DNA of 64,000 nt from Rhodobacter maris. GTDB lineage: Bacteria; Pseudomonadota; Alphaproteobacteria; Rhodobacterales; Rhodobacteraceae. Shown here piece after piece: positions 1 to 64,000 of the stretch. A program made the position numbers and the translations under genes. The notes beneath the pieces were generated by a model. It did no database searches and was not told where the DNA came from. It saw only the letters and a program-made list of their open reading frames with translations. Numbering within the stretch: position 1 is the stretch's first letter; each line of letters begins with the position of its first letter. The DNA is taken from the NCBI RefSeq assembly GCF_900217815.1, contig NZ_OBMT01000001.1:1-64000 (forward strand), written 5' to 3'.

Positions 1-112
1 TCCGCCCTCGGCATGATCTGAGATCCCCGCGCACCTCCCCCGCGCGGGGTAACGCTGCGGCGCGCCTTCCCCTTTGCAGCGCGCCGCAGCTCCCCCAACA
101 TGCGAGCCTTCC

Positions 113-331
113 ATGACCTTTCCCGTCCGCGTCGAAACCATCGACCCAGAGCTTGACGAAGTGATCCGCGACAATGGTCTGCGCGAGGTCGACTACCACA
201 CCCCCGGAGGCCGCGGCTGGCTACAAGGCCACATCACGCGCAGCCTGCTGTCTGGCCTCGCGGTGAAGATCACCCCGCTCGAAGGCCCGCGCCCCGATCC
301 TGTGCATTTCCATCAAGGAGAGCCCCGATGA
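113..331 (+). CDS. Small hypothetical protein of the integrated element
   Basis: A 72-residue protein that I do not recognise. I start it at the ATG at 113 rather than the ATG at 74, because the peptide from 113 (MTFPVRVETIDPEL...) looks protein-like while the upstream stretch is low-quality proline and cysteine sequence. It is soluble, has no signal peptide, and contains a YHTPGGRGW stretch. Its last four bases overlap the ATG of the next gene, so the two are probably co-translated. It belongs to the accessory cluster upstream of the recombinase; no function is proposed. Confidence 0.5.
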   Translation: MTFPVRVETIDPELDEVIRDNGLREVDYHTPGGRGWLQGHITRSLLSGLAVKITPLEGPRPDPVHFHQGEPR

Positions 332-525
332 ACACGATCCTTCTCGCTCTCGGGCTTCTCACCCTTGCCGCCGCGACTGCGGGCTTCCATCAGGCCATCG
401 TCACCGCGAAGGCGGCCGATATCGCCGAGGATCCCGACCACGGCGCGCAGCTCGGCATCCTCATTCACGGCTCGGCCGGGCTTCTCGCCGCAGGAGTCGC
501 GCTGATGCTGCAAGGGCTCACCTGA
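328..525 (+). CDS. Small two-helix membrane protein
   Basis: A 65-residue protein with a hydrophobic segment at about residues 3-20 and a second at about 45-62, separated by a short polar stretch with several Asp and Glu. It overlaps the upstream gene by ATGA, and its stop TGA overlaps the ATG of the methyltransferase-like gene (TGATG), so all three should be translationally coupled. A GGAG sequence lies just before the start. Small two-helix proteins occur in phage and integrative elements, sometimes as holin-like proteins, but nothing specific supports that here. Confidence 0.55.
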   Translation: MNTILLALGLLTLAAATAGFHQAIVTAKAADIAEDPDHGAQLGILIHGSAGLLAAGVALMLQGLT

Positions 526-1166
526 TGCGAGGGCTGATCGGCTGCGAGACGAGCGGAGTGATGCGCCGCGCCTTTGCTGCGCGCGGGCATGACATGTGGA
601 GCGTAGATCTCCTGCCCGCCGAAGACGGCAGCAACCGCCACATCACCGGCGATGTGCGCGACTATCTGAGCGACGGATGGGACTTCCTCGCCGTCTGCCA
701 TCCGCCCTGCACCCGGTTGTGCAACAGCGGCGTGCGCTGGTTGCACACCCCGCCGCCCGGTCGGACGCAAGCCGAGATGTGGGCCGAGCTCGACGAAGGT
801 GCAGCGCTCTTCTCGGCATGCTGGCGAGCGCCGATCGCGCGCGTGGCGATCGAGAACCCGGTGATGCACAAGCACGCCCGCGCGCGCCTGCCCGCGGATC
901 TGCCGCGGCCCCAGATCGTGCAGCCGTGGTGGTTTGGCGAGCCCGCCTTCAAGGCCACAGGCTGGTATCTGCGCGGTCTGCCCGAGCTGGTGCCCACCAA
1001 CAAGCTCACCCCGCCCAAGCCCGGCACCGCCGCGCACAAGGCATGGAGCGCCGTCCATCGCGCGTCGCCCGGCCCGGAGCGCTGGCGATTCCGATCGCGC
1101 ACCTTCCAAGGCATCGCCGAGGCCTGCGCCGCGCAATGGGGCACTGCTGCGCTGTGCGAGGTTTGA
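525..1166 (+). CDS. C5-cytosine-methyltransferase-like phage-type protein
   Basis: A 213-residue protein resembling the short phage-type relatives of DNA C5-cytosine methyltransferases. It opens with GCETSGVMRRAF, matching the SAM-binding motif I position, has an acidic residue at SVDLL, a CHPPC motif near residue 60 where the catalytic Pro-Cys loop belongs, and an ENP motif near residue 107 corresponding to the ENV motif VI. It is shorter than a full methyltransferase (usually above 300 residues) and I see no clear target-recognition domain, so activity on DNA is uncertain. It is coupled to the small membrane protein upstream. It may serve in self-modification by the element. Confidence 0.55.
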   Translation: MRGLIGCETSGVMRRAFAARGHDMWSVDLLPAEDGSNRHITGDVRDYLSDGWDFLAVCHPPCTRLCNSGVRWLHTPPPGRTQAEMWAELDEGAALFSACWRAPIARVAIENPVMHKHARARLPADLPRPQIVQPWWFGEPAFKATGWYLRGLPELVPTNKLTPPKPGTAAHKAWSAVHRASPGPERWRFRSRTFQGIAEACAAQWGTAALCEV

Positions 1167-1272
1167 CCATGGACGGCAGCCGCGCATATCCTTCCGACCT
1201 GAGCGATTTCTGGCGCGCCGCGATCAGATTCGCCGAAAAACATGGCGCAGACCTTGGCGCCGAGGAGAATTC

Positions 1273-2859
1273 ATGCAACGCGCTGCCATCTATGCCAGAT
1301 ACTCCAGCGACTTGCAAAATGACCGATCCATCGAGGATCAGGTCGCTCTCTGCCGCGCTTGGGCCGAGCGAGAAGGATATACAATCGTCGAGGTCTTTGC
1401 CGATCGCGCCAGGTCCGGAACGACGATCCACGGTCGGGCAGGCCTGCAGAGTCTCCTTCACGACGCCAGAGGCGGCGCCTTCGCAGCCATCATCACCGAA
1501 TCGCTCGATCGCCTGAGCCGAGATACCGAAGACCTGTCAGGTCTCTACAAGCGGCTTCAGTTCGCTGGCGTCGATATCATGACGGTACATGATGGACAGG
1601 CTGACGCGCTGCAGGTCGGCATCCGCGGGCTGCTCTCTACGCTCTTCATCGGAGATCTAAAACACAAGACGCGGCGCGGCCTCTCCGGCGTCATCCGTGA
1701 CGGGCGCCATGCGGGCGGGCGGGCGTATGGCTATCGCCCAACGCCGGGAGAGCCTGGCGTGCTGCAGATCTTCGAGCCGGAGGCAGCAATCGTGCGGCGC
1801 ATCTTCCGGGAATATCTTGCCGGTGCCGTGCCTAGGACGATCGCTTCCGGGCTGAATGCGGACGGGATCGCGCCGCCGCGCGGCGAAAAATGGAACGCCA
1901 GCACGATCAACGGCAACAAGACGCGCGGCCATGGCATCCTGCAGAACCCGCTCTATATCGGCCGGATCGTGTGGAACAAGACGACGATAGTGCGCAACCC
2001 GGAAACCGGCAAGCGCGTTCCGCGCATGAACCCGGAAAGCGCATGGGAATATGCCGAGGCGCCGCAGCTTGCGCTGATACCGGCTGATCAATGGCATCTC
2101 GCCCAAGATGAGAAAGCCCGCAGATCGCACGAAACCCCGCGCGGTGCGCGCAAGCACAAGCGCCTCCTGTCAGGCCTGCTGCGCTGTTCCTGCTGCGGCG
2201 GCGGCATGACCATGCACGACAAGCGCGGTGAGGCGATCCGCATCAGATGCTCGACCTTCAAGGAAAGCGGCAGCTGCTCCAACAGTAAGACCTACCGGCT
2301 CGATCTAATCGAGCATGCCGTGATTGAAGGTCTGATCGACAAGCTCTCTCGCCCCGAATTGGTTGCCTCTTATATCGAAGCTGCACAGCAAGACCGCCGC
2401 AATGAGGCACGCGCCCGTGCAACAGCCGAGCGTTCCGTCGCAAAGGCGAAGGCCGCAATCACCCGCCTGCAGAAGGCGCTGATCGACGGACGGGTCGATG
2501 AGGATTTCTTTGACCGGGAGATCATTCCCCTGCGAGAGGATCTGCACCGCTCAGAAGCCGCGCTCGCGACTGCTCCTGATGCGCGCGTCGTAACCATGCA
2601 CCCGGCGGCCCTGAGCCAGATGCGCGCCGTGCTCGAACTTCTGCGCACCCACCTGCCGAACATCGACCCGGAAGAAGATCGCGAGATGTTCGACGCCTTC
2701 CGCAGCTTGATCGACCGCGTGGTGATCCATGATCGCGGAGATGGTCAGACAGAGGCCGAAGTCATCGGCCGCATCTCTGCCTTGGTCGGTTCGGACGCCG
2801 GAGATAGTTGGGGGGGGAAAATGGTGGCGAGGGGGGGACTCGAACCCCCGACCCCGTGA
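1273..2859 (+). CDS. Large serine recombinase / integrase
   Basis: A 528-residue site-specific recombinase. The ATG at 1273 follows GAGGAG at good spacing; the open frame upstream reads through other genes. The resolvase domain (about 1-150) has the nucleophile motif YARYSS (Ser11) and SLDRLSRD. A recombinase domain follows (about 165-270), then a zinc ribbon (CSCCGGGM with later Cys pairs, about 305-345) and an alpha-helical coiled-coil region (about 375-450). The last residues (ARGGLEPPTP) are encoded by the antisense of the tRNA-Met 3' half, so the gene ends within the attachment locus. It should catalyse integration and excision of the element, excision usually also needing a directionality factor, which I do not see. 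Confidence 0.92.
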   Translation: MQRAAIYARYSSDLQNDRSIEDQVALCRAWAEREGYTIVEVFADRARSGTTIHGRAGLQSLLHDARGGAFAAIITESLDRLSRDTEDLSGLYKRLQFAGVDIMTVHDGQADALQVGIRGLLSTLFIGDLKHKTRRGLSGVIRDGRHAGGRAYGYRPTPGEPGVLQIFEPEAAIVRRIFREYLAGAVPRTIASGLNADGIAPPRGEKWNASTINGNKTRGHGILQNPLYIGRIVWNKTTIVRNPETGKRVPRMNPESAWEYAEAPQLALIPADQWHLAQDEKARRSHETPRGARKHKRLLSGLLRCSCCGGGMTMHDKRGEAIRIRCSTFKESGSCSNSKTYRLDLIEHAVIEGLIDKLSRPELVASYIEAAQQDRRNEARARATAERSVAKAKAAITRLQKALIDGRVDEDFFDREIIPLREDLHRSEAALATAPDARVVTMHPAALSQMRAVLELLRTHLPNIDPEEDREMFDAFRSLIDRVVIHDRGDGQTEAEVIGRISALVGSDAGDSWGGKMVARGGLEPPTP

Positions 2860-2898
2860 TTATGAGTCACGTGCTCTAACCTGCTGAGCTACCTAGCC
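2822..2898 (-). tRNA. tRNA-Met (CAU), elongator type
   Basis: A full cloverleaf with encoded CCA. The anticodon CAT lies at 2862-2864 in loop CTCATAA, closed by the stem CGTGA/TCACG; the T arm is GGGGG-TTCGAGT-CCCCC and the D arm begins TAGCTCAGC. The sequence resembles elongator tRNA-Met, not the initiator. The acceptor stem GGCTAGG/CCTCGCC has one non-pair, T4 opposite C69. The recombinase gene runs into the 3' half from the other strand, marking this as the integration target. Confidence 0.95.
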
Positions 2899-2911
2899 AC
2901 TGGCGCGCTGA

Positions 2912-4006
2912 CTAAGCGATGCCGCACGGGGCGTCAAGGGTGAAATCAGCGAAATCCTCTCCCCGCGCCATCGCCTCGGCAGCGCGGCGCACCTGCGCGG
3001 CGAGCGGCGCGATCGCGGCGGGCGCCAGGCTCGGGACCGCGAGCGCAACCGCACGGTGCGACGCGCGGGCGCGATGGCGCTCATACCGCGGGTCATAATG
3101 ATGCGCCATCAGCGCGCCCGCGAGCGCAACGAAATCTTCTTGCCCCGCCAGCCGGTGCCAGTCGTGCACAAGTTCTGCGGCATGATAGGGGCGCAACCGG
3201 TCAATCAACCGCGCAAGCATCAGCGGATTGGCACAGAGATCGGCATAGGCGCGGGCGAGATAGGCGGCGCGCTCCTGCCGCGGAACCACCAGGCGCAGCC
3301 GCGGCGCGGCGCGGATCGCCTGCCACAGCCCTCCGGGCAGGGTGAGCGCGCCGAGTGTGGCGCTTTCCGCCTCGATCAGCACCGGGCGCGCGGGGTCGAG
3401 TGCCGCCAGCGCTTCGGCCAGCCGGCTCTCGAAACCAGTCTGCGCGGGTTGCCCGCCCGGCATCGCGCCAAAGATCGAGCCACGATGGTTCGCGAGCCCT
3501 TCAAGGTCGATCACCTGTGCGCCCTGCACCGCCGCGGCGCGCAGGATCTCGGTCTTCGCCGCACCGGTATTGCCGTCAAGCAGCACCACGGGGGAGATCG
3601 GCGGCGCAGCGAGCGCAGACATCACCACCCGCCGCCAGCTCTTGTAGCCGCCCTCGAGCAGTTCCGCGCGCCAGCCGATCTGGCGCAGGATCGTGGCGAA
3701 AGAGCCCGAGCGCTGCCCGCCGCGCCAACAATAGATGAGCGGGCGCCAGCCGCCCGGTTTGTCGGCGAGCGGGCCTTCGAGATGAGCGGCCGCGTTCCGC
3801 GCCACCAGAGCCGCGCCCAGCTTGCGCGCCTCGAACGGGGCCACCTGTTTGTAGATCGTGCCCACCATGACGCGTTCGGCATCCGACAGCACCGGCAGGT
3901 TGATCGCGCCGGGCAGATGGTCGCGGGCGAATTCGGCCGGGGACCGCACATCGATCACGGTATCGAAGCCGTGATCGAGCGCGTCCCCCACCGAAAGGAG
4001 CTGCAT
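2912..4006 (-). CDS. mnmH: tRNA 2-selenouridine synthase
   Basis: A 364-residue enzyme (SelU/YbbB family) that replaces sulfur by selenium in 2-thiouridine at tRNA position 34, using selenophosphate. The N-terminal rhodanese domain begins IDVRSPAEFARDHLPGA and carries the family hallmark YCWRGGQRS with the catalytic Cys near residue 95. A P-loop (DGNTGAAKT) follows near residue 145. An ATG at 4006 overlaps the stop of the L,D-transpeptidase gene (TGATG), so translation is probably coupled; the upstream TTG is less likely. Length is normal for the family. No selD is visible in this window. Confidence 0.92.
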   Translation of the reverse strand: MQLLSVGDALDHGFDTVIDVRSPAEFARDHLPGAINLPVLSDAERVMVGTIYKQVAPFEARKLGAALVARNAAAHLEGPLADKPGGWRPLIYCWRGGQRSGSFATILRQIGWRAELLEGGYKSWRRVVMSALAAPPISPVVLLDGNTGAAKTEILRAAAVQGAQVIDLEGLANHRGSIFGAMPGGQPAQTGFESRLAEALAALDPARPVLIEAESATLGALTLPGGLWQAIRAAPRLRLVVPRQERAAYLARAYADLCANPLMLARLIDRLRPYHAAELVHDWHRLAGQEDFVALAGALMAHHYDPRYERHRARASHRAVALAVPSLAPAAIAPLAAQVRRAAEAMARGEDFADFTLDAPCGIA

Positions 4007-4617
4007 CAATACACCGTCACCGGCGTGCCGATCGGCACTGTGTCGTAAAGCGCGATCACATGGTCATTGACCATCCGCAGGCAGCCGTTGGAGACCGCAT
4101 GGCCGATCGAGGCGGGCTCGACCGTGCCATGGATGCGGATCGCCGTATCGTGCCCGTTCTGGTAAAGATACATCGCCCTGGCACCCAGAGGGTTGCGGGG
4201 TCCGCCAGGCATGCCGGTTTCGGCATAGCGGGCGTAATGGCTCGGTGAGCGTTCGACCATCTCGGGCGTCGGCTTCCAGTTCGGCCATTCGACCTTGCGC
4301 GCGACCACGGCCTGACCGCGGAACTTCAGCTCTGCCTTGCCCACCGCCACACCGTAGCGCATCGCGCGCCCCGGCGCGGTGATATGGTAAAGGAAGAACT
4401 TGTCGGACACGACGATGATCGAGCCCACCGCGAGCGCAGGTTTCACCTCCACCTCGGTCGGGTAATATTGTGGCGCGATCGGCCAGCGCGGATTTTTGGG
4501 CGCCACTTCGGGGTTGGCGGCGGGATCCTCGGCGAGGGTGGGGCTGGCAAGGCTGAGCCGCGGCGCGCCCAGGACGGGCAGCGCGGCAAGGCCGGCGAGA
4601 AGGCAACGACGGTCCAT
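4006..4617 (-). CDS. L,D-transpeptidase (YkuD domain), secreted
   Basis: A 203-residue exported protein with an N-terminal hydrophobic signal (LLAGLAALPVLGAP). The YkuD domain covers most of the rest and ends with the catalytic motif HGTVEPASIGHAVSNGCLRM, the Cys in SNGC being the nucleophile and the HGT His also conserved. It should form 3-3 peptidoglycan cross-links or attach proteins to peptidoglycan in the periplasm. It is followed at once by mnmH and lies near the PBP1A gene, although the two enzymes act on peptidoglycan differently. Domain assignment is firm; the exact substrate is not. Confidence 0.88.
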   Translation of the reverse strand: MDRRCLLAGLAALPVLGAPRLSLASPTLAEDPAANPEVAPKNPRWPIAPQYYPTEVEVKPALAVGSIIVVSDKFFLYHITAPGRAMRYGVAVGKAELKFRGQAVVARKVEWPNWKPTPEMVERSPSHYARYAETGMPGGPRNPLGARAMYLYQNGHDTAIRIHGTVEPASIGHAVSNGCLRMVNDHVIALYDTVPIGTPVTVY

Positions 4618-4692
4618 TCAGGTCTCCGGTAACACTGAGGAGAGGCTAGCAAAGCCCCGGGATCGGCTCAACGCAAAACCGCGGCACCGGGT

Positions 4693-5886
4693 TCACCCGC
4701 CCTCGGCGGGCGCACCGAACACCGCAATCAAAAGCCCGAGAACGGCCAGCGCCGCAAACCCGGCGCGCCGTGCGCCCCGGCTCTCCAGCGCGGCCAGCAC
4801 CGATTGCGCAGCGTAATAGGCGGCAAAGGCGCGCGAGGCATAGGCGATGATGGTGAAGAGATCGGCGGTCCAGGTGAGCGCGGTCCCGGCGGCAACGAGG
4901 GCGAGATAGGCGGGCCGCGCCGGCAGGCGGCCGCGGCTGAGTTCTGCCGTGAGCCCCCCGGCTCCCGAGGTATCGGCCACGGCGGCGGAGAGCTGCGCGG
5001 CCAGCGCCGCCACCACCAGCATGCCCGGAAGCACCGGCGAGACCACCCCCATCATGTCGATGATCGCCGTCTCGCTCAGCGCATGGCTGCCCGGCGCGAA
5101 CACATAGGCCAGAAGCCCGATATAGGCGAGATAAATCGCGCTCGAGAGCCCCTGCGCGCGTTTCATCGCTGCGATGCGGGTCGGCGCATCGTAGCTTGCG
5201 CCCAGATAGCGCGCGGTCTCGAAGCCCTGCACGGTGACGATGAGACCAAAGCCCAGCGTGAGCGCCTGCCAGGGCGCGAGGCTCGGGGCGGCGACCACCA
5301 GCGCCCCTGCCGCGGCGCGGTCGGCGAAATAGCCCGCAAGGCCGAGGATCAGCCCGGCGATGATCGCAAGCTTGAGCGCGACAGAGGCATATTCGAGCCG
5401 TTCCAGCGCCTTGAAGCCCCCCGAAAACCCTGCGAGGCCCACACCGAGCAGCATCGCGGTGGTGACGATGCGGCCGGCAAACGCCCCGTGCCATGGCGTG
5501 AGCGCCACGGCGAAGGCGCCGAACAGGTTGAGGTAATAAGCCACCGAGATCACATAGGCGAAGGCGAGCACCGCCTGTGCCAGCGCCTCGATGCGGCGGC
5601 GCTCAGGGCGCGCGGGTCGGTCTTCCGCGGCGATATTGACCCGCACGGCCGCCCCGAATGCCCAGGCGACAAGACAAAGCAGCGCCATGGCGAGAGGTGC
5701 ATAGCCACCGTATTCGCTTTGCAGGATCGGGCCGAGCACCAGAAAACCCGAGCCGATGATCGAGGCGAGCGGCGTGATCATCGCGCGCCAGCGCGGCCGG
5801 CGGCGCAGGCCTGGCCAGAACATCGCCCCGAAGATCACGATGGCAAGAAGGAAGATGGCACTGTCGAGGAGCATCCCGGGGTCCAT
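4693..5886 (-). CDS. APC-superfamily-like integral membrane protein
   Basis: A 397-residue, very hydrophobic protein with roughly eleven predicted membrane segments and short loops. The opening IGSGFLVLGPILQSEYGGYAP and the later GFETARYLG resemble the helix-break and substrate regions of amino acid-polyamine-organocation transporters, but the match is weak and the protein is shorter than typical members (about 450-500 residues). It sits alone between the L,D-transpeptidase and mrcA, on the same strand, with gaps of about 75 bases. I would call it a probable transporter with unknown substrate. Confidence 0.6.
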   Translation of the reverse strand: MDPGMLLDSAIFLLAIVIFGAMFWPGLRRRPRWRAMITPLASIIGSGFLVLGPILQSEYGGYAPLAMALLCLVAWAFGAAVRVNIAAEDRPARPERRRIEALAQAVLAFAYVISVAYYLNLFGAFAVALTPWHGAFAGRIVTTAMLLGVGLAGFSGGFKALERLEYASVALKLAIIAGLILGLAGYFADRAAAGALVVAAPSLAPWQALTLGFGLIVTVQGFETARYLGASYDAPTRIAAMKRAQGLSSAIYLAYIGLLAYVFAPGSHALSETAIIDMMGVVSPVLPGMLVVAALAAQLSAAVADTSGAGGLTAELSRGRLPARPAYLALVAAGTALTWTADLFTIIAYASRAFAAYYAAQSVLAALESRGARRAGFAALAVLGLLIAVFGAPAEGG

Positions 5887-5963
5887 GCACGAATTGCGGA
5901 AACTCTAGCAGGACGCGCCCCGCGACAAAAGCCGAAGCAGCCGAAGTCGCCCCGGCGCGCCGC

Positions 5964-8519
5964 TCAGTACAAACCGCCTGCCGAGAGCGTGCCGAAATCG
6001 GCCTTTTTCGGGATCACCCGCGTCTGCCCGGTCGAGGTGGTGACAGTGGTGTTGTTGTCGCTCTCCCCCTGCGCGAAGAGCGGCAGATCCGCGCCCATCG
6101 CAAAACCGCCGTCGACGATCATGCCGAAACCGCGCATTTCCTGATCTTCGCGCATATATTCGGCCTGCACAAAATCCCCGCGCACGCCATCGGGGAGGAT
6201 CTCGCCGGTAAAGCGGTTGTAATTTTGCCAGTAACCGCCCGGGGGCACCTTGAACTTGCTGCCGCCGTAATCCTTCACGGCCTCCTGCATGAAGGCATTG
6301 AAAACCGGAACGCAGAGCGTGCCACCATAAGCGCCGGGGCCAAGCCCGCGCGGCTGGTCATACCCCATGTAGCACGAGGCGACGATGTTCGAGGTGAAGC
6401 CGGTGAACCACACATCCTTCGCGTCGTTCGTGGTCCCGGTCTTGCCCGCGACAGGCACCGGCAGGTTGACGCCGGTCCCGGTGCCACGCTGCACCGCACC
6501 CTGCATCAGCGACACCATCTGATAGGCGGTGATGGCGTTGATCACCTGCTCGCTGTCGGTGCGGATGCGCGGCCCGAGCCCTGCGGGCAGACCAGGGTCA
6601 GCACAATCGAGGCAGGCCCCCTGATCGTGGCGATAGATCGTGCGGCCCCAGCGGTCCTGCACCCGGTCAACCAGCGTCGGCTCGACGCGCTGCCCGCCAT
6701 TGGCAAGGATCGCATAGGCCGAGATCAGCCTGTACATCGTGGTTTCCTGCGCGCCCAGCGCGTTGGCCAGATAGGGGCCAAGATCATCATAGACGCCAAA
6801 ACGGCGCGCGTAGCCCGCCACCGTCTCCATGCCGATCTCCTGCGCGATCCGCACCGTCATCAGGTTGCGCGACTGCTCAAGCCCGGTGCGCAAGGGCGTC
6901 GGCCCGTAATATTTGTTCGAAGAGTTCTTCGGCCGCCAGAGGCCTTGCGGCGTGTTCACCTCGATCGGCGCGTCGACAACGATCGTCTCGGGCGAGAAGC
7001 CGGAATCGAGCGCCGCCGCATAGACGATCGGCTTCATGTTGGAGCCGGGCTGGCGCATCGCCTGGGTGGTGCGGTTGAACACCGAAGACTGGTAGGAAAA
7101 GCCGCCCTGCATCGCGAGCACCCGGCCGGTGTGCACGTCCATCGCCATGAAGGCACCCTCGACCTGCGGCACCTGCCGCAGCGACCAGCGCACGAAGCTG
7201 CCGTCGCTGTCTTTGGTGATCGCACGCACGAGCACGACATCGCCCACATCCACGAGGTCGGAGGCGCGTTTGGCGCGCGGCCCGAGCTTGCCATCCTTGT
7301 CGCGCTTGCGCGCCCAGGTGACATCCTCGGCCGGGATCCAGTGGCCGTCTGCGTCCTCGTCCACCCCCTCGATGCCGATCCGCGCCGAAGGGCCGGAGAT
7401 TTCCAGCACCACCGCCGGATGCCAGCCCTCAATGTCGCGCGGCGCCTGATCGGTGGGAACAGCGGCCAGCGCGGCGCGCCACGATGCCTCGTCCTTGAGC
7501 TGATCGGCGGGGATTGTCGCCTTGGTGCCGCGCCAGATGCCTTGGCTGCGGTCATATTTCTCAAGCGCATCCTGGAGCGCCTTCGCGGCCTGCGCCTGAA
7601 GTTTGGGGTCGACAGTTGCGCGGATCGTCAGACCGCCGCCGAAGAATTCCTCCTGCCCGAAGCTTTTCGAGAGCTGGCGGCGGATCTCGTCGGTGAAATA
7701 GTCGCGCGGCGGCAACGCCTCGCGGAACGGCGGATAATCGCCGCGCTGCACGGTCTTGAGCTCTTTCGCCTGCTCGGCCTCGAGTGTCGCCTGATCGATG
7801 TGACCATCCTCGAACATCCGCCGCAGCACATAATTGCGGCGCAGCCGTGCCTCGTCGTAGTTGCGCACCGGATGCAGCTCGGCCGGTTTTTTCGGCAACG
7901 CCGCCAGATAGGCCGCCTCGCCAATCGTCAGGGCGCTCAGCGGCTTGTTGAAATAGGTCTGCGCAGCCGCCGCAACGCCATAGGAATTCTGGCCGAGGAA
8001 GATCTCGTTGAGATAAAGCTCGAGGATGCGATCCTTGGACAGTGCCTCCTCGACCCGCGCCGCCAGGATCAGCTCCTTGATCTTGCGTTCGGCCGAGCGC
8101 GAACCGTCGAGCAGGAAGTTCTTCATCACCTGCTGGGTGATGGTGGAGGCGCCGCGCACATCCTTGCCGCCCGACTTGATCGCGGCAAAGGCCGCCGCCA
8201 GAATGCCGCGCGCGTCATAGCCCTTGTGAATATAGAAGTTCTGGTCCTCCGCCGAGACGAAGGCCTGTTTCACCACATCGGGAATATCGGCGATCGGCAC
8301 GAAGATCCGCCGTTCCTCGGCGAATTCGTCGATCAGGCGGCCCTCGCCGGAATAGATCCGGCTGATCGTCTTCGGCGTATATTGCGCGAGTTGCTCGTGG
8401 CTGGGCAGGTTGCGCCCATACATCCAGAAGATCGCCCCGACCGTCAGCGCGGCAAAGAAGATCGCGGTGACAACCCAGGAGAACAGGCCCCCGAGCGTGG
8501 AGAGGACGAAGCGGATCAA
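5964..8519 (-). CDS. mrcA: Penicillin-binding protein 1A (bifunctional peptidoglycan synthase)
   Basis: An 851-residue class A PBP polymerising glycan strands and cross-linking peptides in the periplasm. A membrane anchor (about 12-33) is followed by the glycosyltransferase domain with EDQNFYIHKG near residue 90 and GASTITQQ near 125. The transpeptidase domain has the nucleophile motif SNMK (in PGSNMKP, about residue 493), SRN and KTGTT near 691. An OB-like insertion typical of PBP1A lies between. I choose a TTG start at 8519 because GGGAG lies seven bases upstream and the protein then begins MIRFVLSTL; the longer open frame starts in poor sequence. Confidence 0.93.
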   Translation of the reverse strand: MIRFVLSTLGGLFSWVVTAIFFAALTVGAIFWMYGRNLPSHEQLAQYTPKTISRIYSGEGRLIDEFAEERRIFVPIADIPDVVKQAFVSAEDQNFYIHKGYDARGILAAAFAAIKSGGKDVRGASTITQQVMKNFLLDGSRSAERKIKELILAARVEEALSKDRILELYLNEIFLGQNSYGVAAAAQTYFNKPLSALTIGEAAYLAALPKKPAELHPVRNYDEARLRRNYVLRRMFEDGHIDQATLEAEQAKELKTVQRGDYPPFREALPPRDYFTDEIRRQLSKSFGQEEFFGGGLTIRATVDPKLQAQAAKALQDALEKYDRSQGIWRGTKATIPADQLKDEASWRAALAAVPTDQAPRDIEGWHPAVVLEISGPSARIGIEGVDEDADGHWIPAEDVTWARKRDKDGKLGPRAKRASDLVDVGDVVLVRAITKDSDGSFVRWSLRQVPQVEGAFMAMDVHTGRVLAMQGGFSYQSSVFNRTTQAMRQPGSNMKPIVYAAALDSGFSPETIVVDAPIEVNTPQGLWRPKNSSNKYYGPTPLRTGLEQSRNLMTVRIAQEIGMETVAGYARRFGVYDDLGPYLANALGAQETTMYRLISAYAILANGGQRVEPTLVDRVQDRWGRTIYRHDQGACLDCADPGLPAGLGPRIRTDSEQVINAITAYQMVSLMQGAVQRGTGTGVNLPVPVAGKTGTTNDAKDVWFTGFTSNIVASCYMGYDQPRGLGPGAYGGTLCVPVFNAFMQEAVKDYGGSKFKVPPGGYWQNYNRFTGEILPDGVRGDFVQAEYMREDQEMRGFGMIVDGGFAMGADLPLFAQGESDNNTTVTTSTGQTRVIPKKADFGTLSAGGLY

Positions 8520-8626
8520 AAGGCACTCCCATGGGGCAAGTGGCCCCGATTGTCGCCCTATAGCGCGGGGCGGGCGGAGGGTCAAAGCAAGTTCCCGTCA
8601 GCCGCAGGGCCGCGGCGCGGCCCGCG

Positions 8627-9382
8627 TCAGCCGAACTCTGCCAGCGCCGGGAACGTGTCGAGGATCCAGAACGAGAAATCCGAAAGCGCCCCCGTCAGCA
8701 TGAACAGCCCGACCGTCCAGAGCAGCAGGCCCGAGATTTTCTCGATCCGGCCCATGTTGCGGCGCATGAAGGCCATGGCACCGCCAAGGCTCGGGAAGAA
8801 GGCGGCGACGATGAGGAAGGGCAAGCCCAGCCCCGCGGCGTAAACGGCCAGCAGCGCCATGCCGCGGCCGATTCCCCCTTCCATCATCGCGAGCGAGGCG
8901 ATGGTGCCCAGCACCGGACCCAGACAGGGGGTCCAGCCGAAAGCGAAAGCGAGGCCGAGCAGATAAGCGCCAAAGGCCGAACCGCCGCGGTCTCCGGTAT
9001 CGACCCGCAGCTCTCGGTCAAGAAATCCGATTCGGTAGATGCCAAGAAAATGTGCCCCGAAAATCATCACCACAACGCCCGCGACCTTGCCCAGAGTGTC
9101 GCGCGCACCGCCCATCGCCTGACCGAGCGCCGAGGCGCCAAGACCGATGATCAGGAACACCGTCGAGAGGCCGAGAACGAAGAAAAGCGCTGCCATCAGC
9201 ACCCGGCCCCGCGCCGCAGCCTTGCCCGCGCCCATCTCGCTCACCGTCACCCCGCCCATATAGGCCAGATAGGGCGGCACGATCGGCAGCACGCAGGGGC
9301 TCAGAAACGAGATCACCCCCGCCACGAAAGCGGCGAAGGCGGCAGGCAGGAAGGCTGCATCGATGATGTCGATCCCGAACAT
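8627..9382 (-). CDS. ccdA: Cytochrome c biogenesis protein CcdA
   Basis: A 251-residue membrane protein of the CcdA/DsbD-transmembrane family, with about six helices. The two redox cysteines lie in SPCVLP (first helix) and TPCLGP, as in CcdA. It passes reducing equivalents from cytoplasmic thioredoxin to periplasmic thiol proteins needed for haem attachment to c-type cytochromes. It starts with ATG at 9382, 92 bases from the divergent tusA-like gene, so the two may share a promoter region. Confidence 0.92.
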   Translation of the reverse strand: MFGIDIIDAAFLPAAFAAFVAGVISFLSPCVLPIVPPYLAYMGGVTVSEMGAGKAAARGRVLMAALFFVLGLSTVFLIIGLGASALGQAMGGARDTLGKVAGVVVMIFGAHFLGIYRIGFLDRELRVDTGDRGGSAFGAYLLGLAFAFGWTPCLGPVLGTIASLAMMEGGIGRGMALLAVYAAGLGLPFLIVAAFFPSLGGAMAFMRRNMGRIEKISGLLLWTVGLFMLTGALSDFSFWILDTFPALAEFG

Positions 9383-9474
9383 GGCGCTTTCCTAGCAGGC
9401 CCGGGGCGATGCGTCATCCGGCAAAACCTCACATTGCCGTGGACAGGGCGGTACCGCAGCGTTAGGGCAAGCCC

Positions 9475-9750
9475 ATGTCCACGCCCCCCGCCCTCATGCT
9501 CGATCTGCGCGGCCTGCTGTGCCCGCTGCCCGTGCTGCGCCTGCGCAAGGCGCTGCTCGCCCTCCCCGAGGGGGCAGTGGTGGAGATGCGCGCGACCGAC
9601 CGCGCAAGCTGGATCGACGTGCCGCATTTTTGCGCTCATGCCGGGCACCGGCTGATCAGCGCCGAAGAGTCCGAAGGCGTGCTCCTTTATCGGATCGCGC
9701 GCGGCCCCGCCCGCTCCGCGCAGGGCGGATCTGGCGCGACGGGCCTCTGA
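9475..9750 (+). CDS. TusA/SirA-family sulfur carrier protein
   Basis: A 91-residue protein with the TusA signature: beta strand MLDLRGLLCPLPVLRLRKAL with the sulfur-binding Cys in the CPLP motif near residue 17, then the small alpha/beta fold. Such proteins relay persulfide sulfur for tRNA thiolation, molybdenum cofactor or sulfur oxidation. The last 15-20 residues (GPARSAQGGSGATGL) look unstructured. It is divergent from ccdA, which suggests a thiol or sulfur theme, but the exact partner cannot be told. Family assignment is firm; the name tusA itself is not assured because several paralogues usually exist. Confidence 0.82.
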   Translation: MSTPPALMLDLRGLLCPLPVLRLRKALLALPEGAVVEMRATDRASWIDVPHFCAHAGHRLISAEESEGVLLYRIARGPARSAQGGSGATGL

Positions 9751-9831
9751 CCCGGGCGTTGAAGCCGGAATTTCGCCCGACCGCGCGGGCTCAGATCTGG
9801 AAGCCGCGCTCCGGACCTCCGGAGATTGCCC

Positions 9832-10704
9832 CTATTTCCGGCCGCGGAAGAAGCGCGCCCGTTCATAGAGTGCTTCGAGGCGGCGCATGCGGGCCGCCGT
9901 CGTCTCCCAGGTCAGATCCTGCACCGCCGCCATCAGCGTCTCGACGATGAGCTGGATTGCCACTGTGCTGTCCCAGGCGGAGGGCACTTCGACCTGCGCC
10001 GAGAGCCGGATCCTTGCATGCGCCGCAGCGGGGCTTACCCAGGGGTCGGTGACCAGCACCACCTCGGCCCCCTGCTCTGCCGCCAGTTCCACAAGTTGCA
10101 ACACGGCGTTCTCGTAACGGCGGATGTCGAAGACCAATAGCACATCGCCACGCCCGATTTCGAGAAGCGCGGGCGGCCAGGCGTTCGAGACCGGCATCAA
10201 AAGCTCCACCTGCGGCCGGATCACCTTCATATGGGTGACGAAATATTCCGCCATCGCCAGCGTGATCCGCCCCCCCGTCGCGAAGATCTTGCGGTTCGGG
10301 TCTGCAAGCAGCGCCGCCGCCGCATCAAAATCTGTCTGCTCGATCTGCGCAAGCGTAGCCTGAAGATTGGCCATCACCGCATCGGCGAAGCGGTTCAGAA
10401 CATGGCCCTCGGGCGCCTGCGCTGCCCAGCGGTCGTGCTTCGCCAAAGGCCCGACGAGGCGCGATTCCAGCTCGTCGCGGACCGCGCCCTGAAGCCCCGG
10501 ATAGCCGCCATAGCCCATCTTCTGCGCCAGCCGCACCACAGTGGGCGAACTCACCTCGGCCGCACGTGCAAGCTGGGTAACCGAGCCCAGCAGCGCCACC
10601 GGGTAATGGCGCAGGATATGGCTGGCCAACTGGCGCTCTGCCCGTGTCATCGTGGCAATTGCGCCCCGCAGCTCCTCCTCGATCGTGCATCGCTCTGCTG
10701 CCAA
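9832..10704 (-). CDS. MurR/RpiR-family transcriptional regulator
   Basis: A 290-residue regulator: N-terminal helix-turn-helix (about 20-80, with RAAEVSSPTVVRLAQKMGYGGYPG) and a C-terminal SIS sugar-phosphate-type domain (from about residue 120, IFATGGRITLAMAEYF). I propose a TTG start at 10704, preceded by GAGGAG at about eight bases; it gives the usual family length. The longer frame starting at an ATG near 10778 would run through a likely operator. It is divergent from the N-formylglutamate amidohydrolase/TRAP cluster and probably controls it; an SIS domain usually binds a phosphosugar, but members next to amino acid genes are known to sense other ligands. Confidence 0.85.
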   Translation of the reverse strand: MAAERCTIEEELRGAIATMTRAERQLASHILRHYPVALLGSVTQLARAAEVSSPTVVRLAQKMGYGGYPGLQGAVRDELESRLVGPLAKHDRWAAQAPEGHVLNRFADAVMANLQATLAQIEQTDFDAAAALLADPNRKIFATGGRITLAMAEYFVTHMKVIRPQVELLMPVSNAWPPALLEIGRGDVLLVFDIRRYENAVLQLVELAAEQGAEVVLVTDPWVSPAAAHARIRLSAQVEVPSAWDSTVAIQLIVETLMAAVQDLTWETTAARMRRLEALYERARFFRGRK

Positions 10705-10762
10705 AACGGGCGCTCCTCGCCTTTGACGCGAAATCGCGCCCCGAACAGATTGTAACAGAATT

Positions 10763-10779
10763 ATCATTCCTGAAATGAT
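10763..10779. promoter_or_regulatory. Candidate RpiR operator palindrome
   Basis: ATCATTCCTGAAATGAT is a perfect 6-base inverted repeat (ATCATT/AATGAT) around five bases, in the AT-richer gap between the divergent regulator and the catabolic cluster. RpiR-family sites often contain GAAAT/ATTTC-like arms. On the minus strand GATAAT overlaps the palindrome and could be a -10 element for the regulator gene. Placement is seen; binding is inferred. Confidence 0.4.
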
Positions 10780-10852
10780 GTTGACAGTTTCGACGCCCCG
10801 GTCAAGCCTGATCCCGGACAGATCGAAGAATCGACGCCGACGGGGAGACGCT

Positions 10853-11623
10853 GTGGAAGAAAAGACGGAAGGCGCGGTCGTCATCGAAGGACGCGCGGCC
10901 CCGGGGCCGTTCGTTTTCGTGTGCGAACATGCCGTGAATGCTTTCCCGGCGCGCTGGGGCGCGCTCGGGCTCGACGCCGCAACACGCGAAAGCCATGCCG
11001 CCTGGGATCCGGGCGCGCTCGGCCTTGCAAGAGCGCTCGCGGCCCGCCTGCAGTCTCCGCTGGTGCGCGCCACCCATTCTCGGCTGATCTACGATCTGAA
11101 CCGCCCGCCGCACTCCAAAGGTGCGATGCCTGCGCGCTCGGAGATCTATGAGATCCCGGGCAACAGGGCGGTGACGCCCGAAGAGCGGCTCGCCCGTACC
11201 GAGGCGCTTTACATTCCCTTCCATGCGGAATTGCGCGCTTTGCTCGCCCAGAAGCTCGCGCGCGGAGAGCGGCCCCTCCTCGTCACCGTGCATTCCTTTA
11301 CTCCGGTCTGGCACGGGCAGCCACGCGCGGTCGAATGCGGCATCATCCACGATGCCGATCCGAGCCTTGCCGAAGCCGTACTCGCCGAGGCCTGCGGGCA
11401 GACCGGCCTCGATTCCCGGCTCAACGAGCCCTATAGTGCCGCTGACGAAGTCACCCATACGCTGGCCTTGCAGGCGACGCCGCTCGGTCTGAAGAACGTG
11501 ATGCTGGAGTTGCGCAATGATCTGATTGCCGATGCGCCCGCTCAAGAGGCGATGGCGGACCGGCTGAGCGCCGTGCTGCGTGCCGCAGCGAGTGCGCTCG
11601 CGCAGCGCGGGGAGGTTACCTGA
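10853..11623 (+). CDS. N-formylglutamate amidohydrolase family protein
   Basis: A 256-residue metallohydrolase of the HutG-type FGase family. Motifs are CEHAVNAFP (metal-binding Glu-His) near residue 23, HSRLIYDLNRP, and TVHSFTPVW near residue 145. The GTG start at 10853 follows GGGGAG; the ATG at 10775 would lie inside the promoter region. Its stop overlaps the DctQ ATG, so it is the first gene of the operon. In histidine breakdown this family releases formate from N-formylglutamate, but no hut genes are present, and the setting suggests it may hydrolyse a gamma-glutamyl amide instead. That specificity is inference. Confidence 0.85.
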   Translation: MEEKTEGAVVIEGRAAPGPFVFVCEHAVNAFPARWGALGLDAATRESHAAWDPGALGLARALAARLQSPLVRATHSRLIYDLNRPPHSKGAMPARSEIYEIPGNRAVTPEERLARTEALYIPFHAELRALLAQKLARGERPLLVTVHSFTPVWHGQPRAVECGIIHDADPSLAEAVLAEACGQTGLDSRLNEPYSAADEVTHTLALQATPLGLKNVMLELRNDLIADAPAQEAMADRLSAVLRAAASALAQRGEVT

Positions 11624-12129
11624 TGCCGCGGTTTCTGGTGACTTACGTCCATTTCATCGAAGCCGTGACCCGTCGGCTCGGGCGCTTCGCCATGTATCTG
11701 CTTTATGTGATGATGGCGATCATGGTCTGGTCGATGATCACCAAATTCGCCCATATCCCCGCGCTCTGGACGCTCGAGATGGCGCAGTTCACGCTGGTGG
11801 CCTATTACATGCTCGGCGCGCCCTGGACGATGCAATCCGAGGTCAATGTGCGGATGGACCTCGTCTATGCGCGCTTCACCCACAAGGGGCGCGCGCTCAC
11901 CGATGCGCTCACCGTCTTCTTCCTGATGACCTATCTCGGCATCATGCTTTATGGCGCCTTTGACTCGACGGTCTATTCCTTCGAGGTGGGCGAACGGAAC
12001 CCGACCGCCTGGCGCCCCGTGCTCTGGCCCTTGAAGACGATCATCACTTTCAGCTTCGCGTTGATGCTCCTGCAAGCCACCGCGCTTCTGATCCGCGACA
12101 TTGCCACGCTGCGCGGGGAGAAGATCTGA
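11623..12129 (+). CDS. TRAP transporter small membrane subunit (DctQ family)
   Basis: A 168-residue protein with four predicted helices, matching the DctQ subunit of tripartite ATP-independent periplasmic transporters. The GAPWTMQSEVNVRMDL stretch near residues 65-80 resembles the usual VRVD motif region of DctQ. It overlaps both the amidohydrolase stop and the DctM start by four bases or less (ATGA, TGATGG), showing tight translational coupling. It joins the large subunit in the inner membrane and is needed for sodium-driven uptake of the ligand delivered by the DctP-type protein. Confidence 0.9.
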   Translation: MPRFLVTYVHFIEAVTRRLGRFAMYLLYVMMAIMVWSMITKFAHIPALWTLEMAQFTLVAYYMLGAPWTMQSEVNVRMDLVYARFTHKGRALTDALTVFFLMTYLGIMLYGAFDSTVYSFEVGERNPTAWRPVLWPLKTIITFSFALMLLQATALLIRDIATLRGEKI

Positions 12130-13454
12130 TGGACCACAACACCATAGCGATCCTGATGTTCTCCTCGCTGCTCCTCATGATGATCACCGGGCAGCGGGTG
12201 TTTGGCGCGATCGGCTTTGTCGCGGTGATCGCCGCACTCACGCTCTGGGGGCCGGGCGGCACCGACATGGGCTTCTCGGCCGTCATGAAGCTGATGAAAT
12301 GGACACCGCTCCTCACCCTGCCGATGTTCGTTTTCATGGGCTATGTGATGAGCGAGAGCCGCCTCGCGGAAGACCTTTACCGGATGTTCCACGTCTGGTT
12401 TGGCCCCCTGCCCGGCGGGCTTGCCATTGGCACGATCCTTTTGATGGTGCTGATCTCGGCGATGAACGGGCTCTCTGTCGCGGGGATGGCGATTGGCGCG
12501 ACCATCGCCCTGCCGGAGCTGATGCGGCGCAACTACGACAAGCTGATGATCTCGGGGGTGATCCAGGCGGGCTCCTCGCTGGGCATCCTGATCCCGCCCT
12601 CGGTGGTGCTGGTGCTGTTTGCGCTGATCGCGCGCCAACCGGTCTCCAACCTCTGGCTTGCCGGCGTTGGCCCAGGCCTTCTGATGGCGGTGATGTTCAT
12701 CCTTTACATCATGCTGCGCACTTGGCTGAACCCGAAGCTCGCGCCGCGGATGAGCCAGGAGGAACGCGCCTCGATCCCGCGGGCGGAAAAATACAAACTC
12801 CTGCGCGCGGGCCTGCTGCCGATCTTCATCTTTGCCGCGATGATGGTGCCCTTTCTGAACGGCTGGGCGAGCCTCACCGAGGCCTCGGTGGTGGGGGTGG
12901 CCGCCACCGTGCTCGTGGCCGTGCTCAAGGGCCGGTTCTCGAAACATGTCTTTGAAGTTGCCACGAAGCAGACGCTGCATATCACCGTGATGTTCATGCT
13001 GATCATCACCGCCGCGCTCTCTTTTGGAGCGGTGTTTGATGGCCTTGGCGCGGGCCGCGCGATCCAGAATTTCTTCACCTCCGATCTCGGCCTCGCGCCC
13101 TGGCAGATCCTCGTGCTGATGCAGTTGAGCTTCCTCTTCATGGGGATGTTTCTGGACGATACCGCGATGCTGGTCATCGTGGCGCCGGTCTTTGTCAGCC
13201 TTGCAAAGGCGCTCGGCTTCGATCTGATCTGGTATGGCGTGCTCTATACCATAACCTGCCAGATCGCCTATCTGACGCCGCCCTTCGGCTATAACCTGTT
13301 TCTGATGAAGGCGCTGGCCCCGCCTGAATTCACCCTTCCGGTGATCTATCGCTCGGTCCTGCCCTTCGTGCTGGTGATGGTCTTCACGCTTGTGATGATC
13401 ATGGTGTTTCCCGAAATCGCGCTCTGGCTGCCGCAAACGGTGCTTGGGCGCTGA
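12129..13454 (+). CDS. TRAP transporter large membrane subunit (DctM family)
   Basis: A 441-residue integral membrane protein with about twelve helices and the DctM-family features FMGYVMSESRLAEDLY, AMNGLSVAGMAIGATIALPEL and GSSLGILIPPSVVL. It is the sodium-coupled permease of a TRAP system. It starts four bases before the end of the DctQ gene and is followed after 45 bases by the binding protein, with a small CCCCG-AA-CGGGG hairpin in the gap and an AAGGAGAG ribosome-binding site. The substrate is set by the binding protein. Confidence 0.92.
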   Translation: MDHNTIAILMFSSLLLMMITGQRVFGAIGFVAVIAALTLWGPGGTDMGFSAVMKLMKWTPLLTLPMFVFMGYVMSESRLAEDLYRMFHVWFGPLPGGLAIGTILLMVLISAMNGLSVAGMAIGATIALPELMRRNYDKLMISGVIQAGSSLGILIPPSVVLVLFALIARQPVSNLWLAGVGPGLLMAVMFILYIMLRTWLNPKLAPRMSQEERASIPRAEKYKLLRAGLLPIFIFAAMMVPFLNGWASLTEASVVGVAATVLVAVLKGRFSKHVFEVATKQTLHITVMFMLIITAALSFGAVFDGLGAGRAIQNFFTSDLGLAPWQILVLMQLSFLFMGMFLDDTAMLVIVAPVFVSLAKALGFDLIWYGVLYTITCQIAYLTPPFGYNLFLMKALAPPEFTLPVIYRSVLPFVLVMVFTLVMIMVFPEIALWLPQTVLGR

Positions 13455-13499
13455 GCCAAAACGACCCCGAACGGGGCGCCCCACAACAAGGAGAGAAAG

Positions 13500-14537
13500 A
13501 TGACGACGACGAGACGGAAGTTCCTCACCACCGGTGCGGTGGGTGCCGCTGCGGCGGCCGGGCTCGCGGCCCCGGCGCGCGCCTCCGAAACGATCAAATG
13601 GCGCCTGCAAACCTATGCGGGCCCCGCCCTTGCCGAGGAAGTGGTGAAGCCCGCAATCGAGGCGTTCAACACCATCGCCAATGGCCAGATGGAGATTGAG
13701 CTTTACACCTCCGACCAGCTCGTGCCGACGGGCGAGCTGTTCCGCGCGATGCAGAACGGCACCATCGACGCGGTGCAATCGGATGACGACTCGATGGCCT
13801 CCCCCACCGAAGTGACGGTGTTCGGCGGCTATTTCCCGTTCGCCTTGAGGTATTCGCTCGACGTTCCCGCGCTCTTCAACGTCTATGGTCTGAAAGAGAT
13901 CTGGGAAGAAGAATATGCCAAGGTTGGCATCAAGCACATCTCGGCAGGCTCGTGGGATCCTTGCAACTTCAACATGAAGGAGCCGGTGAACTCGCTTGAT
14001 GACCTCAAGGGCAAGCGCGTCTTCACCTTCCCGACCGCGGGGCGCTTCCTCGCGCAATTCGGCGTCATTCCGGTGACGATCCCGTGGGAAGATGTGGAAG
14101 TGGCGCTGCAAACCGGCGAACTCGACGGCCTCGCCTGGTCGGGGATCACCGAGGATTACACCTCGGGCTGGTCGAAAGTGGCGCCCTACTTCCTCACCAA
14201 CAACATCTCGGGCGCCTGGATTGGCCACTTCTTTGCCAATATGGAGCGCTGGAACGCGGTGCCCGCCCATCTGCAACAGCTGCTGCAGACCTGCTTTGAT
14301 CAGTCGCATTACCACCGCCAATGGTGGTACTGGGCGGGCGAAGCCAAGCTCCGCGTCGAGGGCCCCGACATGACCCTGACCTCGCTTCCGGCCGAGGATT
14401 ATGCCAAGCTCGAAGAGGCCGCGCACAAGTTCTGGGACGAGATCGCCGCCGAAAGCCCGCTCAAGGCGAAGGTCGTGGAGATCATCCGCAAATACAACGA
14501 CACGATGATGAAGGCCGGCGTGCCCTACCGCTATTGA
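13500..14537 (+). CDS. TRAP transporter substrate-binding protein (DctP family), Tat-exported
   Basis: A 345-residue periplasmic receptor. The first 30 residues are a twin-arginine signal (TTRRKFLTT, then an alanine-rich core ending PARA). The mature part has the DctP layout, with ELYTSDQLVPTGELFRAMQNGTIDAVQ and the later KRVFTFPTAGRFLAQFG around the ligand arginine region. AGGAGAG lies just before the ATG. Typical ligands are carboxylates; the many aromatic residues near SAGSWDPCNF and HYHRQWWYWAGE suggest a larger or amine-containing ligand, but this is only inference. Tat export is a little unusual for TRAP receptors yet common in this phylum. Confidence 0.92.
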   Translation: MTTTRRKFLTTGAVGAAAAAGLAAPARASETIKWRLQTYAGPALAEEVVKPAIEAFNTIANGQMEIELYTSDQLVPTGELFRAMQNGTIDAVQSDDDSMASPTEVTVFGGYFPFALRYSLDVPALFNVYGLKEIWEEEYAKVGIKHISAGSWDPCNFNMKEPVNSLDDLKGKRVFTFPTAGRFLAQFGVIPVTIPWEDVEVALQTGELDGLAWSGITEDYTSGWSKVAPYFLTNNISGAWIGHFFANMERWNAVPAHLQQLLQTCFDQSHYHRQWWYWAGEAKLRVEGPDMTLTSLPAEDYAKLEEAAHKFWDEIAAESPLKAKVVEIIRKYNDTMMKAGVPYRY

Positions 14538-14544
14538 TCCGGTC

Positions 14545-14566
14545 GGGCCGGGAGCAATCCCGGCCC
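14545..14566 (+). terminator. Intercistronic hairpin after the TRAP receptor gene
   Basis: GGGCCGGGA-GCAA-TCCCGGCCC forms a perfect 9-bp stem with a GCAA tetraloop eight bases after the DctP stop codon. There is no T-run, so it is more likely an attenuator or a 3'-end stabiliser keeping receptor mRNA abundant than a full terminator. Genes continue in the same direction 50 bases later. Confidence 0.6.
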
Positions 14567-14616
14567 TGCCCCACCCCGACGCGGCGGCAGAACCGCGCTT
14601 TTGACTGGAGGACAAG

Positions 14617-15981
14617 ATGCCCGCTAACCTGACCTTCGACGCGCTCAAGACGGCCGTCGCCTCGGGCGAGATCGACACGGTGATCGCCTGTATCTGCGAC
14701 ATGCAGGGAAGGTTGCAGGGCAAACGCTTCCACGCGCGGCATTTCGTCGAGAGCGCCTGGGAGGAAACGCATTGCTGCAACTACCTGCTGGCGACCGACA
14801 TGGAGATGATCACCGTGCCGGGCTACAAATCGTCGAGCTGGGCGCGCGGCTATGGCGATTACGTCATGAAGCCCGATCTCGCCACCCTGCGGCGCCTTCC
14901 TTGGGTGCCGGCCACGGCGCTCGTGATGTGCGACGTGCTCGACCATCACACGCATGAGATGGTGCCGCATGCGCCCCGCACCGTGCTCAAGCGCCAGATC
15001 GAGCGCGCGCAGGCGATGGGCTTTGCGCCGATGATGGCGACCGAACTCGAATTCTTCCTCTTCGAGGAGAGCTATCCCCAGCTCTTCGACGCGGGCTATC
15101 CGCTGCCCACACCGATGGGGCGCTACAACATCGACTATTCGCTGATGGGCACCGCGCGGGACGAAAAGGTCATGCGCGACATCCGCAACCATCTCTATGC
15201 CGCGGGCATTCCGATCGAATGCTCGAAGGGCGAGGCAGAGGCGGGGCAGGAAGAGGTCAATGCGAAATATTCCGACGCGCTCGACACCGCCGACATGCAC
15301 ACGCTGATCAAGCTCGGGGTGAAGGAGATCGCGCAAAGCCACGGCGCCTCCGCCACCTTCATGGCGAAATATGACCACCGCAAGGCGGGCTCGTCGAGCC
15401 ACATCCACCAGTCGCTCTGGAAGGATGGCGCGAACGTCTTTTATGACCCGAAGGCCGAGCATGGCATGAGCGCGATCATGCGCCATTTCCTCGCCGGACA
15501 GCTCGCCTTCTCGCGCGAACTGAGCTATTTCCTCGCGCCCTATGTCAACAGCTACAAGCGCTTCTGCGTCGGCATGTTCGCCCCGACGAAAGCGGTCTGG
15601 TCACTCGACAACCGCACCGCAGGTTACCGGATCTGCGGCGAGAACACCAAATCCGTCCGCGTCGAATGCCGGATCGGCGGCGCCGATCTCAACCCCTATC
15701 TGGCCTGTGCAGCGCTTCTGGCCGCCGGGCTTGAGGGGATCGAGCAGATGCTCGAGCCCGGCGATCCGGTTTCGGGCGATCTCTATCAGGCGCAAACCGC
15801 GCCCGAAGTGCCGCGCTCGCTGATCGAGGCGGCCGAGGCGCTAAAAGATTCGGCCTTCCTGACCCGGGTTCTGGGCGCGGAAGTGGTCGAGCACTATTAT
15901 CATGCCGCGCGCTGGGAGATCGAGGAGAGCCTGCGCGCCGTGACCGATTTCGAACGCCATCGCGGCTTCGAGCGCGCCTGA
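14617..15981 (+). CDS. Glutamine-synthetase-like ligase (probable gamma-glutamylamide synthetase)
   Basis: A 454-residue member of the glutamine synthetase fold outside the GlnA core group, similar in type to PuuA/GlnT gamma-glutamyl ligases. The N-terminal beta-grasp domain (about 1-100) precedes the catalytic domain with ATELEFFLFEE (metal Glu), GEAEAGQEEVNAKYSDAL, GSSSHIHQSLW and VRVECRIGGADLNPYLA. GGAGG lies before the ATG at 14617. These enzymes join glutamate to an amine using ATP. Placement between an amine-compatible TRAP system and two dehydrogenases argues for gamma-glutamylation of an amine or amino alcohol rather than ammonium assimilation. The acceptor amine is unknown. Confidence 0.85.
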   Translation: MPANLTFDALKTAVASGEIDTVIACICDMQGRLQGKRFHARHFVESAWEETHCCNYLLATDMEMITVPGYKSSSWARGYGDYVMKPDLATLRRLPWVPATALVMCDVLDHHTHEMVPHAPRTVLKRQIERAQAMGFAPMMATELEFFLFEESYPQLFDAGYPLPTPMGRYNIDYSLMGTARDEKVMRDIRNHLYAAGIPIECSKGEAEAGQEEVNAKYSDALDTADMHTLIKLGVKEIAQSHGASATFMAKYDHRKAGSSSHIHQSLWKDGANVFYDPKAEHGMSAIMRHFLAGQLAFSRELSYFLAPYVNSYKRFCVGMFAPTKAVWSLDNRTAGYRICGENTKSVRVECRIGGADLNPYLACAALLAAGLEGIEQMLEPGDPVSGDLYQAQTAPEVPRSLIEAAEALKDSAFLTRVLGAEVVEHYYHAARWEIEESLRAVTDFERHRGFERA

Positions 15982-16026
15982 GTTCAAGGTTTTGCGGGGC
16001 CGGAGGGGCCCCAGAGGAAGGTCGAC

Positions 16027-17415
16027 ATGACGAAGATGATCCAGTGTATCTCGCCCGTGGACGGGCGGGTCTATGCCGAGCGCCCGGCCTTGAGCCTTGC
16101 CGAGGCGGAAGACATGGCCGCGCGCGCCCGCGCCGCGCAGCCCGCCTGGGCCGCGCGCCCGCTTGAGGAGCGCATCGCGCTCGTCAAGGCCGGGGTGGCG
16201 AAGCTCAACGAGATGAAGGAGCGCGTGGTCGAGGAGCTTGCCTGGCAAATGGGCCGCCCCACTCGCTTTGGCGGCGAGTTCGGCGGCGTCAATGACCGCA
16301 CCGCCTATATGTCTGAAATTGCGGAGAAATCGCTTGCGCCGATGATGGTGGAAGAGAGCGAGAAGTTCCGCCGCTATATCGCGCGCGAGCCGGTGGGCGT
16401 GGTCTTCATCATCGCGCCCTGGAACTACCCCTACCTCACCACGATCAACACGCTTGTTCCCGCGCTGATCGCGGGCAATACGGTCGTGCTCAAGCACGCC
16501 ACCCAAACCATGCTGGTGGGCGAGCGCCTCGCCGAGGCCTTCCATGCTGCGGGCGTGCCGGAGGATGTGTTCCAGAACGTCTACCTCACCCATGACGTGA
16601 CCGAGGCGCTGATCGGCGGGCGTGCCTTCAACTTCATCAACTTCACCGGCTCGGTGAATGGCGGTGCCACGATCGAACGCGCGGCGGCGGGCACCTTTGC
16701 CGGCGTCGGGCTCGAACTCGGCGGGAAAGACCCCGGCTATGTGATGGACGACGCCGACCTCGACGCCGCAGTCGACAGCCTGATGGACGGGGCGATGTTC
16801 AACGCGGGCCAGTGCTGCTGCGGCATCGAGCGGATCTATGTGCACGAAAGCCTTTACGACGCCTTCGTCGAAAAAGCCGTGGCCTGGGTCAAGGCGCTGA
16901 AACTCGGCAATCCCTTCGAGCCCGAAAGCACGCTCGGGCCGATGGCGAACAAGCGCTTTGCCGCGCTCGTGCGCGAGCAGATCGCCGAAGCGGTGGCAGA
17001 GGGCGCCGAGGCGCTGATCGACCCCGCGCTTTTCCCCGCCGATGACGGCGGCGCCTATCTCGCGCCGCAGATCCTCGTGAACGTCAACCACGAGATGCGG
17101 GTGATGCGCGAAGAAAGCTTCGGCCCCGTGGTCGGCATCATGTCGGTCAAGGACGACGAGGAAGCGATTGCCGCGATGAACGACAGCCCCTACGGGCTGA
17201 CCTGCTCGCTCTGGACGGCAAACCCCGACCGCGCCGCCGAGATCGGCGCGCGCGTCGAAACGGGCACCGTGTTCATGAACCGCTGCGACTATCTCGATCC
17301 GGCCTTGTGCTGGACCGGCTGCAAGGATACCGGGCGCGGCGCCGCGCTCTCGGTTCTGGGCTACCAATCGGTCACGCGGCCGAAATCCTACCATCTCAAG
17401 AAGGTGACGAAATGA
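16027..17415 (+). CDS. NAD(P)-dependent aldehyde dehydrogenase
   Basis: A 462-residue aldehyde dehydrogenase of the usual length. It has the cofactor region IAPWNYPYLT near residue 135, GSVNGGATIER, LELGGKDPGYV with the catalytic Glu near 235, and FNAGQCCCG with the nucleophilic Cys near 270. ATG at 16027 follows GAGGAAGG. The stop overlaps the alcohol dehydrogenase start by four bases (ATGA). It probably oxidises the aldehyde produced by that dehydrogenase, possibly as a gamma-glutamyl derivative made by the ligase upstream. Confidence 0.9.
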   Translation: MTKMIQCISPVDGRVYAERPALSLAEAEDMAARARAAQPAWAARPLEERIALVKAGVAKLNEMKERVVEELAWQMGRPTRFGGEFGGVNDRTAYMSEIAEKSLAPMMVEESEKFRRYIAREPVGVVFIIAPWNYPYLTTINTLVPALIAGNTVVLKHATQTMLVGERLAEAFHAAGVPEDVFQNVYLTHDVTEALIGGRAFNFINFTGSVNGGATIERAAAGTFAGVGLELGGKDPGYVMDDADLDAAVDSLMDGAMFNAGQCCCGIERIYVHESLYDAFVEKAVAWVKALKLGNPFEPESTLGPMANKRFAALVREQIAEAVAEGAEALIDPALFPADDGGAYLAPQILVNVNHEMRVMREESFGPVVGIMSVKDDEEAIAAMNDSPYGLTCSLWTANPDRAAEIGARVETGTVFMNRCDYLDPALCWTGCKDTGRGAALSVLGYQSVTRPKSYHLKKVTK

Positions 17416-18566
17416 GCGTTCCACGCATGAACTGGAACTATCCCACGGCGATCAAGTTCGGCCCCGGCCGGATTGCGGAACTCGCAGAGCATTGCAAGGC
17501 GGTGGGGATCACCAAGCCGCTGCTGGTGACCGACAAGGCGCTCTCGACGCTGCCGATCACCGCGGGCGCGCTGGATGTGCTCGAGGCCGCCGGGCTTGGC
17601 CGCGCGATGTTCTCCGAGGTCGATCCGAACCCGACCGAAGCGAACATGATCGCGGGCATTGCCGTCTACAAGGCGGGCGGGCATGATGGCGTGGTCTGCT
17701 TTGGCGGCGGCTCGGCGCTCGACCTTGGGAAAATGATCGCGCTGATGGCCGACCAGCCCGCAAGCCTTTCGGTCTGGGAGCTCGAAGACATCGGCGACTG
17801 GTATACCCGTGCCGATGCCACGAAAATCGCGCCGATCATCGCCGTGCCGACCACCGCGGGCACGGGCTCGGAAGTGGGCCGCGCGGGGGTTCTGACGAAT
17901 TCCGACACCCACAAGAAAAAGATCATCTTCCACCCGAAACTGATGCCCGCGGTCACGATCTGCGACCCGGAGCTGACGGTGGGCATGCCCGCCTTCATCA
18001 CCGCGGGCACCGGCATGGATGCGCTCGCCCATTGCCTCGAGGCCTATTGCTCGCCCTTCTATCATCCGATGAGCCAGGGCATCGCGCTTGAGGGCATGCG
18101 CCTTGTGTTCGAGAACCTGCCCAAGGTCTATGCCAATCCGACCGACCTTGAAGCCCGCGCCCATATGATGAGCGCCGCGGCGATGGGCGCGGTTGCCTTC
18201 CAGAAGGGGCTCGGCGCGATCCATTCGCTGTCGCACCCGGTTGGCGCGGTCTACGGCACGCACCATGGCACCACCAATGCCTGCGTGATGCCGATGGTGC
18301 TCGATTACAACCGCGCCGCCATCGAGGACCGGATCGAGAAGGCCGCGGCCTATCTTGGCATCGCTGGCGGGTTTGACGGCTTCCGCGCCGCCGTGGTGGC
18401 GCTGCGCGAGGAGCTGAACATCCCCGAAACGCTGACCGCGATGGGCGTGAAGGCGGAAGACCTCGACATGCTCACCGAGATGGCGCTCGAAGATCCGTCC
18501 TGCGGCGGCAACCCGATCGAGATGACGCGCGAAAACACCCGCGCGCTCTTTGCCGCCTGCATGTAA
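17412..18566 (+). CDS. Iron-type (group III) alcohol dehydrogenase
   Basis: A 384-residue member of the Fe-dependent alcohol dehydrogenase family. It shows the NAD-binding GGGSALDLGKMIA near residue 100, PTTAGTGSEV near 150, and the metal ligands in the family motifs ALAHCLEAYCSPFYHP and AIHSLSHPVGAVYGTHHG. I place the start at 17412, where the ATG overlaps the aldehyde dehydrogenase stop; the long upstream frame is an artefact. It is the last gene of the cluster, followed by a hairpin. An alcohol/aldehyde dehydrogenase pair implies a primary alcohol group in the substrate. Confidence 0.9.
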   Translation: MSVPRMNWNYPTAIKFGPGRIAELAEHCKAVGITKPLLVTDKALSTLPITAGALDVLEAAGLGRAMFSEVDPNPTEANMIAGIAVYKAGGHDGVVCFGGGSALDLGKMIALMADQPASLSVWELEDIGDWYTRADATKIAPIIAVPTTAGTGSEVGRAGVLTNSDTHKKKIIFHPKLMPAVTICDPELTVGMPAFITAGTGMDALAHCLEAYCSPFYHPMSQGIALEGMRLVFENLPKVYANPTDLEARAHMMSAAAMGAVAFQKGLGAIHSLSHPVGAVYGTHHGTTNACVMPMVLDYNRAAIEDRIEKAAAYLGIAGGFDGFRAAVVALREELNIPETLTAMGVKAEDLDMLTEMALEDPSCGGNPIEMTRENTRALFAACM

Positions 18567-18591
18567 TCGGCCGCGCGGCCAAATCCGATGC

Positions 18592-18616
18592 CCGGCGCTG
18601 CCTCGTGCAGCGCCGG
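18592..18616 (+). terminator. Hairpin closing the catabolic cluster
   Basis: CCGGCGCTG-CCTCGTG-CAGCGCCGG is a perfect 9-bp stem with a 7-base loop 25 bases after the alcohol dehydrogenase stop, followed by TCCATTTCTT. The T-run is short, so termination strength is uncertain. Confidence 0.6.
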
Positions 18617-18742
18617 TCCATTTCTTGTGGCAAGGCTGCCGCTTTCGCACAGGATGCAGCCCAAACCTGCCCTGCGCGGTTCTTTCACTCTCGTATGAGG
18701 AAAGAATCTGGGTATAACAGCCCAAAGACTTCGGAGGACAGT

Positions 18743-20962
18743 GTGCAGTCAACCCATCCGCACCGGCCCCAGATGGCCCGGACCCCCACGGCCCGAACCA
18801 GACCCACCCGGCCCCGGACCCGCCTGCGGGCCCTCCTTCTTGGGGCGAGCGCGGCGGTACTTGCCCCGCTCATCCTTGTGCCCCCCGCGCTTGCCGAACC
18901 TCTGACCGGCGCAAGCCGCAACACCTATGGCCTGCCGGGGCTGATCGACCTGCCCTCGGCCGAAGCCTTCAATGACGGGGAACTGGGCATCTCCTTCACC
19001 GTGATCGGTGGCGGCACGCTGCGCAACACGCTGACTTTCCAGATTTCACCGCGCCTCACCGGTGCCTTTCGGTATTCGCGCATCCCCGGGCTGAACCCGA
19101 TCAAGGATACGGTGACCGGGCTCGAAACCGGGGAATACGAGGCGCTCTACGACCGCTCCTTCGACATCCGCTACCAGATCTTTACCGAGGGCCGTTACCG
19201 CCCCGCGCTGGCCGTGGGGCTGAACGACTTCATCGGCACCGGCGTCTATTCCTCGGAATATATCGTTGCAACAAAAAGCCTTGGCGAGCGACTGCGGGTG
19301 AGCGCCGGGCTTGGCTGGGGTCGGCTTGGCTCGTTCGGCTCGATCGGATCGATCGGCACACGCCCGGCCTATGATTACACCTCGACCGGCGGGGATTTTG
19401 GCGACAATTCCTGGTTCCGCGGCGATGTCGCGCCGTTCTTCGGCCTCTCTTGGGCGATGAACGAGCGGCTCACACTGAAGGCGGAATATTCCTCCGACGC
19501 CTACGAGAAAGAAGTCGCGCAAGGCATCTGGGACCGCAAGAGTTCGGTCAACCTTGGCGCCGATTACCGCCTTGGCGCCAACTCGCGTCTGCAGCTTTTC
19601 GTCATGCATGGCGACAAGATCGGCCTGCAATTCTCACATGCGATCAACCCGCATAACCCGCCCTTCCCCTCGGGGCTCGAGCGCGCGCCGCTGCCGGTGC
19701 GCCCGCGCCTGCCGCAAAACGCCGATGTCGCGGGCTGGTCAGGCGCCTGGAGCGCCGATCCGACCGTGCAGCCCGCGATCCAGGGCGCGCTTGCAACCGA
19801 GATGGCGAAAGAAGGGCTGATCCTCGAGTCGATGTCGCTCACGGCCACCCGGGCCGATTTGCGGGTGCGCAACGAGACTTATGCCGCGCAGCCGCAAGCC
19901 GTCGGCCGGATCGCCCGGACCGCGACCCGCGCCCTGCCCGCCTCGGTCGAGACGATCACCGTGACGCTGGTGGAAAACGGGATGGCCGTGTCTTCGGTGA
20001 CGCTGCGCCGCTCTGACCTTGAACAGCTCGAAAACACCCGTGCCACTGATATCCTTGCACGGGCGACCATCAGCGAAGCGCCTCAAGACCCGGGGCAAGT
20101 GGTCACCGAGGGGCTGTTCCCGCGGTTGCGCTGGTCGCTGCGCCCCTATCTGGACGCCTCCTATTTCGACCCCGACTCCCCGATCCGCGCCGATCTGGGC
20201 CTGAGCCTGAAAGCGAAATACGAACTGGGCAACGGCTTCATGCTTTCGGGAGATCTGCGTCAGGCGATCATCGGCAACCTCGACCAGACGACACGCGTGT
20301 CGAACTCGAGCGCACCGCATGTGCGCTCGGACGCCTGGCTCTACCAGAAACACGGCGATCTGGCCCTGAATCGTCTGACCCTCACTCATTTTGGCCAGCC
20401 TGCGCCGGGGATCTATTCGCGCCTCAGCATCGGCTATCTGGAACGCATGTATGGCGGCGTTTCCGGCGAGCTGCTGTGGAAGCCGGTCAACAGTCGTCTG
20501 GCGCTCGGGCTTGAGACAAACTGGGTGAAGCAGCGCGATTATGATCAGCGGTTCACCTTCCTCGATTACAGCGTGGCGACCGGCCATGCCTCGGCCTATT
20601 ACGATTTCGGCGGCAGCTATACCGGCGAGATCGATGTGGGGCGTTATCTGGCGAAGGACTGGGGCGCGACCATCTCGCTCGGGCGTGAATTCGCCAATGG
20701 CTGGCGGGTCGGGGCCTTTGCAACAATCACCGACATGTCGTCCGAGGAATTCGGCGAAGGGTCTTTCGACAAGGGCATCAGCATCCGGGCACCGCTTGCC
20801 TGGCTGTCCGGCAAGCCCTCTCGGAACACCATGAACATCACCTTGCGCCCGCTGCTGCGCGATGGCGGAGCGCGGCTCGACATAGACGACCGCCTCTATG
20901 AAACGGTGCGCAACGATCACATGGGCGCACTTTACGAGAATTGGGGGAGGTTCTGGAGGTGA
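18743..20962 (+). CDS. yjbH: YjbH-family outer-membrane exopolysaccharide protein
   Basis: A 739-residue exported protein of the YjbH (DUF940) family, thought to form an outer-membrane beta-barrel for exopolysaccharide production. The GTG start at 18743 follows GGAGG by six bases; an ATG at 18773 is a second option. A long arginine-rich n-region precedes the hydrophobic signal (ALLLGASAAVLAPLILVPPALA). Family features are NTYGLPGLIDLPSAEAFNDGELG near residue 60 and many alternating-hydrophobic strands to the end, with aromatic-rich C-terminal strands. GTG of the lipoprotein gene overlaps its stop. Other yjb genes (yjbG) are not seen. Confidence 0.85.
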   Translation: MQSTHPHRPQMARTPTARTRPTRPRTRLRALLLGASAAVLAPLILVPPALAEPLTGASRNTYGLPGLIDLPSAEAFNDGELGISFTVIGGGTLRNTLTFQISPRLTGAFRYSRIPGLNPIKDTVTGLETGEYEALYDRSFDIRYQIFTEGRYRPALAVGLNDFIGTGVYSSEYIVATKSLGERLRVSAGLGWGRLGSFGSIGSIGTRPAYDYTSTGGDFGDNSWFRGDVAPFFGLSWAMNERLTLKAEYSSDAYEKEVAQGIWDRKSSVNLGADYRLGANSRLQLFVMHGDKIGLQFSHAINPHNPPFPSGLERAPLPVRPRLPQNADVAGWSGAWSADPTVQPAIQGALATEMAKEGLILESMSLTATRADLRVRNETYAAQPQAVGRIARTATRALPASVETITVTLVENGMAVSSVTLRRSDLEQLENTRATDILARATISEAPQDPGQVVTEGLFPRLRWSLRPYLDASYFDPDSPIRADLGLSLKAKYELGNGFMLSGDLRQAIIGNLDQTTRVSNSSAPHVRSDAWLYQKHGDLALNRLTLTHFGQPAPGIYSRLSIGYLERMYGGVSGELLWKPVNSRLALGLETNWVKQRDYDQRFTFLDYSVATGHASAYYDFGGSYTGEIDVGRYLAKDWGATISLGREFANGWRVGAFATITDMSSEEFGEGSFDKGISIRAPLAWLSGKPSRNTMNITLRPLLRDGGARLDIDDRLYETVRNDHMGALYENWGRFWR

Positions 20963-21681
20963 GCGCGAACAAAAGGATCCGGCTTGGCATGGCAGCGCTG
21001 TGCATCAGCGCCGTGCTTGCGGGCTGCAGCCACGACAGCGCCCGCGACGGGGCCTCCGAAGACATTTTCTCGGTCATGTCGGGCGACATGAAGGCCCGCA
21101 TCGCCGCGCGCCGCGCCGCGCGTGCGGCCCCGGCTGCCACGCCCGCGGCCCCCGATCTCGAGGCGCTGGCGCGGGAATCTCTGAAGCTGAACCCGGGCCC
21201 GGTGATCTTCGCGACGCGCGACGGGGCCCCCCTTCCGGCGCTGATGGGCATGATCGGCGAAAACGGAAAGATGCGTACCTATGCCTCGCCGAAGCAGGAG
21301 TCGCTGATCCTGCGCGCGGACCTGATCGTGGCCTCCCGCGGGCTTGGGGAGGACATGATTTCCGCAGATGTCGGCGAAGTCTCTCCGCTGATCCATGGAC
21401 GGAAAACCGGCACTGCAGCGCGGGTGATCCGGATCTTCGACGGGCAGGGTGTCGAACGCCCGATTCCGTTGAGTTGTGCGATCGCCCCGGCCCGGCAGGG
21501 AGAGACCTACAGTTTCGCCGGGAGCACCTGGCACGGCACGGTAATGGCCGAGCATTGCACAGGCCAGGGCTTTGATATCACCAACAGCTATTTTGTGACC
21601 GCTTCGGGAGAGATCCCCACATCGCGTCAATGGCTGTCTCCGAAATTGAGCTATTTCACGATCCAGACCCTGCGCCCCTGA
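20959..21681 (+). CDS. yjbF: YjbF-family lipoprotein
   Basis: A 240-residue lipoprotein of the YjbF/GfcB type, the usual partner of YjbH. The signal ends with lipobox LAGC (Cys near residue 23), followed by an alanine-rich linker, then a compact beta domain with ATRDGAPLPALMGMIGENGKM. I choose the GTG at 20959, which overlaps the yjbH stop and has GGGGGAGG at suitable distance; the ATG at 20941 lies within yjbH. The pair should act in exopolysaccharide export at the outer membrane. Confidence 0.82.
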   Translation: MSANKRIRLGMAALCISAVLAGCSHDSARDGASEDIFSVMSGDMKARIAARRAARAAPAATPAAPDLEALARESLKLNPGPVIFATRDGAPLPALMGMIGENGKMRTYASPKQESLILRADLIVASRGLGEDMISADVGEVSPLIHGRKTGTAARVIRIFDGQGVERPIPLSCAIAPARQGETYSFAGSTWHGTVMAEHCTGQGFDITNSYFVTASGEIPTSRQWLSPKLSYFTIQTLRP

Positions 21682-21727
21682 GGGCTGCGCCGATTGAGGG
21701 CTGCGCCGATGGATCCGATAGAAACAA

Positions 21728-21763
21728 AAAGAATGCGTGCAGAGAGATCTGCGCGCATTCTTT
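21728..21763 (+). terminator. Terminator of yjbHF
   Basis: AAAGAATGCGTGCAGA and TCTGCGCGCATTCTTT form a 16-bp stem with one mismatch and a GAGA loop, 46 bases after the yjbF stop. A-runs on one side and T-runs on the other fit an intrinsic terminator. Confidence 0.7.
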
Positions 21764-21890
21764 GATGTGAGCGTCAACTCTGGTGCGCGAGTGTCGGCAG
21801 CGGCTTAGACCACTGTACGGCACACAAACAGAGCCGATTTTCATCAGTTACAAGACGCCGAAAAGGCATCTGATCTGTCACAACGAGCGA

Positions 21891-21912
21891 AAAGGCGCCC
21901 TTGGGCGCCTTT
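21891..21912 (-). terminator. Terminator of the glycine-rich small gene
   Basis: AAAGGCGCCC-TT-GGGCGCCTTT is a perfect 10-bp inverted repeat 13 bases downstream of the small gene's stop, and in the minus direction it is followed by a T-run. Confidence 0.75.
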
Positions 21913-21924
21913 ACAGGCTCGGGC

Positions 21925-22206
21925 TCAGTTCGTGCCGGAGGTGCTGCCGGTCGAGGAGCCGTTGTTACCTTCGGAAACGGCAGCGGCAACAGCCGCCACG
22001 GCGAGCGCCCCAGCCGCAATAACCCCGACAGACACGCCCGCGATCGCAGCAGGCGCAGCAACCGCACCGGCACCGATGCCAGCGCCGAGGCCAGCGCCGC
22101 CGCCAGCACCGCTACCACCCGCACCAGCGGCACTACCCGCGTCCTGCGCGAAGGAAGCGCCAGCAGCCATCACCAGAACGGAGGCAAGCAAGAGAGTTTT
22201 TTTCAT
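21925..22206 (-). CDS. Small exported glycine/alanine-rich protein
   Basis: A 93-residue protein with a clear signal peptide (MKKTLLLASVLVMAAGASFA). The mature part begins with Gly-Ala repeats (residues 22-50), continues as a hydrophobic alanine-valine stretch that could span a membrane (about 50-80), and ends in a Ser/Thr/Gly/Asn tail. It faces yjbHF. E. coli yjbE, next to yjbFGH, also encodes a tiny exported Gly/Thr-rich protein, so this may be its counterpart, but low-complexity sequence makes that weak. ATG is preceded by GGAG. Confidence 0.65.
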   Translation of the reverse strand: MKKTLLLASVLVMAAGASFAQDAGSAAGAGGSGAGGGAGLGAGIGAGAVAAPAAIAGVSVGVIAAGALAVAAVAAAVSEGNNGSSTGSTSGTN

Positions 22207-22321
22207 CCCGGAAACTCCAAGTTTTGCAAAGATATCAAGTCAAGGCTAGCACAGATCAGGTGATTCGCACGAGACAAGCATAGGTAGAATTGAGCAGATT
22301 TCACCCATCCTTTTTAAGACG

Positions 22322-22355
22322 TTCGGGCCGGAAAGCTTGCACTTTCCGGCCCGAA
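22322..22355 (-). terminator. Strong hairpin after the 61-residue protein gene
   Basis: TTCGGGCCGGAAAG-CTTGCA-CTTTCCGGCCCGAA is a perfect 14-bp stem with a 6-base loop, 33 bases downstream of the gene ending at 22389. It has little T-run in either direction. Confidence 0.65.
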
Positions 22356-22388
22356 TTCTTGCCCTGGGGCGAAATCCGATCGCCGAAA

Positions 22389-22574
22389 TCAGTTCGACGC
22401 GGCCGCGGCGGCAACGGCGACCAGCAGGAGCACCGGAACCAGGACGCCCGAGCTCGACGAGGTCGGCGCGGCGACGACCGGGGCGGCCTCGACGACCGGA
22501 GCGGTGTAGCCGCCGGCGAAAGCGGTGGAAGCCGACAGGCCGACGGCCAGGGCGAGAGTAGCGATTTTTTTCAT
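22389..22574 (-). CDS. Small Rhodobacterales-type exported membrane protein
   Basis: A 61-residue protein: signal-like start MKKIATLALAVGLSASTAFAGG, a short proline/valine segment (TAPVVEAAPVV), a SSSS turn and a C-terminal hydrophobic helix ending AAAAASN. I start at the ATG at 22574, behind GGAGA; the longer frame has no support. Short proteins of this pattern are common in Rhodobacterales, in my recollection often near hemH and sometimes misnamed ferrochelatase; that is memory, not a search. No function is known. It shares its architecture, not its sequence, with the 93-residue neighbour. Confidence 0.65.
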   Translation of the reverse strand: MKKIATLALAVGLSASTAFAGGYTAPVVEAAPVVAAPTSSSSGVLVPVLLLVAVAAAAASN

Positions 22575-22850
22575 GATAATCTCCGTCATTGCTGTAGAGA
22601 GCCGCCTAGCCCGGCAGCATCGGAGCGAGGAAAGCACAGGCACCGCTAAATGCAAAGGGTAAATCTAGGCTGAACCCGTGCAGCGAAAGCAAAGTGTTGC
22701 ACTTTCGCACGCCTGTTTTGACACCACTTGCCGCGACGCGGCATTCCCCGTCTGGCGATTGTCGCTAAAGGCATAAAACGACCTTTTCGACGCGCCGAAA
22801 GGCGGTGGTCCGTCATCCGGGGCAAGTCTCGCGCGGGCCCCCTGCCCCGC
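22575..22850. other. Intergenic gap with no supported gene
   Basis: The gap between the 61-residue protein gene and the znuB stop holds the promoter side of the small gene and the 3' flank of znuB. GCGAAAG/CTTTCGC sequences around 22684-22709 could pair as a weak hairpin. I see no open frame or RNA gene that I can support. Confidence 0.4.
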
Positions 22851-23636
22851 TCAGCCGCGGCGGCGCAGGGCTAACGAAACCGTGAAAAGAAGCGCCGCAA
22901 CTGCGACGATGGAGGGGCCGGCCGGGGTATCGAACCGGAGCGAGGCGGCGAGGCCGCCCGCCACCGAGACGGCCCCGACGAGCGTGGCGCCAAGCGCCAT
23001 CGTTTCCGGGCCGCGGGCGCGTTGGCGCGCCGCGGCGGCAGGGATGATCAGGAGCGCCGCAATCAGCAGCGCGCCGACGATCTTGATGGCGACGGCGACG
23101 GTGAGTGCGAGTGCAAGTGTCAGGATCAGCCGCGCCCGGCCCGGATCCTGCCCGGACGCCTGGGCGAGTTCCTCGTTCACCGTCGCGGTAAGAAGCTCCT
23201 GCCAGCGCCAGGCCAAAAGCGCCACCACGAGCCCTGCGCCGCCCCAGATGACGGCGAGATCGGCGCGGCTGACCGCGAGGATGTCGCCAAAGAGGAAAGC
23301 ACTCAAATCGACGCGCAGCCCCGGGATGAAGGAGGCGGCAACGAGGCCGAGCGCGAGCGCGGCATGGGCGAGCACGCCCAGCACGGTATCCATCGCATGG
23401 CCGCGCCCCGAAAGGGCCGCGACGGTGAGTGCCATGGCGAGGGCGACGGTGAGCGTGCCCGCGTAAAGCGGCATGCCGAGGCCAAAGGCGAGCGCCACAC
23501 CGAGGATGGCGGCATGGGCCGTGGCATCGCCAAAATAGGCCATGCGGCGCCAGACCACGAAAGAGCCGAGCGGCCCGGTGGCGAGGGTGAGGCCGATACC
23601 GGCGAGCGCCGCACGGATCAGGAAATCGTCAAACAT
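22851..23636 (-). CDS. znuB: Zinc ABC transporter permease
   Basis: A 261-residue inner-membrane permease of the ABC-3 family with about eight helices, starting MFDDFLIRAALAGIGLTLATGPLGSFVVWRRMAYFGDA. The family motif region HAAILGVALAF and the long segment ALTVAVAIKIVGALLIAALLIIPAA are clear. The ATG at 23636 overlaps the end of znuC by eight bases. It forms the membrane channel for high-affinity zinc import with ZnuA and ZnuC. The open frame further upstream is the antisense of the His-rich znuC end and is not coding. Confidence 0.92.
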   Translation of the reverse strand: MFDDFLIRAALAGIGLTLATGPLGSFVVWRRMAYFGDATAHAAILGVALAFGLGMPLYAGTLTVALAMALTVAALSGRGHAMDTVLGVLAHAALALGLVAASFIPGLRVDLSAFLFGDILAVSRADLAVIWGGAGLVVALLAWRWQELLTATVNEELAQASGQDPGRARLILTLALALTVAVAIKIVGALLIAALLIIPAAAARQRARGPETMALGATLVGAVSVAGGLAASLRFDTPAGPSIVAVAALLFTVSLALRRRG

Positions 23637-24432
23637 GGTCGTGCGTGCAGTTGGGGCCGTGGAGAGGGTGAGGATGCGCCGCATGGGGGGCGGAGGGGTC
23701 ATGGCCATGGCCCTCGTCCGCCTCATGATCATGATCATGCATGTGGCGGTAGAGCGCGAAGGCGCCGCCCGTGCCGAGCCCGAAGAGGGCGCGATATTCG
23801 GGCGCGGCCGAAACCACCTTCGGAGCCCCTTCACAGCAGATATGGCCGTTGAGGCAGACCACCCGGTCCGAGGCCGCCATCACCACATGCAGATCGTGGC
23901 TCACCATCAGCACCGCGGCGCCGGTTTCGGCCCGCACTTCCTCGATCAGGTGATAAAAGGCCGCGGTGCCGGGCTGGTCGAGCCCCTGGGTCGGCTCGTC
24001 GAGAATGAGAATGTCGGGGCGGGTCAGCAGTGCACGGGCCAGCAGCACACGCTGGAACTGCCCGCCCGAAAGCCGCGCCAGCGGCCGCGTCCCCAGCCCC
24101 GGCACGCCGGTGCGCGTCAACGCCGCTTCGGCCGCGGCATCGCAGACCCGCCGCGGCAGGGAGAGAAACCGGCGCACAGTGAGCGGTAGCCCGGCGTCGA
24201 TATGGAGCTTTTGCGGCACATAGCCGATTGCGAGACCGGGGCTGCGCGTCACCCGCCCGGTCGCCGCGGCCTCTAGCCCGATCAACGCGCGGATGAGCGT
24301 CGATTTTCCCGAGCCGTTCGGGCCGACGACGGTGACGATCTCGCCCTTGCGGATCGCGAAGTCGACCCCGGAGAGCACCACGGTATCACCATGACGCACC
24401 GAAAGATTTTCAGCTTTTATCAAGCTGTTCAA
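23629..24432 (-). CDS. znuC: Zinc ABC transporter ATP-binding protein with His-rich tail
   Basis: A 267-residue ABC ATPase: Walker A GPNGSGKST near residue 38, signature LSGGQ near 135, Walker B ILILDEPTQGLDQPG near 155, switch His in MVSHDLHVV. After the domain a tail of about 40 residues holds twelve histidines (HMHDHDHEADEGHGHDP and onward), likely to bind zinc. The TTG start at 24432 follows GGAGG by seven bases and overlaps the zur stop (TTGA), so the genes are coupled. The next start downstream would lack a ribosome-binding site. It powers zinc uptake in the cytoplasm. Confidence 0.9.
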   Translation of the reverse strand: MNSLIKAENLSVRHGDTVVLSGVDFAIRKGEIVTVVGPNGSGKSTLIRALIGLEAAATGRVTRSPGLAIGYVPQKLHIDAGLPLTVRRFLSLPRRVCDAAAEAALTRTGVPGLGTRPLARLSGGQFQRVLLARALLTRPDILILDEPTQGLDQPGTAAFYHLIEEVRAETGAAVLMVSHDLHVVMAASDRVVCLNGHICCEGAPKVVSAAPEYRALFGLGTGGAFALYRHMHDHDHEADEGHGHDPSAPHAAHPHPLHGPNCTHDHV

Positions 24433-24968
24433 GCTCGTTCCTCCAGCTTCTCGCGGCACGCGGGGCACAGACCCACCGCCTCGAAACTGGCGCGCTCGAC
24501 CGTAAAGCCGAGCCCACCGGCAAGGCTGTCGAGCGCGGCGCGCAGGGGCGCCGCGGCCGCCTCGGCCACGGTGTCGCAATCGCGGCAGATCAGGAACACT
24601 GGCGCATGGGCTTCGCCCGGATGCATGCAGGCGGCAAAGGCGTTGAGCCGCTGCACCCGATGCGCGAGCCCCGCCTCGACGAGAAACTCGAGCGCACGAT
24701 AGGCAACGGGAGGCTGGTTGCCAAAGCCCTCGGCGGCGAGCCGGTCGAGCACCTCATAGGCGCCCATCGCCCGATGTGCCTCGAGCAGAATCTCAAGCAC
24801 GCGCTGGCGCACGGGAGTGACGCGCAACCCCCGCCGCTCCGCTTCGGCACGCGCCCGCGCCAGAACTTCGCCCGCACAATGGGCGTGATCATGCTGTGCG
24901 AAGGCATTCCCGGCTTCGCTCCCCCCCTCCGGCAAGCACCGGACGGGATCGGGATCTTTCCCAGCCAT
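24429..24968 (-). CDS. zur: Zinc uptake regulator (Fur family)
   Basis: A 179-residue Fur-family repressor. The winged helix covers about residues 40-110 (RGLRVTPVRQRVLEILLEAHRAMGAYEVLDRLA and YRALEFLVEAGL). The C-terminal domain has HAPVFLICRDCD and GLCPACREK, the two CxxC pairs of the structural zinc site. The N-terminal extension contains HDHAHC, common in alphaproteobacterial Zur. Its ATG at 24968 overlaps a Zur-box-like palindrome, so it may be autoregulated. It is first gene of zur-znuC-znuB and divergent from znuA. Confidence 0.9.
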   Translation of the reverse strand: MAGKDPDPVRCLPEGGSEAGNAFAQHDHAHCAGEVLARARAEAERRGLRVTPVRQRVLEILLEAHRAMGAYEVLDRLAAEGFGNQPPVAYRALEFLVEAGLAHRVQRLNAFAACMHPGEAHAPVFLICRDCDTVAEAAAAPLRAALDSLAGGLGFTVERASFEAVGLCPACREKLEERA

Positions 24969-24983
24969 GTTACTTTATCACAT
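24967..24983. promoter_or_regulatory. Zur-box-like palindrome 1
   Basis: ATGTTACTTTATCACAT has arms ATGTnA/TnACAT around the centre and touches the zur start codon. It is a weaker match to the TGTTA-N5-TAACA pattern than the second box. Placement at the zur end of the divergent promoter suggests repression of zurznuCB by zinc-loaded Zur. Confidence 0.45.
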
Positions 24984-24993
24984 TCCACTTGAC

Positions 24994-25010
24994 CTGTTAT
25001 TCTGTAACAT
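24994..25010. promoter_or_regulatory. Zur-box-like palindrome 2
   Basis: TGTTA-TTCTG-TAACA is a perfect 5-base inverted repeat with 5-base spacing, matching the common Zur core arrangement (TGTTA, spacer, TAACA). It lies 51 bases before the znuA start and centrally in the zur-znuA gap, so it could block both promoters. Confidence 0.7.
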
Positions 25011-25060
25011 AGATAACCTGCCTCCGACCCGCAAGATCCGCATCCGCTTCGGAGAGAAAG

Positions 25061-26038
25061 ATGAAAAAGACCCCGTTTCTGGCCCTGCTGGCCGCCCTGC
25101 CCCTGCCTGCCCTCGCCGATGTGCCCAGGGTGGTGACCGATCTTCCGGTGGTGCAATCGCTTGCGGCACAGGTGATGGGCGATCTCGGCCGCCCCGAGGT
25201 GCTGCTGGAACAGGGGGGCAATGCGCATAGCTACCAACTGAAGCCAAGCCAGGCGGCGGCGCTGCAATCGGCCGATCTGGTGATCTGGGTCGGGCCGGAG
25301 ATGACGCCCTGGCTCGACCGCGCACTTGATGCGGTGACGGGCGCAGGGGCGCAACTCGCGCTTTTGCACACGCCGGGCACCCATCTGCAGGATTTTGGCG
25401 GCGCGCCCCATGCAGAGCATGACGACGACGCCGCTGAAGCGCATGACCATGATGAGCATGCAGAGGGCGACGAGGAGCACGACCACGAGGAAGAGGGCGA
25501 GGAGCATCACCACCACACCGGGCTCGACCCGCATGCCTGGCTGGCGCCCGGCAATGCGGAAGTCTGGCTCGGCCAGATCGCCGCGGCGCTGTCCGAGGTC
25601 GATCCCGAACATGCCGCGACTTACGCCGCCAATGCAAAGGCCGCGCAGGCCTCGGTTGCTGCGCTGGATGCGAAGCTCCGCGCCGAACTCGCGCCGGTGG
25701 CCGGGCGGCCCTTCGTGGTGTTTCACGCGGCTTACGGCTATCTGGCCGCGCAATACGGGCTCTCCGTCGCAGGCGCCGTGAATCTGGGCGATGCCACGTC
25801 CCCCGGAGCGGCGCATCTGGCCGAGCTGCGCGCCGATCTGGCGCAGCAGGGCGTCGTCTGTGCTTTCCCGGAGGCACAACACGATCCGAAACAGATCGAG
25901 ATCCTGCTTGAGGGCACGCAGGTGAAGCTTGGCGGCGCGCTTGACCCGTCGGGCTCCGCGCTGAGCTTTGGCCCCGGGCTCTACTCCGATCTGATGCAGG
26001 GACTCGCCGATGCGCTGAGCGCCTGCCTGCAGCCGTAA
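25061..26038 (+). CDS. znuA: Zinc ABC transporter periplasmic binding protein
   Basis: A 325-residue cluster A-I metal receptor with signal MKKTPFLALLAALPLPALA. Zinc ligands are suggested by GGNAHSYQLKPSQ (His near residue 57), the GLDPHAWLAP motif (His near 162) and FVVFHAAYGYLAAQYGL (His near 226). A His/Asp/Glu-rich loop at about residues 115-155 (HDHDEHAEGDEEHDHEEE) is typical of ZnuA and may collect zinc. GGAGAG precedes the ATG. It is transcribed away from zurznuCB under the shared Zur-box region. Confidence 0.93.
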   Translation: MKKTPFLALLAALPLPALADVPRVVTDLPVVQSLAAQVMGDLGRPEVLLEQGGNAHSYQLKPSQAAALQSADLVIWVGPEMTPWLDRALDAVTGAGAQLALLHTPGTHLQDFGGAPHAEHDDDAAEAHDHDEHAEGDEEHDHEEEGEEHHHHTGLDPHAWLAPGNAEVWLGQIAAALSEVDPEHAATYAANAKAAQASVAALDAKLRAELAPVAGRPFVVFHAAYGYLAAQYGLSVAGAVNLGDATSPGAAHLAELRADLAQQGVVCAFPEAQHDPKQIEILLEGTQVKLGGALDPSGSALSFGPGLYSDLMQGLADALSACLQP

Positions 26039-26102
26039 TCGCTGCCGGGCCCTTGTTTCCCCGGGGGGTTCGTGAAACTCTCCCGGGCGCGAGGGGGAAG
26101 CG

Positions 26103-27137
26103 ATGCCAGCCGATATCCGCCGTTTCGGCACTACATCTTCGGGAGGCGAGGTCCGCGCGGTGACATTGCGCGCGGGCGAGCTGACGCTACGGCTGCTGAC
26201 CTATGGCGCCACGTTGCAGGATCTGAGGCTCGCGGGCACCCCCTGGCCGCTGATCCTCGGCGCCGACAGCCTGCGCGCCTACGAGACCACCCTGCCCTGG
26301 TGCGGCGCGGTGGTGGGGCCGGTGGCAAACCGGCTCGCCGGGGCGCGGGTGGTGATTGCCGGAGAATGCTGGCAGGGGGCCCCCAACGATGGCCCGCATC
26401 TGCTGCATTCGGGCGCGGCGGGGATTTCGCAACAGATTTGGGAGATCGAGGCGGCCTCGGCCTCCGAGGTCACGTTCCGGCGCGATCTCGCGCATGGCGC
26501 CTGTGCGTTGCCGGGCAATCGCGTGCTCCGCGCGCGCTACCGCATCCTGCCCCCCGCCACACTGGCGATCTCACTGAGCGCCACAAGCGATGCCGAAACG
26601 CTGATGAACCTCGCGCATCACCCCTACTGGACGCTCGACGGCACGGCGGACACGCGCGCGCACCGGCTCGAGGTGGCGGCGCGCCGGTACCTGCCGGTCG
26701 ATGCGGCCTGCCTGCCGCTCGCGCCGGTGCCGGTGGCAAGCACCGGATATGACCTGCGCGAGGCTCGCCAACTCTCGGACCTTCCGCCGCTCGATCACAA
26801 TTACTGTCTCGAGGGGACAGGGCTGCGGGAGGTGGCGCGGCTCACCGGCGCCTCGGGCGTGGCGCTTGCGCTTGAGACCGATGCGCCGGGGCTGCAGGTC
26901 TATGACGGGCGGGCCATCGCCTCCGTGCCGGTGATCGGCCTCACCGGCGTGCCCTACGGCCCCCATGCGGGCCTTGCGCTCGAGCCGCAGATGTGGCCCG
27001 ATGCGCCCAACCACGAGGATTTTCCCGCCATCACCCTTGCCCCCGGCATTGTGTGGCAGCAAGAAACCCGGCTGCATCTGCACCGCGACGCCCCCGGAAG
27101 CGCGCTGGGCGAGGCCGCCGCGAGGAGAGTAGAATGA
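26103..27137 (+). CDS. galM: Aldose 1-epimerase (mutarotase)
   Basis: A 344-residue GalM-type enzyme interconverting alpha and beta anomers of aldohexoses. It has the substrate-binding N-terminal RLLTYGATLQDLRL, the NRLAGARV region, the catalytic His region NLAHHPYWTLDG near residue 170, DHNYCLEG and the catalytic Glu region GLALEPQMWPDAPNH near residue 300. The start follows GGGGGAAG. Its stop overlaps the next gene's ATG (ATGA). No sugar catabolic genes are next to it, so its substrate in this cell is open. Confidence 0.88.
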   Translation: MPADIRRFGTTSSGGEVRAVTLRAGELTLRLLTYGATLQDLRLAGTPWPLILGADSLRAYETTLPWCGAVVGPVANRLAGARVVIAGECWQGAPNDGPHLLHSGAAGISQQIWEIEAASASEVTFRRDLAHGACALPGNRVLRARYRILPPATLAISLSATSDAETLMNLAHHPYWTLDGTADTRAHRLEVAARRYLPVDAACLPLAPVPVASTGYDLREARQLSDLPPLDHNYCLEGTGLREVARLTGASGVALALETDAPGLQVYDGRAIASVPVIGLTGVPYGPHAGLALEPQMWPDAPNHEDFPAITLAPGIVWQQETRLHLHRDAPGSALGEAAARRVE

Positions 27138-27646
27138 CGACGACCCCGCCCGCCGCCGACGTAACCGCTCTCTTCTCCGATCTGGCCACAAGTTTCGGCT
27201 TTTCACGCGCCGCCGGGGCCTGCCTCGGCACGATCTGGCGTGCCGCCCAGGCCCCTTCCGCCGAAGATCTGTGTACCGCGCTCGGGCTGTCGCGCTCCAA
27301 TGTCTCGGTCGCGCTCAAGGAGTTGCGGCAGGCGGGGCTCGTGCAGGTGGCGCGCGCGCCGGGCACAAGACGTGATTTCTTCGTTGCCGATCCCGACCCT
27401 TGGGCGCTTCTGCGCGCGGCGCTCGCCGACCGGCATCGTCGCGAGCTTGCCCCGCTCACCGCCCGCCTGGCCAGCCTTGCCGCCGTGGCGGAACCCGATC
27501 CGCGCATCGCCGCACTCGCCACGATGAGCGCAGCCGCAGAAGACTGGATGCTGCGGGCGCTGCGCCCCGATAGCGCCGATTTTGCACAGATGCTCGCCGC
27601 AGACCGCGCCGAGAAAAAAAAGAAGAAACACGCCCGCGAGAAGTGA
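27134..27646 (+). CDS. GbsR/MarR-type transcriptional regulator
   Basis: A 170-residue regulator with a winged helix at about residues 35-90 (APSAEDLCTALGLSRSNVSVALKELRQAGLVQVARAPGTRRDFF), matching the GbsR branch of MarR-like proteins. The rest is helical and the end is a lysine run (KKKKKH). Its ATG overlaps the galM stop. GbsR proteins in Bacillus control choline-glycine betaine genes; here nothing links it to osmoprotection, and the partner galM suggests a local role. Family fairly sure, target unknown. Confidence 0.78.
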   Translation: MTTTPPAADVTALFSDLATSFGFSRAAGACLGTIWRAAQAPSAEDLCTALGLSRSNVSVALKELRQAGLVQVARAPGTRRDFFVADPDPWALLRAALADRHRRELAPLTARLASLAAVAEPDPRIAALATMSAAAEDWMLRALRPDSADFAQMLAADRAEKKKKKHAREK

Positions 27647-27679
27647 GCGCCATCAGCCTCGAAAAGCCGGAATGGCAAA

Positions 27680-27698
27680 CGGGGGCACGTGGCCCCCG
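27680..27698. terminator. Bidirectional hairpin between convergent genes
   Basis: CGGGGGC-ACGTG-GCCCCCG is a perfect 7-bp stem 34 bases after the GbsR-type gene and 22 bases after the LuxR-type gene running the other way. It lacks a clear T-run. Confidence 0.55.
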
Positions 27699-27720
27699 CC
27701 TGCCTCCGGTGGCACCGTTC

Positions 27721-28539
27721 TCAGTGCAACCGCCCCGGCACGACCGCCTCGTCATGCTGGGGCGTGCCTTCAACTTCCGTGCTTGTCGCACTGCGCCGCT
27801 TCCTGCGCTTGGGCGCAGCGCTCGCTTCCCGACCCGGATTTTTCGTCGCGCTCTTCGTCAGCGCGCGGGCGGTACCGGTGCTCTCGGCCAGGGCCGCCGC
27901 GCGTGACACCGCCCCAGTCCCGGGCGACGGCGCAACACGGGGCGGAGACGCGCGATCAGCCTCGGCGCGCTCCTCCGGCACGGACATCAGATCCTCGATG
28001 AAGAGGCTGACGAGCTGGCTGCGGGCCGAAACCCCCGCCTTGCGGTAGATCGCCGCCGTCTGCGCCTTCACCGTGCCTTCGGAGGTCTCACGCAGTCGCG
28101 CGATTTCCGCAAGGCTCAGCCCCTTGATCGCAAAAAGCGCGACGTCGCGCTCGGCCGGGGTCAGGTGCCATTCGTCGAAGCGTTCCTCGAGCAGATCGGC
28201 AAAAGCGGTGGAGGCCCGACGCAATCCTTCGCGCGCCACATGTGCCTCGCGCCGCAGCGTGAGCAGCACATGCGCCCCGAAAACGAGCCCGACCAGCAGC
28301 GCGAGCGCGGCGCCGATTTCGAGCATCTCACGCAATTGCCAGTCGATCGGCGGCAAGGCGATGCCCAGCAACGCCGCCAGAATGCCGGAGACGAAGTAGA
28401 GCGCCGCCACCGCTTGCACCGCAAACAGCGGCACCACCACGAAGGGCGACCCGAGCCCGCCGCGCCGTCCATGTGCGCGCAGGGCGTGCAGCCCGTCAAA
28501 GAAAGAGGAGAGCGTGGCGAACGATGGCAGACCCCGCAT
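27721..28539 (-). CDS. Membrane-bound LuxR-type transcriptional regulator
   Basis: A 272-residue protein with two hydrophobic helices at about residues 30-55 and 68-92 (FAVQAVAALYFVSGILAALLG and ALALLVGLVFGAHVLL), a linker helix, and a LuxR-type helix-turn-helix at about 125-185 (LTPAERDVALFAIKGLSLAEIARLRETSEGTVKAQTAAIYRKAGV). The C-terminal 80 residues are basic and disordered. I start at the ATG at 28539, two bases after the upstream stop; the longer frame runs through collagen-repeat antisense-like sequence. It looks like a one-component regulator held in the membrane, signalled by its exported neighbour, which is inference. Confidence 0.75.
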   Translation of the reverse strand: MRGLPSFATLSSFFDGLHALRAHGRRGGLGSPFVVVPLFAVQAVAALYFVSGILAALLGIALPPIDWQLREMLEIGAALALLVGLVFGAHVLLTLRREAHVAREGLRRASTAFADLLEERFDEWHLTPAERDVALFAIKGLSLAEIARLRETSEGTVKAQTAAIYRKAGVSARSQLVSLFIEDLMSVPEERAEADRASPPRVAPSPGTGAVSRAAALAESTGTARALTKSATKNPGREASAAPKRRKRRSATSTEVEGTPQHDEAVVPGRLH

Positions 28540-28541
28540 TG

Positions 28542-28985
28542 TCAGAACCCTGTCCCGGATGCCGCGCCCCGTCCATCCGGCCCGGCCGGTCCTCCGGGTC
28601 CACCCGGTCCTCCGGGCCCACCCGGTCCTCCGGGCCCGCCCGGTCCTCCGGGCCCACCCGGTCCCGGCGCCCCGCCTTCCGCCGCCTTTCCGCCCCATCC
28701 TCCGGGATGCGGTCGTTTCAGCGGGCTGCCCCCGGCCCCGCCGGCGGCGCGGGCATAGTCGCGCAGGATCTCGCCATTGCGCGGATCGAGCACGATCTCG
28801 CGCTGCCCCGGCACGCCCTCGGCGACAATCCGGGTGCGTCGCAGCCAGGTGGTGGAAATATCGATGTTGCTGTAGCCCTCGGCCTCAAGCTCGGCAACGA
28901 TCTCCTGTTGCTGATCGGCGAAAGCCGGACCCGCCGTCGCAAGGGCGAGCCCCAGAAGAACACCCGTCGTACCGCATTGCGCCAT
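28542..28985 (-). CDS. Exported PepSY-like protein with collagen-like tail
   Basis: A 147-residue protein with a signal peptide (GVLLGLALATAGPAFA), a PepSY-like domain at about residues 24-85 (EIVAELEAEGYSNIDIS, then REIVLDPRNGEILRDYA) and a C-terminal low-complexity tail of Gly-Pro-Gly triplets (about 105-140). I start at ATG 28985; the longer frame adds a Cys-rich stretch without support. The stop is two bases before the LuxR-type gene, so they form an operon. PepSY domains occur in secreted regulators and protease inhibitors. The collagen-like tail could form a stalk or bind surfaces. Confidence 0.72.
   Translation of the reverse strand: MAQCGTTGVLLGLALATAGPAFADQQQEIVAELEAEGYSNIDISTTWLRRTRIVAEGVPGQREIVLDPRNGEILRDYARAAGGAGGSPLKRPHPGGWGGKAAEGGAPGPGGPGGPGGPGGPGGPGGPGGPGGPAGPDGRGAASGTGF
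28591..28662. repeat. Four 18-bp tandem repeats encoding the collagen-like tail
   Basis: Four head-to-tail copies of CCTCCGGGYCCRCCCGGT (28591, 28609, 28627, 28645), differing at two positions only, encode six-residue Gly-Pro-Gly-Gly-Pro-Gly units on the minus strand. Near-identity implies recent copy-number change by slippage. Confidence 0.9.
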
Positions 28986-29346
28986 GAGCAGGCCCCCTTT
29001 CGATCCGCATGCCAGACAGGCCCGGCAGTCCTCCGGGCACAGGTCACCTTCACAAAGCGCTCGCGCGGGTATGAAATCAAGCTTCCCGCGCGACAAAACC
29101 GCGCCATTCGTGCCCAGAAGCCGGATTTTAAACCTTGGTGTAGGCGCTCAGAGGGCTGAGCGCCCGCGCGAAGCCTTGACCCGTGGCAGATGCGCTGCCT
29201 AGGGTTTTCTGTCCCGAGCCGGGGAGCGCGGACTGTCCCAAAGATCCGTCTTTTTCCGACAGGCGCGACGGCGCCGGTTTGATCGGCGCAACGGCGAAAG
29301 CCGCGGGCACTCCCACGCCCATACCGCAAGCGGCCGCGAGATTGCC
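28986..29346. other. Intergenic gap upstream of the PepSY gene and pseudogene
   Basis: This stretch holds the promoter side of the PepSY-LuxR operon and probably the lost 5' end of the pentapeptide pseudogene, whose frame stays open back to 29203 (with an arginine-rich peptide). I found no independent gene or clear operator. Confidence 0.4.
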
Positions 29347-29913
29347 GGCACATGGGAATGGCTGGAGCGTGTGGTGCTGATGGCCACTTTCATCTCGATC
29401 TGGGGCGGCTTCTATGCTTTCTGGGAGCAGCACAACGTCAATGTCGAGACGCTTGATGAGATATCAGAGAGCCGTCTCGCTCGCTCTGAGGAAGCGATCG
29501 CTTGAGCGTAGAGCATCCTCACGACACCTGCGACGGGGAATTCCGGCAAGCGCGAGGCGCTGGAGTATCTGGCGGCACGGGGGGATCGCTGCGGGGGATC
29601 GACCTGTCCTGCGCGAAGATGGGCGGGGGTGGGACGCGGAGAACAAGACCTGCAAGAACCCGGTCTATCTGCAAGGGCTGAAGGCACCGGAGAGGGAGCG
29701 GGTGGACCTTTCCGGCGCGCATCTGGAGGGGGCGGACCTGTCGAGTGCGGATTTCACCGGTGCGGTTAACCCCGACCAAGCCACCTTCACCGACGCCTGG
29801 GCTTGGTCCGACATGCCCCCCCAGGGCCTGCCCGACATCATCCTCTTCACGCTCTGCCAGTATCGAGACGGGATGGACCGTTTCACCCGCCCCGATCCCT
29901 GCATCGCACCCGA

Positions 29914-29917
<4 letters not shown>
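29347..29917 (+). pseudogene. Decayed pentapeptide-repeat membrane protein gene
   Basis: Joined frames read as one protein: a membrane helix (GTWEWLERVVLMATFISIWG), a linker, SGKREALEYLAARGD, LRGIDLSCAKM, then pentapeptide repeats VDLSGAHLEGADLSSADFTGA and a short tail. The frame is broken by TGA at 29503 and TAG at 29509, each one transition from a sense codon (CGA, TGG), by a -1 shift near 29584 and by a second -1 shift in a G-run at 29625-29629. The same frame is open upstream to 29203 but without a start codon. The stop overlaps the convergent trpB stop by three bases. It is probably not functional. Confidence 0.75.
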
Positions 29918-31148
<1,231 letters not shown>

Positions 31149-31152
<4 letters not shown>

Positions 31153-31391
31153 TCCTTGAAGCCAAATTCGGATTTCAGCATCCGATAAAGTTGCAGGGCG
31201 GCATGCTCGTCAAACTGCAACGTTTGACTCAGCTTGTCCGGGATCTCGCGCTCCGAGGAGCCATAGGTGTTAAGCTGGAGCACCTTCTTGCCGTCGAATT
31301 CGCCAACCATGTATTTGCATGGGATACATGTCGGATGAGCCGAACGCACGCTCCGCTCCTCTTCCTTTTCCAGAGAGACTACGAGTGCCAT
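31149..31391 (-). CDS. Conserved small protein between trpF and trpB
   Basis: An 80-residue soluble protein starting [20 protein letters not shown] with a good ribosome-binding site (AAGGAG) ahead of the ATG at 31391. It holds CIPC (about residues 22-25), then a beta-rich half ([19 protein letters not shown]) and a helical end ([18 protein letters not shown]). The stop overlaps trpB, which implies co-translation. I do not recognise a characterised family. Two Cys spaced by two residues could bind a metal or form a redox pair. Confidence 0.7.
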
Positions 31392-31455
31392 CGCACGCTC
31401 CTTGAACCATCCCCCGCAGATAGCGCGCCGGCCCCGCAGGGTAAAGTTCCGCCTG

Positions 31456-31502
31456 TTCATCTTGCCGGAAATATCCCGGGGGTGTGGGGGCAGCGCCCCC
31501 AC
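31456..31502 (-). repeat. GC-rich intergenic repeat, copy A
   Basis: Read on the minus strand, GTGGGGGCGCTGCCCCCAC forms a hairpin and is followed by ACCCCCGGGATATTT and then CGGCAAGATGAA. The same arrangement recurs at 36365 and 38711. It lies in the trpF to 80-residue-protein gap. Confidence 0.7.
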
Positions 31503-31509
31503 CCTTCCC

Positions 31510-32184
31510 TCACGCCCCGCGCGCGGCGGCCACGAAAGCGGCAATCTTGGCGGCATCCTTGACGCCCGGTGCGCTCTCGACACCGGAAGACACATCCACC
31601 TGCGTCGCCCCGGTGAGCCGCACCGCCTCAGCCACAGTCTCAGGCGTGAGACCGCCCGCGAGCATCCAGGGCCGCAGCCAGTCGCGCCCGGCAATCAGCC
31701 GCCAGTCGAAGGCGAGCCCGTTGCCGCCCGGCAGCGCCGCGCCTTTGGGCGCCTTGGCATCGACGAGGATCTGATCGGCCACCGCTTCGTAATCGGCAAT
31801 CGCCGCCAGATCGGCCGCCTCGGCCACGCCCACGGCCTTCATCACCGGAAGCCCGGTGCGGGCGCGCAGCTCGGCCACGCGCGCGGGGCTTTCGCGCCCG
31901 TGAAGCTGCAACATGTCAAGCGGCACGGCGGCGGTGATCGCGTCGATCAGCGCATCCTCGGCATCGACGACCAGCGCCACTTTGGCGAGCCCCATCGGCA
32001 CCGAAAGCGCGAGCTCGCGCGCGTCGGAAAGCTCCAGATGCCGGGGCGAGCGCGGAAAGAACACGAGGCCCACATAGCCCGCACCCGCCTCATGGGCTGC
32101 GGCCACATCTGCGGGCGTTTTCAGCCCGCAGATCTTGCAGCGCACCCCGCCGGGGCGGCCGCGATTGACAGCAATGGTGACCAC
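31510..32184 (-). CDS. trpF: Phosphoribosylanthranilate isomerase
   Basis: A TIM-barrel enzyme of tryptophan synthesis converting phosphoribosylanthranilate to its carboxyphenylamino-deoxyribulose form. The catalytic Cys lies in KICGLKT; the Asp region is LVVDAEDAL, and the end [18 protein letters not shown] matches the family. The frame allows a GTG start at 32184 (224 residues); a GTG at 32145 ([10 protein letters not shown]) would give 211 residues, closer to the family norm, so the start is unsure. It sits nine bases after lapA. Confidence 0.94.
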
Positions 32185-32193
32185 TTCGCCCGC

Positions 32194-32550
32194 TCAGCCG
32201 CGAGGTTTTTCGAGCAGCGCCAGAACATCGTCCTTGGGGCCCTGCGTCTTGGCCTTGAGCCGACCCAGTTCGCGTTCGAGGTTGGCCGCCTTCTTGGTTG
32301 CCTTGCGGGCGGTCGACCGGAAGCGCATCTCGCGCATGTATTCCCAGACGAAGCCGATCAGCAGACCCAGCCCCATCCCCGCGAAGATCACGAGAAAGAG
32401 CGGCACCTGCAGCCGCCAGTTCATGCCCAGATAAGTCTCGGCCTCGGCGGGAAGCAGTTGCAGCATGACGAGGTCGCGGTTCGACATCGCCAGCGTCACC
32501 AGCACCACGGCCAGCACGAGAAGGAACAGATAGCGGATCAGGCGGATCAT
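32194..32550 (-). CDS. lapA: LapA-domain inner-membrane protein
   Basis: A 118-residue protein with two membrane helices (about 3-22 and 45-68: YLFLLVLAVVLVTLAMSN and VPLFLVIFAGMGLGLLIGFVW) and a C-terminal coiled coil rich in Lys and Glu (KKAANLERELGRLKAK). This is the DUF1049/LapA fold; in E. coli LapA works with LapB in control of LPS assembly. Here no lapB is adjacent. It lies eight bases after ihfB, as in many alphaproteobacteria. Confidence 0.82.
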   Translation of the reverse strand: MIRLIRYLFLLVLAVVLVTLAMSNRDLVMLQLLPAEAETYLGMNWRLQVPLFLVIFAGMGLGLLIGFVWEYMREMRFRSTARKATKKAANLERELGRLKAKTQGPKDDVLALLEKPRG

Positions 32551-32558
32551 CTGGGGTC

Positions 32559-32846
32559 TTACTCCTCTGCCCCGTTCAGCCGGTCCCGCAGAAGCTTGCC
32601 GGTCTTGAAGAAGGGAACATGTTTTTCGTCAACCGCGACGGAACTTCCCGTGCGCGGGTTGCGCCCCGTTCTAGCGTCGCGCTTCTTCACCGAAAAGGCG
32701 CCGAAACCGCGCAGTTCCACCCGGTCGCCGCGCGCCATCGCCTCGATGATCTCCTCGAAGATCGTGTTCACGATCTTTTCGACATCCCGCTGAAACAGAT
32801 GCGGATTTTCCTCTGCAATCTTGGCGATCAATTCAGATCGGATCAT
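32559..32846 (-). CDS. ihfB: Integration host factor beta subunit
   Basis: A 95-residue DNA-bending protein starting [26 protein letters not shown]. The DNA-contact arm [22 protein letters not shown] with the intercalating proline is intact. ATG 32846 follows a GGGGGGA stretch; the longer frame upstream is not supported. It pairs with the alpha subunit, encoded elsewhere. Location just downstream of rpsA is the usual place for ihfB. Confidence 0.95.
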
Positions 32847-33087
32847 GGTCGTCCCCCCTGGGGCCTGAGGTTCGCGGCCCGTTTTCGATTTACTCAACTA
32901 TAGTGGTAATTTGCGACGGCTCAAACAGCAAAGGCTTGGAAAAACGGGGGATTTGGCGGCCGAGACGAGGTTTGCGCGGCCTCGGGACAAACCTGTCGCT
33001 ACGTCAAAGCGCCGCAGGGGGGATCGCGGGGCCGGGCGCCGGTCCGGCACCGGTCGTGGCCCGAAGGAAACGAATCGCCCAAAGCAG

Positions 33088-33112
33088 AAGGCCCCGCACC
33101 GGGCGGGGCCTT
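33088..33112 (-). terminator. Terminator of rpsA
   Basis: AAGGCCCCGC-ACCGG-GCGGGGCCTT is a perfect 10-bp stem 22 bases after the rpsA stop. In the minus direction it ends CCTTCTGC, so the T-run is weak. The 240 bases from here to the ihfB start have no further gene and probably contain the ihfB promoter. Confidence 0.7.
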
Positions 33113-33134
33113 CCGAAACCCTTGCGGGTATCTG

Positions 33135-34817
33135 TTATTCGCGGCCCTTTAGCGCGGCGCCGAGGATGTCGCCGAGCGAGGCGCCCGAGTCGGACGAACC
33201 GTATTGTTCCACGGCTTCCTTCTCTTCCGCGATCTCGCGCGCCTTGATCGACACGCCGAGTTTACGGGTCTTGCTGTCGACGTTGACAACGCGCACATCG
33301 ACGTGATCACCGACCTGGAAGCGCTCGGGGCGTTGGTCGGCACGATCACGGGCGAGGTCCGAACGGCGGATGAAGGACTTCATGCCGTTGTATTCGACCT
33401 CGATGCCGCCATCTTCGATCGCGGTCACGTTGACGGTGATCACCGAGCCGCGTTTCACGCCATCAACCGCATCCGAGAAGGTGTCGGCATCGAGCGCCTT
33501 GATCGAGAGCGAGATGCGTTCCTTGTCGATATCCACTTCGGTGACCGCGGCCTTGACCACGTCGCCCTTGCGGTAATCCTGGATCGCTTCCTCGCCGCGC
33601 TTGTCCCAGCTGAGATCCGACAGGTGCACCATGCCGTCGATGTCGTTGTCGAGGCCGATGAACAGACCGAATTCGGTGATGTTCTTCACTTCGCCTTCGA
33701 TCATGCTGCCCACCGGATGGGCATCGGCAAACGATTCCCACGGGTTGCGCATGCATTGCTTGAGGCCAAGCGAAACGCGGCGCTTCGCGGTGTCGATCTC
33801 GAGCACCATGACGTCGACTTCTTGCGAGGTCGAAACGATCTTGCCGGGATGGACGTTTTTCTTGGTCCAGGACATTTCCGAGACGTGCACCAGACCTTCG
33901 ACACCGGCTTCGAGTTCGACAAATGCGCCGTAGTCGGTGATGTTGGTGACGCGACCCTTGTGCACCGAGCCGATCGGGAATTTCTGTTCGACAGAATCCC
34001 ACGGGTCGTTTTGCAGCTGCTTCATGCCGAGGCTGATGCGGTGCGTGTCCTTGTTGATCTTGACGACCTGGACCTTGACGGTCTCGCCGATCGACAGGAT
34101 CTCCGACGGGTGGTTGACGCGGCGCCAGGCCATGTCGGTGACGTGCAGAAGGCCGTCCACACCGCCAAGGTCAACGAAGGCACCGTATTCGGTGATGTTT
34201 TTCACCACGCCGTCGACGATCTGGCCTTCCGAGAGGTTGCCGATCACTTCGGCGCGCTGTTCGGCACGCGATTCTTCGAGGATGGCGCGACGCGAAACCA
34301 CGATGTTGCCGCGGCGACGGTCCATTTTCAGGATCTGGAACGGCTGCTTCAGACCCATCAGCGGGCCGGCGTCACGCACCGGGCGCACGTCAACCTGTGA
34401 GCCGGGCAGGAAGGCCACGGCGCCGCCGAGGTCGACCGTGAAGCCGCCCTTGACGCGGCCGAAGATGGCGCCGTCGACGCGCTCTTCCGAGGCATAGGCT
34501 TTTTCCAGACGGTCCCAGGCTTCTTCGCGACGGGCTTTCTCGCGCGAGATGACGGCTTCGCCACGGGCGTTTTCGACACGATCAAGGTAGACTTCAACCT
34601 CGTCGCCAACGGCGATCGAGGGAGCCTCACCGGGATTCGCGAATTCTTTCAGATCAACGCGGCCTTCCATCTTGTAGCCGACGTCGATGATGGCCTGGCC
34701 CGCCTCGATGGCGATGACCTTGCCTTTGACGACAGACCCCTCTTGCGGGGTGTCGATCTCGAAGCTCTCGTTCAGGAGGGCTTCGAATTCATCCATGGTA
34801 GCATTTTTCGCGCACAT
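33135..34817 (-). CDS. rpsA: 30S ribosomal protein S1
   Basis: A 560-residue protein with six S1 RNA-binding domains in tandem; the later repeats show the regular GxVxxITEYGAFVDL, GLVHVSEMSW and SLGLKQ pattern. It tethers mRNA to the 30S subunit for translation initiation. The start is placed at the ATG at 34817 (MCAKNATMDEFEALLNESFEID) because it gives the usual length; an ATG seven codons later is possible. The open frame upstream to 34913 has no homology I recognise. Confidence 0.96.
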   Translation of the reverse strand: MCAKNATMDEFEALLNESFEIDTPQEGSVVKGKVIAIEAGQAIIDVGYKMEGRVDLKEFANPGEAPSIAVGDEVEVYLDRVENARGEAVISREKARREEAWDRLEKAYASEERVDGAIFGRVKGGFTVDLGGAVAFLPGSQVDVRPVRDAGPLMGLKQPFQILKMDRRRGNIVVSRRAILEESRAEQRAEVIGNLSEGQIVDGVVKNITEYGAFVDLGGVDGLLHVTDMAWRRVNHPSEILSIGETVKVQVVKINKDTHRISLGMKQLQNDPWDSVEQKFPIGSVHKGRVTNITDYGAFVELEAGVEGLVHVSEMSWTKKNVHPGKIVSTSQEVDVMVLEIDTAKRRVSLGLKQCMRNPWESFADAHPVGSMIEGEVKNITEFGLFIGLDNDIDGMVHLSDLSWDKRGEEAIQDYRKGDVVKAAVTEVDIDKERISLSIKALDADTFSDAVDGVKRGSVITVNVTAIEDGGIEVEYNGMKSFIRRSDLARDRADQRPERFQVGDHVDVRVVNVDSKTRKLGVSIKAREIAEEKEAVEQYGSSDSGASLGDILGAALKGRE

Positions 34818-34991
34818 GCGTCTGAGTGTCCTTTTCATGGGTTTGACTGGCCATGCGGTTGGCTCCGCCGGTCTTTCGTTGCGAATGTCACGAAGGGGGC
34901 AGCTTGTGGCCACCCCCTCGGACGAGGCCCCTATAGGCGCGAATCAGCCCCGGGGCAAGGATTTGTTGGCTTTGCGGCCTGCGACCGAAGC

Positions 34992-35624
34992 TCAGTCGAT
35001 GCGCGTGACGAGCTCCGCCATCGGCTTGCGCACCTTCTTCATGCCCAAAAGCCAGTCGCCCTCGGTGGCGCGGTAGCCCAGCGGCATCAGCGTGACGGAG
35101 CGCAGCCCCTTTTCGCGCAGCCCGAGGATCTCGTCTACCTGCGCCGGGTCGAAGCCCTCCATCGGCGTCGCGTCCACTTCCAGCTCGGCCGCCTGCGCGA
35201 GCGCCAGCCCAAAGGCGATATAGGCCTGATGCGCGGCATGGGCCGCGTTCACCGCTTCGCTGCGCGCCAGATAGTTGGCCTTCAGGTTCTCGTAATAGGG
35301 CGTGACCATCTCGCGCGGGATGCCGCGCTCGGTCACATGGAGATCCACTACCGCGTCGATCCTCTCGGCAGTGTAATTGTCCCAGGCGGCAAAGACGATC
35401 AGATGCGACCCATCGACGATCTGGGTCTGGCCCCAGGCGGCGGCAGAGATCTTCGCGCGGAGCTCCGGGTTGGTGATCACGAAGATCTCGAAGGGTTGCA
35501 GCCCCGAGGAGGTGGGCGCGAGCTGCGCTGCCTCAAGGATCCGGGTCACCTTCTCTTCGGGAACCGTCTTCGCCGGGTCCATTTTCTTCGTGGCATAGCG
35601 CCAGTTGAGCGTCTCGAGCAGCAT
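34992..35624 (-). CDS. NAD(P)H-dependent nitroreductase (NfsB-type)
   Basis: A 210-residue flavoprotein of the nitroreductase family, starting MLLETLNWRYATKKMDPAKTVPEEK. FMN-binding features include RYATKK near residue 10, APTSSGLQPFEIFVI near 40 and GLRSVTLMPLGYRATEGDW near 170. It reduces nitro groups or quinones with NAD(P)H in the cytoplasm; natural substrate is unknown. ATG at 35624 follows GAAAGGAT. It lies alone between cmk and rpsA. Confidence 0.88.
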   Translation of the reverse strand: MLLETLNWRYATKKMDPAKTVPEEKVTRILEAAQLAPTSSGLQPFEIFVITNPELRAKISAAAWGQTQIVDGSHLIVFAAWDNYTAERIDAVVDLHVTERGIPREMVTPYYENLKANYLARSEAVNAAHAAHQAYIAFGLALAQAAELEVDATPMEGFDPAQVDEILGLREKGLRSVTLMPLGYRATEGDWLLGMKKVRKPMAELVTRID

Positions 35625-35745
35625 CTTGATCCTTTCGCGCGTCGCGAGGGAGAGGGGATATCGGCGCAGAATATGCGCACAGCCAAACCGCGCAACGCGC
35701 GGATCTGCGCGCGCGCGCACGGACCCCATGCGCAAAAGCGCAGGC

Positions 35746-36345
35746 TCAGCCGGGCAGACGCGCCGCAACCTCGGCGCAGGCCGCCGCCACCGCTTCTTCA
35801 ATGCTCATCGTGGAGGTGTCGATCTGCACCGCATTTGCCGCGGGCTTGAGCGGCGCATCGGCGCGGGTCATGTCGCGCTCGTCGCGCGCGCGCACCTCGG
35901 CCAGAACCTGCGCGGCATCTCCCCCCACCTCAAGCCAGCGGCGATGGGCGCGCACCTCGGCAGAAGCGGTGACGAAGAGCTTCACCTCCGCCTCCGGGCA
36001 GATGACGGTGCCGATGTCGCGGCCATCGAGCACCGCCCCGCCCGCGCGGCGGGCAAAATCGCGCTGATAGTCGAGAAGGGCTTGGCGCACCTCCGGGATC
36101 ACCGCCACTTTCGAGGCGGCCTGTCCCGCCTCCAAGGTGCGCAGATCCGCGCGCGCAAGGTCTTCCGGGGTGAGACTCAGCGCGGCCGCAACCGGATCGC
36201 TCCCGGTTGCCGCGGCCTTCACGCCGACCGCGCGGTAGAGCGCGCCGGTATCAAGATGGGCAAGGCCGAAACGGTCTGCCACCGCACGCGAGATCGTGCC
36301 CTTGCCCGCCGCCGCCGGCCCGTCGATCGCTACCGTGAATTGCAT
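35746..36345 (-). CDS. cmk: Cytidylate kinase
   Basis: A 199-residue kinase phosphorylating CMP and dCMP with ATP. The P-loop is GPAAAGKGT at residues 9-17; next come [12 protein letters not shown] and [21 protein letters not shown], then the lid arginines in [20 protein letters not shown] at 36345 has GAGGGCGG upstream. The aroA-cmk-rpsA order is widespread in proteobacteria and supports the call. Confidence 0.95.
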
Positions 36346-36364
36346 GCCGCCCTCATGTGTCTGC

Positions 36365-36404
36365 GGTCGGAGCCTCCGGCGGGGATATTTAAGGCAAGAT
36401 GAAA
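36365..36404 (+). repeat. GC-rich intergenic repeat, copy B
   Basis: GGAGCCTCC forms a short hairpin, followed by GGCGGGGATATTT and AAGGCAAGATGAAA. The tail is nearly the same as copies A and C; the GC-rich stem is shorter. It lies in the aroA-cmk gap. Confidence 0.65.
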
Positions 36405-36452
36405 TGGGCTTTCGTCTTGCCCTAACTATCCCCCGCGGAGCGTCCCGAAGGT

Positions 36453-37799
36453 TCAATCTGCGCGCGTGATGGTGGCGCCGAGCCCGCGCATCAAGGCCTC
36501 GAACACCGGGAAAGAGGTGGCGATCGGCGCGCCGTCATCGACCGTGATCGGCTGTTGCGCCGCCAGCCCCAGCACAAGGAAACTCATCGCGATGCGGTGG
36601 TCGATATGGGTGGCCACTGTCGCGCCCCCCGGCACGCCATCCGGGCCGAGCCCGTGCACGATCAGCGTGTCGTCATCTTCCTCGACCGTGACGCCGCAGG
36701 CCTCAAGGCCCCGCGCCATCGCATCGATCCGGTCGCTTTCCTTCACGCGCAGCTCATGCACGCCCGGCATCACCGTCGTGCCCCGCGCACAGGCGGCAAC
36801 GGCGGCGAGCACCGGATATTCGTCGATCTGGCTCGCCGCGCGCGCCGCCGGAACGGTGATGCCGGAGAGCTCAGAATAGCGTACGCGCAAATCCGCCACC
36901 GGCTCGCCGCCCTCTTCGCGTTCGTTGAGAAAGTCGATCTGCGCGCCCATTTCCTTCAGCGTGAGGAAGAGACCGTTGCGGGTCGGGTTCTGGCTCACGC
37001 CGGGCACAAGGATGTCTGATCCCGGCACCAGAAGCGCGGCGCAGACCGGGAAGGCGGCGGAAGAGGGGTCGCGCGGCACGGCGACCGTTTGCGCCGCAAG
37101 CTCGGGCTGGCCCTTCAGCGTGATGCGATTGCCCTCCGGCGTCACCTCGGCCGTCACCTCGGCCCCAAAGCCGCGCAGCATCCGCTCGGTATGATCCCGC
37201 GTCGGGGTTTTCTCGATCACGACGGTCTCGCCGGGCGCGTTGAGGCCCGCGAGCAGCACCGCCGATTTCACCTGCGCCGAGGCCATCGGCGTGGTGTAGG
37301 TCACCGGCACCGGCTCGGCCGCGCCCACAACCGTCATCGGCAGCCGCCCGCCCTCGCGCCCGTATGCCCGCGCGCCAAAGAGCGCGAGCGGGTCTGTCAC
37401 CCGCCCCATCGGGCGTTTGCGCAAGCTCGCGTCGCCGGTGAAGGTGGCCGAGATTGGCGACGTGGCCATGCAGCCCATGATCAGCCGCACCCCCGTTCCC
37501 GAATTGCCGCAATCGATCACATCGGCGGGTTCGGCAAAGCCGCCCACGCCCACCCCTTCAACCGACCAATGGCCGGGGCCGTGCTGGGTCACCGTGGCGC
37601 CAAAGGCGCGCATCGCTTTTGCCGTATCGAGCACGTCCTGCCCTTCGAGAAGGCCGGTGATTTCGGTGCGCCCGACGGAGAGCGCGCCAAGGATCAACGC
37701 GCGATGCGAGATCGACTTGTCGCCGGGCACGCGGGCCTCGCCCGAAAGCGCGCTGCCCTTGCGCGAGACCATGGGAATGGGGTCGCCGTGACCGGACAT
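36453..37799 (-). CDS. aroA: 3-phosphoshikimate 1-carboxyvinyltransferase (EPSP synthase)
   Basis: A 448-residue shikimate-pathway enzyme joining PEP to shikimate 3-phosphate. It has the N-terminal [28 protein letters not shown] near residue 95, [12 protein letters not shown], and the C-terminal [17 protein letters not shown] and [13 protein letters not shown] motifs. ATG 37799 follows GGGAGG. Resembles class II-like EPSPS from alphaproteobacteria in the [15 protein letters not shown] region, but class was not tested. It supplies chorismate used by the tryptophan genes downstream. Confidence 0.96.
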
Positions 37800-37882
37800 G
37801 AAAGCCTCCCTGTTGCTGGCCCGCTCTTAACGCATGCCCGCGCGCCCCGGAAGCCCCCGTTTGGCCGCCGCCCGGTCCGCCG

Positions 37883-38620
37883 TCAGGCGCGCCGGAAGGT
37901 GGCGTAATCGGGCGTGCGGCCCTCGCGCAGCGCCTTTTGCTCGTAACGGGTGGAGATCCAGTCCTCCCAAGGCGCGGGACTATGGGCGGTGAGCGCAAAA
38001 CCCGCCTTCGGCGCCTCGCGCAGCGCCTGTTTCATGTAGTCGGGGATATCCGTGGCGACGCGGAACTCGGCGCCCGGCGCAAGGATGCGGTGGAGCGGCA
38101 GGAGGTGGTCTTGCGTCACGAAACGGCGGCGGTTGTGGCGGCGCTTGGGCCAGGGGTCGGGATAGTTCAGGAAGGCCTTGGCGACAGAGCCCTCGGGCAG
38201 CACTTCCATCACATCGCGCGCATCGCCGGGCCAGATGGCGACATTGGCAACACCGGCCGCGCGGATCTTGCCCAAAAGCATCGCCACGCCGTTGATGAAG
38301 GGTTCGCAGCCGAGGATGTTGATGCCCGGATAGCGCGCCGCCATATGCACCATATGCTCGCCCCCGCCAAAGCCGACCTCCAGCCAGAACGGTGCGTCAT
38401 TGCCAAAGATCGTGCCGGGGTCGATCACCTCGCGCCCCGGGTTCTCCTCTTTGGAGATCCCCTGCGGGGTGAGCGAGGCGAGATCTTCGCTCAGATAGGT
38501 CTTCTGGCTTGGCCGCATCGTCTTGCCCGAGCGGCGCCCGTAGAAGTTGCGCCATTCGGGCGCGGCCTCGGACGAGGCAACGGCGGGATCGGGGCTTTGG
38601 GGCTCGGAACTTTCACTCAT
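37883..38620 (-). CDS. trmB: tRNA (guanine-N7)-methyltransferase
   Basis: A 245-residue SAM-dependent enzyme making m7G46 in tRNA. The SAM-binding motif is LEVGFGGGEHMVHMAARYPGI near residue 80, and the family motif NYPDPWPKRRHNRRRF lies near residue 150. A short polar N-terminal extension precedes the core. ATG at 38620 gives MSESSEPQSPDP; the longer frame runs into the repeat region upstream. It follows metK, supplier of SAM, though separated by repeats and a terminator. Confidence 0.94.
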   Translation of the reverse strand: MSESSEPQSPDPAVASSEAAPEWRNFYGRRSGKTMRPSQKTYLSEDLASLTPQGISKEENPGREVIDPGTIFGNDAPFWLEVGFGGGEHMVHMAARYPGINILGCEPFINGVAMLLGKIRAAGVANVAIWPGDARDVMEVLPEGSVAKAFLNYPDPWPKRRHNRRRFVTQDHLLPLHRILAPGAEFRVATDIPDYMKQALREAPKAGFALTAHSPAPWEDWISTRYEQKALREGRTPDYATFRRA

Positions 38621-38710
38621 GGCCGGGCCTCTAGGCGTGCGCGCATGACGGGTCAAGCCCTTCCCCCCAAATGCCGGTGAAAACCCATGCGTCGAAGCAG
38701 GAAGGATCCT

Positions 38711-38790
38711 ATTTCGCTTCGGCAGAGCCGAAGCGACCCGGCGGGGGGCGCTGCCCCCCGCACCCCCCGGGATATTTAGGGCAAGGAGAA
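38711..38790 (+). repeat. GC-rich intergenic repeat, copy C
   Basis: Two hairpins (GCTTCGGC-AGA-GCCGAAGC; CGGGGGGCG-CTG-CCCCCCG with slippage) are followed by CACCCCCCGGGATATTT and AGGGCAAGGAGAA. It is the fullest copy of the family seen at 31456 and 36365. It lies between trmB and metK. Confidence 0.75.
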
Positions 38791-38845
38791 AGGGCATCTC
38801 TGGGCCTGATGAGCGCCCTGAGCCAATTTTCATCACCGCAAATCA

Positions 38846-38930
38846 GGTGCGCCGGGGGGGTGCGGGGGGGCAATGCCCCCCCGCCGGGTCGCCGGAAGCC
38901 GGAGAGGGGCTTTGCCCCTCTGCCGCGCTG
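38846..38930 (-). repeat. GC-rich intergenic repeat, copy D (partial, inverted)
   Basis: On the minus strand GACCCGGCGGGGGGGC-ATT-GCCCCCCCGCACC matches the hairpin core of copy C, including the preceding GACCCGGCGG, but it lacks the GGGATATTT tail. A further hairpin AGAGGGGC-AAA-GCCCCTCT lies next to it. Copies C and D face each other 55 bases apart and fill most of the 396-base trmB-metK gap, together with the metK terminator. Confidence 0.65.
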
Positions 38931-38974
38931 ATGGCGAAAGTCCTCTGGGCGTGTGCGCAAGATCCGGGCACGAA

Positions 38975-38996
38975 AAAGGGGGCCGCAGCCCCCTTT
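38975..38996 (-). terminator. Intrinsic terminator of metK
   Basis: AAAGGGGGC-CGCA-GCCCCCTTT is a perfect 9-bp stem, and in the minus direction it is followed by a T5 run (TTTTTCG). It lies 20 bases after the metK stop. Confidence 0.85.
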
Positions 38997-39016
38997 CGTT
39001 GGTTTGTCTGACCGGA

Positions 39017-40183
39017 TCAGAGCGCTTTTTTCAGCGCCTCGACCAGATCGGTTTTCTCCCAGCTGAAGCCGCCATCGGCCTCGGGCGCACGGCCAAAGTG
39101 GCCATAGGCCGCGGTGCGCGCATAGATCGGGCGGTTCAGGTCAAGATGGGTGCGGATGCCGCGCGGCGTCAGATCCATGCATTCGGCGACGATCCGCTCG
39201 ATCACCTCATCGGGCACTTCGCCGGTGCCATAGGTGTCGGCATAGATCGAGAGCGGTTTCGCCACGCCGATCGCATAGCTCACCTGAATGAGGCATTTCT
39301 TCGCGAGCCCCGCCGCGACGACGTTCTTGGCGAGGTAGCGCGCGGCATAGGCCGCCGAACGGTCCACCTTGGTCGGATCCTTGCCCGAGAAGGCGCCGCC
39401 GCCATGGGGCGCTGCACCACCATACGTATCAACGATGATCTTGCGGCCCGTAAGCCCCGCGTCTCCATCCGGCCCGCCGATGACGAAGGTGCCGGTCGGG
39501 TTCACCCACCATTCGGTTTTTTCGTCGATCCAGCCCGCAGGGAGCACTTCACGAATGTAGGGCTCGACGATGGCACGGATGTCGTCCGAGGTCTGGCTCT
39601 CGTATTTGTGCTGGGTCGAAAGCACGATCGAGGTCACGCCCACCGGCTTGCCATTCTCGTAGCGCACGGAGAGCTGCGATTTCGCATCCGGCCCGAGCGT
39701 CGGCGCCTCGCCCGATTTGCGCGCCTCGGCGAGGCGGCGCAGGATCGCATGGCTATACTGGATCGGCGCGGGCATCAGCGCCTCGGTCTCGTCGGTCGCA
39801 TAGCCGAACATGATGCCCTGATCGCCCGCCCCGTCCTTGTCGACGCCCTGGCTGATATGCGCCGACTGCGGGTGCAGATAGTTGGCGAAGTTCAGCGTCG
39901 CCCAATGGAAGGCATCCTGCTCATAGCCGATATCCTTCACGCATTCGCGCACGATCCCGTCGATCCGGGTCATGAATTCGGCAAGGCGCGTCTTGTCCGA
40001 AAGGCCCACTTCGCCGCCCACCACCACCTGGTTCGTGGTGGCAAAGGTTTCACAGGCAACGCGGGCATTGGGTTCTTCGGCAAGGAAGGCATCAAGGACG
40101 GCATCAGAGATGCGGTCGCAGACCTTGTCGGGATGGCCCTCCGAGACGGACTCAGAGGTGAAGACGTAGTTCGTGCGAGACAT
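39017..40183 (-). CDS. metK: S-adenosylmethionine synthetase
   Basis: A 388-residue enzyme making SAM from methionine and ATP. It has [10 protein letters not shown] near residue 16, [12 protein letters not shown] near 118, the P-loop-like [18 protein letters not shown] near 260 and the C-terminal [12 protein letters not shown] region. I start at ATG 40183 (MSRTNYVF): GGAG of the upstream riboswitch lies about nine bases before it and is its ribosome-binding site. The ATG at 40198 lies within the riboswitch core and is not the start. A strong terminator follows the gene. Confidence 0.96.
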
Positions 40184-40190
40184 TGGGAAG

Positions 40191-40242
40191 TGCTCCATTA
40201 GAGAATTTCACCCATCCCGCCAGGAAGCCGTTGGGACGGATG
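40191..40242 (-). ncRNA. SAM/SAH-type riboswitch upstream of metK
   Basis: On the minus strand a 10-bp helix (40233-40242 with 40209-40218, two wobble pairs) encloses the loop AACGGCTTCCTGGC, and ATGGAGCA lies at 40198-40191. This loop and the GGAGCA element match what I recall of the SAM/SAH riboswitch found before metK in Rhodobacterales. In that class a pseudoknot involving the ribosome-binding sequence blocks translation when ligand is bound, so high SAM should reduce MetK synthesis. It begins eight bases after the lnt stop. Confidence 0.85.
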
Positions 40243-40249
40243 ATCCTGC

Positions 40250-41782
40250 CTAGACCTGCTTCTTGCGCCGGTCAACGCGCGCAAAGCGCGCAGTGGCATA
40301 AATTGCCATCAAAGCGATGAAGAGCCCTTCGACGAGGGGGTAATCCCCGGTTTTCGCATAGATCGTCGGCGCGGCGGCAGGGGGGAGCGCCGCATCGATC
40401 ACGCCTTGCATGCCCATGTCGAGGCGGGCGACAACCTGCCCGCGCGCGTCGATGAGCGCGCTGACCCCGGTATTGGCCGAGCGCGCGAGCGGCAGGCCGA
40501 ATTCGATCGCCCGAAACCGCGCCTGCGCCAGATGCTGCCAAGGGCCGGAGAAGGTGCCAAACCAGGCATCGTTGGTGATCTGCATCAGCCAGTCCGGGCG
40601 CGGATCGCGGCCCGAGATCTCATGGGCGAAAACCGCTTCGTAACAAATCAGCGGCTGCACCACGCCGAGCGGCCCGAGGTCGATGAGCTTGCGCGCGCTT
40701 CCCGCCGAATAGCCGTTGCCCTCCTGCGCCGCAAAGGCCGTGACGCCAATTTTTGCGAAGAGATCGCCAAAGGGGATGTATTCGCCAAAGGGCACGAGAT
40801 GCACTTTGTCGTAAAGCGCCGCGACCTGACCACCCGGGCCGATCACCGCGAGCGAATTGTAATACCGCGCGCCTTCTGACCGCTGGATGCCGAGCGCGAC
40901 GGGCTTGCCCTGCGCCGCCTCGGCCACCATCGCGAGCCCCGCGCCGGGATCGTTGAGCAGGAACGGCACAGCGGTCTCGGGCCAGAGGATGAGATCGGGC
41001 GCAGGCTTGCCCGCGGCGGGCGGTTCGGAGGTCAGGTCGAGATGGCGAAAGAAGAATTTCTCCGCATGGTCAGGGAGCCACTTCTGATCCTGCGGCGCAT
41101 TGGGCTGGACGATGCGCAGATTGACCGGCTCGGCCCGTTCGGGAAGGGGCGCCGCGCGCAGCGCGATACCGCCAAACCAGAGCCCGACCAGCGCCAGAGC
41201 CGCGACCGTCACCGTAACAAGCCGCCGCCCGGGCAGGAGCCAGGGCGCCGCGGCAAGGCCAAGTGTCACGAGCCCGAGCCCCAGTGCACCGAGAATGGAG
41301 GCGAATTGGGCCACCGGTGTGTCGAGCCAGATATGGCCGAAGAGCACCCAGGGGAAACCGGTGAAAACATAGGAGCGCACCAGATCGGTGGCAAAAAGAC
41401 CAAGCGCCATGCCCGCTGCACGCGAGGGCTCGCCCACGCCGAGCCGCGCGCCGAGCGCGATGCCGAGAGCCCAGAAGAGCCCCATGCCCAAGGCCATGAA
41501 AAAGAGCGCAAAAGGCGCCATCCAGCCATAGAGGTCGGGCTCGACGAAAAACGGATCGACGATCCAGAACATCGCGACGGCGGCATAGCCCATACCGGCA
41601 AAGAGCCCCGTCTTGAACGGCGCCGTGCGCAGGCAGAGTGGAAAGAGCAGGCTCAGCGCCGGAATGGCGAGTTCCCAGAGCCCGAAGGGTGCCTGACCGA
41701 GCGCCACGCCTCCCCCCAGAAGCGCCGCCAGCGCCCAGACCAGCGGGCGCCAGAACGGATTGTAACCAGCGGGAACGCGCAT
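40250..41782 (-). CDS. lnt: Apolipoprotein N-acyltransferase
   Basis: A 510-residue inner-membrane enzyme adding the third acyl chain to lipoproteins. About seven helices in the first 190 residues precede a nitrilase domain whose triad is in LWPETAVPF (Glu), YDKVHLVPFGEYIPFG (Lys) and PLICYEAVF (Cys). I use ATG 41782 (MRVPAGYNPFW), as the longer frame starts inside poor sequence. It is seven bases from the corC-type gene, the usual arrangement ybeY-corC-lnt. Its end nearly touches the metK riboswitch. Confidence 0.93.
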   Translation of the reverse strand: MRVPAGYNPFWRPLVWALAALLGGGVALGQAPFGLWELAIPALSLLFPLCLRTAPFKTGLFAGMGYAAVAMFWIVDPFFVEPDLYGWMAPFALFFMALGMGLFWALGIALGARLGVGEPSRAAGMALGLFATDLVRSYVFTGFPWVLFGHIWLDTPVAQFASILGALGLGLVTLGLAAAPWLLPGRRLVTVTVAALALVGLWFGGIALRAAPLPERAEPVNLRIVQPNAPQDQKWLPDHAEKFFFRHLDLTSEPPAAGKPAPDLILWPETAVPFLLNDPGAGLAMVAEAAQGKPVALGIQRSEGARYYNSLAVIGPGGQVAALYDKVHLVPFGEYIPFGDLFAKIGVTAFAAQEGNGYSAGSARKLIDLGPLGVVQPLICYEAVFAHEISGRDPRPDWLMQITNDAWFGTFSGPWQHLAQARFRAIEFGLPLARSANTGVSALIDARGQVVARLDMGMQGVIDAALPPAAAPTIYAKTGDYPLVEGLFIALMAIYATARFARVDRRKKQV

Positions 41783-41789
41783 TCGGAAA

Positions 41790-42740
41790 TCACTCGGCCG
41801 GGGCAATACCGGGCAGACGCACGCGCAGCCGCTTGACGCGGCGCGGATCGGCATCGACCACTTCAAATTCGACGCCGCTCTCTGCCACGATCACCTCGCC
41901 CCGCGCGGGCACGCGGCCGATCTGCGTCACAACAAGGCCGCCCAAAGTGTCGATCTCGGCATGTTCCTCGGCGTCGCCGAGCCGCAGCCCGATTTCAGCT
42001 TCGAAATCGTTGAGCGGCGCGCGGGCCTGAACGATCCACTGCCCCGCTTTCTCGAGCTTCCAGATCCCGTCCTCTTCCTCGTCATGCTCGTCCTCGATCT
42101 CCCCGATCACCTGTTCGATCAGGTCTTCGAGCGTGACAAGGCCATCGACCCCGCCATATTCGTCGATCACGAGCGCCATATGGATGCGCTGCACCTGCAT
42201 TTTCTGCAGCAGCACGCCGATCGGCATCGAAGGCGGCACATAAAGGAGCGGGCGCAAGAGCTTGCGCAGCGAAAACCGGCCCGCGCCCGCCCCAAAGCCC
42301 CAGCCCAGCGCCAGATCCTTGAGGTGCACAAGGCCCACCGGGCTGTCGAGCGTGTCCTTGAACACCGGCAGGCGCGAATAGCCCTGGGAGCGGAAGACCT
42401 CCACCAGCTCGTCGCGCGGGGTCGTCACCGGCACGGCAACGATCTCGGCCTTGGGCACGGCGACATCACCCACCCGCATCTTGCGCAGGTTGCCAAGCCC
42501 CGGCAGGCCGACCGTATTCGCGGCAATCGGCAGGTTGGCGGCGGTGAGGGGATCGCCCTCGCCATGCGCCCCGTTCCGCCCGCCAAACAGACGGCCAAAC
42601 AGGCCCCAGGATTGTGTTTCGGAGGATTGCGGCTCAGGCGACCGCTCCGAAGAGGGGGGCTCCGAGCTACTCTCGCCGACTTCGGGATCCGAAGCGGGCA
42701 TTGCGGCGGAATTGCTTCCGTCTGCGACTTGTCCCATCAT
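41790..42740 (-). CDS. corC: CorC/HlyC-type CBS-domain protein
   Basis: A 316-residue protein with a Ser/Glu/Pro-rich N-terminus (about 1-60), two CBS domains (about 90-210, with [16 protein letters not shown] and [32 protein letters not shown]) and a CorC_HlyC domain (about 225-310, [34 protein letters not shown]). It lacks a membrane domain, as in soluble CorC. Linked in other bacteria to Mg/Co efflux or tolerance. It lies between ybeY and lnt, a conserved order. Confidence 0.9.
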
Positions 42741-42767
42741 GCCTTTCCAAATGAAGCGGCGGTGCCG

Positions 42768-43280
42768 CTAGAGCTCATAGGGGTTTGCCACCCCCAGAGT
42801 GGCCAAGATACGCACTTCGCAGGATTCCATCAACTGCGCGTCTGCGTCGCGGATGTGATCATAGCCCAGAAGATGCAGCACACCATGTATCACCAGATGT
42901 GTGACATGTTCGTGAATGCCCTTGCCCGCCGCCTCGGCCTCGCGCGCGCAGGTCTCGTAAGCGAGCGCAATATCGCCGAGGGAATCGCGTTCTCCCGGCG
43001 CAAAAGGCTCCGGGAACCAGGGCTCGCCCCCGTCCTCCTCGGAGGCCAGATCCTGCGCGGGCCAGCTCAGCACATTGGTGGGGGTGGGCTTGCCGCGAAA
43101 ATCGGCATTGAGCACGGCGATGCGGGCATCGTCGCAGCCGAGCAGGCTGATTTCCCATTCCTCCGGCACCAGCTCCTGATCCAGAAGCGTGGCGCGGGCA
43201 GCGCGTTCGCAAAGGCCCGGAAGGTCAAGCGCCTCCCAGGCCGGTGCTTCGATCAGGCAATCAACCAGCAGGTCCGTCAT
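42768..43280 (-). CDS. ybeY: Endoribonuclease YbeY
   Basis: A 170-residue single-strand endoribonuclease acting in 16S rRNA maturation and ribosome quality control. The zinc site HGVLHLLGYDH (three His, near residue 130-140) is intact, and the N-terminal RGKPTPTNVLSWPA motif is present. Two ATGs (43280, 43292) are possible, neither with a clear ribosome-binding site; I use 43280. It overlaps the end of phoH by 20 bases, the standard phoH-ybeY pairing. Confidence 0.93.
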   Translation of the reverse strand: MTDLLVDCLIEAPAWEALDLPGLCERAARATLLDQELVPEEWEISLLGCDDARIAVLNADFRGKPTPTNVLSWPAQDLASEEDGGEPWFPEPFAPGERDSLGDIALAYETCAREAEAAGKGIHEHVTHLVIHGVLHLLGYDHIRDADAQLMESCEVRILATLGVANPYEL

Positions 43281-44319
43281 CGGCGCGGTCATAAGCGTCG
43301 ATGATGCGCGCCACAAGGGGGTGGCGCACCACGTCGGCGGCGGTGAAGTAGTTGAACGCGATACCCTTCACGCCATCAAGGATGCGCTCGGCATCGGCCA
43401 GCCCCGAGGCGGTGCCGCGCGGCAGGTCGATCTGCGTGCGGTCGCCAGTGATCACCATCCGGCTCCCCTGCCCCAGACGGGTGAGGAACATCTTCATCTG
43501 CATCGTGGTGGCGTTTTGCGCCTCGTCCAGCACCACGAAGGCATTGGCGAGCGTGCGGCCGCGCATGAAGGCCAGAGGCGCGATCTCGATGCGCTTTTCC
43601 TCCATCAGCTTGGCGAGCTGTTTCGAGGGCAAAAAGTCGTTCAGCGCGTCGTAAAGCGGCTGCATGTAGGGATCGACCTTCTCCTTCATGTCGCCGGGCA
43701 GAAAGCCGAGCCGCTCGCCCGCCTCCACCGCCGGACGGGAAAGGATGATCTTGTCGACATGCCCGCCAATCAGCATCGTCACGCCCACGGCCACGGCCAG
43801 ATAGGTCTTGCCGGTGCCCGCCGGACCGATGCCGAAGGCGAGCTCGTTCTCGAAGAGCGCGCGCACATAGGCTTTTTGCGCATCGGTGCGCGGCTCGATC
43901 TGTTTCTTGCGGGTGCGGATCTCGTATTTTCCGGCCGCGAACATCTCGAGCTGCTCGTCGACGGAGACCCCGTCATGGCCGAGATCCGACATGCGGATCG
44001 CGCCATCGATCTCGCCAGCATCGACCGACTTGCCCCCTTCGAGGCGCGCGTAGAGCGTGCCGAGCACGGCCGCCGCCTGGGCCTGCGCCTCGGGTGTGCC
44101 GACAATCGCCAACTGGTTGCCCCGTCGGAGGATATGCACCGACATCTTGTGTTCGATCTGCGCGAGGTTGCGGTCAAACTCTCCGCACAGGTCGATCAGC
44201 AGACGGTTGTCGGGGAACTCAAGAAGCGTTTCATACGCATCCTGAGTGCTGGGCGGGGGTGAGATCGCGCTGAAGCCCAAAAACATCTCCCTGGCTGGTG
44301 TGGTAAAGATATGGTGCAC
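43261..44319 (-). CDS. phoH: PhoH-like ATPase
   Basis: A 352-residue P-loop ATPase (YbeZ type) paired with YbeY. It has a short KH-like N-terminal part (EHKMSVHILRRGNQLAIVG) and the ATPase core with Walker A GPAGTGKTYLA near residue 168, VDEAQN-type Walker B (FVVLDEAQNAT) near 265 and TGDRTQIDLPRG. The GTG at 44319 starts the longest frame; ATG at 44286 (MFLGFSAIS) is an alternative, and neither has a well-spaced ribosome-binding site. Confidence 0.92.
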   Translation of the reverse strand: MHHIFTTPAREMFLGFSAISPPPSTQDAYETLLEFPDNRLLIDLCGEFDRNLAQIEHKMSVHILRRGNQLAIVGTPEAQAQAAAVLGTLYARLEGGKSVDAGEIDGAIRMSDLGHDGVSVDEQLEMFAAGKYEIRTRKKQIEPRTDAQKAYVRALFENELAFGIGPAGTGKTYLAVAVGVTMLIGGHVDKIILSRPAVEAGERLGFLPGDMKEKVDPYMQPLYDALNDFLPSKQLAKLMEEKRIEIAPLAFMRGRTLANAFVVLDEAQNATTMQMKMFLTRLGQGSRMVITGDRTQIDLPRGTASGLADAERILDGVKGIAFNYFTAADVVRHPLVARIIDAYDRADDGPAG

Positions 44320-44459
44320 TCCCCCCCGGATTCACGCAAGAGATGGTTTGCTTTCCGCGTATAGAGTGATGCGGAATTCACCTTTATGTCACGAAAGAGG
44401 CCGCGCGAAGCATCGCACGGCCCGTATGCTCAAAATTCAGGCAGTCGCCGGTTTTCCGC

Positions 44460-44759
44460 TCAGAGCGGATCGGGCACCGCCGAACCGGCCTTGAACGGGC
44501 CGACAACGGTATTGGCCGGGCCCGCGCCCGAGCAGATCGGCTTGCCGTAATCGTCGACGCGCTCGGTCATGTAGCCCTCGACACCATCGTCGATGATCCA
44601 GTGGTCGCAGCCCTCCGGGTCGATCCAGACCCCCGCCTGCATCGAGGAAAGCGGGTGGGCGTTGATGCCGCGATCATAGGATTTGTCGGGCCCGACATCG
44701 TCGCAGGCGGCAAGACCGGCGGCAGCGAGACCGAGCAGCAGGATTTTGGTGGCCTTCAT
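44460..44759 (-). CDS. Small lipoprotein with a WIDPxGCxHW domain
   Basis: A 99-residue lipoprotein starting MKATKILLLGLAAAGLAAC (Cys19 lipobox). The mature part contains the motif WIDPxGCxHWxxDDGxEGYM and a further Cys (KPIC), shared with the OmpA-like protein next door: 19 of 32 residues agree. The end is proline- and glycine-rich. I start at ATG 44759 rather than 44774. Function unknown; the pair is co-oriented with an 11-base gap, so it is likely one operon acting in the envelope. Confidence 0.72.
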   Translation of the reverse strand: MKATKILLLGLAAAGLAACDDVGPDKSYDRGINAHPLSSMQAGVWIDPEGCDHWIIDDGVEGYMTERVDDYGKPICSGAGPANTVVGPFKAGSAVPDPL

Positions 44760-44770
44760 GGTCGCGCCCC

Positions 44771-45319
44771 TCATTTCACGCAGATGACTTCGACGCGGCG
44801 GTTTTGCGCCATGCCCGCGGCGGTGGCATTGGTGGCTTTCGGCATCCGCTCACCATACCAGTTCACGGCAAGCACTGAAGCGCCGACAGAATGCGCCACA
44901 TTCGCAACGGCTTCCGCCCGGCCCTTCGACAAGCGCATGTTGTATTCATCCGAGGCGCGGCTGTCGGTGTGACCGGTGATGATGAAGCTGCGCGCCTGCG
45001 CGGTGCGGAAGAAGTTTTCCAGAGTGGCGCGGCCCGAGGTGGTCACCCGGCTGCTGTCGGTGGCGAAGAGCGTGTCAGTTTGCAATACGCCGCAAACATT
45101 GCGGTGGCAGACCGGGCGGCCGTCACGGGTCTTGCGGGCATCCATGTAGCCCTCGGCGCCGTCATCCATCGCCCAATGCTCGCAGCCGTCGGGGTCGATC
45201 CAGATCGCCGGCACATAGGTTTCATCGGCCGCGGCCGAAACCAGCGAACCTGCCAGGACCAGGGCCGCCGCGCCCAGGCGCCACACGGCCGGTTGCACTC
45301 CTCGGATCACTCTCGTCAT
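44771..45319 (-). CDS. OmpA-family peptidoglycan-binding protein with a WIDPxGCxHW domain
   Basis: A 182-residue exported protein: signal peptide (about 1-30), the WIDPDGCEHWAMDDGAEGYM domain (about 38-70) and an OmpA C-terminal domain (about 78-182; VLQTDTLFATDSSRV, ITGHTDSRASDEYNMRLSKGRAEAV, NRRVEV). The OmpA domain should bind peptidoglycan. It has no beta-barrel. Two Cys in the first domain and CHRNVCG just after it may make disulfides. It precedes the lipoprotein that shares its first domain. Confidence 0.8.
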   Translation of the reverse strand: MTRVIRGVQPAVWRLGAAALVLAGSLVSAAADETYVPAIWIDPDGCEHWAMDDGAEGYMDARKTRDGRPVCHRNVCGVLQTDTLFATDSSRVTTSGRATLENFFRTAQARSFIITGHTDSRASDEYNMRLSKGRAEAVANVAHSVGASVLAVNWYGERMPKATNATAAGMAQNRRVEVICVK

Positions 45320-45556
45320 CGCCGCCAGGCCTCCTCAAATACAAACACCGCGCCGGAAGACCCAGGCGGATCTGCGCCGACGCAGCAAGGACAGTTGCAT
45401 TGAGAGTAACAAAATATTGAGACAAAGAAAGAGGCTTTCCCTGCTTATTGTGTCTGCTTCAGAGACAAAGCCGGGGGAAACACATCTGCCGGGCGGCCCC
45501 GGAAACGGCCTTGCCACAATCGCGCCACACGGCGCCGGGGGGGCGTGGTGGCCGGT

Positions 45557-46885
45557 TCAGGCGAGAACACCCGCGAGCGAATTCGGCCCCGCGGCGGTGA
45601 TTCTCACCCGCGCCAGCGTGCCCGGGCCGATCCCTTCGGCGCTGACATGAACGGCGTGCAGGTAATCCGACTTGCCGCCCCATTGCCCGGCCATCCGGCC
45701 CGGTTTCTCGAACAGCACGCCCACGGAGCGCCCGACCATGCTTTCCTGCGCGGCGCGCTGCTGGGAGGTGATCAGCGCCTGAAGCTCCTGCAGCCGCGCA
45801 TCGGCCACCTCGGAGGGCACCCCCTCCCGGTTGGCGGCAGGCGTGCCCGGACGCGGTGAATATTTGAACGAGAAGGCCGCGCCAAACCCCACCGAACGGA
45901 TCAGATCAAGGCTCGCCTGATGGTCCGCATCACTTTCGCCGGGGAAACCCGCGATGAAATCCGACGAGAGCATGATATCGGGGCGCGCGGCGCGGATCCG
46001 CTCGATCAGCCGCAAATAGTCTTCGGCGGTGTGCTTGCGGTTCATCGCCTTGAGCACCCGGTCCGAGCCCGATTGCACGGGCAGATGCAGATAGGGCATC
46101 AGTTTCGGTTCGGCACCATGCGCCTCGATCAGGTCGTCGGCCATGTCATTGGGGTGCGAGGTGGTGTAGCGGATCCGCACGAGCCCGTCGATGCGGGCGA
46201 GCGCGCGCACCAGCCGCCCGAGACCCCACGCGCCCCCCTGCCCCTCGCCATGATAGCCATTGACGTTCTGGCCCAGAAGCGTGATCTCGCGCACGCCCTT
46301 CGCCACCAGTCTCTCCGCCTCCGACAGGATCCGCGCCACCGGGCGCGAGATCTCCGCCCCGCGCGTATAGGGCACCACGCAGAAGGCACAAAACTTGTCG
46401 CAGCCTTCCTGCACCGTCAAAAAGGCGGTAGGGCGCGCCTGCACCGGGCGCTCGGGCAGCAGATCAAACTTGTCTTCGGCCGGAAATTCCGTGTCGACGG
46501 GCTGCTCGCCCGCTTCCGCCGCCTTCACCATCGCGGGCAGGCGGTGATAATTCTGCGAGCCGACGACCAGATCGACAAGCGGCATCCGCGCGAGGATCTC
46601 CGCGCCCTCTGCCTGCGCCACGCAGCCCGCAACGCCGATTTTCAGATCCGGTTTCGCCTCCTTGAAGGGGCGCAACCGGCCAAGATCGGAATAGACTTTC
46701 TCGGCCGCCTTCTCGCGGATATGGCAGGTGTTGAGCAGCACGAGATCGGCCTCTTCCACCGTCTCGGTGAGCACATAGCCCTCCGCGCCCATCGCCTCGG
46801 CCATGCGCTCGCTGTCATAGACGTTCATCTGACAGCCATAGGTCTTGATATAGAGCTTTTTGGGCTCGCCGGGCGCTTGGGTCAT
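45557..46885 (-). CDS. miaB: tRNA-2-methylthio-N6-isopentenyladenosine synthase
   Basis: A 442-residue radical-SAM methylthiotransferase for A37 of tRNA. The UPF0004 domain opens with [19 protein letters not shown], with further Cys in [11 protein letters not shown] and [11 protein letters not shown]. The radical-SAM cluster motif is CDKFCAFC near residue 155, and a TRAM domain ends the protein. ATG 46885 ([10 protein letters not shown]) follows GGAGAG; the longer frame is unsupported. The 237-base gap to the OmpA-like gene holds no gene I can see. Confidence 0.95.
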
Positions 46886-46970
46886 GGGGCTCTCCGTGAT
46901 CGCGCTCCGATACCGCAAACGGCCCCGTGCCGCAAGTTTGCCGCGCGCCGGGTTGCGACACCTCATGCGA

Positions 46971-46997
46971 AAGGGGCAACGCGATGCGTTGCCCCTT
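46971..46997 (-). terminator. Hairpin between the 62-residue protein gene and miaB
   Basis: AAGGGGCAACGC-GAT-GCGTTGCCCCTT is a perfect 12-bp stem with a 3-base loop, 82 bases after the stop of the small Cys-motif gene. It has only a short T-run but the stem is strong. Confidence 0.65.
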
Positions 46998-47078
46998 GAT
47001 GTCCATCTGCTCAAAGCTGGCTGGGGAGCTTTGATGTCGGCAGGGTGCCGACCAAAGCGGACCTGGCTTGCGGGAGGA

Positions 47079-47267
47079 TCAGGCGGTCTCTTTTTCGAAA
47101 TGGCCGCACCAGTCGTTTTCCTTCACCACCGGCCAGAGGCCGCGGGAATCAGGAGCGATCTGGGTCACCGGCGGGTTGAAACGGCACAGACCGGAATCGG
47201 CCAGTTCTGTTTCGCTGTTCGCGGTGTGGTCTTCGAAGAAAGCGCATTTCGCGCAAGTGGCAGACAT
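47079..47267 (-). CDS. Small four-cysteine protein
   Basis: A 62-residue protein starting [14 protein letters not shown] behind AGGAGAC. Cysteines at residues 5, 8, 28 and 54 (CxxC, C, C) and a conserved-looking [13 protein letters not shown] end suggest a zinc-binding or Fe-S-binding fold. I do not recognise a named family; I believe similar short proteins are common in Rhodobacteraceae, without a known role. The ATG at 47327 would add an unlikely leader. Confidence 0.65.
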
Positions 47268-47602
47268 GACTGTCTCCTTTGTCCACAGGTCAGCGCCGCC
47301 CAACCGCGGCGCATCAACATCTTGCACCCAGCTTTTCGAACTGTCAATATTTCTTTTATAATCAAATACTTGATCGTTTTTCCTCAGTTCCCACCCACAA
47401 CGGTTTCCGTCAGGATACCGGCCGAGAGCGACTTGCGGTCGCAGCCGCCCCCCGGTATCGCGCTTTACCCGAGCCGCCTTGTCCGATAAATTTAATCAAG
47501 AAATGCGTCGGCGGCAGGTCTGCCGGCGCACAGGCCCCAGCTCGACGCAAGGTCCCCTGTATCGCCATCCGACAGACAGGCAGACCGACTGGGGGAAGCA
47601 TC
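47268..47602. other. Divergent promoter region of hemP and the four-Cys gene
   Basis: This 335-base gap contains the AT-richest stretch nearby (about 47345-47385) with the palindrome ATCAA-ATAC-TTGAT at 47361-47374, a possible operator, plus GGGGGAAGC just before hemP. The frame of hemP is open across much of it, but that peptide looks non-coding. No RNA gene recognised. Confidence 0.45.
47361..47374. promoter_or_regulatory. Candidate operator palindrome upstream of hemP
   Basis: ATCAA-ATAC-TTGAT is a perfect 5-base inverted repeat in an AT-rich stretch between divergent genes. It is the outward version of the FNR-type TTGAT-N4-ATCAA, so it is not a standard FNR box. The regulator is unknown. 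Confidence 0.3.
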
Positions 47603-47836
47603 ATGCGCGACGAAGACGGATATTCCCGGGCACCGCTCGGCATCACACTGCGACCGGCTGCAGTGGCCGCGCCGCCCCCCGAGGCGGACGAGATCGGCGC
47701 CGCGCGCTGCCCCGAAGTGCCACGCCACGATGCCCGCGCACTCACCTGCAGCGCGGGCCTCGCCCATATCGTTCTCGACGGTGTCGCCTACACTTTGCGC
47801 ATCACCCGCAACGGCAAGCTGATCTTGACCAAATGA
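47603..47836 (+). CDS. hemP: Hemin uptake protein HemP
   Basis: A 77-residue protein whose last 25 residues (IVLDGVAYTLRITRNGKLILTK) are the HemP hallmark; the first 50 residues are a proline-rich extension. ATG 47603 has GGGGGAAGC upstream. HemP/HmuP family members occur at the front of haem-uptake loci and in some rhizobia and Burkholderia act as activators of the haem receptor gene. The haem receptor and ABC importer are not in this window; hutW and hutX follow 700 bases on. Confidence 0.85.
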   Translation: MRDEDGYSRAPLGITLRPAAVAAPPPEADEIGAARCPEVPRHDARALTCSAGLAHIVLDGVAYTLRITRNGKLILTK

Positions 47837-47936
47837 GAGGCAGTCGCGGTCTTGCGATCCGGCCTCCGTCGGCACCGCTTGAGAATCTGATAAAATCAGT
47901 CAAGCTCCGAAAAGCCCTCTCAGTATCGGATACCCC

Positions 47937-48374
47937 ATGAAGGATCTCGACCTTTCCGCATCTCTGGCCCTTTCGGCAGGCCATCGCATGCCCTGGCAAT
48001 CGGCGCTGCTGCGCATGTTGCGGCTGATCATCGACAGTTACCGCGCCCCCGACCGCGACGGCTGGTCCCGGTCGCTCCGGCTCGCGCAGGTGCATTGGGG
48101 GGAAGACCGGGGCGCGCTGGTCTTCTCGGATCTCGCACGAGTGCTTGAGGAAATGCGCAAGGCGCGCCACTCGCCGTTTGGCTTCGGTGCGGCGCAGGGT
48201 GAGGCCGCAACTCATGGACCGACGCGGCATGAGGCGCTGTTTTTGCAAACGATCCGGTTGCAATATGCGGGCCTTGGCGCACAGGCCGACGCCGTGGCGC
48301 ATCTGCTGTGCGAATGCAACGAGACCGCCGCCTATCTTGCTGCGGTGCGGAAGCTGGCGCATCGGTTGCGCTGA
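47937..48374 (+). CDS. Uncharacterised protein in the haem region
   Basis: A 145-residue, mostly helical soluble protein that I do not recognise. It starts MKDLDLSASLALSAGHRMPWQSALLRMLR, has a central FSDLARVLEEMRKARHSPFGFG and a CECNETAAYLAAVRKLAHRL end. It contains several His and a Cys pair (CEC) but no known haem motif. It lies 100 bases after hemP and 160 before hutW on the same strand, so a link with haem handling is suggested by position only. Confidence 0.65.
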   Translation: MKDLDLSASLALSAGHRMPWQSALLRMLRLIIDSYRAPDRDGWSRSLRLAQVHWGEDRGALVFSDLARVLEEMRKARHSPFGFGAAQGEAATHGPTRHEALFLQTIRLQYAGLGAQADAVAHLLCECNETAAYLAAVRKLAHRLR

Positions 48375-48533
48375 ACCGCTCCTGTCACGCGCCCCCTCTT
48401 GACAAAAAAACTCTGATATCCATTTCTGCTCCAGCCCCGCTTCCCCGGAGCCTCGCCCAGCAGCACGCCAGGTCTTCCTTCTTCCCGAAAGGACCGCCAT
48501 GCTGCTTTCTTCCCAGACCCTGAGGCCCCGCTC

Positions 48534-49946
48534 ATGACCGCGGCGGCCGCGCGTCATGCGGAGCCCGCATGCGAGACGCCCTCACCGGCGCGTTTCTTTG
48601 CCACCCTCGGCACCGATCCGCTCGCCTGCGCCTTTCCGCGCAAGAGTGGCGCGCATCCGGGCACCCCGACGCAGCCCCTGCCCGCCGATCAGCGCGATGC
48701 GGAATGGCGACGATTGCTCGCCACCCCGCGCAACCGCCGCACCGTCGCTTATGTGCATCTGCCATTTTGTGAAAATCACTGTCTGTTCTGTGGCTTTTAC
48801 CAGAATCCCTGGCGACCCGAAGCGGGGGGCCCCTATGTCGATGCGCTGATCGCCCAGCTTGCCGCCTTCGCCCGGCACCCGGCCTGCGAGGGGCCGCCGC
48901 TGCAGGCGGTCTATCTCGGCGGCGGCACCCCCACCGCACTCTCCGGCCCCGATCTCGCGCGGCTCGTGCGGGCGATCCGCCAGCATCTGCCGCTCGCCTC
49001 CGATTGCGAGATCACGCTTGAGGGGCGCATCCATTCGTTCGGCCTCGAAAAGGCGCGGGCGGCTTTCGACGCCGGGGTCACGCGGATCTCGCTTGGGGTG
49101 CAAAGCTTTGATGCCACGATCCGGCGCCCGCTCGGCCGCAAGGCGAGCCGCGCCGAAATCCTCGCCGCGCTTGCAGCGCTCGTCGCGCTCGATCAGGGCG
49201 CGGTGATCGTCGATCTGATCTACGGCCTGCCCGGGCAATGCCCGGAGGATGTCGCGGCCGATGTGCGGCTCTGCGCGGAGCTTGGCCTTGACGGGCTGGA
49301 TCTTTATGCATTGAACCTGATCCCGGGAACGCCGCTCCTCACCGCTCTCGAAAAGGGCAAGAAGCGGGTGGCCGGCCCTGAGGCGCTGGGGCATTTCTTC
49401 GCCGCGGGCGAGGCGGCGGCCGAGGAGATGGGCTGGGCACCGATTTCCACCTCGCATTGGCAAGGCAGTCTGCGCGAGCGTTCGGTCTACAATCTCGCGG
49501 TCAAGACCGGCGCCGATTGCCTCGCTTTCGGAGCGGGCGCAGGGGGGGCGCTTGGCGGGCTCTCGTTCCGGCTCGGCACCGATCTCAGGCAGTATAATGC
49601 GCAGGCTGGCAGCTGCGGTGCGGCGCTTCTGGCAGGCATGATGCGGCAGGCCCGGTCCGCCCGCGTCGCCGATGCGATCAAGGCCGGGATGGAGCGCGGG
49701 CGGCTCGATCTTGCCCGCGTCGAGGCCGCCTTCGCTGCGCTCATCGCCCGTCCCGCCCTTCCGCTCGCCGAGCATCTCGCGCCGCTCCTCGCGCAATGGC
49801 GCGAGGCCGGGCTCTGGCAACCGCAACACCGCTTTCATCACCTGACCCGGGCCGGGCGGTTCTGGCAGGTGCCCATGACCACCCGCCTGCTCGGCTGGAT
49901 GGCCGAACATCCCGATCTTACCCCCGAACCGGAGCCTGCAAAATGA
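48534..49946 (+). CDS. hutW: HutW/ChuW-type radical-SAM haem-degrading protein
   Basis: A 470-residue radical-SAM protein of the haem-utilisation branch of the HemN-like family. The cluster motif CENHCLFCGFY (Cys near 79, 83, 86) is followed by YLGGGTPTAL near residue 125 and the HemN-like RISLGVQSFD. The CxFCGFY form is typical of HutW/ChuW rather than HemN. E. coli O157 ChuW opens haem without oxygen, giving anaerobilin and free iron. The stop overlaps hutX by four bases. The ATG at 48534 has weak ribosome-binding sequence (AGGCCCCG). Confidence 0.88.
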   Translation: MTAAAARHAEPACETPSPARFFATLGTDPLACAFPRKSGAHPGTPTQPLPADQRDAEWRRLLATPRNRRTVAYVHLPFCENHCLFCGFYQNPWRPEAGGPYVDALIAQLAAFARHPACEGPPLQAVYLGGGTPTALSGPDLARLVRAIRQHLPLASDCEITLEGRIHSFGLEKARAAFDAGVTRISLGVQSFDATIRRPLGRKASRAEILAALAALVALDQGAVIVDLIYGLPGQCPEDVAADVRLCAELGLDGLDLYALNLIPGTPLLTALEKGKKRVAGPEALGHFFAAGEAAAEEMGWAPISTSHWQGSLRERSVYNLAVKTGADCLAFGAGAGGALGGLSFRLGTDLRQYNAQAGSCGAALLAGMMRQARSARVADAIKAGMERGRLDLARVEAAFAALIARPALPLAEHLAPLLAQWREAGLWQPQHRFHHLTRAGRFWQVPMTTRLLGWMAEHPDLTPEPEPAK

Positions 49947-50440
49947 CCCTTACGATTTCCGAAGCCCTCGCCGCCACCCCCCATGCCGCTCTCGAAGACA
50001 TCGCGCGCGCGGCGCAGAGCACTCCGCTTGCCGTGCTCGAGGCGCTGCCTGCGGGCGAGGTGACCGCGCTGCCCGGCCAGTTCATGGTCGAGGTTCTGGA
50101 TGAGATGGCGGGCTGGGGCGAGATCACGCTGATCGTCAACACCGGCCCGGTGATCCTTGAGGCAAAGGCGCCGCTGCAGGGCGGCACGGTGGCGCAGGGG
50201 ATGTACAACTTCAAGGGCAAGCCGATCGGTGGCCATCTGAACATCGCGGCCTGCGCGCGCATTGCCTTCGTGCGACGCAAGCTCTTCGGCACGGAAACCC
50301 GCTCGGTGCAGTTCTACGACAGCGAAGGCGGATGCCTCTTCAAGGTCTACCTCGGCCGTGATGCGGCACGGCAGATGATCCCCGCCCAGATCGCTGCTTT
50401 CGACGCGCTGGAACGCCGCCTTCTGGAGACAGCCGCGTGA
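49943..50440 (+). CDS. hutX: Haem carrier protein HutX
   Basis: A 165-residue cytosolic haem-binding protein (HutX/ChuX family). The family body is seen in VTALPGQFMVEVLDEMAGWGEITLIVNTGPVILEAKAPL and GGHLNIAACARIAFVRR, ending with FYDSEGGCLFKVYLGRD. It hands haem to the degrading enzyme. ATG 49943 overlaps the hutW stop and its own stop overlaps the GTG of the SDR gene, so hutW-hutX-SDR is a coupled operon. Confidence 0.9.
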   Translation: MTLTISEALAATPHAALEDIARAAQSTPLAVLEALPAGEVTALPGQFMVEVLDEMAGWGEITLIVNTGPVILEAKAPLQGGTVAQGMYNFKGKPIGGHLNIAACARIAFVRRKLFGTETRSVQFYDSEGGCLFKVYLGRDAARQMIPAQIAAFDALERRLLETAA

Positions 50441-51375
50441 GCGCGGATCTTGAAGGGCGTCACCTGCTGCTCTTCGGCGCGGGATATTGCGCCCGGGCGG
50501 TGGCCGCTCAGGCACTGGCGCGCGGCGCGCGGGTCTCTGCCACCGCCCGCACCGACACCGCGGCCGCGAGGCTCGCGGCGCGGGGCATCCGTCCCTGGCG
50601 TCTCGCGGACGGCCATTGGTTGCCCCGGATGGCGCTGGCGGGGGTGACCGATCTTCTGGTCTCGACGCCGCCCGCCAGCGGCGGTTGCCCCGCCTTCGCC
50701 TCGGTCTCCGATGCACTTGCCGCCGGCGCCTCGCTCGGAACGCTGCGCTGGATCGGCTATTATTCCTCAAGTGCCGTTTACGGCGATTGCAGCGGCGCCT
50801 GGATCGACGAGCGCCAGCCGCCCGCCCCCGCAAGCCCCGATGCGCAAGGGCGGCTCGTGGCGGAACGGCACTGGCGCGGGCTCGCGTTGCGCCACCGGCT
50901 GACGCTCGATATCTTGCGCATCGCGGGGATCTATGGCCCGGAGGGGCGCAACATTCTGGCGCAGTTGCGCAGCGGCCGGGCGCGCGCGATCATCAAGCCC
51001 GGTCAGGTTTTCAACCGTATCCATCGCGACGACATTGCCGCCGCCACGCTTGCGGCGCTGAGGCATCCGCGCCCCGAGCGGCTGATCCATCTCGCCGATG
51101 GCGCGCCCTGCAGCTCTGCCGAGCTGACCCGGGGCGTGGCGGCGCTGATGGGCTTGCCGGCTCCGCCCGAACACCCTTTCGATGCCGCGGCCCTGCCCGC
51201 GGGCATGGCCGCATTCTGGGCCGAGAACCGGCGCTTGCGGGTGGATGCGATGCTGGCGCTGCCGGGATTTGCGCTGCGATTTCCCGACTGGCGCGCGGGA
51301 TATGCAGATCTGCTGCAAGATCCGGAGGCCGAGCCGCCCCCCGTCAGCGCCGCGACCGCCGCGCCTGCGCGCTGA
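50437..51375 (+). CDS. SDR-family NAD(P)-binding protein coupled to hutWX
   Basis: A 312-residue protein of the epimerase-like (YeeZ-type) short-chain dehydrogenase group. The dinucleotide loop is FGAGYCARA near residue 14, followed by an Arg (TARTD) that suggests NADP. SSSAVYGDC near residue 112 holds the usual Tyr, but the Lys four places later is absent. The rest resembles the C-terminal substrate domain of NDP-sugar epimerases. GTG 50437 overlaps the hutX stop. By position it takes the place of chuY, the anaerobilin reductase in chuW-chuX-chuY, though ChuY is shorter. Role in reducing a haem-derived tetrapyrrole is inference. Confidence 0.75.
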   Translation: MSADLEGRHLLLFGAGYCARAVAAQALARGARVSATARTDTAAARLAARGIRPWRLADGHWLPRMALAGVTDLLVSTPPASGGCPAFASVSDALAAGASLGTLRWIGYYSSSAVYGDCSGAWIDERQPPAPASPDAQGRLVAERHWRGLALRHRLTLDILRIAGIYGPEGRNILAQLRSGRARAIIKPGQVFNRIHRDDIAAATLAALRHPRPERLIHLADGAPCSSAELTRGVAALMGLPAPPEHPFDAAALPAGMAAFWAENRRLRVDAMLALPGFALRFPDWRAGYADLLQDPEAEPPPVSAATAAPAR

Positions 51376-51395
51376 AAGCCGCCCGCCCACCGGCC

Positions 51396-53060
51396 TCATA
51401 TCCCCGGAAAGAGAGCCGACGGTTCCTGGGGGGCGAGAGTTTTCAGCGCGCCGACCGCTTCGGCCACACTGTCAAACACGCGATCTGTTCCAAGCACTTC
51501 AAGCACCCCGCCCTGCGCCAGTTGCGCAAGGGCACGATCGGATTCGACCCTTGCCAGAGCGACCGTTGTGCCAGCGCTCCGGCTTTCCTCGATCAACGCT
51601 TTGAGCGCCGCGGCCCCGGTCAGGTCCAGCGACAGAAGGCCCGCGCATTCCAGCACCAGAAGCGTCGGCCGCTCGGGCGCGCACGCCACGAAGGCCCGGA
51701 TTTCGGCAACGATGCCCTCTGCCGTGACGAAATTCATCGGCGCGGTGAGACCCAGCACCAGAAGGCCGGGCGCGCCCTCCGCCCCCTCGGCCGCGGGGCG
51801 GTGCCACCAGATCGTGGTTCCCGGCACCTGTGACAGCCGCACAACCTGGGTGGCGAAAAGCGGCATCGTTGCGTGCAGGAACGAGAGCAGGATTGCGAGC
51901 GGAAGGCCGGTCTGCAGCGGCAACACGGTGACAAGCGCCGTGGTCGTCAGGGCGATCCCGGCCTCGGCCCGGCTGTGACGCGACAGCATGACGAAGCTGC
52001 GCCAGGGAAAGACATGCAGCGCCACAAAGACCAGGATTCCGGCAAGAGCGGCGGAGGGCACAAGTGTCAGCACTTCTGGCGCCAGACCCAGCACCCCCAG
52101 CGCGATCACGGCGGCCCCGAGCCCCGCCAACTGACTGGTCGCACCGGCGTCGCGCAGGATTGCGGTGCGCGGCGGGCTTGCGTTCACCGCAAATCCACCG
52201 ATCGCGGCGGCAGCGAGGTTCGAGACCCCAAGCGCGCCGATCGCGTTGCGGCGGTCGGATGGCGCGTCGGAGTGGCCCTCGCGCAGTATGGCGGTGGTCT
52301 GGAACAGGCACAGGAAGGCGATCACCAATGCCACGGGCAGCAGCGAAAGAACCGCATCAGCAGAAAAGCTGGGCGGCGCAAGGCCCCAACTGTTGCCGAG
52401 CGTTTCGACACGCGGCCAGATCGAGGCATCGGGGTCTTGCCAAGCCGCCAGAGCCACGGCCGCCCCCAGTGCGACAAGCGCCGCGGGAAAGCGCGTGCTC
52501 ACGGCCCTACCCGCCAGACAGAGTGCCGCGACGAGAAGTGTCAGCGCAAGCGGTGCGATCCGGATCGCATCGGCGGCCTGCCATACCGAGCCAAGCGTCG
52601 CGAGGGGGCTGCCCGCAGTCACTGCAAGCCCGAGCGCGCCAGGCAGACGACCAACCAGGATATGCAGCGCGATCCCGCCCATCATCCCGGCAGCAACCGG
52701 CAGGGACAAAAGCCGCGCGATCCCTTCGAGCTTCAGGAGCGCCACCGCGCAGAGGATGCCCCCGACGAGAGCCGCCAGCAGGGCCGCAGACCCCGGCACA
52801 GCAGCGGCAACAAGGGCGGTGGCGATGATCGGCGCGGTGCTCGAATCGGCACCGATCGAGAGCACCCTGTCACGCGCGAGCAGCACCATCACCAGCGAGG
52901 CGATGGCAAAGACCGCAATGCCCTGCGCGGCAGGCAGGCCCGCCAGACGCGCGGTCGCCAGTTGCTCGGGCAGTGCCAGCGCGGCGAGCGTAAGCGCGGC
53001 GATCAGATCATGCCGCAGGCTGGCCCCGCGCAGGGTTGTGAAAAGCCTCATCTGCGGCAC
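51396..53060 (-). CDS. SulP-family anion transporter with STAS domain
   Basis: A 554-residue protein with about eleven to twelve helices in the first 420 residues and a STAS domain at about 450-545 (LLVLGLTAPMNFVTAEGIVAEIRAF, LVLECAGLLSLDLTGAAALKALIEE). The SulP motif region near the start is degenerate (ALPEQLATARLAGLPAAQGIAVF), but the fold is clear. It imports sulfate, bicarbonate or another anion. It converges on the SDR gene with a 20-base gap. Substrate unknown; no operon partner. Confidence 0.85.
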   Translation of the reverse strand: MPQMRLFTTLRGASLRHDLIAALTLAALALPEQLATARLAGLPAAQGIAVFAIASLVMVLLARDRVLSIGADSSTAPIIATALVAAAVPGSAALLAALVGGILCAVALLKLEGIARLLSLPVAAGMMGGIALHILVGRLPGALGLAVTAGSPLATLGSVWQAADAIRIAPLALTLLVAALCLAGRAVSTRFPAALVALGAAVALAAWQDPDASIWPRVETLGNSWGLAPPSFSADAVLSLLPVALVIAFLCLFQTTAILREGHSDAPSDRRNAIGALGVSNLAAAAIGGFAVNASPPRTAILRDAGATSQLAGLGAAVIALGVLGLAPEVLTLVPSAALAGILVFVALHVFPWRSFVMLSRHSRAEAGIALTTTALVTVLPLQTGLPLAILLSFLHATMPLFATQVVRLSQVPGTTIWWHRPAAEGAEGAPGLLVLGLTAPMNFVTAEGIVAEIRAFVACAPERPTLLVLECAGLLSLDLTGAAALKALIEESRSAGTTVALARVESDRALAQLAQGGVLEVLGTDRVFDSVAEAVGALKTLAPQEPSALFPGI

Positions 53061-53136
53061 TCACCCGCCCGAAAGCACATTGTCGGGCCCGGCGCGGCCG
53101 TCTGCGGCGCACTCCGGAATCGGACCCGGCGCTGGT

Positions 53137-54009
53137 TCAGAACCACTGGCCGGGCTCCATCAGCCCCAGATCCATCAGTTGCTGCCCGGTCCAGGAAAAC
53201 GGCACCGAATTGTGCCAGACAAAACTCTCGATGTCATAGGTCGAGCCCGGGTTGCGCTTGAGCGCCTTGGCGACACGGAAAGAGGCAATCGCCGCGGTCA
53301 TGTTGTTGTGCCATTGGCAGGCGTAGGTGTTGAGCTCTTCGTCACTCAGCGTGTGATCGGGGCGCAATGTGAGGCCCGGCGCGGTGCGGAAGAGCGCGAT
53401 CCGGTCGATCTTGCGCCTGTTTTCGGGGATATGCTCATCAAACCGCCAGCGCAGGCCGCCATAAAAATCGAGCTGGCGCTCTTTCGGATGGCCCTGGTTT
53501 GCCGGATCGGGACGGCCCAGCGCGTAATAGCCCGCGCGGTCGAGCATCGCCTCGTCGCGGTTCACCGCATCCGGGTTGCGGGCGAGATCGGGGGCGTAAA
53601 GGTCGATCACATAGCTCAGCATCGAAAACCGCCGCTCCTCGGCTTGGAAGGCCAGAAGCTCGCGCACATTGCGGTGCTCACAGAACGGGTAGAACAGATA
53701 TTCGGCGTTGAAGCAGTAATAGAACCAGACCCCGGGCGGCGCCGCGGCGAGGAGCGGGTTGACGGCCTCGGTCAGCGCATCGGGGCGGTGCATGTCCCAC
53801 GGAATGCGGTGGATCCGCGCGCTCACATCCTCGGGCAGCACCAGCGCTTCGGGCGCATAGACGATCAACGTGCGGAACCCCGCCGCGAGGTGATGGCGGA
53901 TCGTGCTCTCCACCGCGACCAGATCCTCAACCAGCACGATCGCCACCGGCCCGCGTGCGAGCGTGACCTTCGCCGAGGTCAGGAATGCGCTTTGTGAAAG
54001 ATAATCCAT
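53137..54009 (-). CDS. Glycosyltransferase-2-like protein of unknown role
   Basis: A 290-residue soluble protein. The N-terminal half begins with AKVTLARGPVAIVLVEDLVAVESTIRHHLAAGFRTLIVYAPE, resembling the nucleotide-binding part of GT-A glycosyltransferases, and continues with WFYYCFNAEYLFYPFCEHRNVRELLAFQAEERR. A canonical DxD motif is not evident. I use ATG 54009; an ATG at 54069 adds 20 residues. It lies 80 bases after pflA on the same strand, but a functional link is doubtful. Assignment is tentative. Confidence 0.5.
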   Translation of the reverse strand: MDYLSQSAFLTSAKVTLARGPVAIVLVEDLVAVESTIRHHLAAGFRTLIVYAPEALVLPEDVSARIHRIPWDMHRPDALTEAVNPLLAAAPPGVWFYYCFNAEYLFYPFCEHRNVRELLAFQAEERRFSMLSYVIDLYAPDLARNPDAVNRDEAMLDRAGYYALGRPDPANQGHPKERQLDFYGGLRWRFDEHIPENRRKIDRIALFRTAPGLTLRPDHTLSDEELNTYACQWHNNMTAAIASFRVAKALKRNPGSTYDIESFVWHNSVPFSWTGQQLMDLGLMEPGQWF

Positions 54010-54088
54010 GCCTGACGCGATCTGCCCGTTTGCGGCACTTTTGCCAAACCCCGGAAGGATTGCAAGCATGAGCCGCCCGGAGCGGACC

Positions 54089-54880
54089 TCAGCAGGCGAT
54101 CAGACCGCGGGCACGAAACACCGCGCGCGCCGCCTCGGCCTCATCCGGGCTTGGCGTGGGCGTGTCGGAAAGCTGATAGGCGGTGCCGACACCGGCCCAT
54201 TTCGCGCGGCCAAGCTGATGGAACGGCAGTACCTCGACCAGTTCCACGCTTGGCCCGAGGCTGGCAACGTAATCGGCCATCCGCGCCACCTCGTCGGCGC
54301 CATCGGTCCAGCCGGGCACGAGCACGTAGCGGATGCGCATTTTCTTGCCGAGCCGCACCATCCGCGCGGCGCAATCGAGCGTGGGTTTCAGCGCCTGCGC
54401 GGTGAGCGCCTGATGCCGTTCCGGGTCGATATGCTTGATGTCGAGCATCACAAGGTCGATCGGGTCGAACCAGTCATCGGCCACCCGCGCATGCAGATGG
54501 CCCTGCGTGTCGAGCGCCACATGGAGCCCAAGCCGGGCCTTGATCTCACGCGCGGTGGCATTGACAAACTCGGCCTGCATCATCGGCTCGCCGCCCGAAA
54601 AGGTCACCCCGCCCGCGAATTTCAGAAAGCTCGCAAGCGGCGCCACCTCGGCGAGCAGATCCTCAACCGAGACCTCACGCCCGTTGTGCAGCTTCCAGGT
54701 ATCGGGGTTGTGGCAATAAAGGCAGCGGAACTGGCACCCGGAGAGAAAGAACACGAAGCGCATGCCCGGCCCATCCACCGCCGCGCCCGATTCCAGCGAA
54801 TGCAGGAAGCCGTGGCAGGCGGCGGCATGGGGCGCACAAAGCGGCGGCTCGATCCTGGCCCGGGGCAGATCGAAGGTCAT
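54089..54880 (-). CDS. pflA: Pyruvate formate-lyase activating enzyme
   Basis: A 263-residue radical-SAM enzyme that makes the glycyl radical on PflB. The [4Fe-4S] motif is GCQFRCLYCHNPDTW (CxxxCxxC near residues 50-57), with GGVTFSGGEPMMQ near residue 93 as SAM-binding GGE. ATG 54880 lies eight bases after the pflB stop, so pflB-pflA is one operon as in enterobacteria. It needs reduced flavodoxin and acts only without oxygen. Confidence 0.95.
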   Translation of the reverse strand: MTFDLPRARIEPPLCAPHAAACHGFLHSLESGAAVDGPGMRFVFFLSGCQFRCLYCHNPDTWKLHNGREVSVEDLLAEVAPLASFLKFAGGVTFSGGEPMMQAEFVNATAREIKARLGLHVALDTQGHLHARVADDWFDPIDLVMLDIKHIDPERHQALTAQALKPTLDCAARMVRLGKKMRIRYVLVPGWTDGADEVARMADYVASLGPSVELVEVLPFHQLGRAKWAGVGTAYQLSDTPTPSPDEAEAARAVFRARGLIAC

Positions 54881-54887
54881 CGCGCCC

Positions 54888-57155
54888 TCACATGCTGGCG
54901 TGGAAGGTGCGCGAGATCACATCAAGCTGCTGGTCGCGGGTGAGCTTGACGAAGTTAACCGCATAGCCCGAGACCCGCACCGTCAGCTGCGGATAGGCCT
55001 CGGGGTGGGCCATCGCATCCTCAAGCGTTTCGCGGCGCAGCATGTTGACGTTCACATGGAAGCCTCCCGCATGGCAGAAGCCGTCCAGGCAATTGGCGAG
55101 GTTCGTCACCTGCTCGGCCTCGGTATGGCCCATCGAGGCGGGCGTCGCGCTCGCGGTCCAGGAGATGCCATCAAGCGCCGCCTCATAGGGGAGCTTGGCC
55201 ACAGAGGCGCCCGCCGCGACAAAGCCCTTCTTGTCGCGCCCGTTCATTGGGTTGGCGCCCGGAGCAAAAGGCGCGCCGGCGCGCCGGCCATCCGGCGTGT
55301 TGCCGGTTTTCTTGCCATAGACCACGTTCGAGGTGATCGTCAGGATCGACTGCGTCGGCGTGGCCCCCCGGTAGAAATGCGGCTGGCGCGCCACTTTCTT
55401 CATGAAGGTCTCGGTCAGCCAGACGGCGATTTCGTCCACCCGGTCATCGTTGTTGCCAAAGGCCGGATAGTCGCCCTCGATCTCGTAATCGGTGGCGAGC
55501 CCCGCCGCGTTGCGGATCACTTTTACCTTGGCGTGCTTGATCGCCGAGAGGCTGTCGGCCACGATCGAGAGCCCGGCGATGCCACAGGCCATGGTGCGCA
55601 GGATGTCGCGGTCATGCAGCGCCATCTCGATCCGCTCATAGGCGTATTTGTCGTGCATGTAGTGGATGGCGTTGAGCGCCTTCACATAGATCTTGGCGAG
55701 CCAGTCCATCGAAAGGTCGAACTTCGCCATCACCTCGTCATAGTCGAGCACCTCCGCCGTGATCGGCGTGAGCCCCTTCGCCACCAGCGCGCCGGATTTT
55801 TCGTCCACACCGCCGTTGATCGCGTAAAGGAGCGCTTTCGCAAGGTTCGCCCGCGCGCCAAAGAACTGCATCTGTTTACCGATCCGCATGGCGGAGACGC
55901 AGCAGGCGATGCCGTAATCGTCGCCCCATTTCGGGCGCATCAGGTCATCGTTTTCATACTGGATCGCGGACGTGTCCTTGGAGACCTTGGCGCAGAAATC
56001 CTTGAAGCCCCGCGGCAGGCCAACCGACCAAAGCACGGTCAGGTTCGGCTCGGGCGCTGGGCCGAGGTTGTAAAGCGTTTGCAGCACGCGGAACGAGGTT
56101 TTGGACACGAGCGTGCGCCCGTCTTCGCCCATGCCGCCGATGGCCTCGGTGACCCAGGTCGGGTCGCCCGAGAAGAGCGCGTCATAATCGGGCGTGCGCA
56201 AAAAGCGGATGATGCGCAGCTTGATCACGAGATCATCGATCAGCTCTTGCGCCTGCGCCTCGGTGAGCCGGCCTGCGGCAAGGTCGCGTTCAAAGTAGAT
56301 GTCGAGGAAGGTCGAGACCCGCCCCAAAGACATCGCCGCGCCGTTTTGTTCCTTCACCGCAGCGAGATAGCCAAAATAGGTGGCCTGCACCGCCTCGCGC
56401 GCCGTCACCGCGGGGGCCGAGAGATCGACACCGTATTTCAGCGCCATTTCACGCAGTTCTTCGAGCGCGCGGAACTGTTCGGAAAGCTCCTCGCGCAGCC
56501 GCAACGTGGCCTCGTCAAACACCGCATCGTCAAGCGCGTGGAACTCGGCCTGTTTTGCGGCTTTGAGCCGGTCGATCCCGTAAAGGGCAACGCGGCGATA
56601 ATCGCCAATGATCCGGCCCCGGCCATAGGCGTCGGGCAGCCCGGTGATCACGCCCGATTTGCGCGCGGCGAGAATGTCGGGCGAATAGGTGTCGAACACG
56701 CCCTGATTGTGGCTTTTACGATATTTGGTCCAGATTTCGGCCACAGTCGCATCGGAGTCAAAGCCATAGGCCTTGAGCCCGGCCTCGACCATGCGCAGCC
56801 CGCCATTGGGCATGATCGCGCGTTTGAGCGGCGCATCGGTTTGCAGGCCCACGATCAACTCGTTCGCGCGGTCGATATAGCCCGCGTCATGCGCGGTGAT
56901 GCTGGAGGGCCGATCCGCCGAAACATCGAGCACGCCCTTTTCGCGCTCAAGCTTCAGAAGCGCGGCAATGTCAGCCCAGAGCTTCGTGGTGCGCGCGGTC
57001 GGGCCCGCAAGGAACGCTGCATCGCCTTCATAAGGCGTGTAATTTTCCTGAATGAAACCGCGCAGGTCGATCATCTCGCGCCACTTGCCCTCGGAAAAAC
57101 CTTCCCACGGATCGATCAGGGGGCGGTTGATCGAGGTTTCGGTGAAGGCATTCAT
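54888..57155 (-). CDS. pflB: Formate C-acetyltransferase (pyruvate formate-lyase)
   Basis: A 755-residue glycyl-radical enzyme splitting pyruvate with CoA to acetyl-CoA and formate. The catalytic Cys pair is in GIACCVSAM near residue 418 and the radical glycine is Gly730 in [21 protein letters not shown], close to the C-terminus as expected. Length matches the E. coli enzyme (760). GGAAAGGAC precedes the ATG. No focA formate channel is next to it. It indicates fermentative growth in the dark or mixed photoheterotrophic redox balancing. Confidence 0.97.
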
Positions 57156-57539
57156 GAGGCAGTCCTTTCCGGTGGGGTGTTTTGCACCCGTCAGCGGCCT
57201 GAGCGGTCAGTGTGAGGGGGAATCGCTCCGGAGAACTGTTCTGGGCCTGAGCTTGGAACGGCGCGGTGGGAGGGACCACCCGATGCCTGAGTGAACACCG
57301 AACGGGACCGGATGGCAATGCTTCATATCCGGCTGAAATATATTAAAATACTATAATTTCAATAGCTTAAACCTAGACGCGGGGCGGCATTGACGCAACG
57401 GAATGACAATAATCTTACCAATTCCGACGATTGCGTGAAAGAATGCGCCGGGGCGGAATTTTCTTCCACCCCGGACCGTATTTTGCGCCATATCCTTGCG
57501 CACACATGCGCCAAACCCCGCAACGGTCACGAACCGCGC
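57156..57539. promoter_or_regulatory. pflB upstream region
   Basis: A 384-base gap. An AT-rich core at about 57333-57372 holds TGAAAT (57334-57339) and ATTTCA (57356-57361) as an inverted repeat around ATATTAAAATACTATA, the strongest promoter-like sequence here. A perfect TTGAT-N4-ATCAA FNR box was not found. The 3' end of the flavin oxidoreductase gene borders the gap on the right. No gene is seen. Confidence 0.45.
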
Positions 57540-59585
57540 TCAGATGTCTTTCATCAGCCGCAGCGCGTCATGAATCGCGGCATGGGTGTTGCGCGCGCTC
57601 ACCGCATCGCCGATGCGGTAAAGCGCAAAGCGGCCCGCGGGGTTTTGCGCCCCGACCTGCGGGCGCCCTGCGATCAGCGCATCGTAATCCACCGCACCAA
57701 GGTTTTGCGACAGCGGCTTGAGCGCGAAATAAAGCTCATCCAGCGGCATCGTGCCGTAATTGACGATCACCTGATCGTAGGTCTTTTCCGCCACCAGATC
57801 GCTGTAATCGGTGCCGATGCGCGCGCTCAGCCTGTTGCCCGCGCGGCTCACCCCCAAAAGCCGCTCTGCCACGGTAAAGGTGACGTCGAGCGGTTGCAGC
57901 GCGCGCATATAGGGCACGAGGTTCATCGCCATGATGTCGGGGGCAAAGATGCGGTCCGGCGTCATCACCTCGACCTTCGCGCCCGCCCGTGCCGCCACCT
58001 CGGCGGCCATCAGCCCCGGATGATCGCCGCTTTCATCATAGATCAGCACCTCGCGGCCCGGCTTCACATCGCCTGCGATGATATCCCAGGTGGAGACGAC
58101 AAGGCCCTGCTCCTCCTTGGTTTCGAAGAGCGTCAGGTTTGGCAGCCCGCCGGTGGCAATCACCACCACATCGGGCTCGAGGGCCGTCACATCCTTCGCC
58201 TCGGCCCAGGTGTTGAAGCGGAACGCCACATCGCGCGCGGCGCATTGCGCCATGCGCCAGTCGATGATCGAGAGCATTTCGCGGCGGCGCGGGTTTTGGG
58301 CGCAAAGCCGCACCTGCCCGCCCGGATCGGGCTGCGCCTCAAACACGGTCACCTCATGGCCGCGCTCGGCGGCCACGCGGGCGGCCTCAAGCCCGCCCGG
58401 CCCGGCGCCGACCACCACCACCTTCTTGCGCACAGCGGCGGGGGCAACCACATGCGGCAGCGTTTCCTCGCGCCCGGTCGCGGCATTGTGGATGCAAAGC
58501 GCGGGGCCGCCCGCATAGATCCGGTCCAGGCAATAGGTGGCGCCGACGCAGGGGCGGATTTCATCCTCCCGCCCCTCGATGATCTTGCGCACGATATGCG
58601 GGTCCGCCATATGCGCCCGCGTCATCCCCACCATGTCGAGAAGCCCCGCCGCAACGGCATGGCGCGCCGTTGCCACATCGGGGATGCGCGCGGCGTGGAA
58701 GGTGGGCATGCCGGTTGCCGCCCGCACCTGCCCGGCAAAATCAAGATGCGGCGCGGCCCGCATCCCCTGCACCGGGATCAGGTCGGTCATTGCCGGGTCG
58801 GAATGGATCCGGCCCCGCACCACATTGAGAAAATCGACCTGCCCCGAGGCGGCGAGGCGCTTGGAGATCTCGATCCCCTCGGTCGCGGTGATGCCCCCCT
58901 TTTGCGCCTCATCTGCCGTATAGCGCAGCCCGACGATGAACGCCGCGCCGACCCGCGCGCGGATCGCGCCGAGCACATCCATAAGCATCTGCATCCGGCT
59001 CTCAAGGCTCTGCCCGCCGTAACGCCCCTCCAGATCATTCGTCAGCGGTGACCAGAACTGATCGAGCAGATGGCCGTAGACCTCCAGCTCGATCCCGTCC
59101 ATGCCGCCTGCCTGCATCCGCTCGGCGGCATCGGCGAAATCATTGATGATGCGGGCAATATCCCAATCTTCGGCGAGCTTCGGAAAGGCCCGATGCGCCG
59201 GTTCGCGGTGCTTGGAGGAGGAAACCGAGGGCAGCCAGTCCCCCTTCGCCCAGGTGGTGCGGCGCCCCAGATGGGTGAGCTGGATCATCGCCGCACAGCC
59301 ATGCTCATGGAGCGCATCGGTGAGGCGGCGCACCCATGGCACCACCTCGTCGCGGTAGGCCAGCACGTTGTTGAAAACGGGCGGGCTGTCGCGCGAGACC
59401 GCCGCCGAACCCGCCGTCATGGCAAGCGCCACCCCCGCTTTTGCGCGCTCGGCGTGATAGGCGATGTAGCGCTCTTTCGGCATGCCGTCTTCCGGGTAGG
59501 CGGGTTCATGGCTCGTCGTCATGATCCGGTTGCGCAGCGTCAGATGCTTGAGTTGGTAGGGTTGCAAGAGCGGATCGTTGGACAT
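57540..59585 (-). CDS. NADH:flavin oxidoreductase, N-methylproline-demethylase / dienoyl-CoA-reductase type
   Basis: A 681-residue fusion of an FMN-binding TIM barrel (1-365, old yellow enzyme type) with an Fe-S-linked FAD/NAD domain (from about 390: VVVVGAGPGGLEAARVAAERGHEV). The linker holds Cys in RPCVGATYCLDR and ALCIHNAATGRE, the place of a [4Fe-4S] cluster; only three Cys are obvious. The family includes FadH, trimethylamine dehydrogenase and stachydrine (N-methylproline) demethylase; RPCVGATYC looks most like the last. ATG 59585 follows AGGAGG. Probably controlled by the divergent TetR regulator. Confidence 0.82.
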   Translation of the reverse strand: MSNDPLLQPYQLKHLTLRNRIMTTSHEPAYPEDGMPKERYIAYHAERAKAGVALAMTAGSAAVSRDSPPVFNNVLAYRDEVVPWVRRLTDALHEHGCAAMIQLTHLGRRTTWAKGDWLPSVSSSKHREPAHRAFPKLAEDWDIARIINDFADAAERMQAGGMDGIELEVYGHLLDQFWSPLTNDLEGRYGGQSLESRMQMLMDVLGAIRARVGAAFIVGLRYTADEAQKGGITATEGIEISKRLAASGQVDFLNVVRGRIHSDPAMTDLIPVQGMRAAPHLDFAGQVRAATGMPTFHAARIPDVATARHAVAAGLLDMVGMTRAHMADPHIVRKIIEGREDEIRPCVGATYCLDRIYAGGPALCIHNAATGREETLPHVVAPAAVRKKVVVVGAGPGGLEAARVAAERGHEVTVFEAQPDPGGQVRLCAQNPRRREMLSIIDWRMAQCAARDVAFRFNTWAEAKDVTALEPDVVVIATGGLPNLTLFETKEEQGLVVSTWDIIAGDVKPGREVLIYDESGDHPGLMAAEVAARAGAKVEVMTPDRIFAPDIMAMNLVPYMRALQPLDVTFTVAERLLGVSRAGNRLSARIGTDYSDLVAEKTYDQVIVNYGTMPLDELYFALKPLSQNLGAVDYDALIAGRPQVGAQNPAGRFALYRIGDAVSARNTHAAIHDALRLMKDI

Positions 59586-59622
59586 GGGCACCTCCTGAGG
59601 ATGACACAGGATTGCGAGAAAT

Positions 59623-59656
59623 GTTCACCTATGTCAAGTATGGGTTCACATGTGTC
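59623..59656. promoter_or_regulatory. Direct repeats between the flavoenzyme and TetR genes
   Basis: GTTCACCTATGTC (59623-59635) and GTTCACATGTGTC (59644-59656) are 13-base repeats whose starts are 21 bases apart, two helical turns, in a 113-base divergent gap. Two same-face copies suit cooperative binding by the TetR protein. Binding is inferred. Confidence 0.5.
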
Positions 59657-59698
59657 CATTTCCTTGCAAAGGCGCCGGGCCGCCGCTAGAATGGCGCC

Positions 59699-60328
59699 AT
59701 GACGGAAAAGGAAGATCCAACGGGCGGTTGGCGCGGCTCGCGCGAGGTGTGGCTTGCCGCGGCGCGGGAGGCATTTGTCGAAACCGGGCTTGAGGCGGTG
59801 AAAATCCAGCCGCTGGCGCAGCGGCTCGGCCTCGCCCGCACCTCGTTTTACTGGTTCTTTTCAGATCGCGCGGCACTTCTTGAGGCGCTGCTTGCGGATT
59901 GGGAAGAGCGCAATACCGGCGCGCTGATCGGCGCGACCGGGGCCTATGCGGCGACGTTGCAGGAGGCCGCGCTGAACCTGATTGCCATTTTTCTTGACGA
60001 CGGGCCGTTTTCGGCCGGGTTCGAGCGCGCGGTGCGCGGCTGGGCGCATGGCGATGGGGCGGTGGCCGCGCGGGTGCAGGCCGCCGATGCGGCGCGGCTC
60101 GGCGCCATCACCGCGATGTTCGCGCGCTTCGGCATCGCGCCAGTGGAGGCCGATGTGCGCGCGCGCAATGCCTATCTGGTGCAGATCGGCTATATCTCGA
60201 TGCAGCTTGCCGAGAGCTTCGAGGAGCGGCTGACCCGGATTCCCGATTACGTCAAGATCTACACCGGCGCCGCCCCCACCGCAGCGGAGATGACGCGGTT
60301 CAGGGCGGCACGGCGCCCCGCAGGCTGA
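59699..60328 (+). CDS. TetR/AcrR-family transcriptional regulator
   Basis: A 209-residue regulator with the N-terminal helix-turn-helix at about residues 15-60 (EAFVETGLEAVKIQPLAQRLGLARTSFYWFFSDRAALLEALL) and a helical ligand domain. It is divergent from the flavin oxidoreductase gene, the usual position of a local repressor. ATG 59699 has CGCCAT upstream and no clear ribosome-binding site, so translation may be weak or leaderless. Ligand unknown, perhaps an N-methylated amino acid. Confidence 0.85.
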   Translation: MTEKEDPTGGWRGSREVWLAAAREAFVETGLEAVKIQPLAQRLGLARTSFYWFFSDRAALLEALLADWEERNTGALIGATGAYAATLQEAALNLIAIFLDDGPFSAGFERAVRGWAHGDGAVAARVQAADAARLGAITAMFARFGIAPVEADVRARNAYLVQIGYISMQLAESFEERLTRIPDYVKIYTGAAPTAAEMTRFRAARRPAG

Positions 60329-60333
60329 GGGCC

Positions 60334-61614
60334 TCAGCGCCGCGGCGCGCGCCGGTTCAGGCTGGCGGGTCGGCCCGGCAGCGAGAGCGCCGCATCCGCG
60401 CGCGGCGTGCGCGCGATCACCTTGCCCTTGGCAATCACCGCCAGCCGTGCCGGACGCAGGCGCAGCGCATCGACCGGCCCGGCCGCATCGAGCACCACGA
60501 GCGAGGCTTTTGCGCCTTTCTTCAGCCCGTAATCCTCAAGCCCGATGATCGCGGCATTGGTCTCGGTGACCATGGTGAAACAGCGCGCCATCTCGTCGGG
60601 ATGGGTCATCTGCGCCACATGCATCCCCATGAAGGCGACATCGAGCATGTCGGCGGTGCCGAGCGAATACCACGGGTCAAGCACACAATCCTGCCCCCAG
60701 CCAACGGGAATGCCCAAAGCCTGCATCTCCTTCACCCGGGTCAGGCCGCGGCGTTTGGGGAAAGTGTCGTGGCGACCCTGCAGCACGATGTTGATAAGAG
60801 GGTTCGGGATCGCCGCGATCCCCGCCTCGGCGATCAGCGGCAAGAGCTTCGAGACGTAGTAATTGTCCATCGAATGCATCGAGGTGAGATGCGAGCCCGC
60901 CACCCGGCCCTGCAGGCCGCGCCGCTGGGTCTCGTAGGCCAGCGTCTCGATATGGCGGCTCATCGGATCATCCGTCTCGTCGCAATGGATGTCGACGCGC
61001 AGCCCCCGCGTGGCGGCGATCTCGCACAGATCGGCAAGGCTCGCCGCGCCCTCCGCCATGGTGCGCTCGAAATGCGGGATGCCGCCCACCACCTCAACGC
61101 CCATGTCGAGCGCTCGGATCAGGTTCTCGCGGCCATTCGGCGCGCGGTAGAGCCCGTCTTGCGGAAAGGCCACAAGCTGCAGGTCGATGTAATCCTTCAC
61201 CTTCTCGCGCACCTCAAGCATCGCGGTGACGGTGTTGAGGTGATCGGGCGTGGTATCGACATGCGAGCGGATCGCAAGGAGGCCCAGCGACGCCGCCCAG
61301 TCGCAATACTGCAGCGCCCGCGTGACCATTTCGTCAACCGTGGCGATCTCGCGCAACTCCCCCCAAAGCGAAATGCCCTCAAGCAGAGTGCCCGAGCCAT
61401 TCACCCGCGGCAGGCCGTAGCTCAGCGTTGCATCCAGGTGGAAATGCGGATCGACAAAGGGCGGCGCGACCAGATCGCCCGTCGCGTCGATCACCTCGCG
61501 CGCCTCCGCCGCGATCTTCGGCGCGATCTCGGCAATCCGCTCGCCCGCAATCGCAATATCGGCCACGCGGCCATCGGGGAGCGTGCCCCCCTTCACCAGC
61601 AGATCGAACATCAT
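60334..61614 (-). CDS. codA: Cytosine deaminase-like amidohydrolase
   Basis: A 426-residue metal-dependent amidohydrolase of the CodA type. The metal site includes PHFHLDATLS near residue 60, the His of GGIPHFE near 180, HCDETDDPMSRH near 215 and GQDCVLDPWYSLG near 313 with the catalytic Asp. CodA members deaminate cytosine to uracil; related enzymes act on isoguanine or other bases, so the substrate is not certain. The start overlaps the end of the ABC permease gene (ATG/ATGATG), linking it with nucleobase or nucleoside import. Confidence 0.88.
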   Translation of the reverse strand: MMFDLLVKGGTLPDGRVADIAIAGERIAEIAPKIAAEAREVIDATGDLVAPPFVDPHFHLDATLSYGLPRVNGSGTLLEGISLWGELREIATVDEMVTRALQYCDWAASLGLLAIRSHVDTTPDHLNTVTAMLEVREKVKDYIDLQLVAFPQDGLYRAPNGRENLIRALDMGVEVVGGIPHFERTMAEGAASLADLCEIAATRGLRVDIHCDETDDPMSRHIETLAYETQRRGLQGRVAGSHLTSMHSMDNYYVSKLLPLIAEAGIAAIPNPLINIVLQGRHDTFPKRRGLTRVKEMQALGIPVGWGQDCVLDPWYSLGTADMLDVAFMGMHVAQMTHPDEMARCFTMVTETNAAIIGLEDYGLKKGAKASLVVLDAAGPVDALRLRPARLAVIAKGKVIARTPRADAALSLPGRPASLNRRAPRR

Positions 61615-62555
61615 CTTTCCCCCTTGTTGAACGGCACCATCAGCGCCGCGGGCACCTCGGCGCGGCGCGACATCAGCACCAGCGCGAGGATCGAGAGCAG
61701 GTAAGGCATCATCAGGAAGAGCTGATAGGGCACCAGCGCCCCGATGGGCGTTTGTTGCAGCCGGATCTGCAACGCATCAAAGGCGGCAAAAAGGATCGCG
61801 CCAAGCATCGCCTTGCCCGGCTTCCAGGCGCCAAAGACCACCAGCGCGATGCAGATCCAGCCGCGCCCGTTGACCATGTCGAAGAAGAAGCTGTCGAAGG
61901 CGGAGAGCGTCAGGAATGCGCCGCCCACCGCCATGAAGCCCGAGCCGACGATCACCGCGCCCATGCGGATTGCCGTGACCGAAAGGCCCTGTGCGGCAAC
62001 GGCGGCCGGGCTCTCCCCCGCGGCGCGCACGGCAAGGCCCAAAGGCGTGCGGTAGAGCACGAAGGCGACGAGCGCGACGAGCGCGAAGGCGGCATAGGTG
62101 AGCGGCGTTTGCGTGAAGAAGGCGCTGCCCAGCCCCGGAATTTCCGACAGGCCGGGGATCGGATAGGGTTGGAAGGCGGTGATTTTAGGGGGCGAGGAGA
62201 CCTCGGGCAGGACCACGCGGTAGGTATAGAAGGTGAGCGAGGTGGCCAGAAGCGTGAGCCCGATGCCCACCACATGCTGCGAGAGCCCGAACGGCACGGA
62301 AAGGAGCCCATGCAGCGCTCCGAGCATCATGCCGGTGGCAAAGGCCACCGCCACGCCCCCCCAGAGCGGCAGGCCCATGTAAACGGCGATCCAGCCCGCG
62401 AAGGCGCCCGCGACCATGATCCCCTCGATGCCGAGGTTGAGCACGCCCGCGCGCTCGCAGATCAACTCCCCCATGGTGGCAAAGATGAGCGGCGAGGCGA
62501 TGCGGATCGCGGCAGCCCAGAAGGCGGCGGAGGTGAGGATCTCGAAAATGTCCAT
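61611..62555 (-). CDS. ABC transporter permease, nucleoside/BMP type (second)
   Basis: A 314-residue inner-membrane permease with about nine helices and the family features LICERAGVLNLGIEGIMVAGAFAG near residue 30 and GKAMLGAILFAAFDALQIRL near the end. It overlaps both neighbours: the codA start and, at TGATGG, the other permease. Together with the second permease and ATPase it forms an importer of the BmpA-nucleoside class. The binding protein is not in the window. Confidence 0.9.
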   Translation of the reverse strand: MDIFEILTSAAFWAAAIRIASPLIFATMGELICERAGVLNLGIEGIMVAGAFAGWIAVYMGLPLWGGVAVAFATGMMLGALHGLLSVPFGLSQHVVGIGLTLLATSLTFYTYRVVLPEVSSPPKITAFQPYPIPGLSEIPGLGSAFFTQTPLTYAAFALVALVAFVLYRTPLGLAVRAAGESPAAVAAQGLSVTAIRMGAVIVGSGFMAVGGAFLTLSAFDSFFFDMVNGRGWICIALVVFGAWKPGKAMLGAILFAAFDALQIRLQQTPIGALVPYQLFLMMPYLLSILALVLMSRRAEVPAALMVPFNKGER

Positions 62556-63604
62556 CAGTCCCTCACCACACGGAATTTGGTCAAAAGGATCGCCAGCACC
62601 ATCATCAGGAGCGCCGAGGCGAGCATGATATCCGCGATATAGCTTGGCACGCCCAGCGCCCGGCTCATCGCATCGGCGCCAACAAAAATGGCCGCGACAA
62701 AGAGTGCTGCGGCAACCACGCCGAGCGGGTGCAGAAGGGCCAGCATCGCCACCACGATGCCGGTGTAGCCATAGCCCGGCGACAGATCGAGCGTGAGCGA
62801 GCCCTTGAGCCCCGAGACCTCGGAAAAGCCCGCAAGCGCCGCAAGCCCGCCCGAGAGGAGCGCGGTTTTCAGCACCACGCCCGTCACCGGCATGCCCGCA
62901 AAGCGCGCGGCCTCGGCATTTTGCCCCACTGCGCGCATTTCAAACCCGAGCGTGGTGCGGGCGTTGACGATCCAGAGCGCAACGGCGGAGAGGAGGGCAA
63001 GCGCAAAGCCCCAATGCAGCCGCAGCCCCTCGACGATGCGCGGAAGCCGCGCCTCGGCGATGAGGCGGGCGGATTTGGGCCAGCCCATGCCCATCGGGTC
63101 TTTCAGCGGCCCTTCGAGCAAGTAGCTGACGAAAAGCAGGAAAATGTAGTTCAGAAGCAGCGTGGTGACGACTTCGTCCACCCCGAGCCGCGTTTTCAAA
63201 AGCGCGGGCACGAGGAGCAAAAGCGCGCCTGCAAGCATCGCGGTAAGCGCGATGGCGGGGAGGAGCAGCGCCGGGGGCCAGGGCAAAACACCGGTGCCGA
63301 GCACCGCGGTGACAACGGCGCCCGCGTAAAGCTGCGCCTCGGCGCCGATGTTCCAGAGTTTTGCCCGGAAGGCCACAGCCACGGCAAGCCCGGTAAAAAT
63401 GAGCGGCGTGGCGCGATTGAGCGTTTCCAGCAGCGCAAACTTCGAGCCCACCGCGCCCTTGACGATCGCGCCAAAGACGGCGAGCGGGTTGCCGCCCGCG
63501 ATCAGCGCCAGAACGCTCGCAACGAGAAAGGCGCCCAGAAGCGCCAGTGCGGGGGGCACAAGGCGGCGCGCAAGGCTGGGCTGGGCGATCGGTTCAAGAC
63601 GCAT
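62555..63604 (-). CDS. ABC transporter permease, nucleoside/BMP type (first)
   Basis: A 349-residue permease with about nine helices, including the family stretch TPLIFTGLAVAVAFRAKLWNIGAEAQLYAGA near residue 80 and the later GYGYTGIVVAMLALLHPLGVV. ATG 63604 (MRLEPIAQPSLARRL) overlaps the end of the ATPase gene by eleven bases. The longer frame upstream is antisense-like coding of the ATPase end and not part of this gene. Confidence 0.9.
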   Translation of the reverse strand: MRLEPIAQPSLARRLVPPALALLGAFLVASVLALIAGGNPLAVFGAIVKGAVGSKFALLETLNRATPLIFTGLAVAVAFRAKLWNIGAEAQLYAGAVVTAVLGTGVLPWPPALLLPAIALTAMLAGALLLLVPALLKTRLGVDEVVTTLLLNYIFLLFVSYLLEGPLKDPMGMGWPKSARLIAEARLPRIVEGLRLHWGFALALLSAVALWIVNARTTLGFEMRAVGQNAEAARFAGMPVTGVVLKTALLSGGLAALAGFSEVSGLKGSLTLDLSPGYGYTGIVVAMLALLHPLGVVAAALFVAAIFVGADAMSRALGVPSYIADIMLASALLMMVLAILLTKFRVVRD

Positions 63605-64000
63605 CCGCGACCCTCCCGAACCCCTCGCCCGCCATCCATTGGCCAAGCGCTTCGGCGCGCATCGTGCCGCGGGTAAAACCGGGGCTGAGCCGCCCCTCGG
63701 ACATCACATGGATCACATCGGACAGGGTCATGATTTCGTCGAGATCCTCGGAGATCAGGAGCACCGCCGCGCCCTCTTCGCGCGCCTCGGCCAAGCGGCC
63801 ATGGACATAGTTGACCGCGCCGATGTCGAGCCCGCGCACCGGTTGGTTGGCCAGAATGATGCGCGGCGCGGTCTCCAGCACGCGGCCAAGGATCAGCTTT
63901 TGCATATTGCCGCCGGAAAGCAGGCGAATCCGGGTCTCGGGGCCCGGGCAGCGCACGTCGTAGGTGGCAATGAGGCTCTCGGCCTGCGCCCGCGCCGCGC
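63594..64000 (-). CDS. ABC transporter ATP-binding protein, nucleoside/BMP type (partial)
   Basis: The C-terminal 135 residues of a double-domain ABC ATPase; the rest lies beyond the window end. The second-domain signature LSGGNMQKLILGR and a Walker B region with IILANQPVRGLDIGA are seen, followed by LLISEDLDEIMTLSDVIHVM. Replacement of the usual Asp-Glu by ANQPVRG is typical of the weak second ATPase domain in this class. It overlaps the permease start. Confidence 0.92.
   Translation of the reverse strand, partial: AARAQAESLIATYDVRCPGPETRIRLLSGGNMQKLILGRVLETAPRIILANQPVRGLDIGAVNYVHGRLAEAREEGAAVLLISEDLDEIMTLSDVIHVMSEGRLSPGFTRGTMRAEALGQWMAGEGFGRVADAS

Follow-up and report, generated by a model that had tools for sequence, protein, structure and literature searches.

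What takes the place of the anaerobilin reductase ChuY in a haem operon whose third gene belongs to another protein family? The question is raised by a three-gene operon at positions 48,534 to 51,375 of a 64,000-nucleotide stretch of Rhodobacter maris DNA (contig NZ_OBMT01000001.1, positions 1 to 64,000), hereafter referred to as the window. An earlier note, made from the sequence alone, had read the genes as hutW, hutX and an epimerase-type SDR standing where E. coli O157 has chuY, and had proposed anaerobic haem ring opening with a new kind of reductase. The operon and the gene upstream of it are as follows.

47588..47836, + strand: hemP, encoding a haemin uptake protein, ahead of hutW; PF10636, 52 bits against a cut-off of 25
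48534..49946, + strand: hutW, 470 aa, radical-SAM enzyme for anaerobic haem opening; TIGR04107, PF04055
49943..50440, + strand: hutX, cytosolic haem carrier, 165 aa; TIGR04108, PF06228
50437..51375, + strand: haem-linked 3ius-type SDR, 312 aa, proposed linear-tetrapyrrole reductase; phmmer match to 3ius_A, Foldseek, conserved operon

Layout of the operon

HutW scored 512 bits against the curated equivalog model TIGR04107 (cut-off 400). Its translation contains CENHCLFCGFY, in which CENHCLFC is the CxxxCxxC radical-SAM motif and which agrees with the CxxxCxFCGFY haem-use motif noticed earlier. HutX, already taken to be the second gene, scored 177 bits against the curated model TIGR04108 (cut-off 110). 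With both proteins over curated cut-offs, the reading of the locus as an anaerobic haem-opening operon is supported. Coordinates, order, strand and the four-base overlaps were confirmed on the sequence: the hutW TGA at 49944-49946 overlaps the hutX ATG at 49943 (ATGA), and the hutX stop at 50440 overlaps the SDR GTG at 50437 (GTGA). The same -4 overlap was found at the hutX-SDR joint in 9 of the 15 loci measured, the window included. Since the gene order also recurs in distant genomes, it is more than chance.

Between hemP and hutW lies a 145-aa ORF (47937-48374, +), for which the profile search returned no Pfam or NCBIfam match. A weak match to it (28%, 1e-6) was found beside haem locus L044, and the ORF may encode a small, as yet unnamed protein associated with haem.

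Family and active site of the SDR

The third protein is, as had been noted, an epimerase-type SDR of 312 residues. PF01370 (Epimerase) was its sole Pfam match over the cut-off (26.6 bits against 20.9), with PF04321 under the cut-off, and no NCBIfam model matched in the profile search. The nearest solved structure was 3ius (chain A, phmmer 8e-55), a Silicibacter pomeroyi protein released as functionally unknown, which has the same family and fold at 38-39% identity. The label "YeeZ-like" may apply to the SDR as well. A predicted model (mean pLDDT 91.6) gave 3ius as the top Foldseek hits (TM 0.92 on target), followed by GalE-type extended SDRs.

ChuY structures 5guy and 5ffq were absent from the phmmer hits, the profile hits and the 50 Foldseek rows listed. 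Their chains have 207-215 aa, so the window SDR is indeed the longer protein. Comparison of the SDR profile with a ChuY-type profile gave a match along the Rossmann part only (probability 94.9, E 4e-8); judged from these profiles, the two are distant Rossmann relatives. The third gene of a Marinobacter locus (L062), on the other hand, matched ChuY 5guy at 1e-35 and PF13460. Orthology of the window SDR to ChuY was rejected, because the protein matches PF01370 rather than PF13460 and ChuY is missing from its matches. The phrase "new kind of reductase" thus holds in part: the protein is not ChuY and forms a branch of its own (see below), but it is not a wholly new kind of protein, since a family match at E 1e-25 or better occurs in 283 of 295 Rhodobacteraceae genomes, a set in which almost every genome stands for a different genus.

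The SDR had been described as having the Tyr but no Lys of the usual YxxxK. In fact both are missing, and this is family-wide. In a 94-row alignment the GalE YxxxK place was set by counting from a GalE stretch. The place of the GalE Tyr (column 136) is occupied by Ala, Asn, Gly, Ser or Thr and by Tyr in none of the 94 rows; one column further (137), Tyr occurs in 1 of the 74 non-haem rows. The place of the Lys (column 140) holds mostly Leu, Val, Ile or Trp, with Lys in 2/74 non-haem rows. The pair is likewise missing from an alignment of 36 relatives, in which S110, Y115, G116, D117, R139 and E143 are invariant; in the larger alignment R139 is present in 93/94 rows and E143 in all 94. The Tyr noticed earlier is probably Y115 of the invariant VYG motif. 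Catalysis of the GalE type was rejected for want of the catalytic YxxxK.

One position separates a group of these proteins from the rest. Position 84 is Cys in 12/12 Rhodobacteraceae-type haem-linked SDRs and Asp or Glu in each of the 82 other rows, among them eight haem-linked SDRs of other lineages, which have Asp; in the phmmer alignment 3ius also has Asp in place of the Cys84 of the window SDR. In the predicted model the site lies just ahead of the helix after strand 4, and, going by the fold, Cys84 would be on the cofactor- and substrate-binding side of SDRs. Cys118 was dropped as a marker of haem-linked copies because 27/74 non-haem rows also have it.

Occurrence and phylogeny of the haem-linked SDRs

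The distribution of HutW is patchy, with a protein over the cut-off in 2/295 genomes of the family, 4/18 of the genus and 2/385 of the class. From a HutW scan of genome contigs the best 80 of 209 relatives were kept as loci. Thirteen of these have a 3ius-type SDR, 14 a ChuY-type gene (a label that rests on L062 against 5guy, 1e-35) and none has both; the SDR and ChuY counts are lower bounds, because some of the loci end at or near hutW (e.g. L040 and L041). This mutual exclusion is confounded by lineage, and the product of the counts predicts only about two double loci in 80. Twelve of the 13 SDR-bearing loci have hutW-hutX-SDR on one strand; in the remaining one, L050, the SDR faces away on the opposite strand, ~2.5 kb from hutW. 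Among the carriers are four Rhodovulum species, Thioalkalivibrio sp. XN8, Thiobaca trueperi and MAGs of Thiorhodococcus, Chromatiaceae and Hyphomicrobiales.

Twenty-nine of the 80 loci come from named hutW genomes, several of them MAGs or drafts. Searches of these genomes found a haem-linked SDR in 14, a strong ChuY match in four, an ambiguous case in one (L050) and neither reductase in 10, including R. capsulatus, Fuscovulum and Phaeovulum. In the ChuY search set of 33, where some genomes are counted twice (e.g. G296 = G691), a match of 1e-30 or better was obtained in four, the same strong ones, and weak matches only (5e-16 to 5e-11) in 10 others; the genome of the window had none at 1e-8. 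In 12 of the 14 SDR carriers a further SDR copy scores 100 bits or more, and G714 has a partial weak one.

Twenty genomes with a haem-linked SDR, L050 being left out, were tallied: 15 have contiguous hutW-hutX-SDR, two hutW-SDR, two hutX-SDR without an adjacent hutW, and one neither. HutW is encoded in 19/20, within 4 kb of the SDR in 17. R. visakhapatnamense has hutX-SDR with hutW elsewhere in the genome; R. strictum has its SDR close to a contig end (~0.5 kb), with hemP after it and hutW-hutX elsewhere; and G085 (locus L152, a 94% complete genome) has hutX-SDR and no HutW over the cut-off. Outside the Rhodobacteraceae-type clade this count is partly circular, because hutX adjacency helped to define a copy as haem-linked.

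The circularity does not extend to tests on fresh genomes of two groups. In the family of the Thiorhodococcus MAG (77 genomes, judged by similarity only), four SDR matches had at least 70% identity and all others at most 40%; the sole new carrier, G766, has hutW-hutX-SDR. Among relatives of Rhodovulum euryhalinum 9/41 matched the SDR at 1e-70. All three new matches adjoin hutW, one as hutW-hutX-SDR and two as hutW-SDR, and two of the six found previously (G701 and G719) do not. In L259 and L260 (G1085 and G1093) the SDR comes immediately after hutW, and no hutX was detected across the 16-17 kb that were read. In the order of the window (390 genomes) a search at 1e-60 returned four matches, namely the window and three that agree in coordinates and scores with L043, L163 and L048, and so yielded no new carrier and also no haem-free one.

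The neighbours identified at haem-linked copies include hutX, hutW, hemP, TonB receptor genes and genes of the hmuT type. In 9/12 Rhodobacteraceae-type loci hemP comes after the SDR; in L052 and L055 the gene after it carries a Peripla_BP_2 domain (hmuT type), with a look-alike in L057. No sugar genes, which the earlier note had named as evidence against its reading, were recognised at the haem-linked copies read, where neighbour annotation is partial. The gene had also been expected to keep to genomes with hutW. That expectation failed in part, for the wider family, which is mostly without hutW, and for G085. The placing of the SDR in the position of ChuY is supported, as is its recurrence elsewhere beside hutW, hutX or both.

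Matches to the SDR in Rhodobacteraceae are nearly always one per genome, typically at ~40% identity, and in the family to which the Thiorhodococcus MAG belongs 69/77 genomes have one. The genome of the window has two 3ius-type SDRs, the second, non-haem copy being at C56:775645-776475. No hutW or hutX match was found in the stretch read around six non-haem copies whose flanks were longer (L122 and L153-L157; the L153 contig is 8.6 kb), and no haem genes were recognised by eye in four non-haem contexts (L122, L212, L211 and L154). G195 matches the SDR at 7e-64, yet falls into the non-haem clade of the tree; no hutX is present on its short contig.

A quick tree of 93 rows placed the 12 Rhodobacteraceae-type haem-linked SDRs in one clade (SH-aLRT 100). 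The other eight haem-linked SDRs need two changes, and that of L050 fell among haem-linked rows with low support. A careful tree of 64 rows recovered the Rhodobacteraceae-type clade (nine rows, 98/95) and a separate 40-row non-haem clade (100/98). A single clade of 16 haem-linked rows was neither rejected by the AU test (p 0.53) nor demonstrated; L184, which has a very long branch, was excluded from this test and from the 93-row tree, and L210 is another long branch. One origin of all haem-linked SDRs is thus not taken as proven, as the trees and the AU test allow either. In the 93-row tree the Chromatiaceae-type haem-linked SDRs lie closer to SDRs of alphaproteobacteria than to the remaining copies from their own family, a placement which suggests that the operon may have reached Chromatiaceae-type lineages by transfer.

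Proposed role of the SDR and alternative readings

Several known systems resemble the locus. In chuW-chuX-chuY of E. coli O157 and Hyphomicrobium denitrificans (Hden_0599-0601, discussed in PMC12423496) a radical-SAM opener, a haem carrier and an NAD(P)-binding third gene stand in the same order, which is also seen in a Hyphomicrobium MAG (L068); the third gene there is of the ChuY type (PF13460), whereas that of the window is a 3ius-type extended SDR (PF01370). Vibrio cholerae hutWXZ also begins with hutW and hutX. Its third gene, hutZ, differs from the SDR in encoding a haem-degrading protein (PMC6775658), and PMC10035031 describes the system as being without a ChuY homologue. The hmuTRUVWF genes of Fusobacterium nucleatum combine a radical-SAM opener with a non-ChuY reductase, as proposed for the window; unlike the SDR, HmuF is flavodoxin-type and also carries haem (PMC10404700). 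According to the same paper ChuY, which resembles biliverdin IX-beta reductase, reduces anaerobilin with NADPH, and HmuF performs this reduction in Fusobacterium. In V. cholerae, HutW itself reportedly reduces its product (PMC10035031). Different proteins, ChuY, HmuF and HutW itself, are already in print for the reduction step (PMC10404700 and PMC10035031).

HutW and HutX are identified, their coupling to the SDR is conserved, and the SDR forms a separate branch. On this basis we consider the chances even that hutW-hutX-SDR is a coupled anaerobic haem-degradation operon in which the SDR reduces the linear tetrapyrrole product with NAD(P)H. By family membership, HutX would pass haem to HutW, which would open the ring by radical-SAM chemistry with release of iron. 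The SDR, a specialised branch of the 3ius-type family and not a ChuY orthologue, would use its Rossmann fold to bind NAD(P)H and would reduce the tetrapyrrole, the step that ChuY carries out in E. coli and that HmuF performs in Fusobacterium. As the SDR has no Tyr-Lys pair, hydride would reach the tetrapyrrole without that acid-base pair. The broader claim falls slightly short of even chances: that 3ius-type SDRs, rather than the ChuY/BVR-B or flavodoxin lineages, have given rise to a new class of linear-tetrapyrrole reductases by which Rhodobacter, Rhodovulum and purple sulfur bacteria complete the anaerobic degradation of haem, with the change of Asp84 to Cys marking the Rhodobacteraceae-type branch. 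If true, different protein families have supplied the reduction step after ring opening on several occasions, a family with a solved but unexplained structure gains a functional lead, and anaerobic haem use extends from enteric and oral bacteria, where it was worked out, to environmental bacteria, among which there are harmless strains for laboratory work.

The same data set bounds to this role. The 10 of 29 hutW genomes with neither reductase imply that the reduction step can go otherwise or be omitted. G085 implies that the substrate of the SDR need not be a product of HutW, and strict dependence of the SDR on HutW was rejected on that ground. Nor is a place in the operon proof of function, because Edwardsiella is reported to use haem without the third gene of its hutWX(Z) operon, which is co-transcribed with the first two and shares 50% identity with ChuY: according to PMC6775658 its product shows no obvious flavin reductase activity or hemin binding, and its deletion left growth on haem unaffected.

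These bounds give room to other readings. It is unlikely, in our judgement, that the SDR is a general bilin reductase which acts on linear tetrapyrroles from any ring opener, HutW or ABM/IsdG-like, and so tracks haem uptake instead of HutW. The locus of G085 favours this view, with an hmuT-type gene, a permease-like gene, a TonB receptor, hutX, the SDR and an ABM gene in that order, as do the ABM gene directly 3' of the SDR in L058 and the ABM-like gene beside an hmu-type cluster in the genome of the window (L250). However, the near-constant presence of hutW in haem-linked SDR genomes, mostly within 4 kb, argues for a tie to HutW; ABM adjacency was seen at two loci within the subset checked, and ABM as haem oxygenase is a domain-level guess. 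We regard as more doubtful still a non-catalytic or regulatory role, in which the SDR would be an NAD(P)H-binding chaperone or sensor for haem or its product. Absence of the Tyr-Lys pair fits such a role. However, ChuY is not known to have the pair either. ChuY is reported to be active, with a structure resembling biliverdin IX-beta reductase (PMC10404700), and the glycine motif of the SDR together with invariant S110, Y115, R139 and E143 looks like a retained active site.

Least probable of all appears to be that the SDR is a passenger of the haem locus, keeping the role of the housekeeping paralogue or acting on a sugar nucleotide. The prevalence of the family in Rhodobacteraceae, the GalE-like fold and the Edwardsiella precedent (PMC6775658) all fit this. 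It is harder to reconcile with a separate haem-linked clade bearing Cys84, with the missing GalE Tyr-Lys pair, with haem neighbours across distant lineages and with the second SDR copy in most carriers.

Among the matches listed in searches of open-access literature, judged by titles and abstract starts, none was recognised as a description of this SDR with hutW or hutX. These searches gave nothing on YeeZ, 3ius or purple bacteria with hutW, and for Rhodobacter with hutW only matches unrelated by title and abstract start; the terms sought were absent from the text of a Roseobacter haem paper (PMC5225302).

Other haem-related and anaerobic genes

The genome of the window contains two HemS-domain genes (C56:240445 and C15:131627) and the hmu-type cluster with the ABM-like gene (L250; the cluster was read by eye, the ABM match computed). 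From these genes it appears that the genome has haem handling beyond the hutW-hutX-SDR operon. The haem oxygenase family PF01126 was matched in 0/3 genomes by profile search. The second HemS-domain gene, G000:C15:131627-132400, is separate from the HemS-domain gene within the hmu-type cluster.

ABM-domain genes (PF03992) lie directly 3' of haem-linked SDRs at 7209-7520 (+) of L152 and 10923-11243 (+) of L058, and a 45% identical ABM gene is found beside the hmu-type cluster at 5808-6131 (-) of L250. Going by their domain, these could possibly be IsdG-like haem oxygenases.

In the window itself, two pyruvate formate-lyase-type ORFs (54089-57155, -), judged by eye from translation to be PFL activase-like (54089-54880) and pyruvate formate-lyase-like (54888-57155), would place anaerobic genes near the haem operon.
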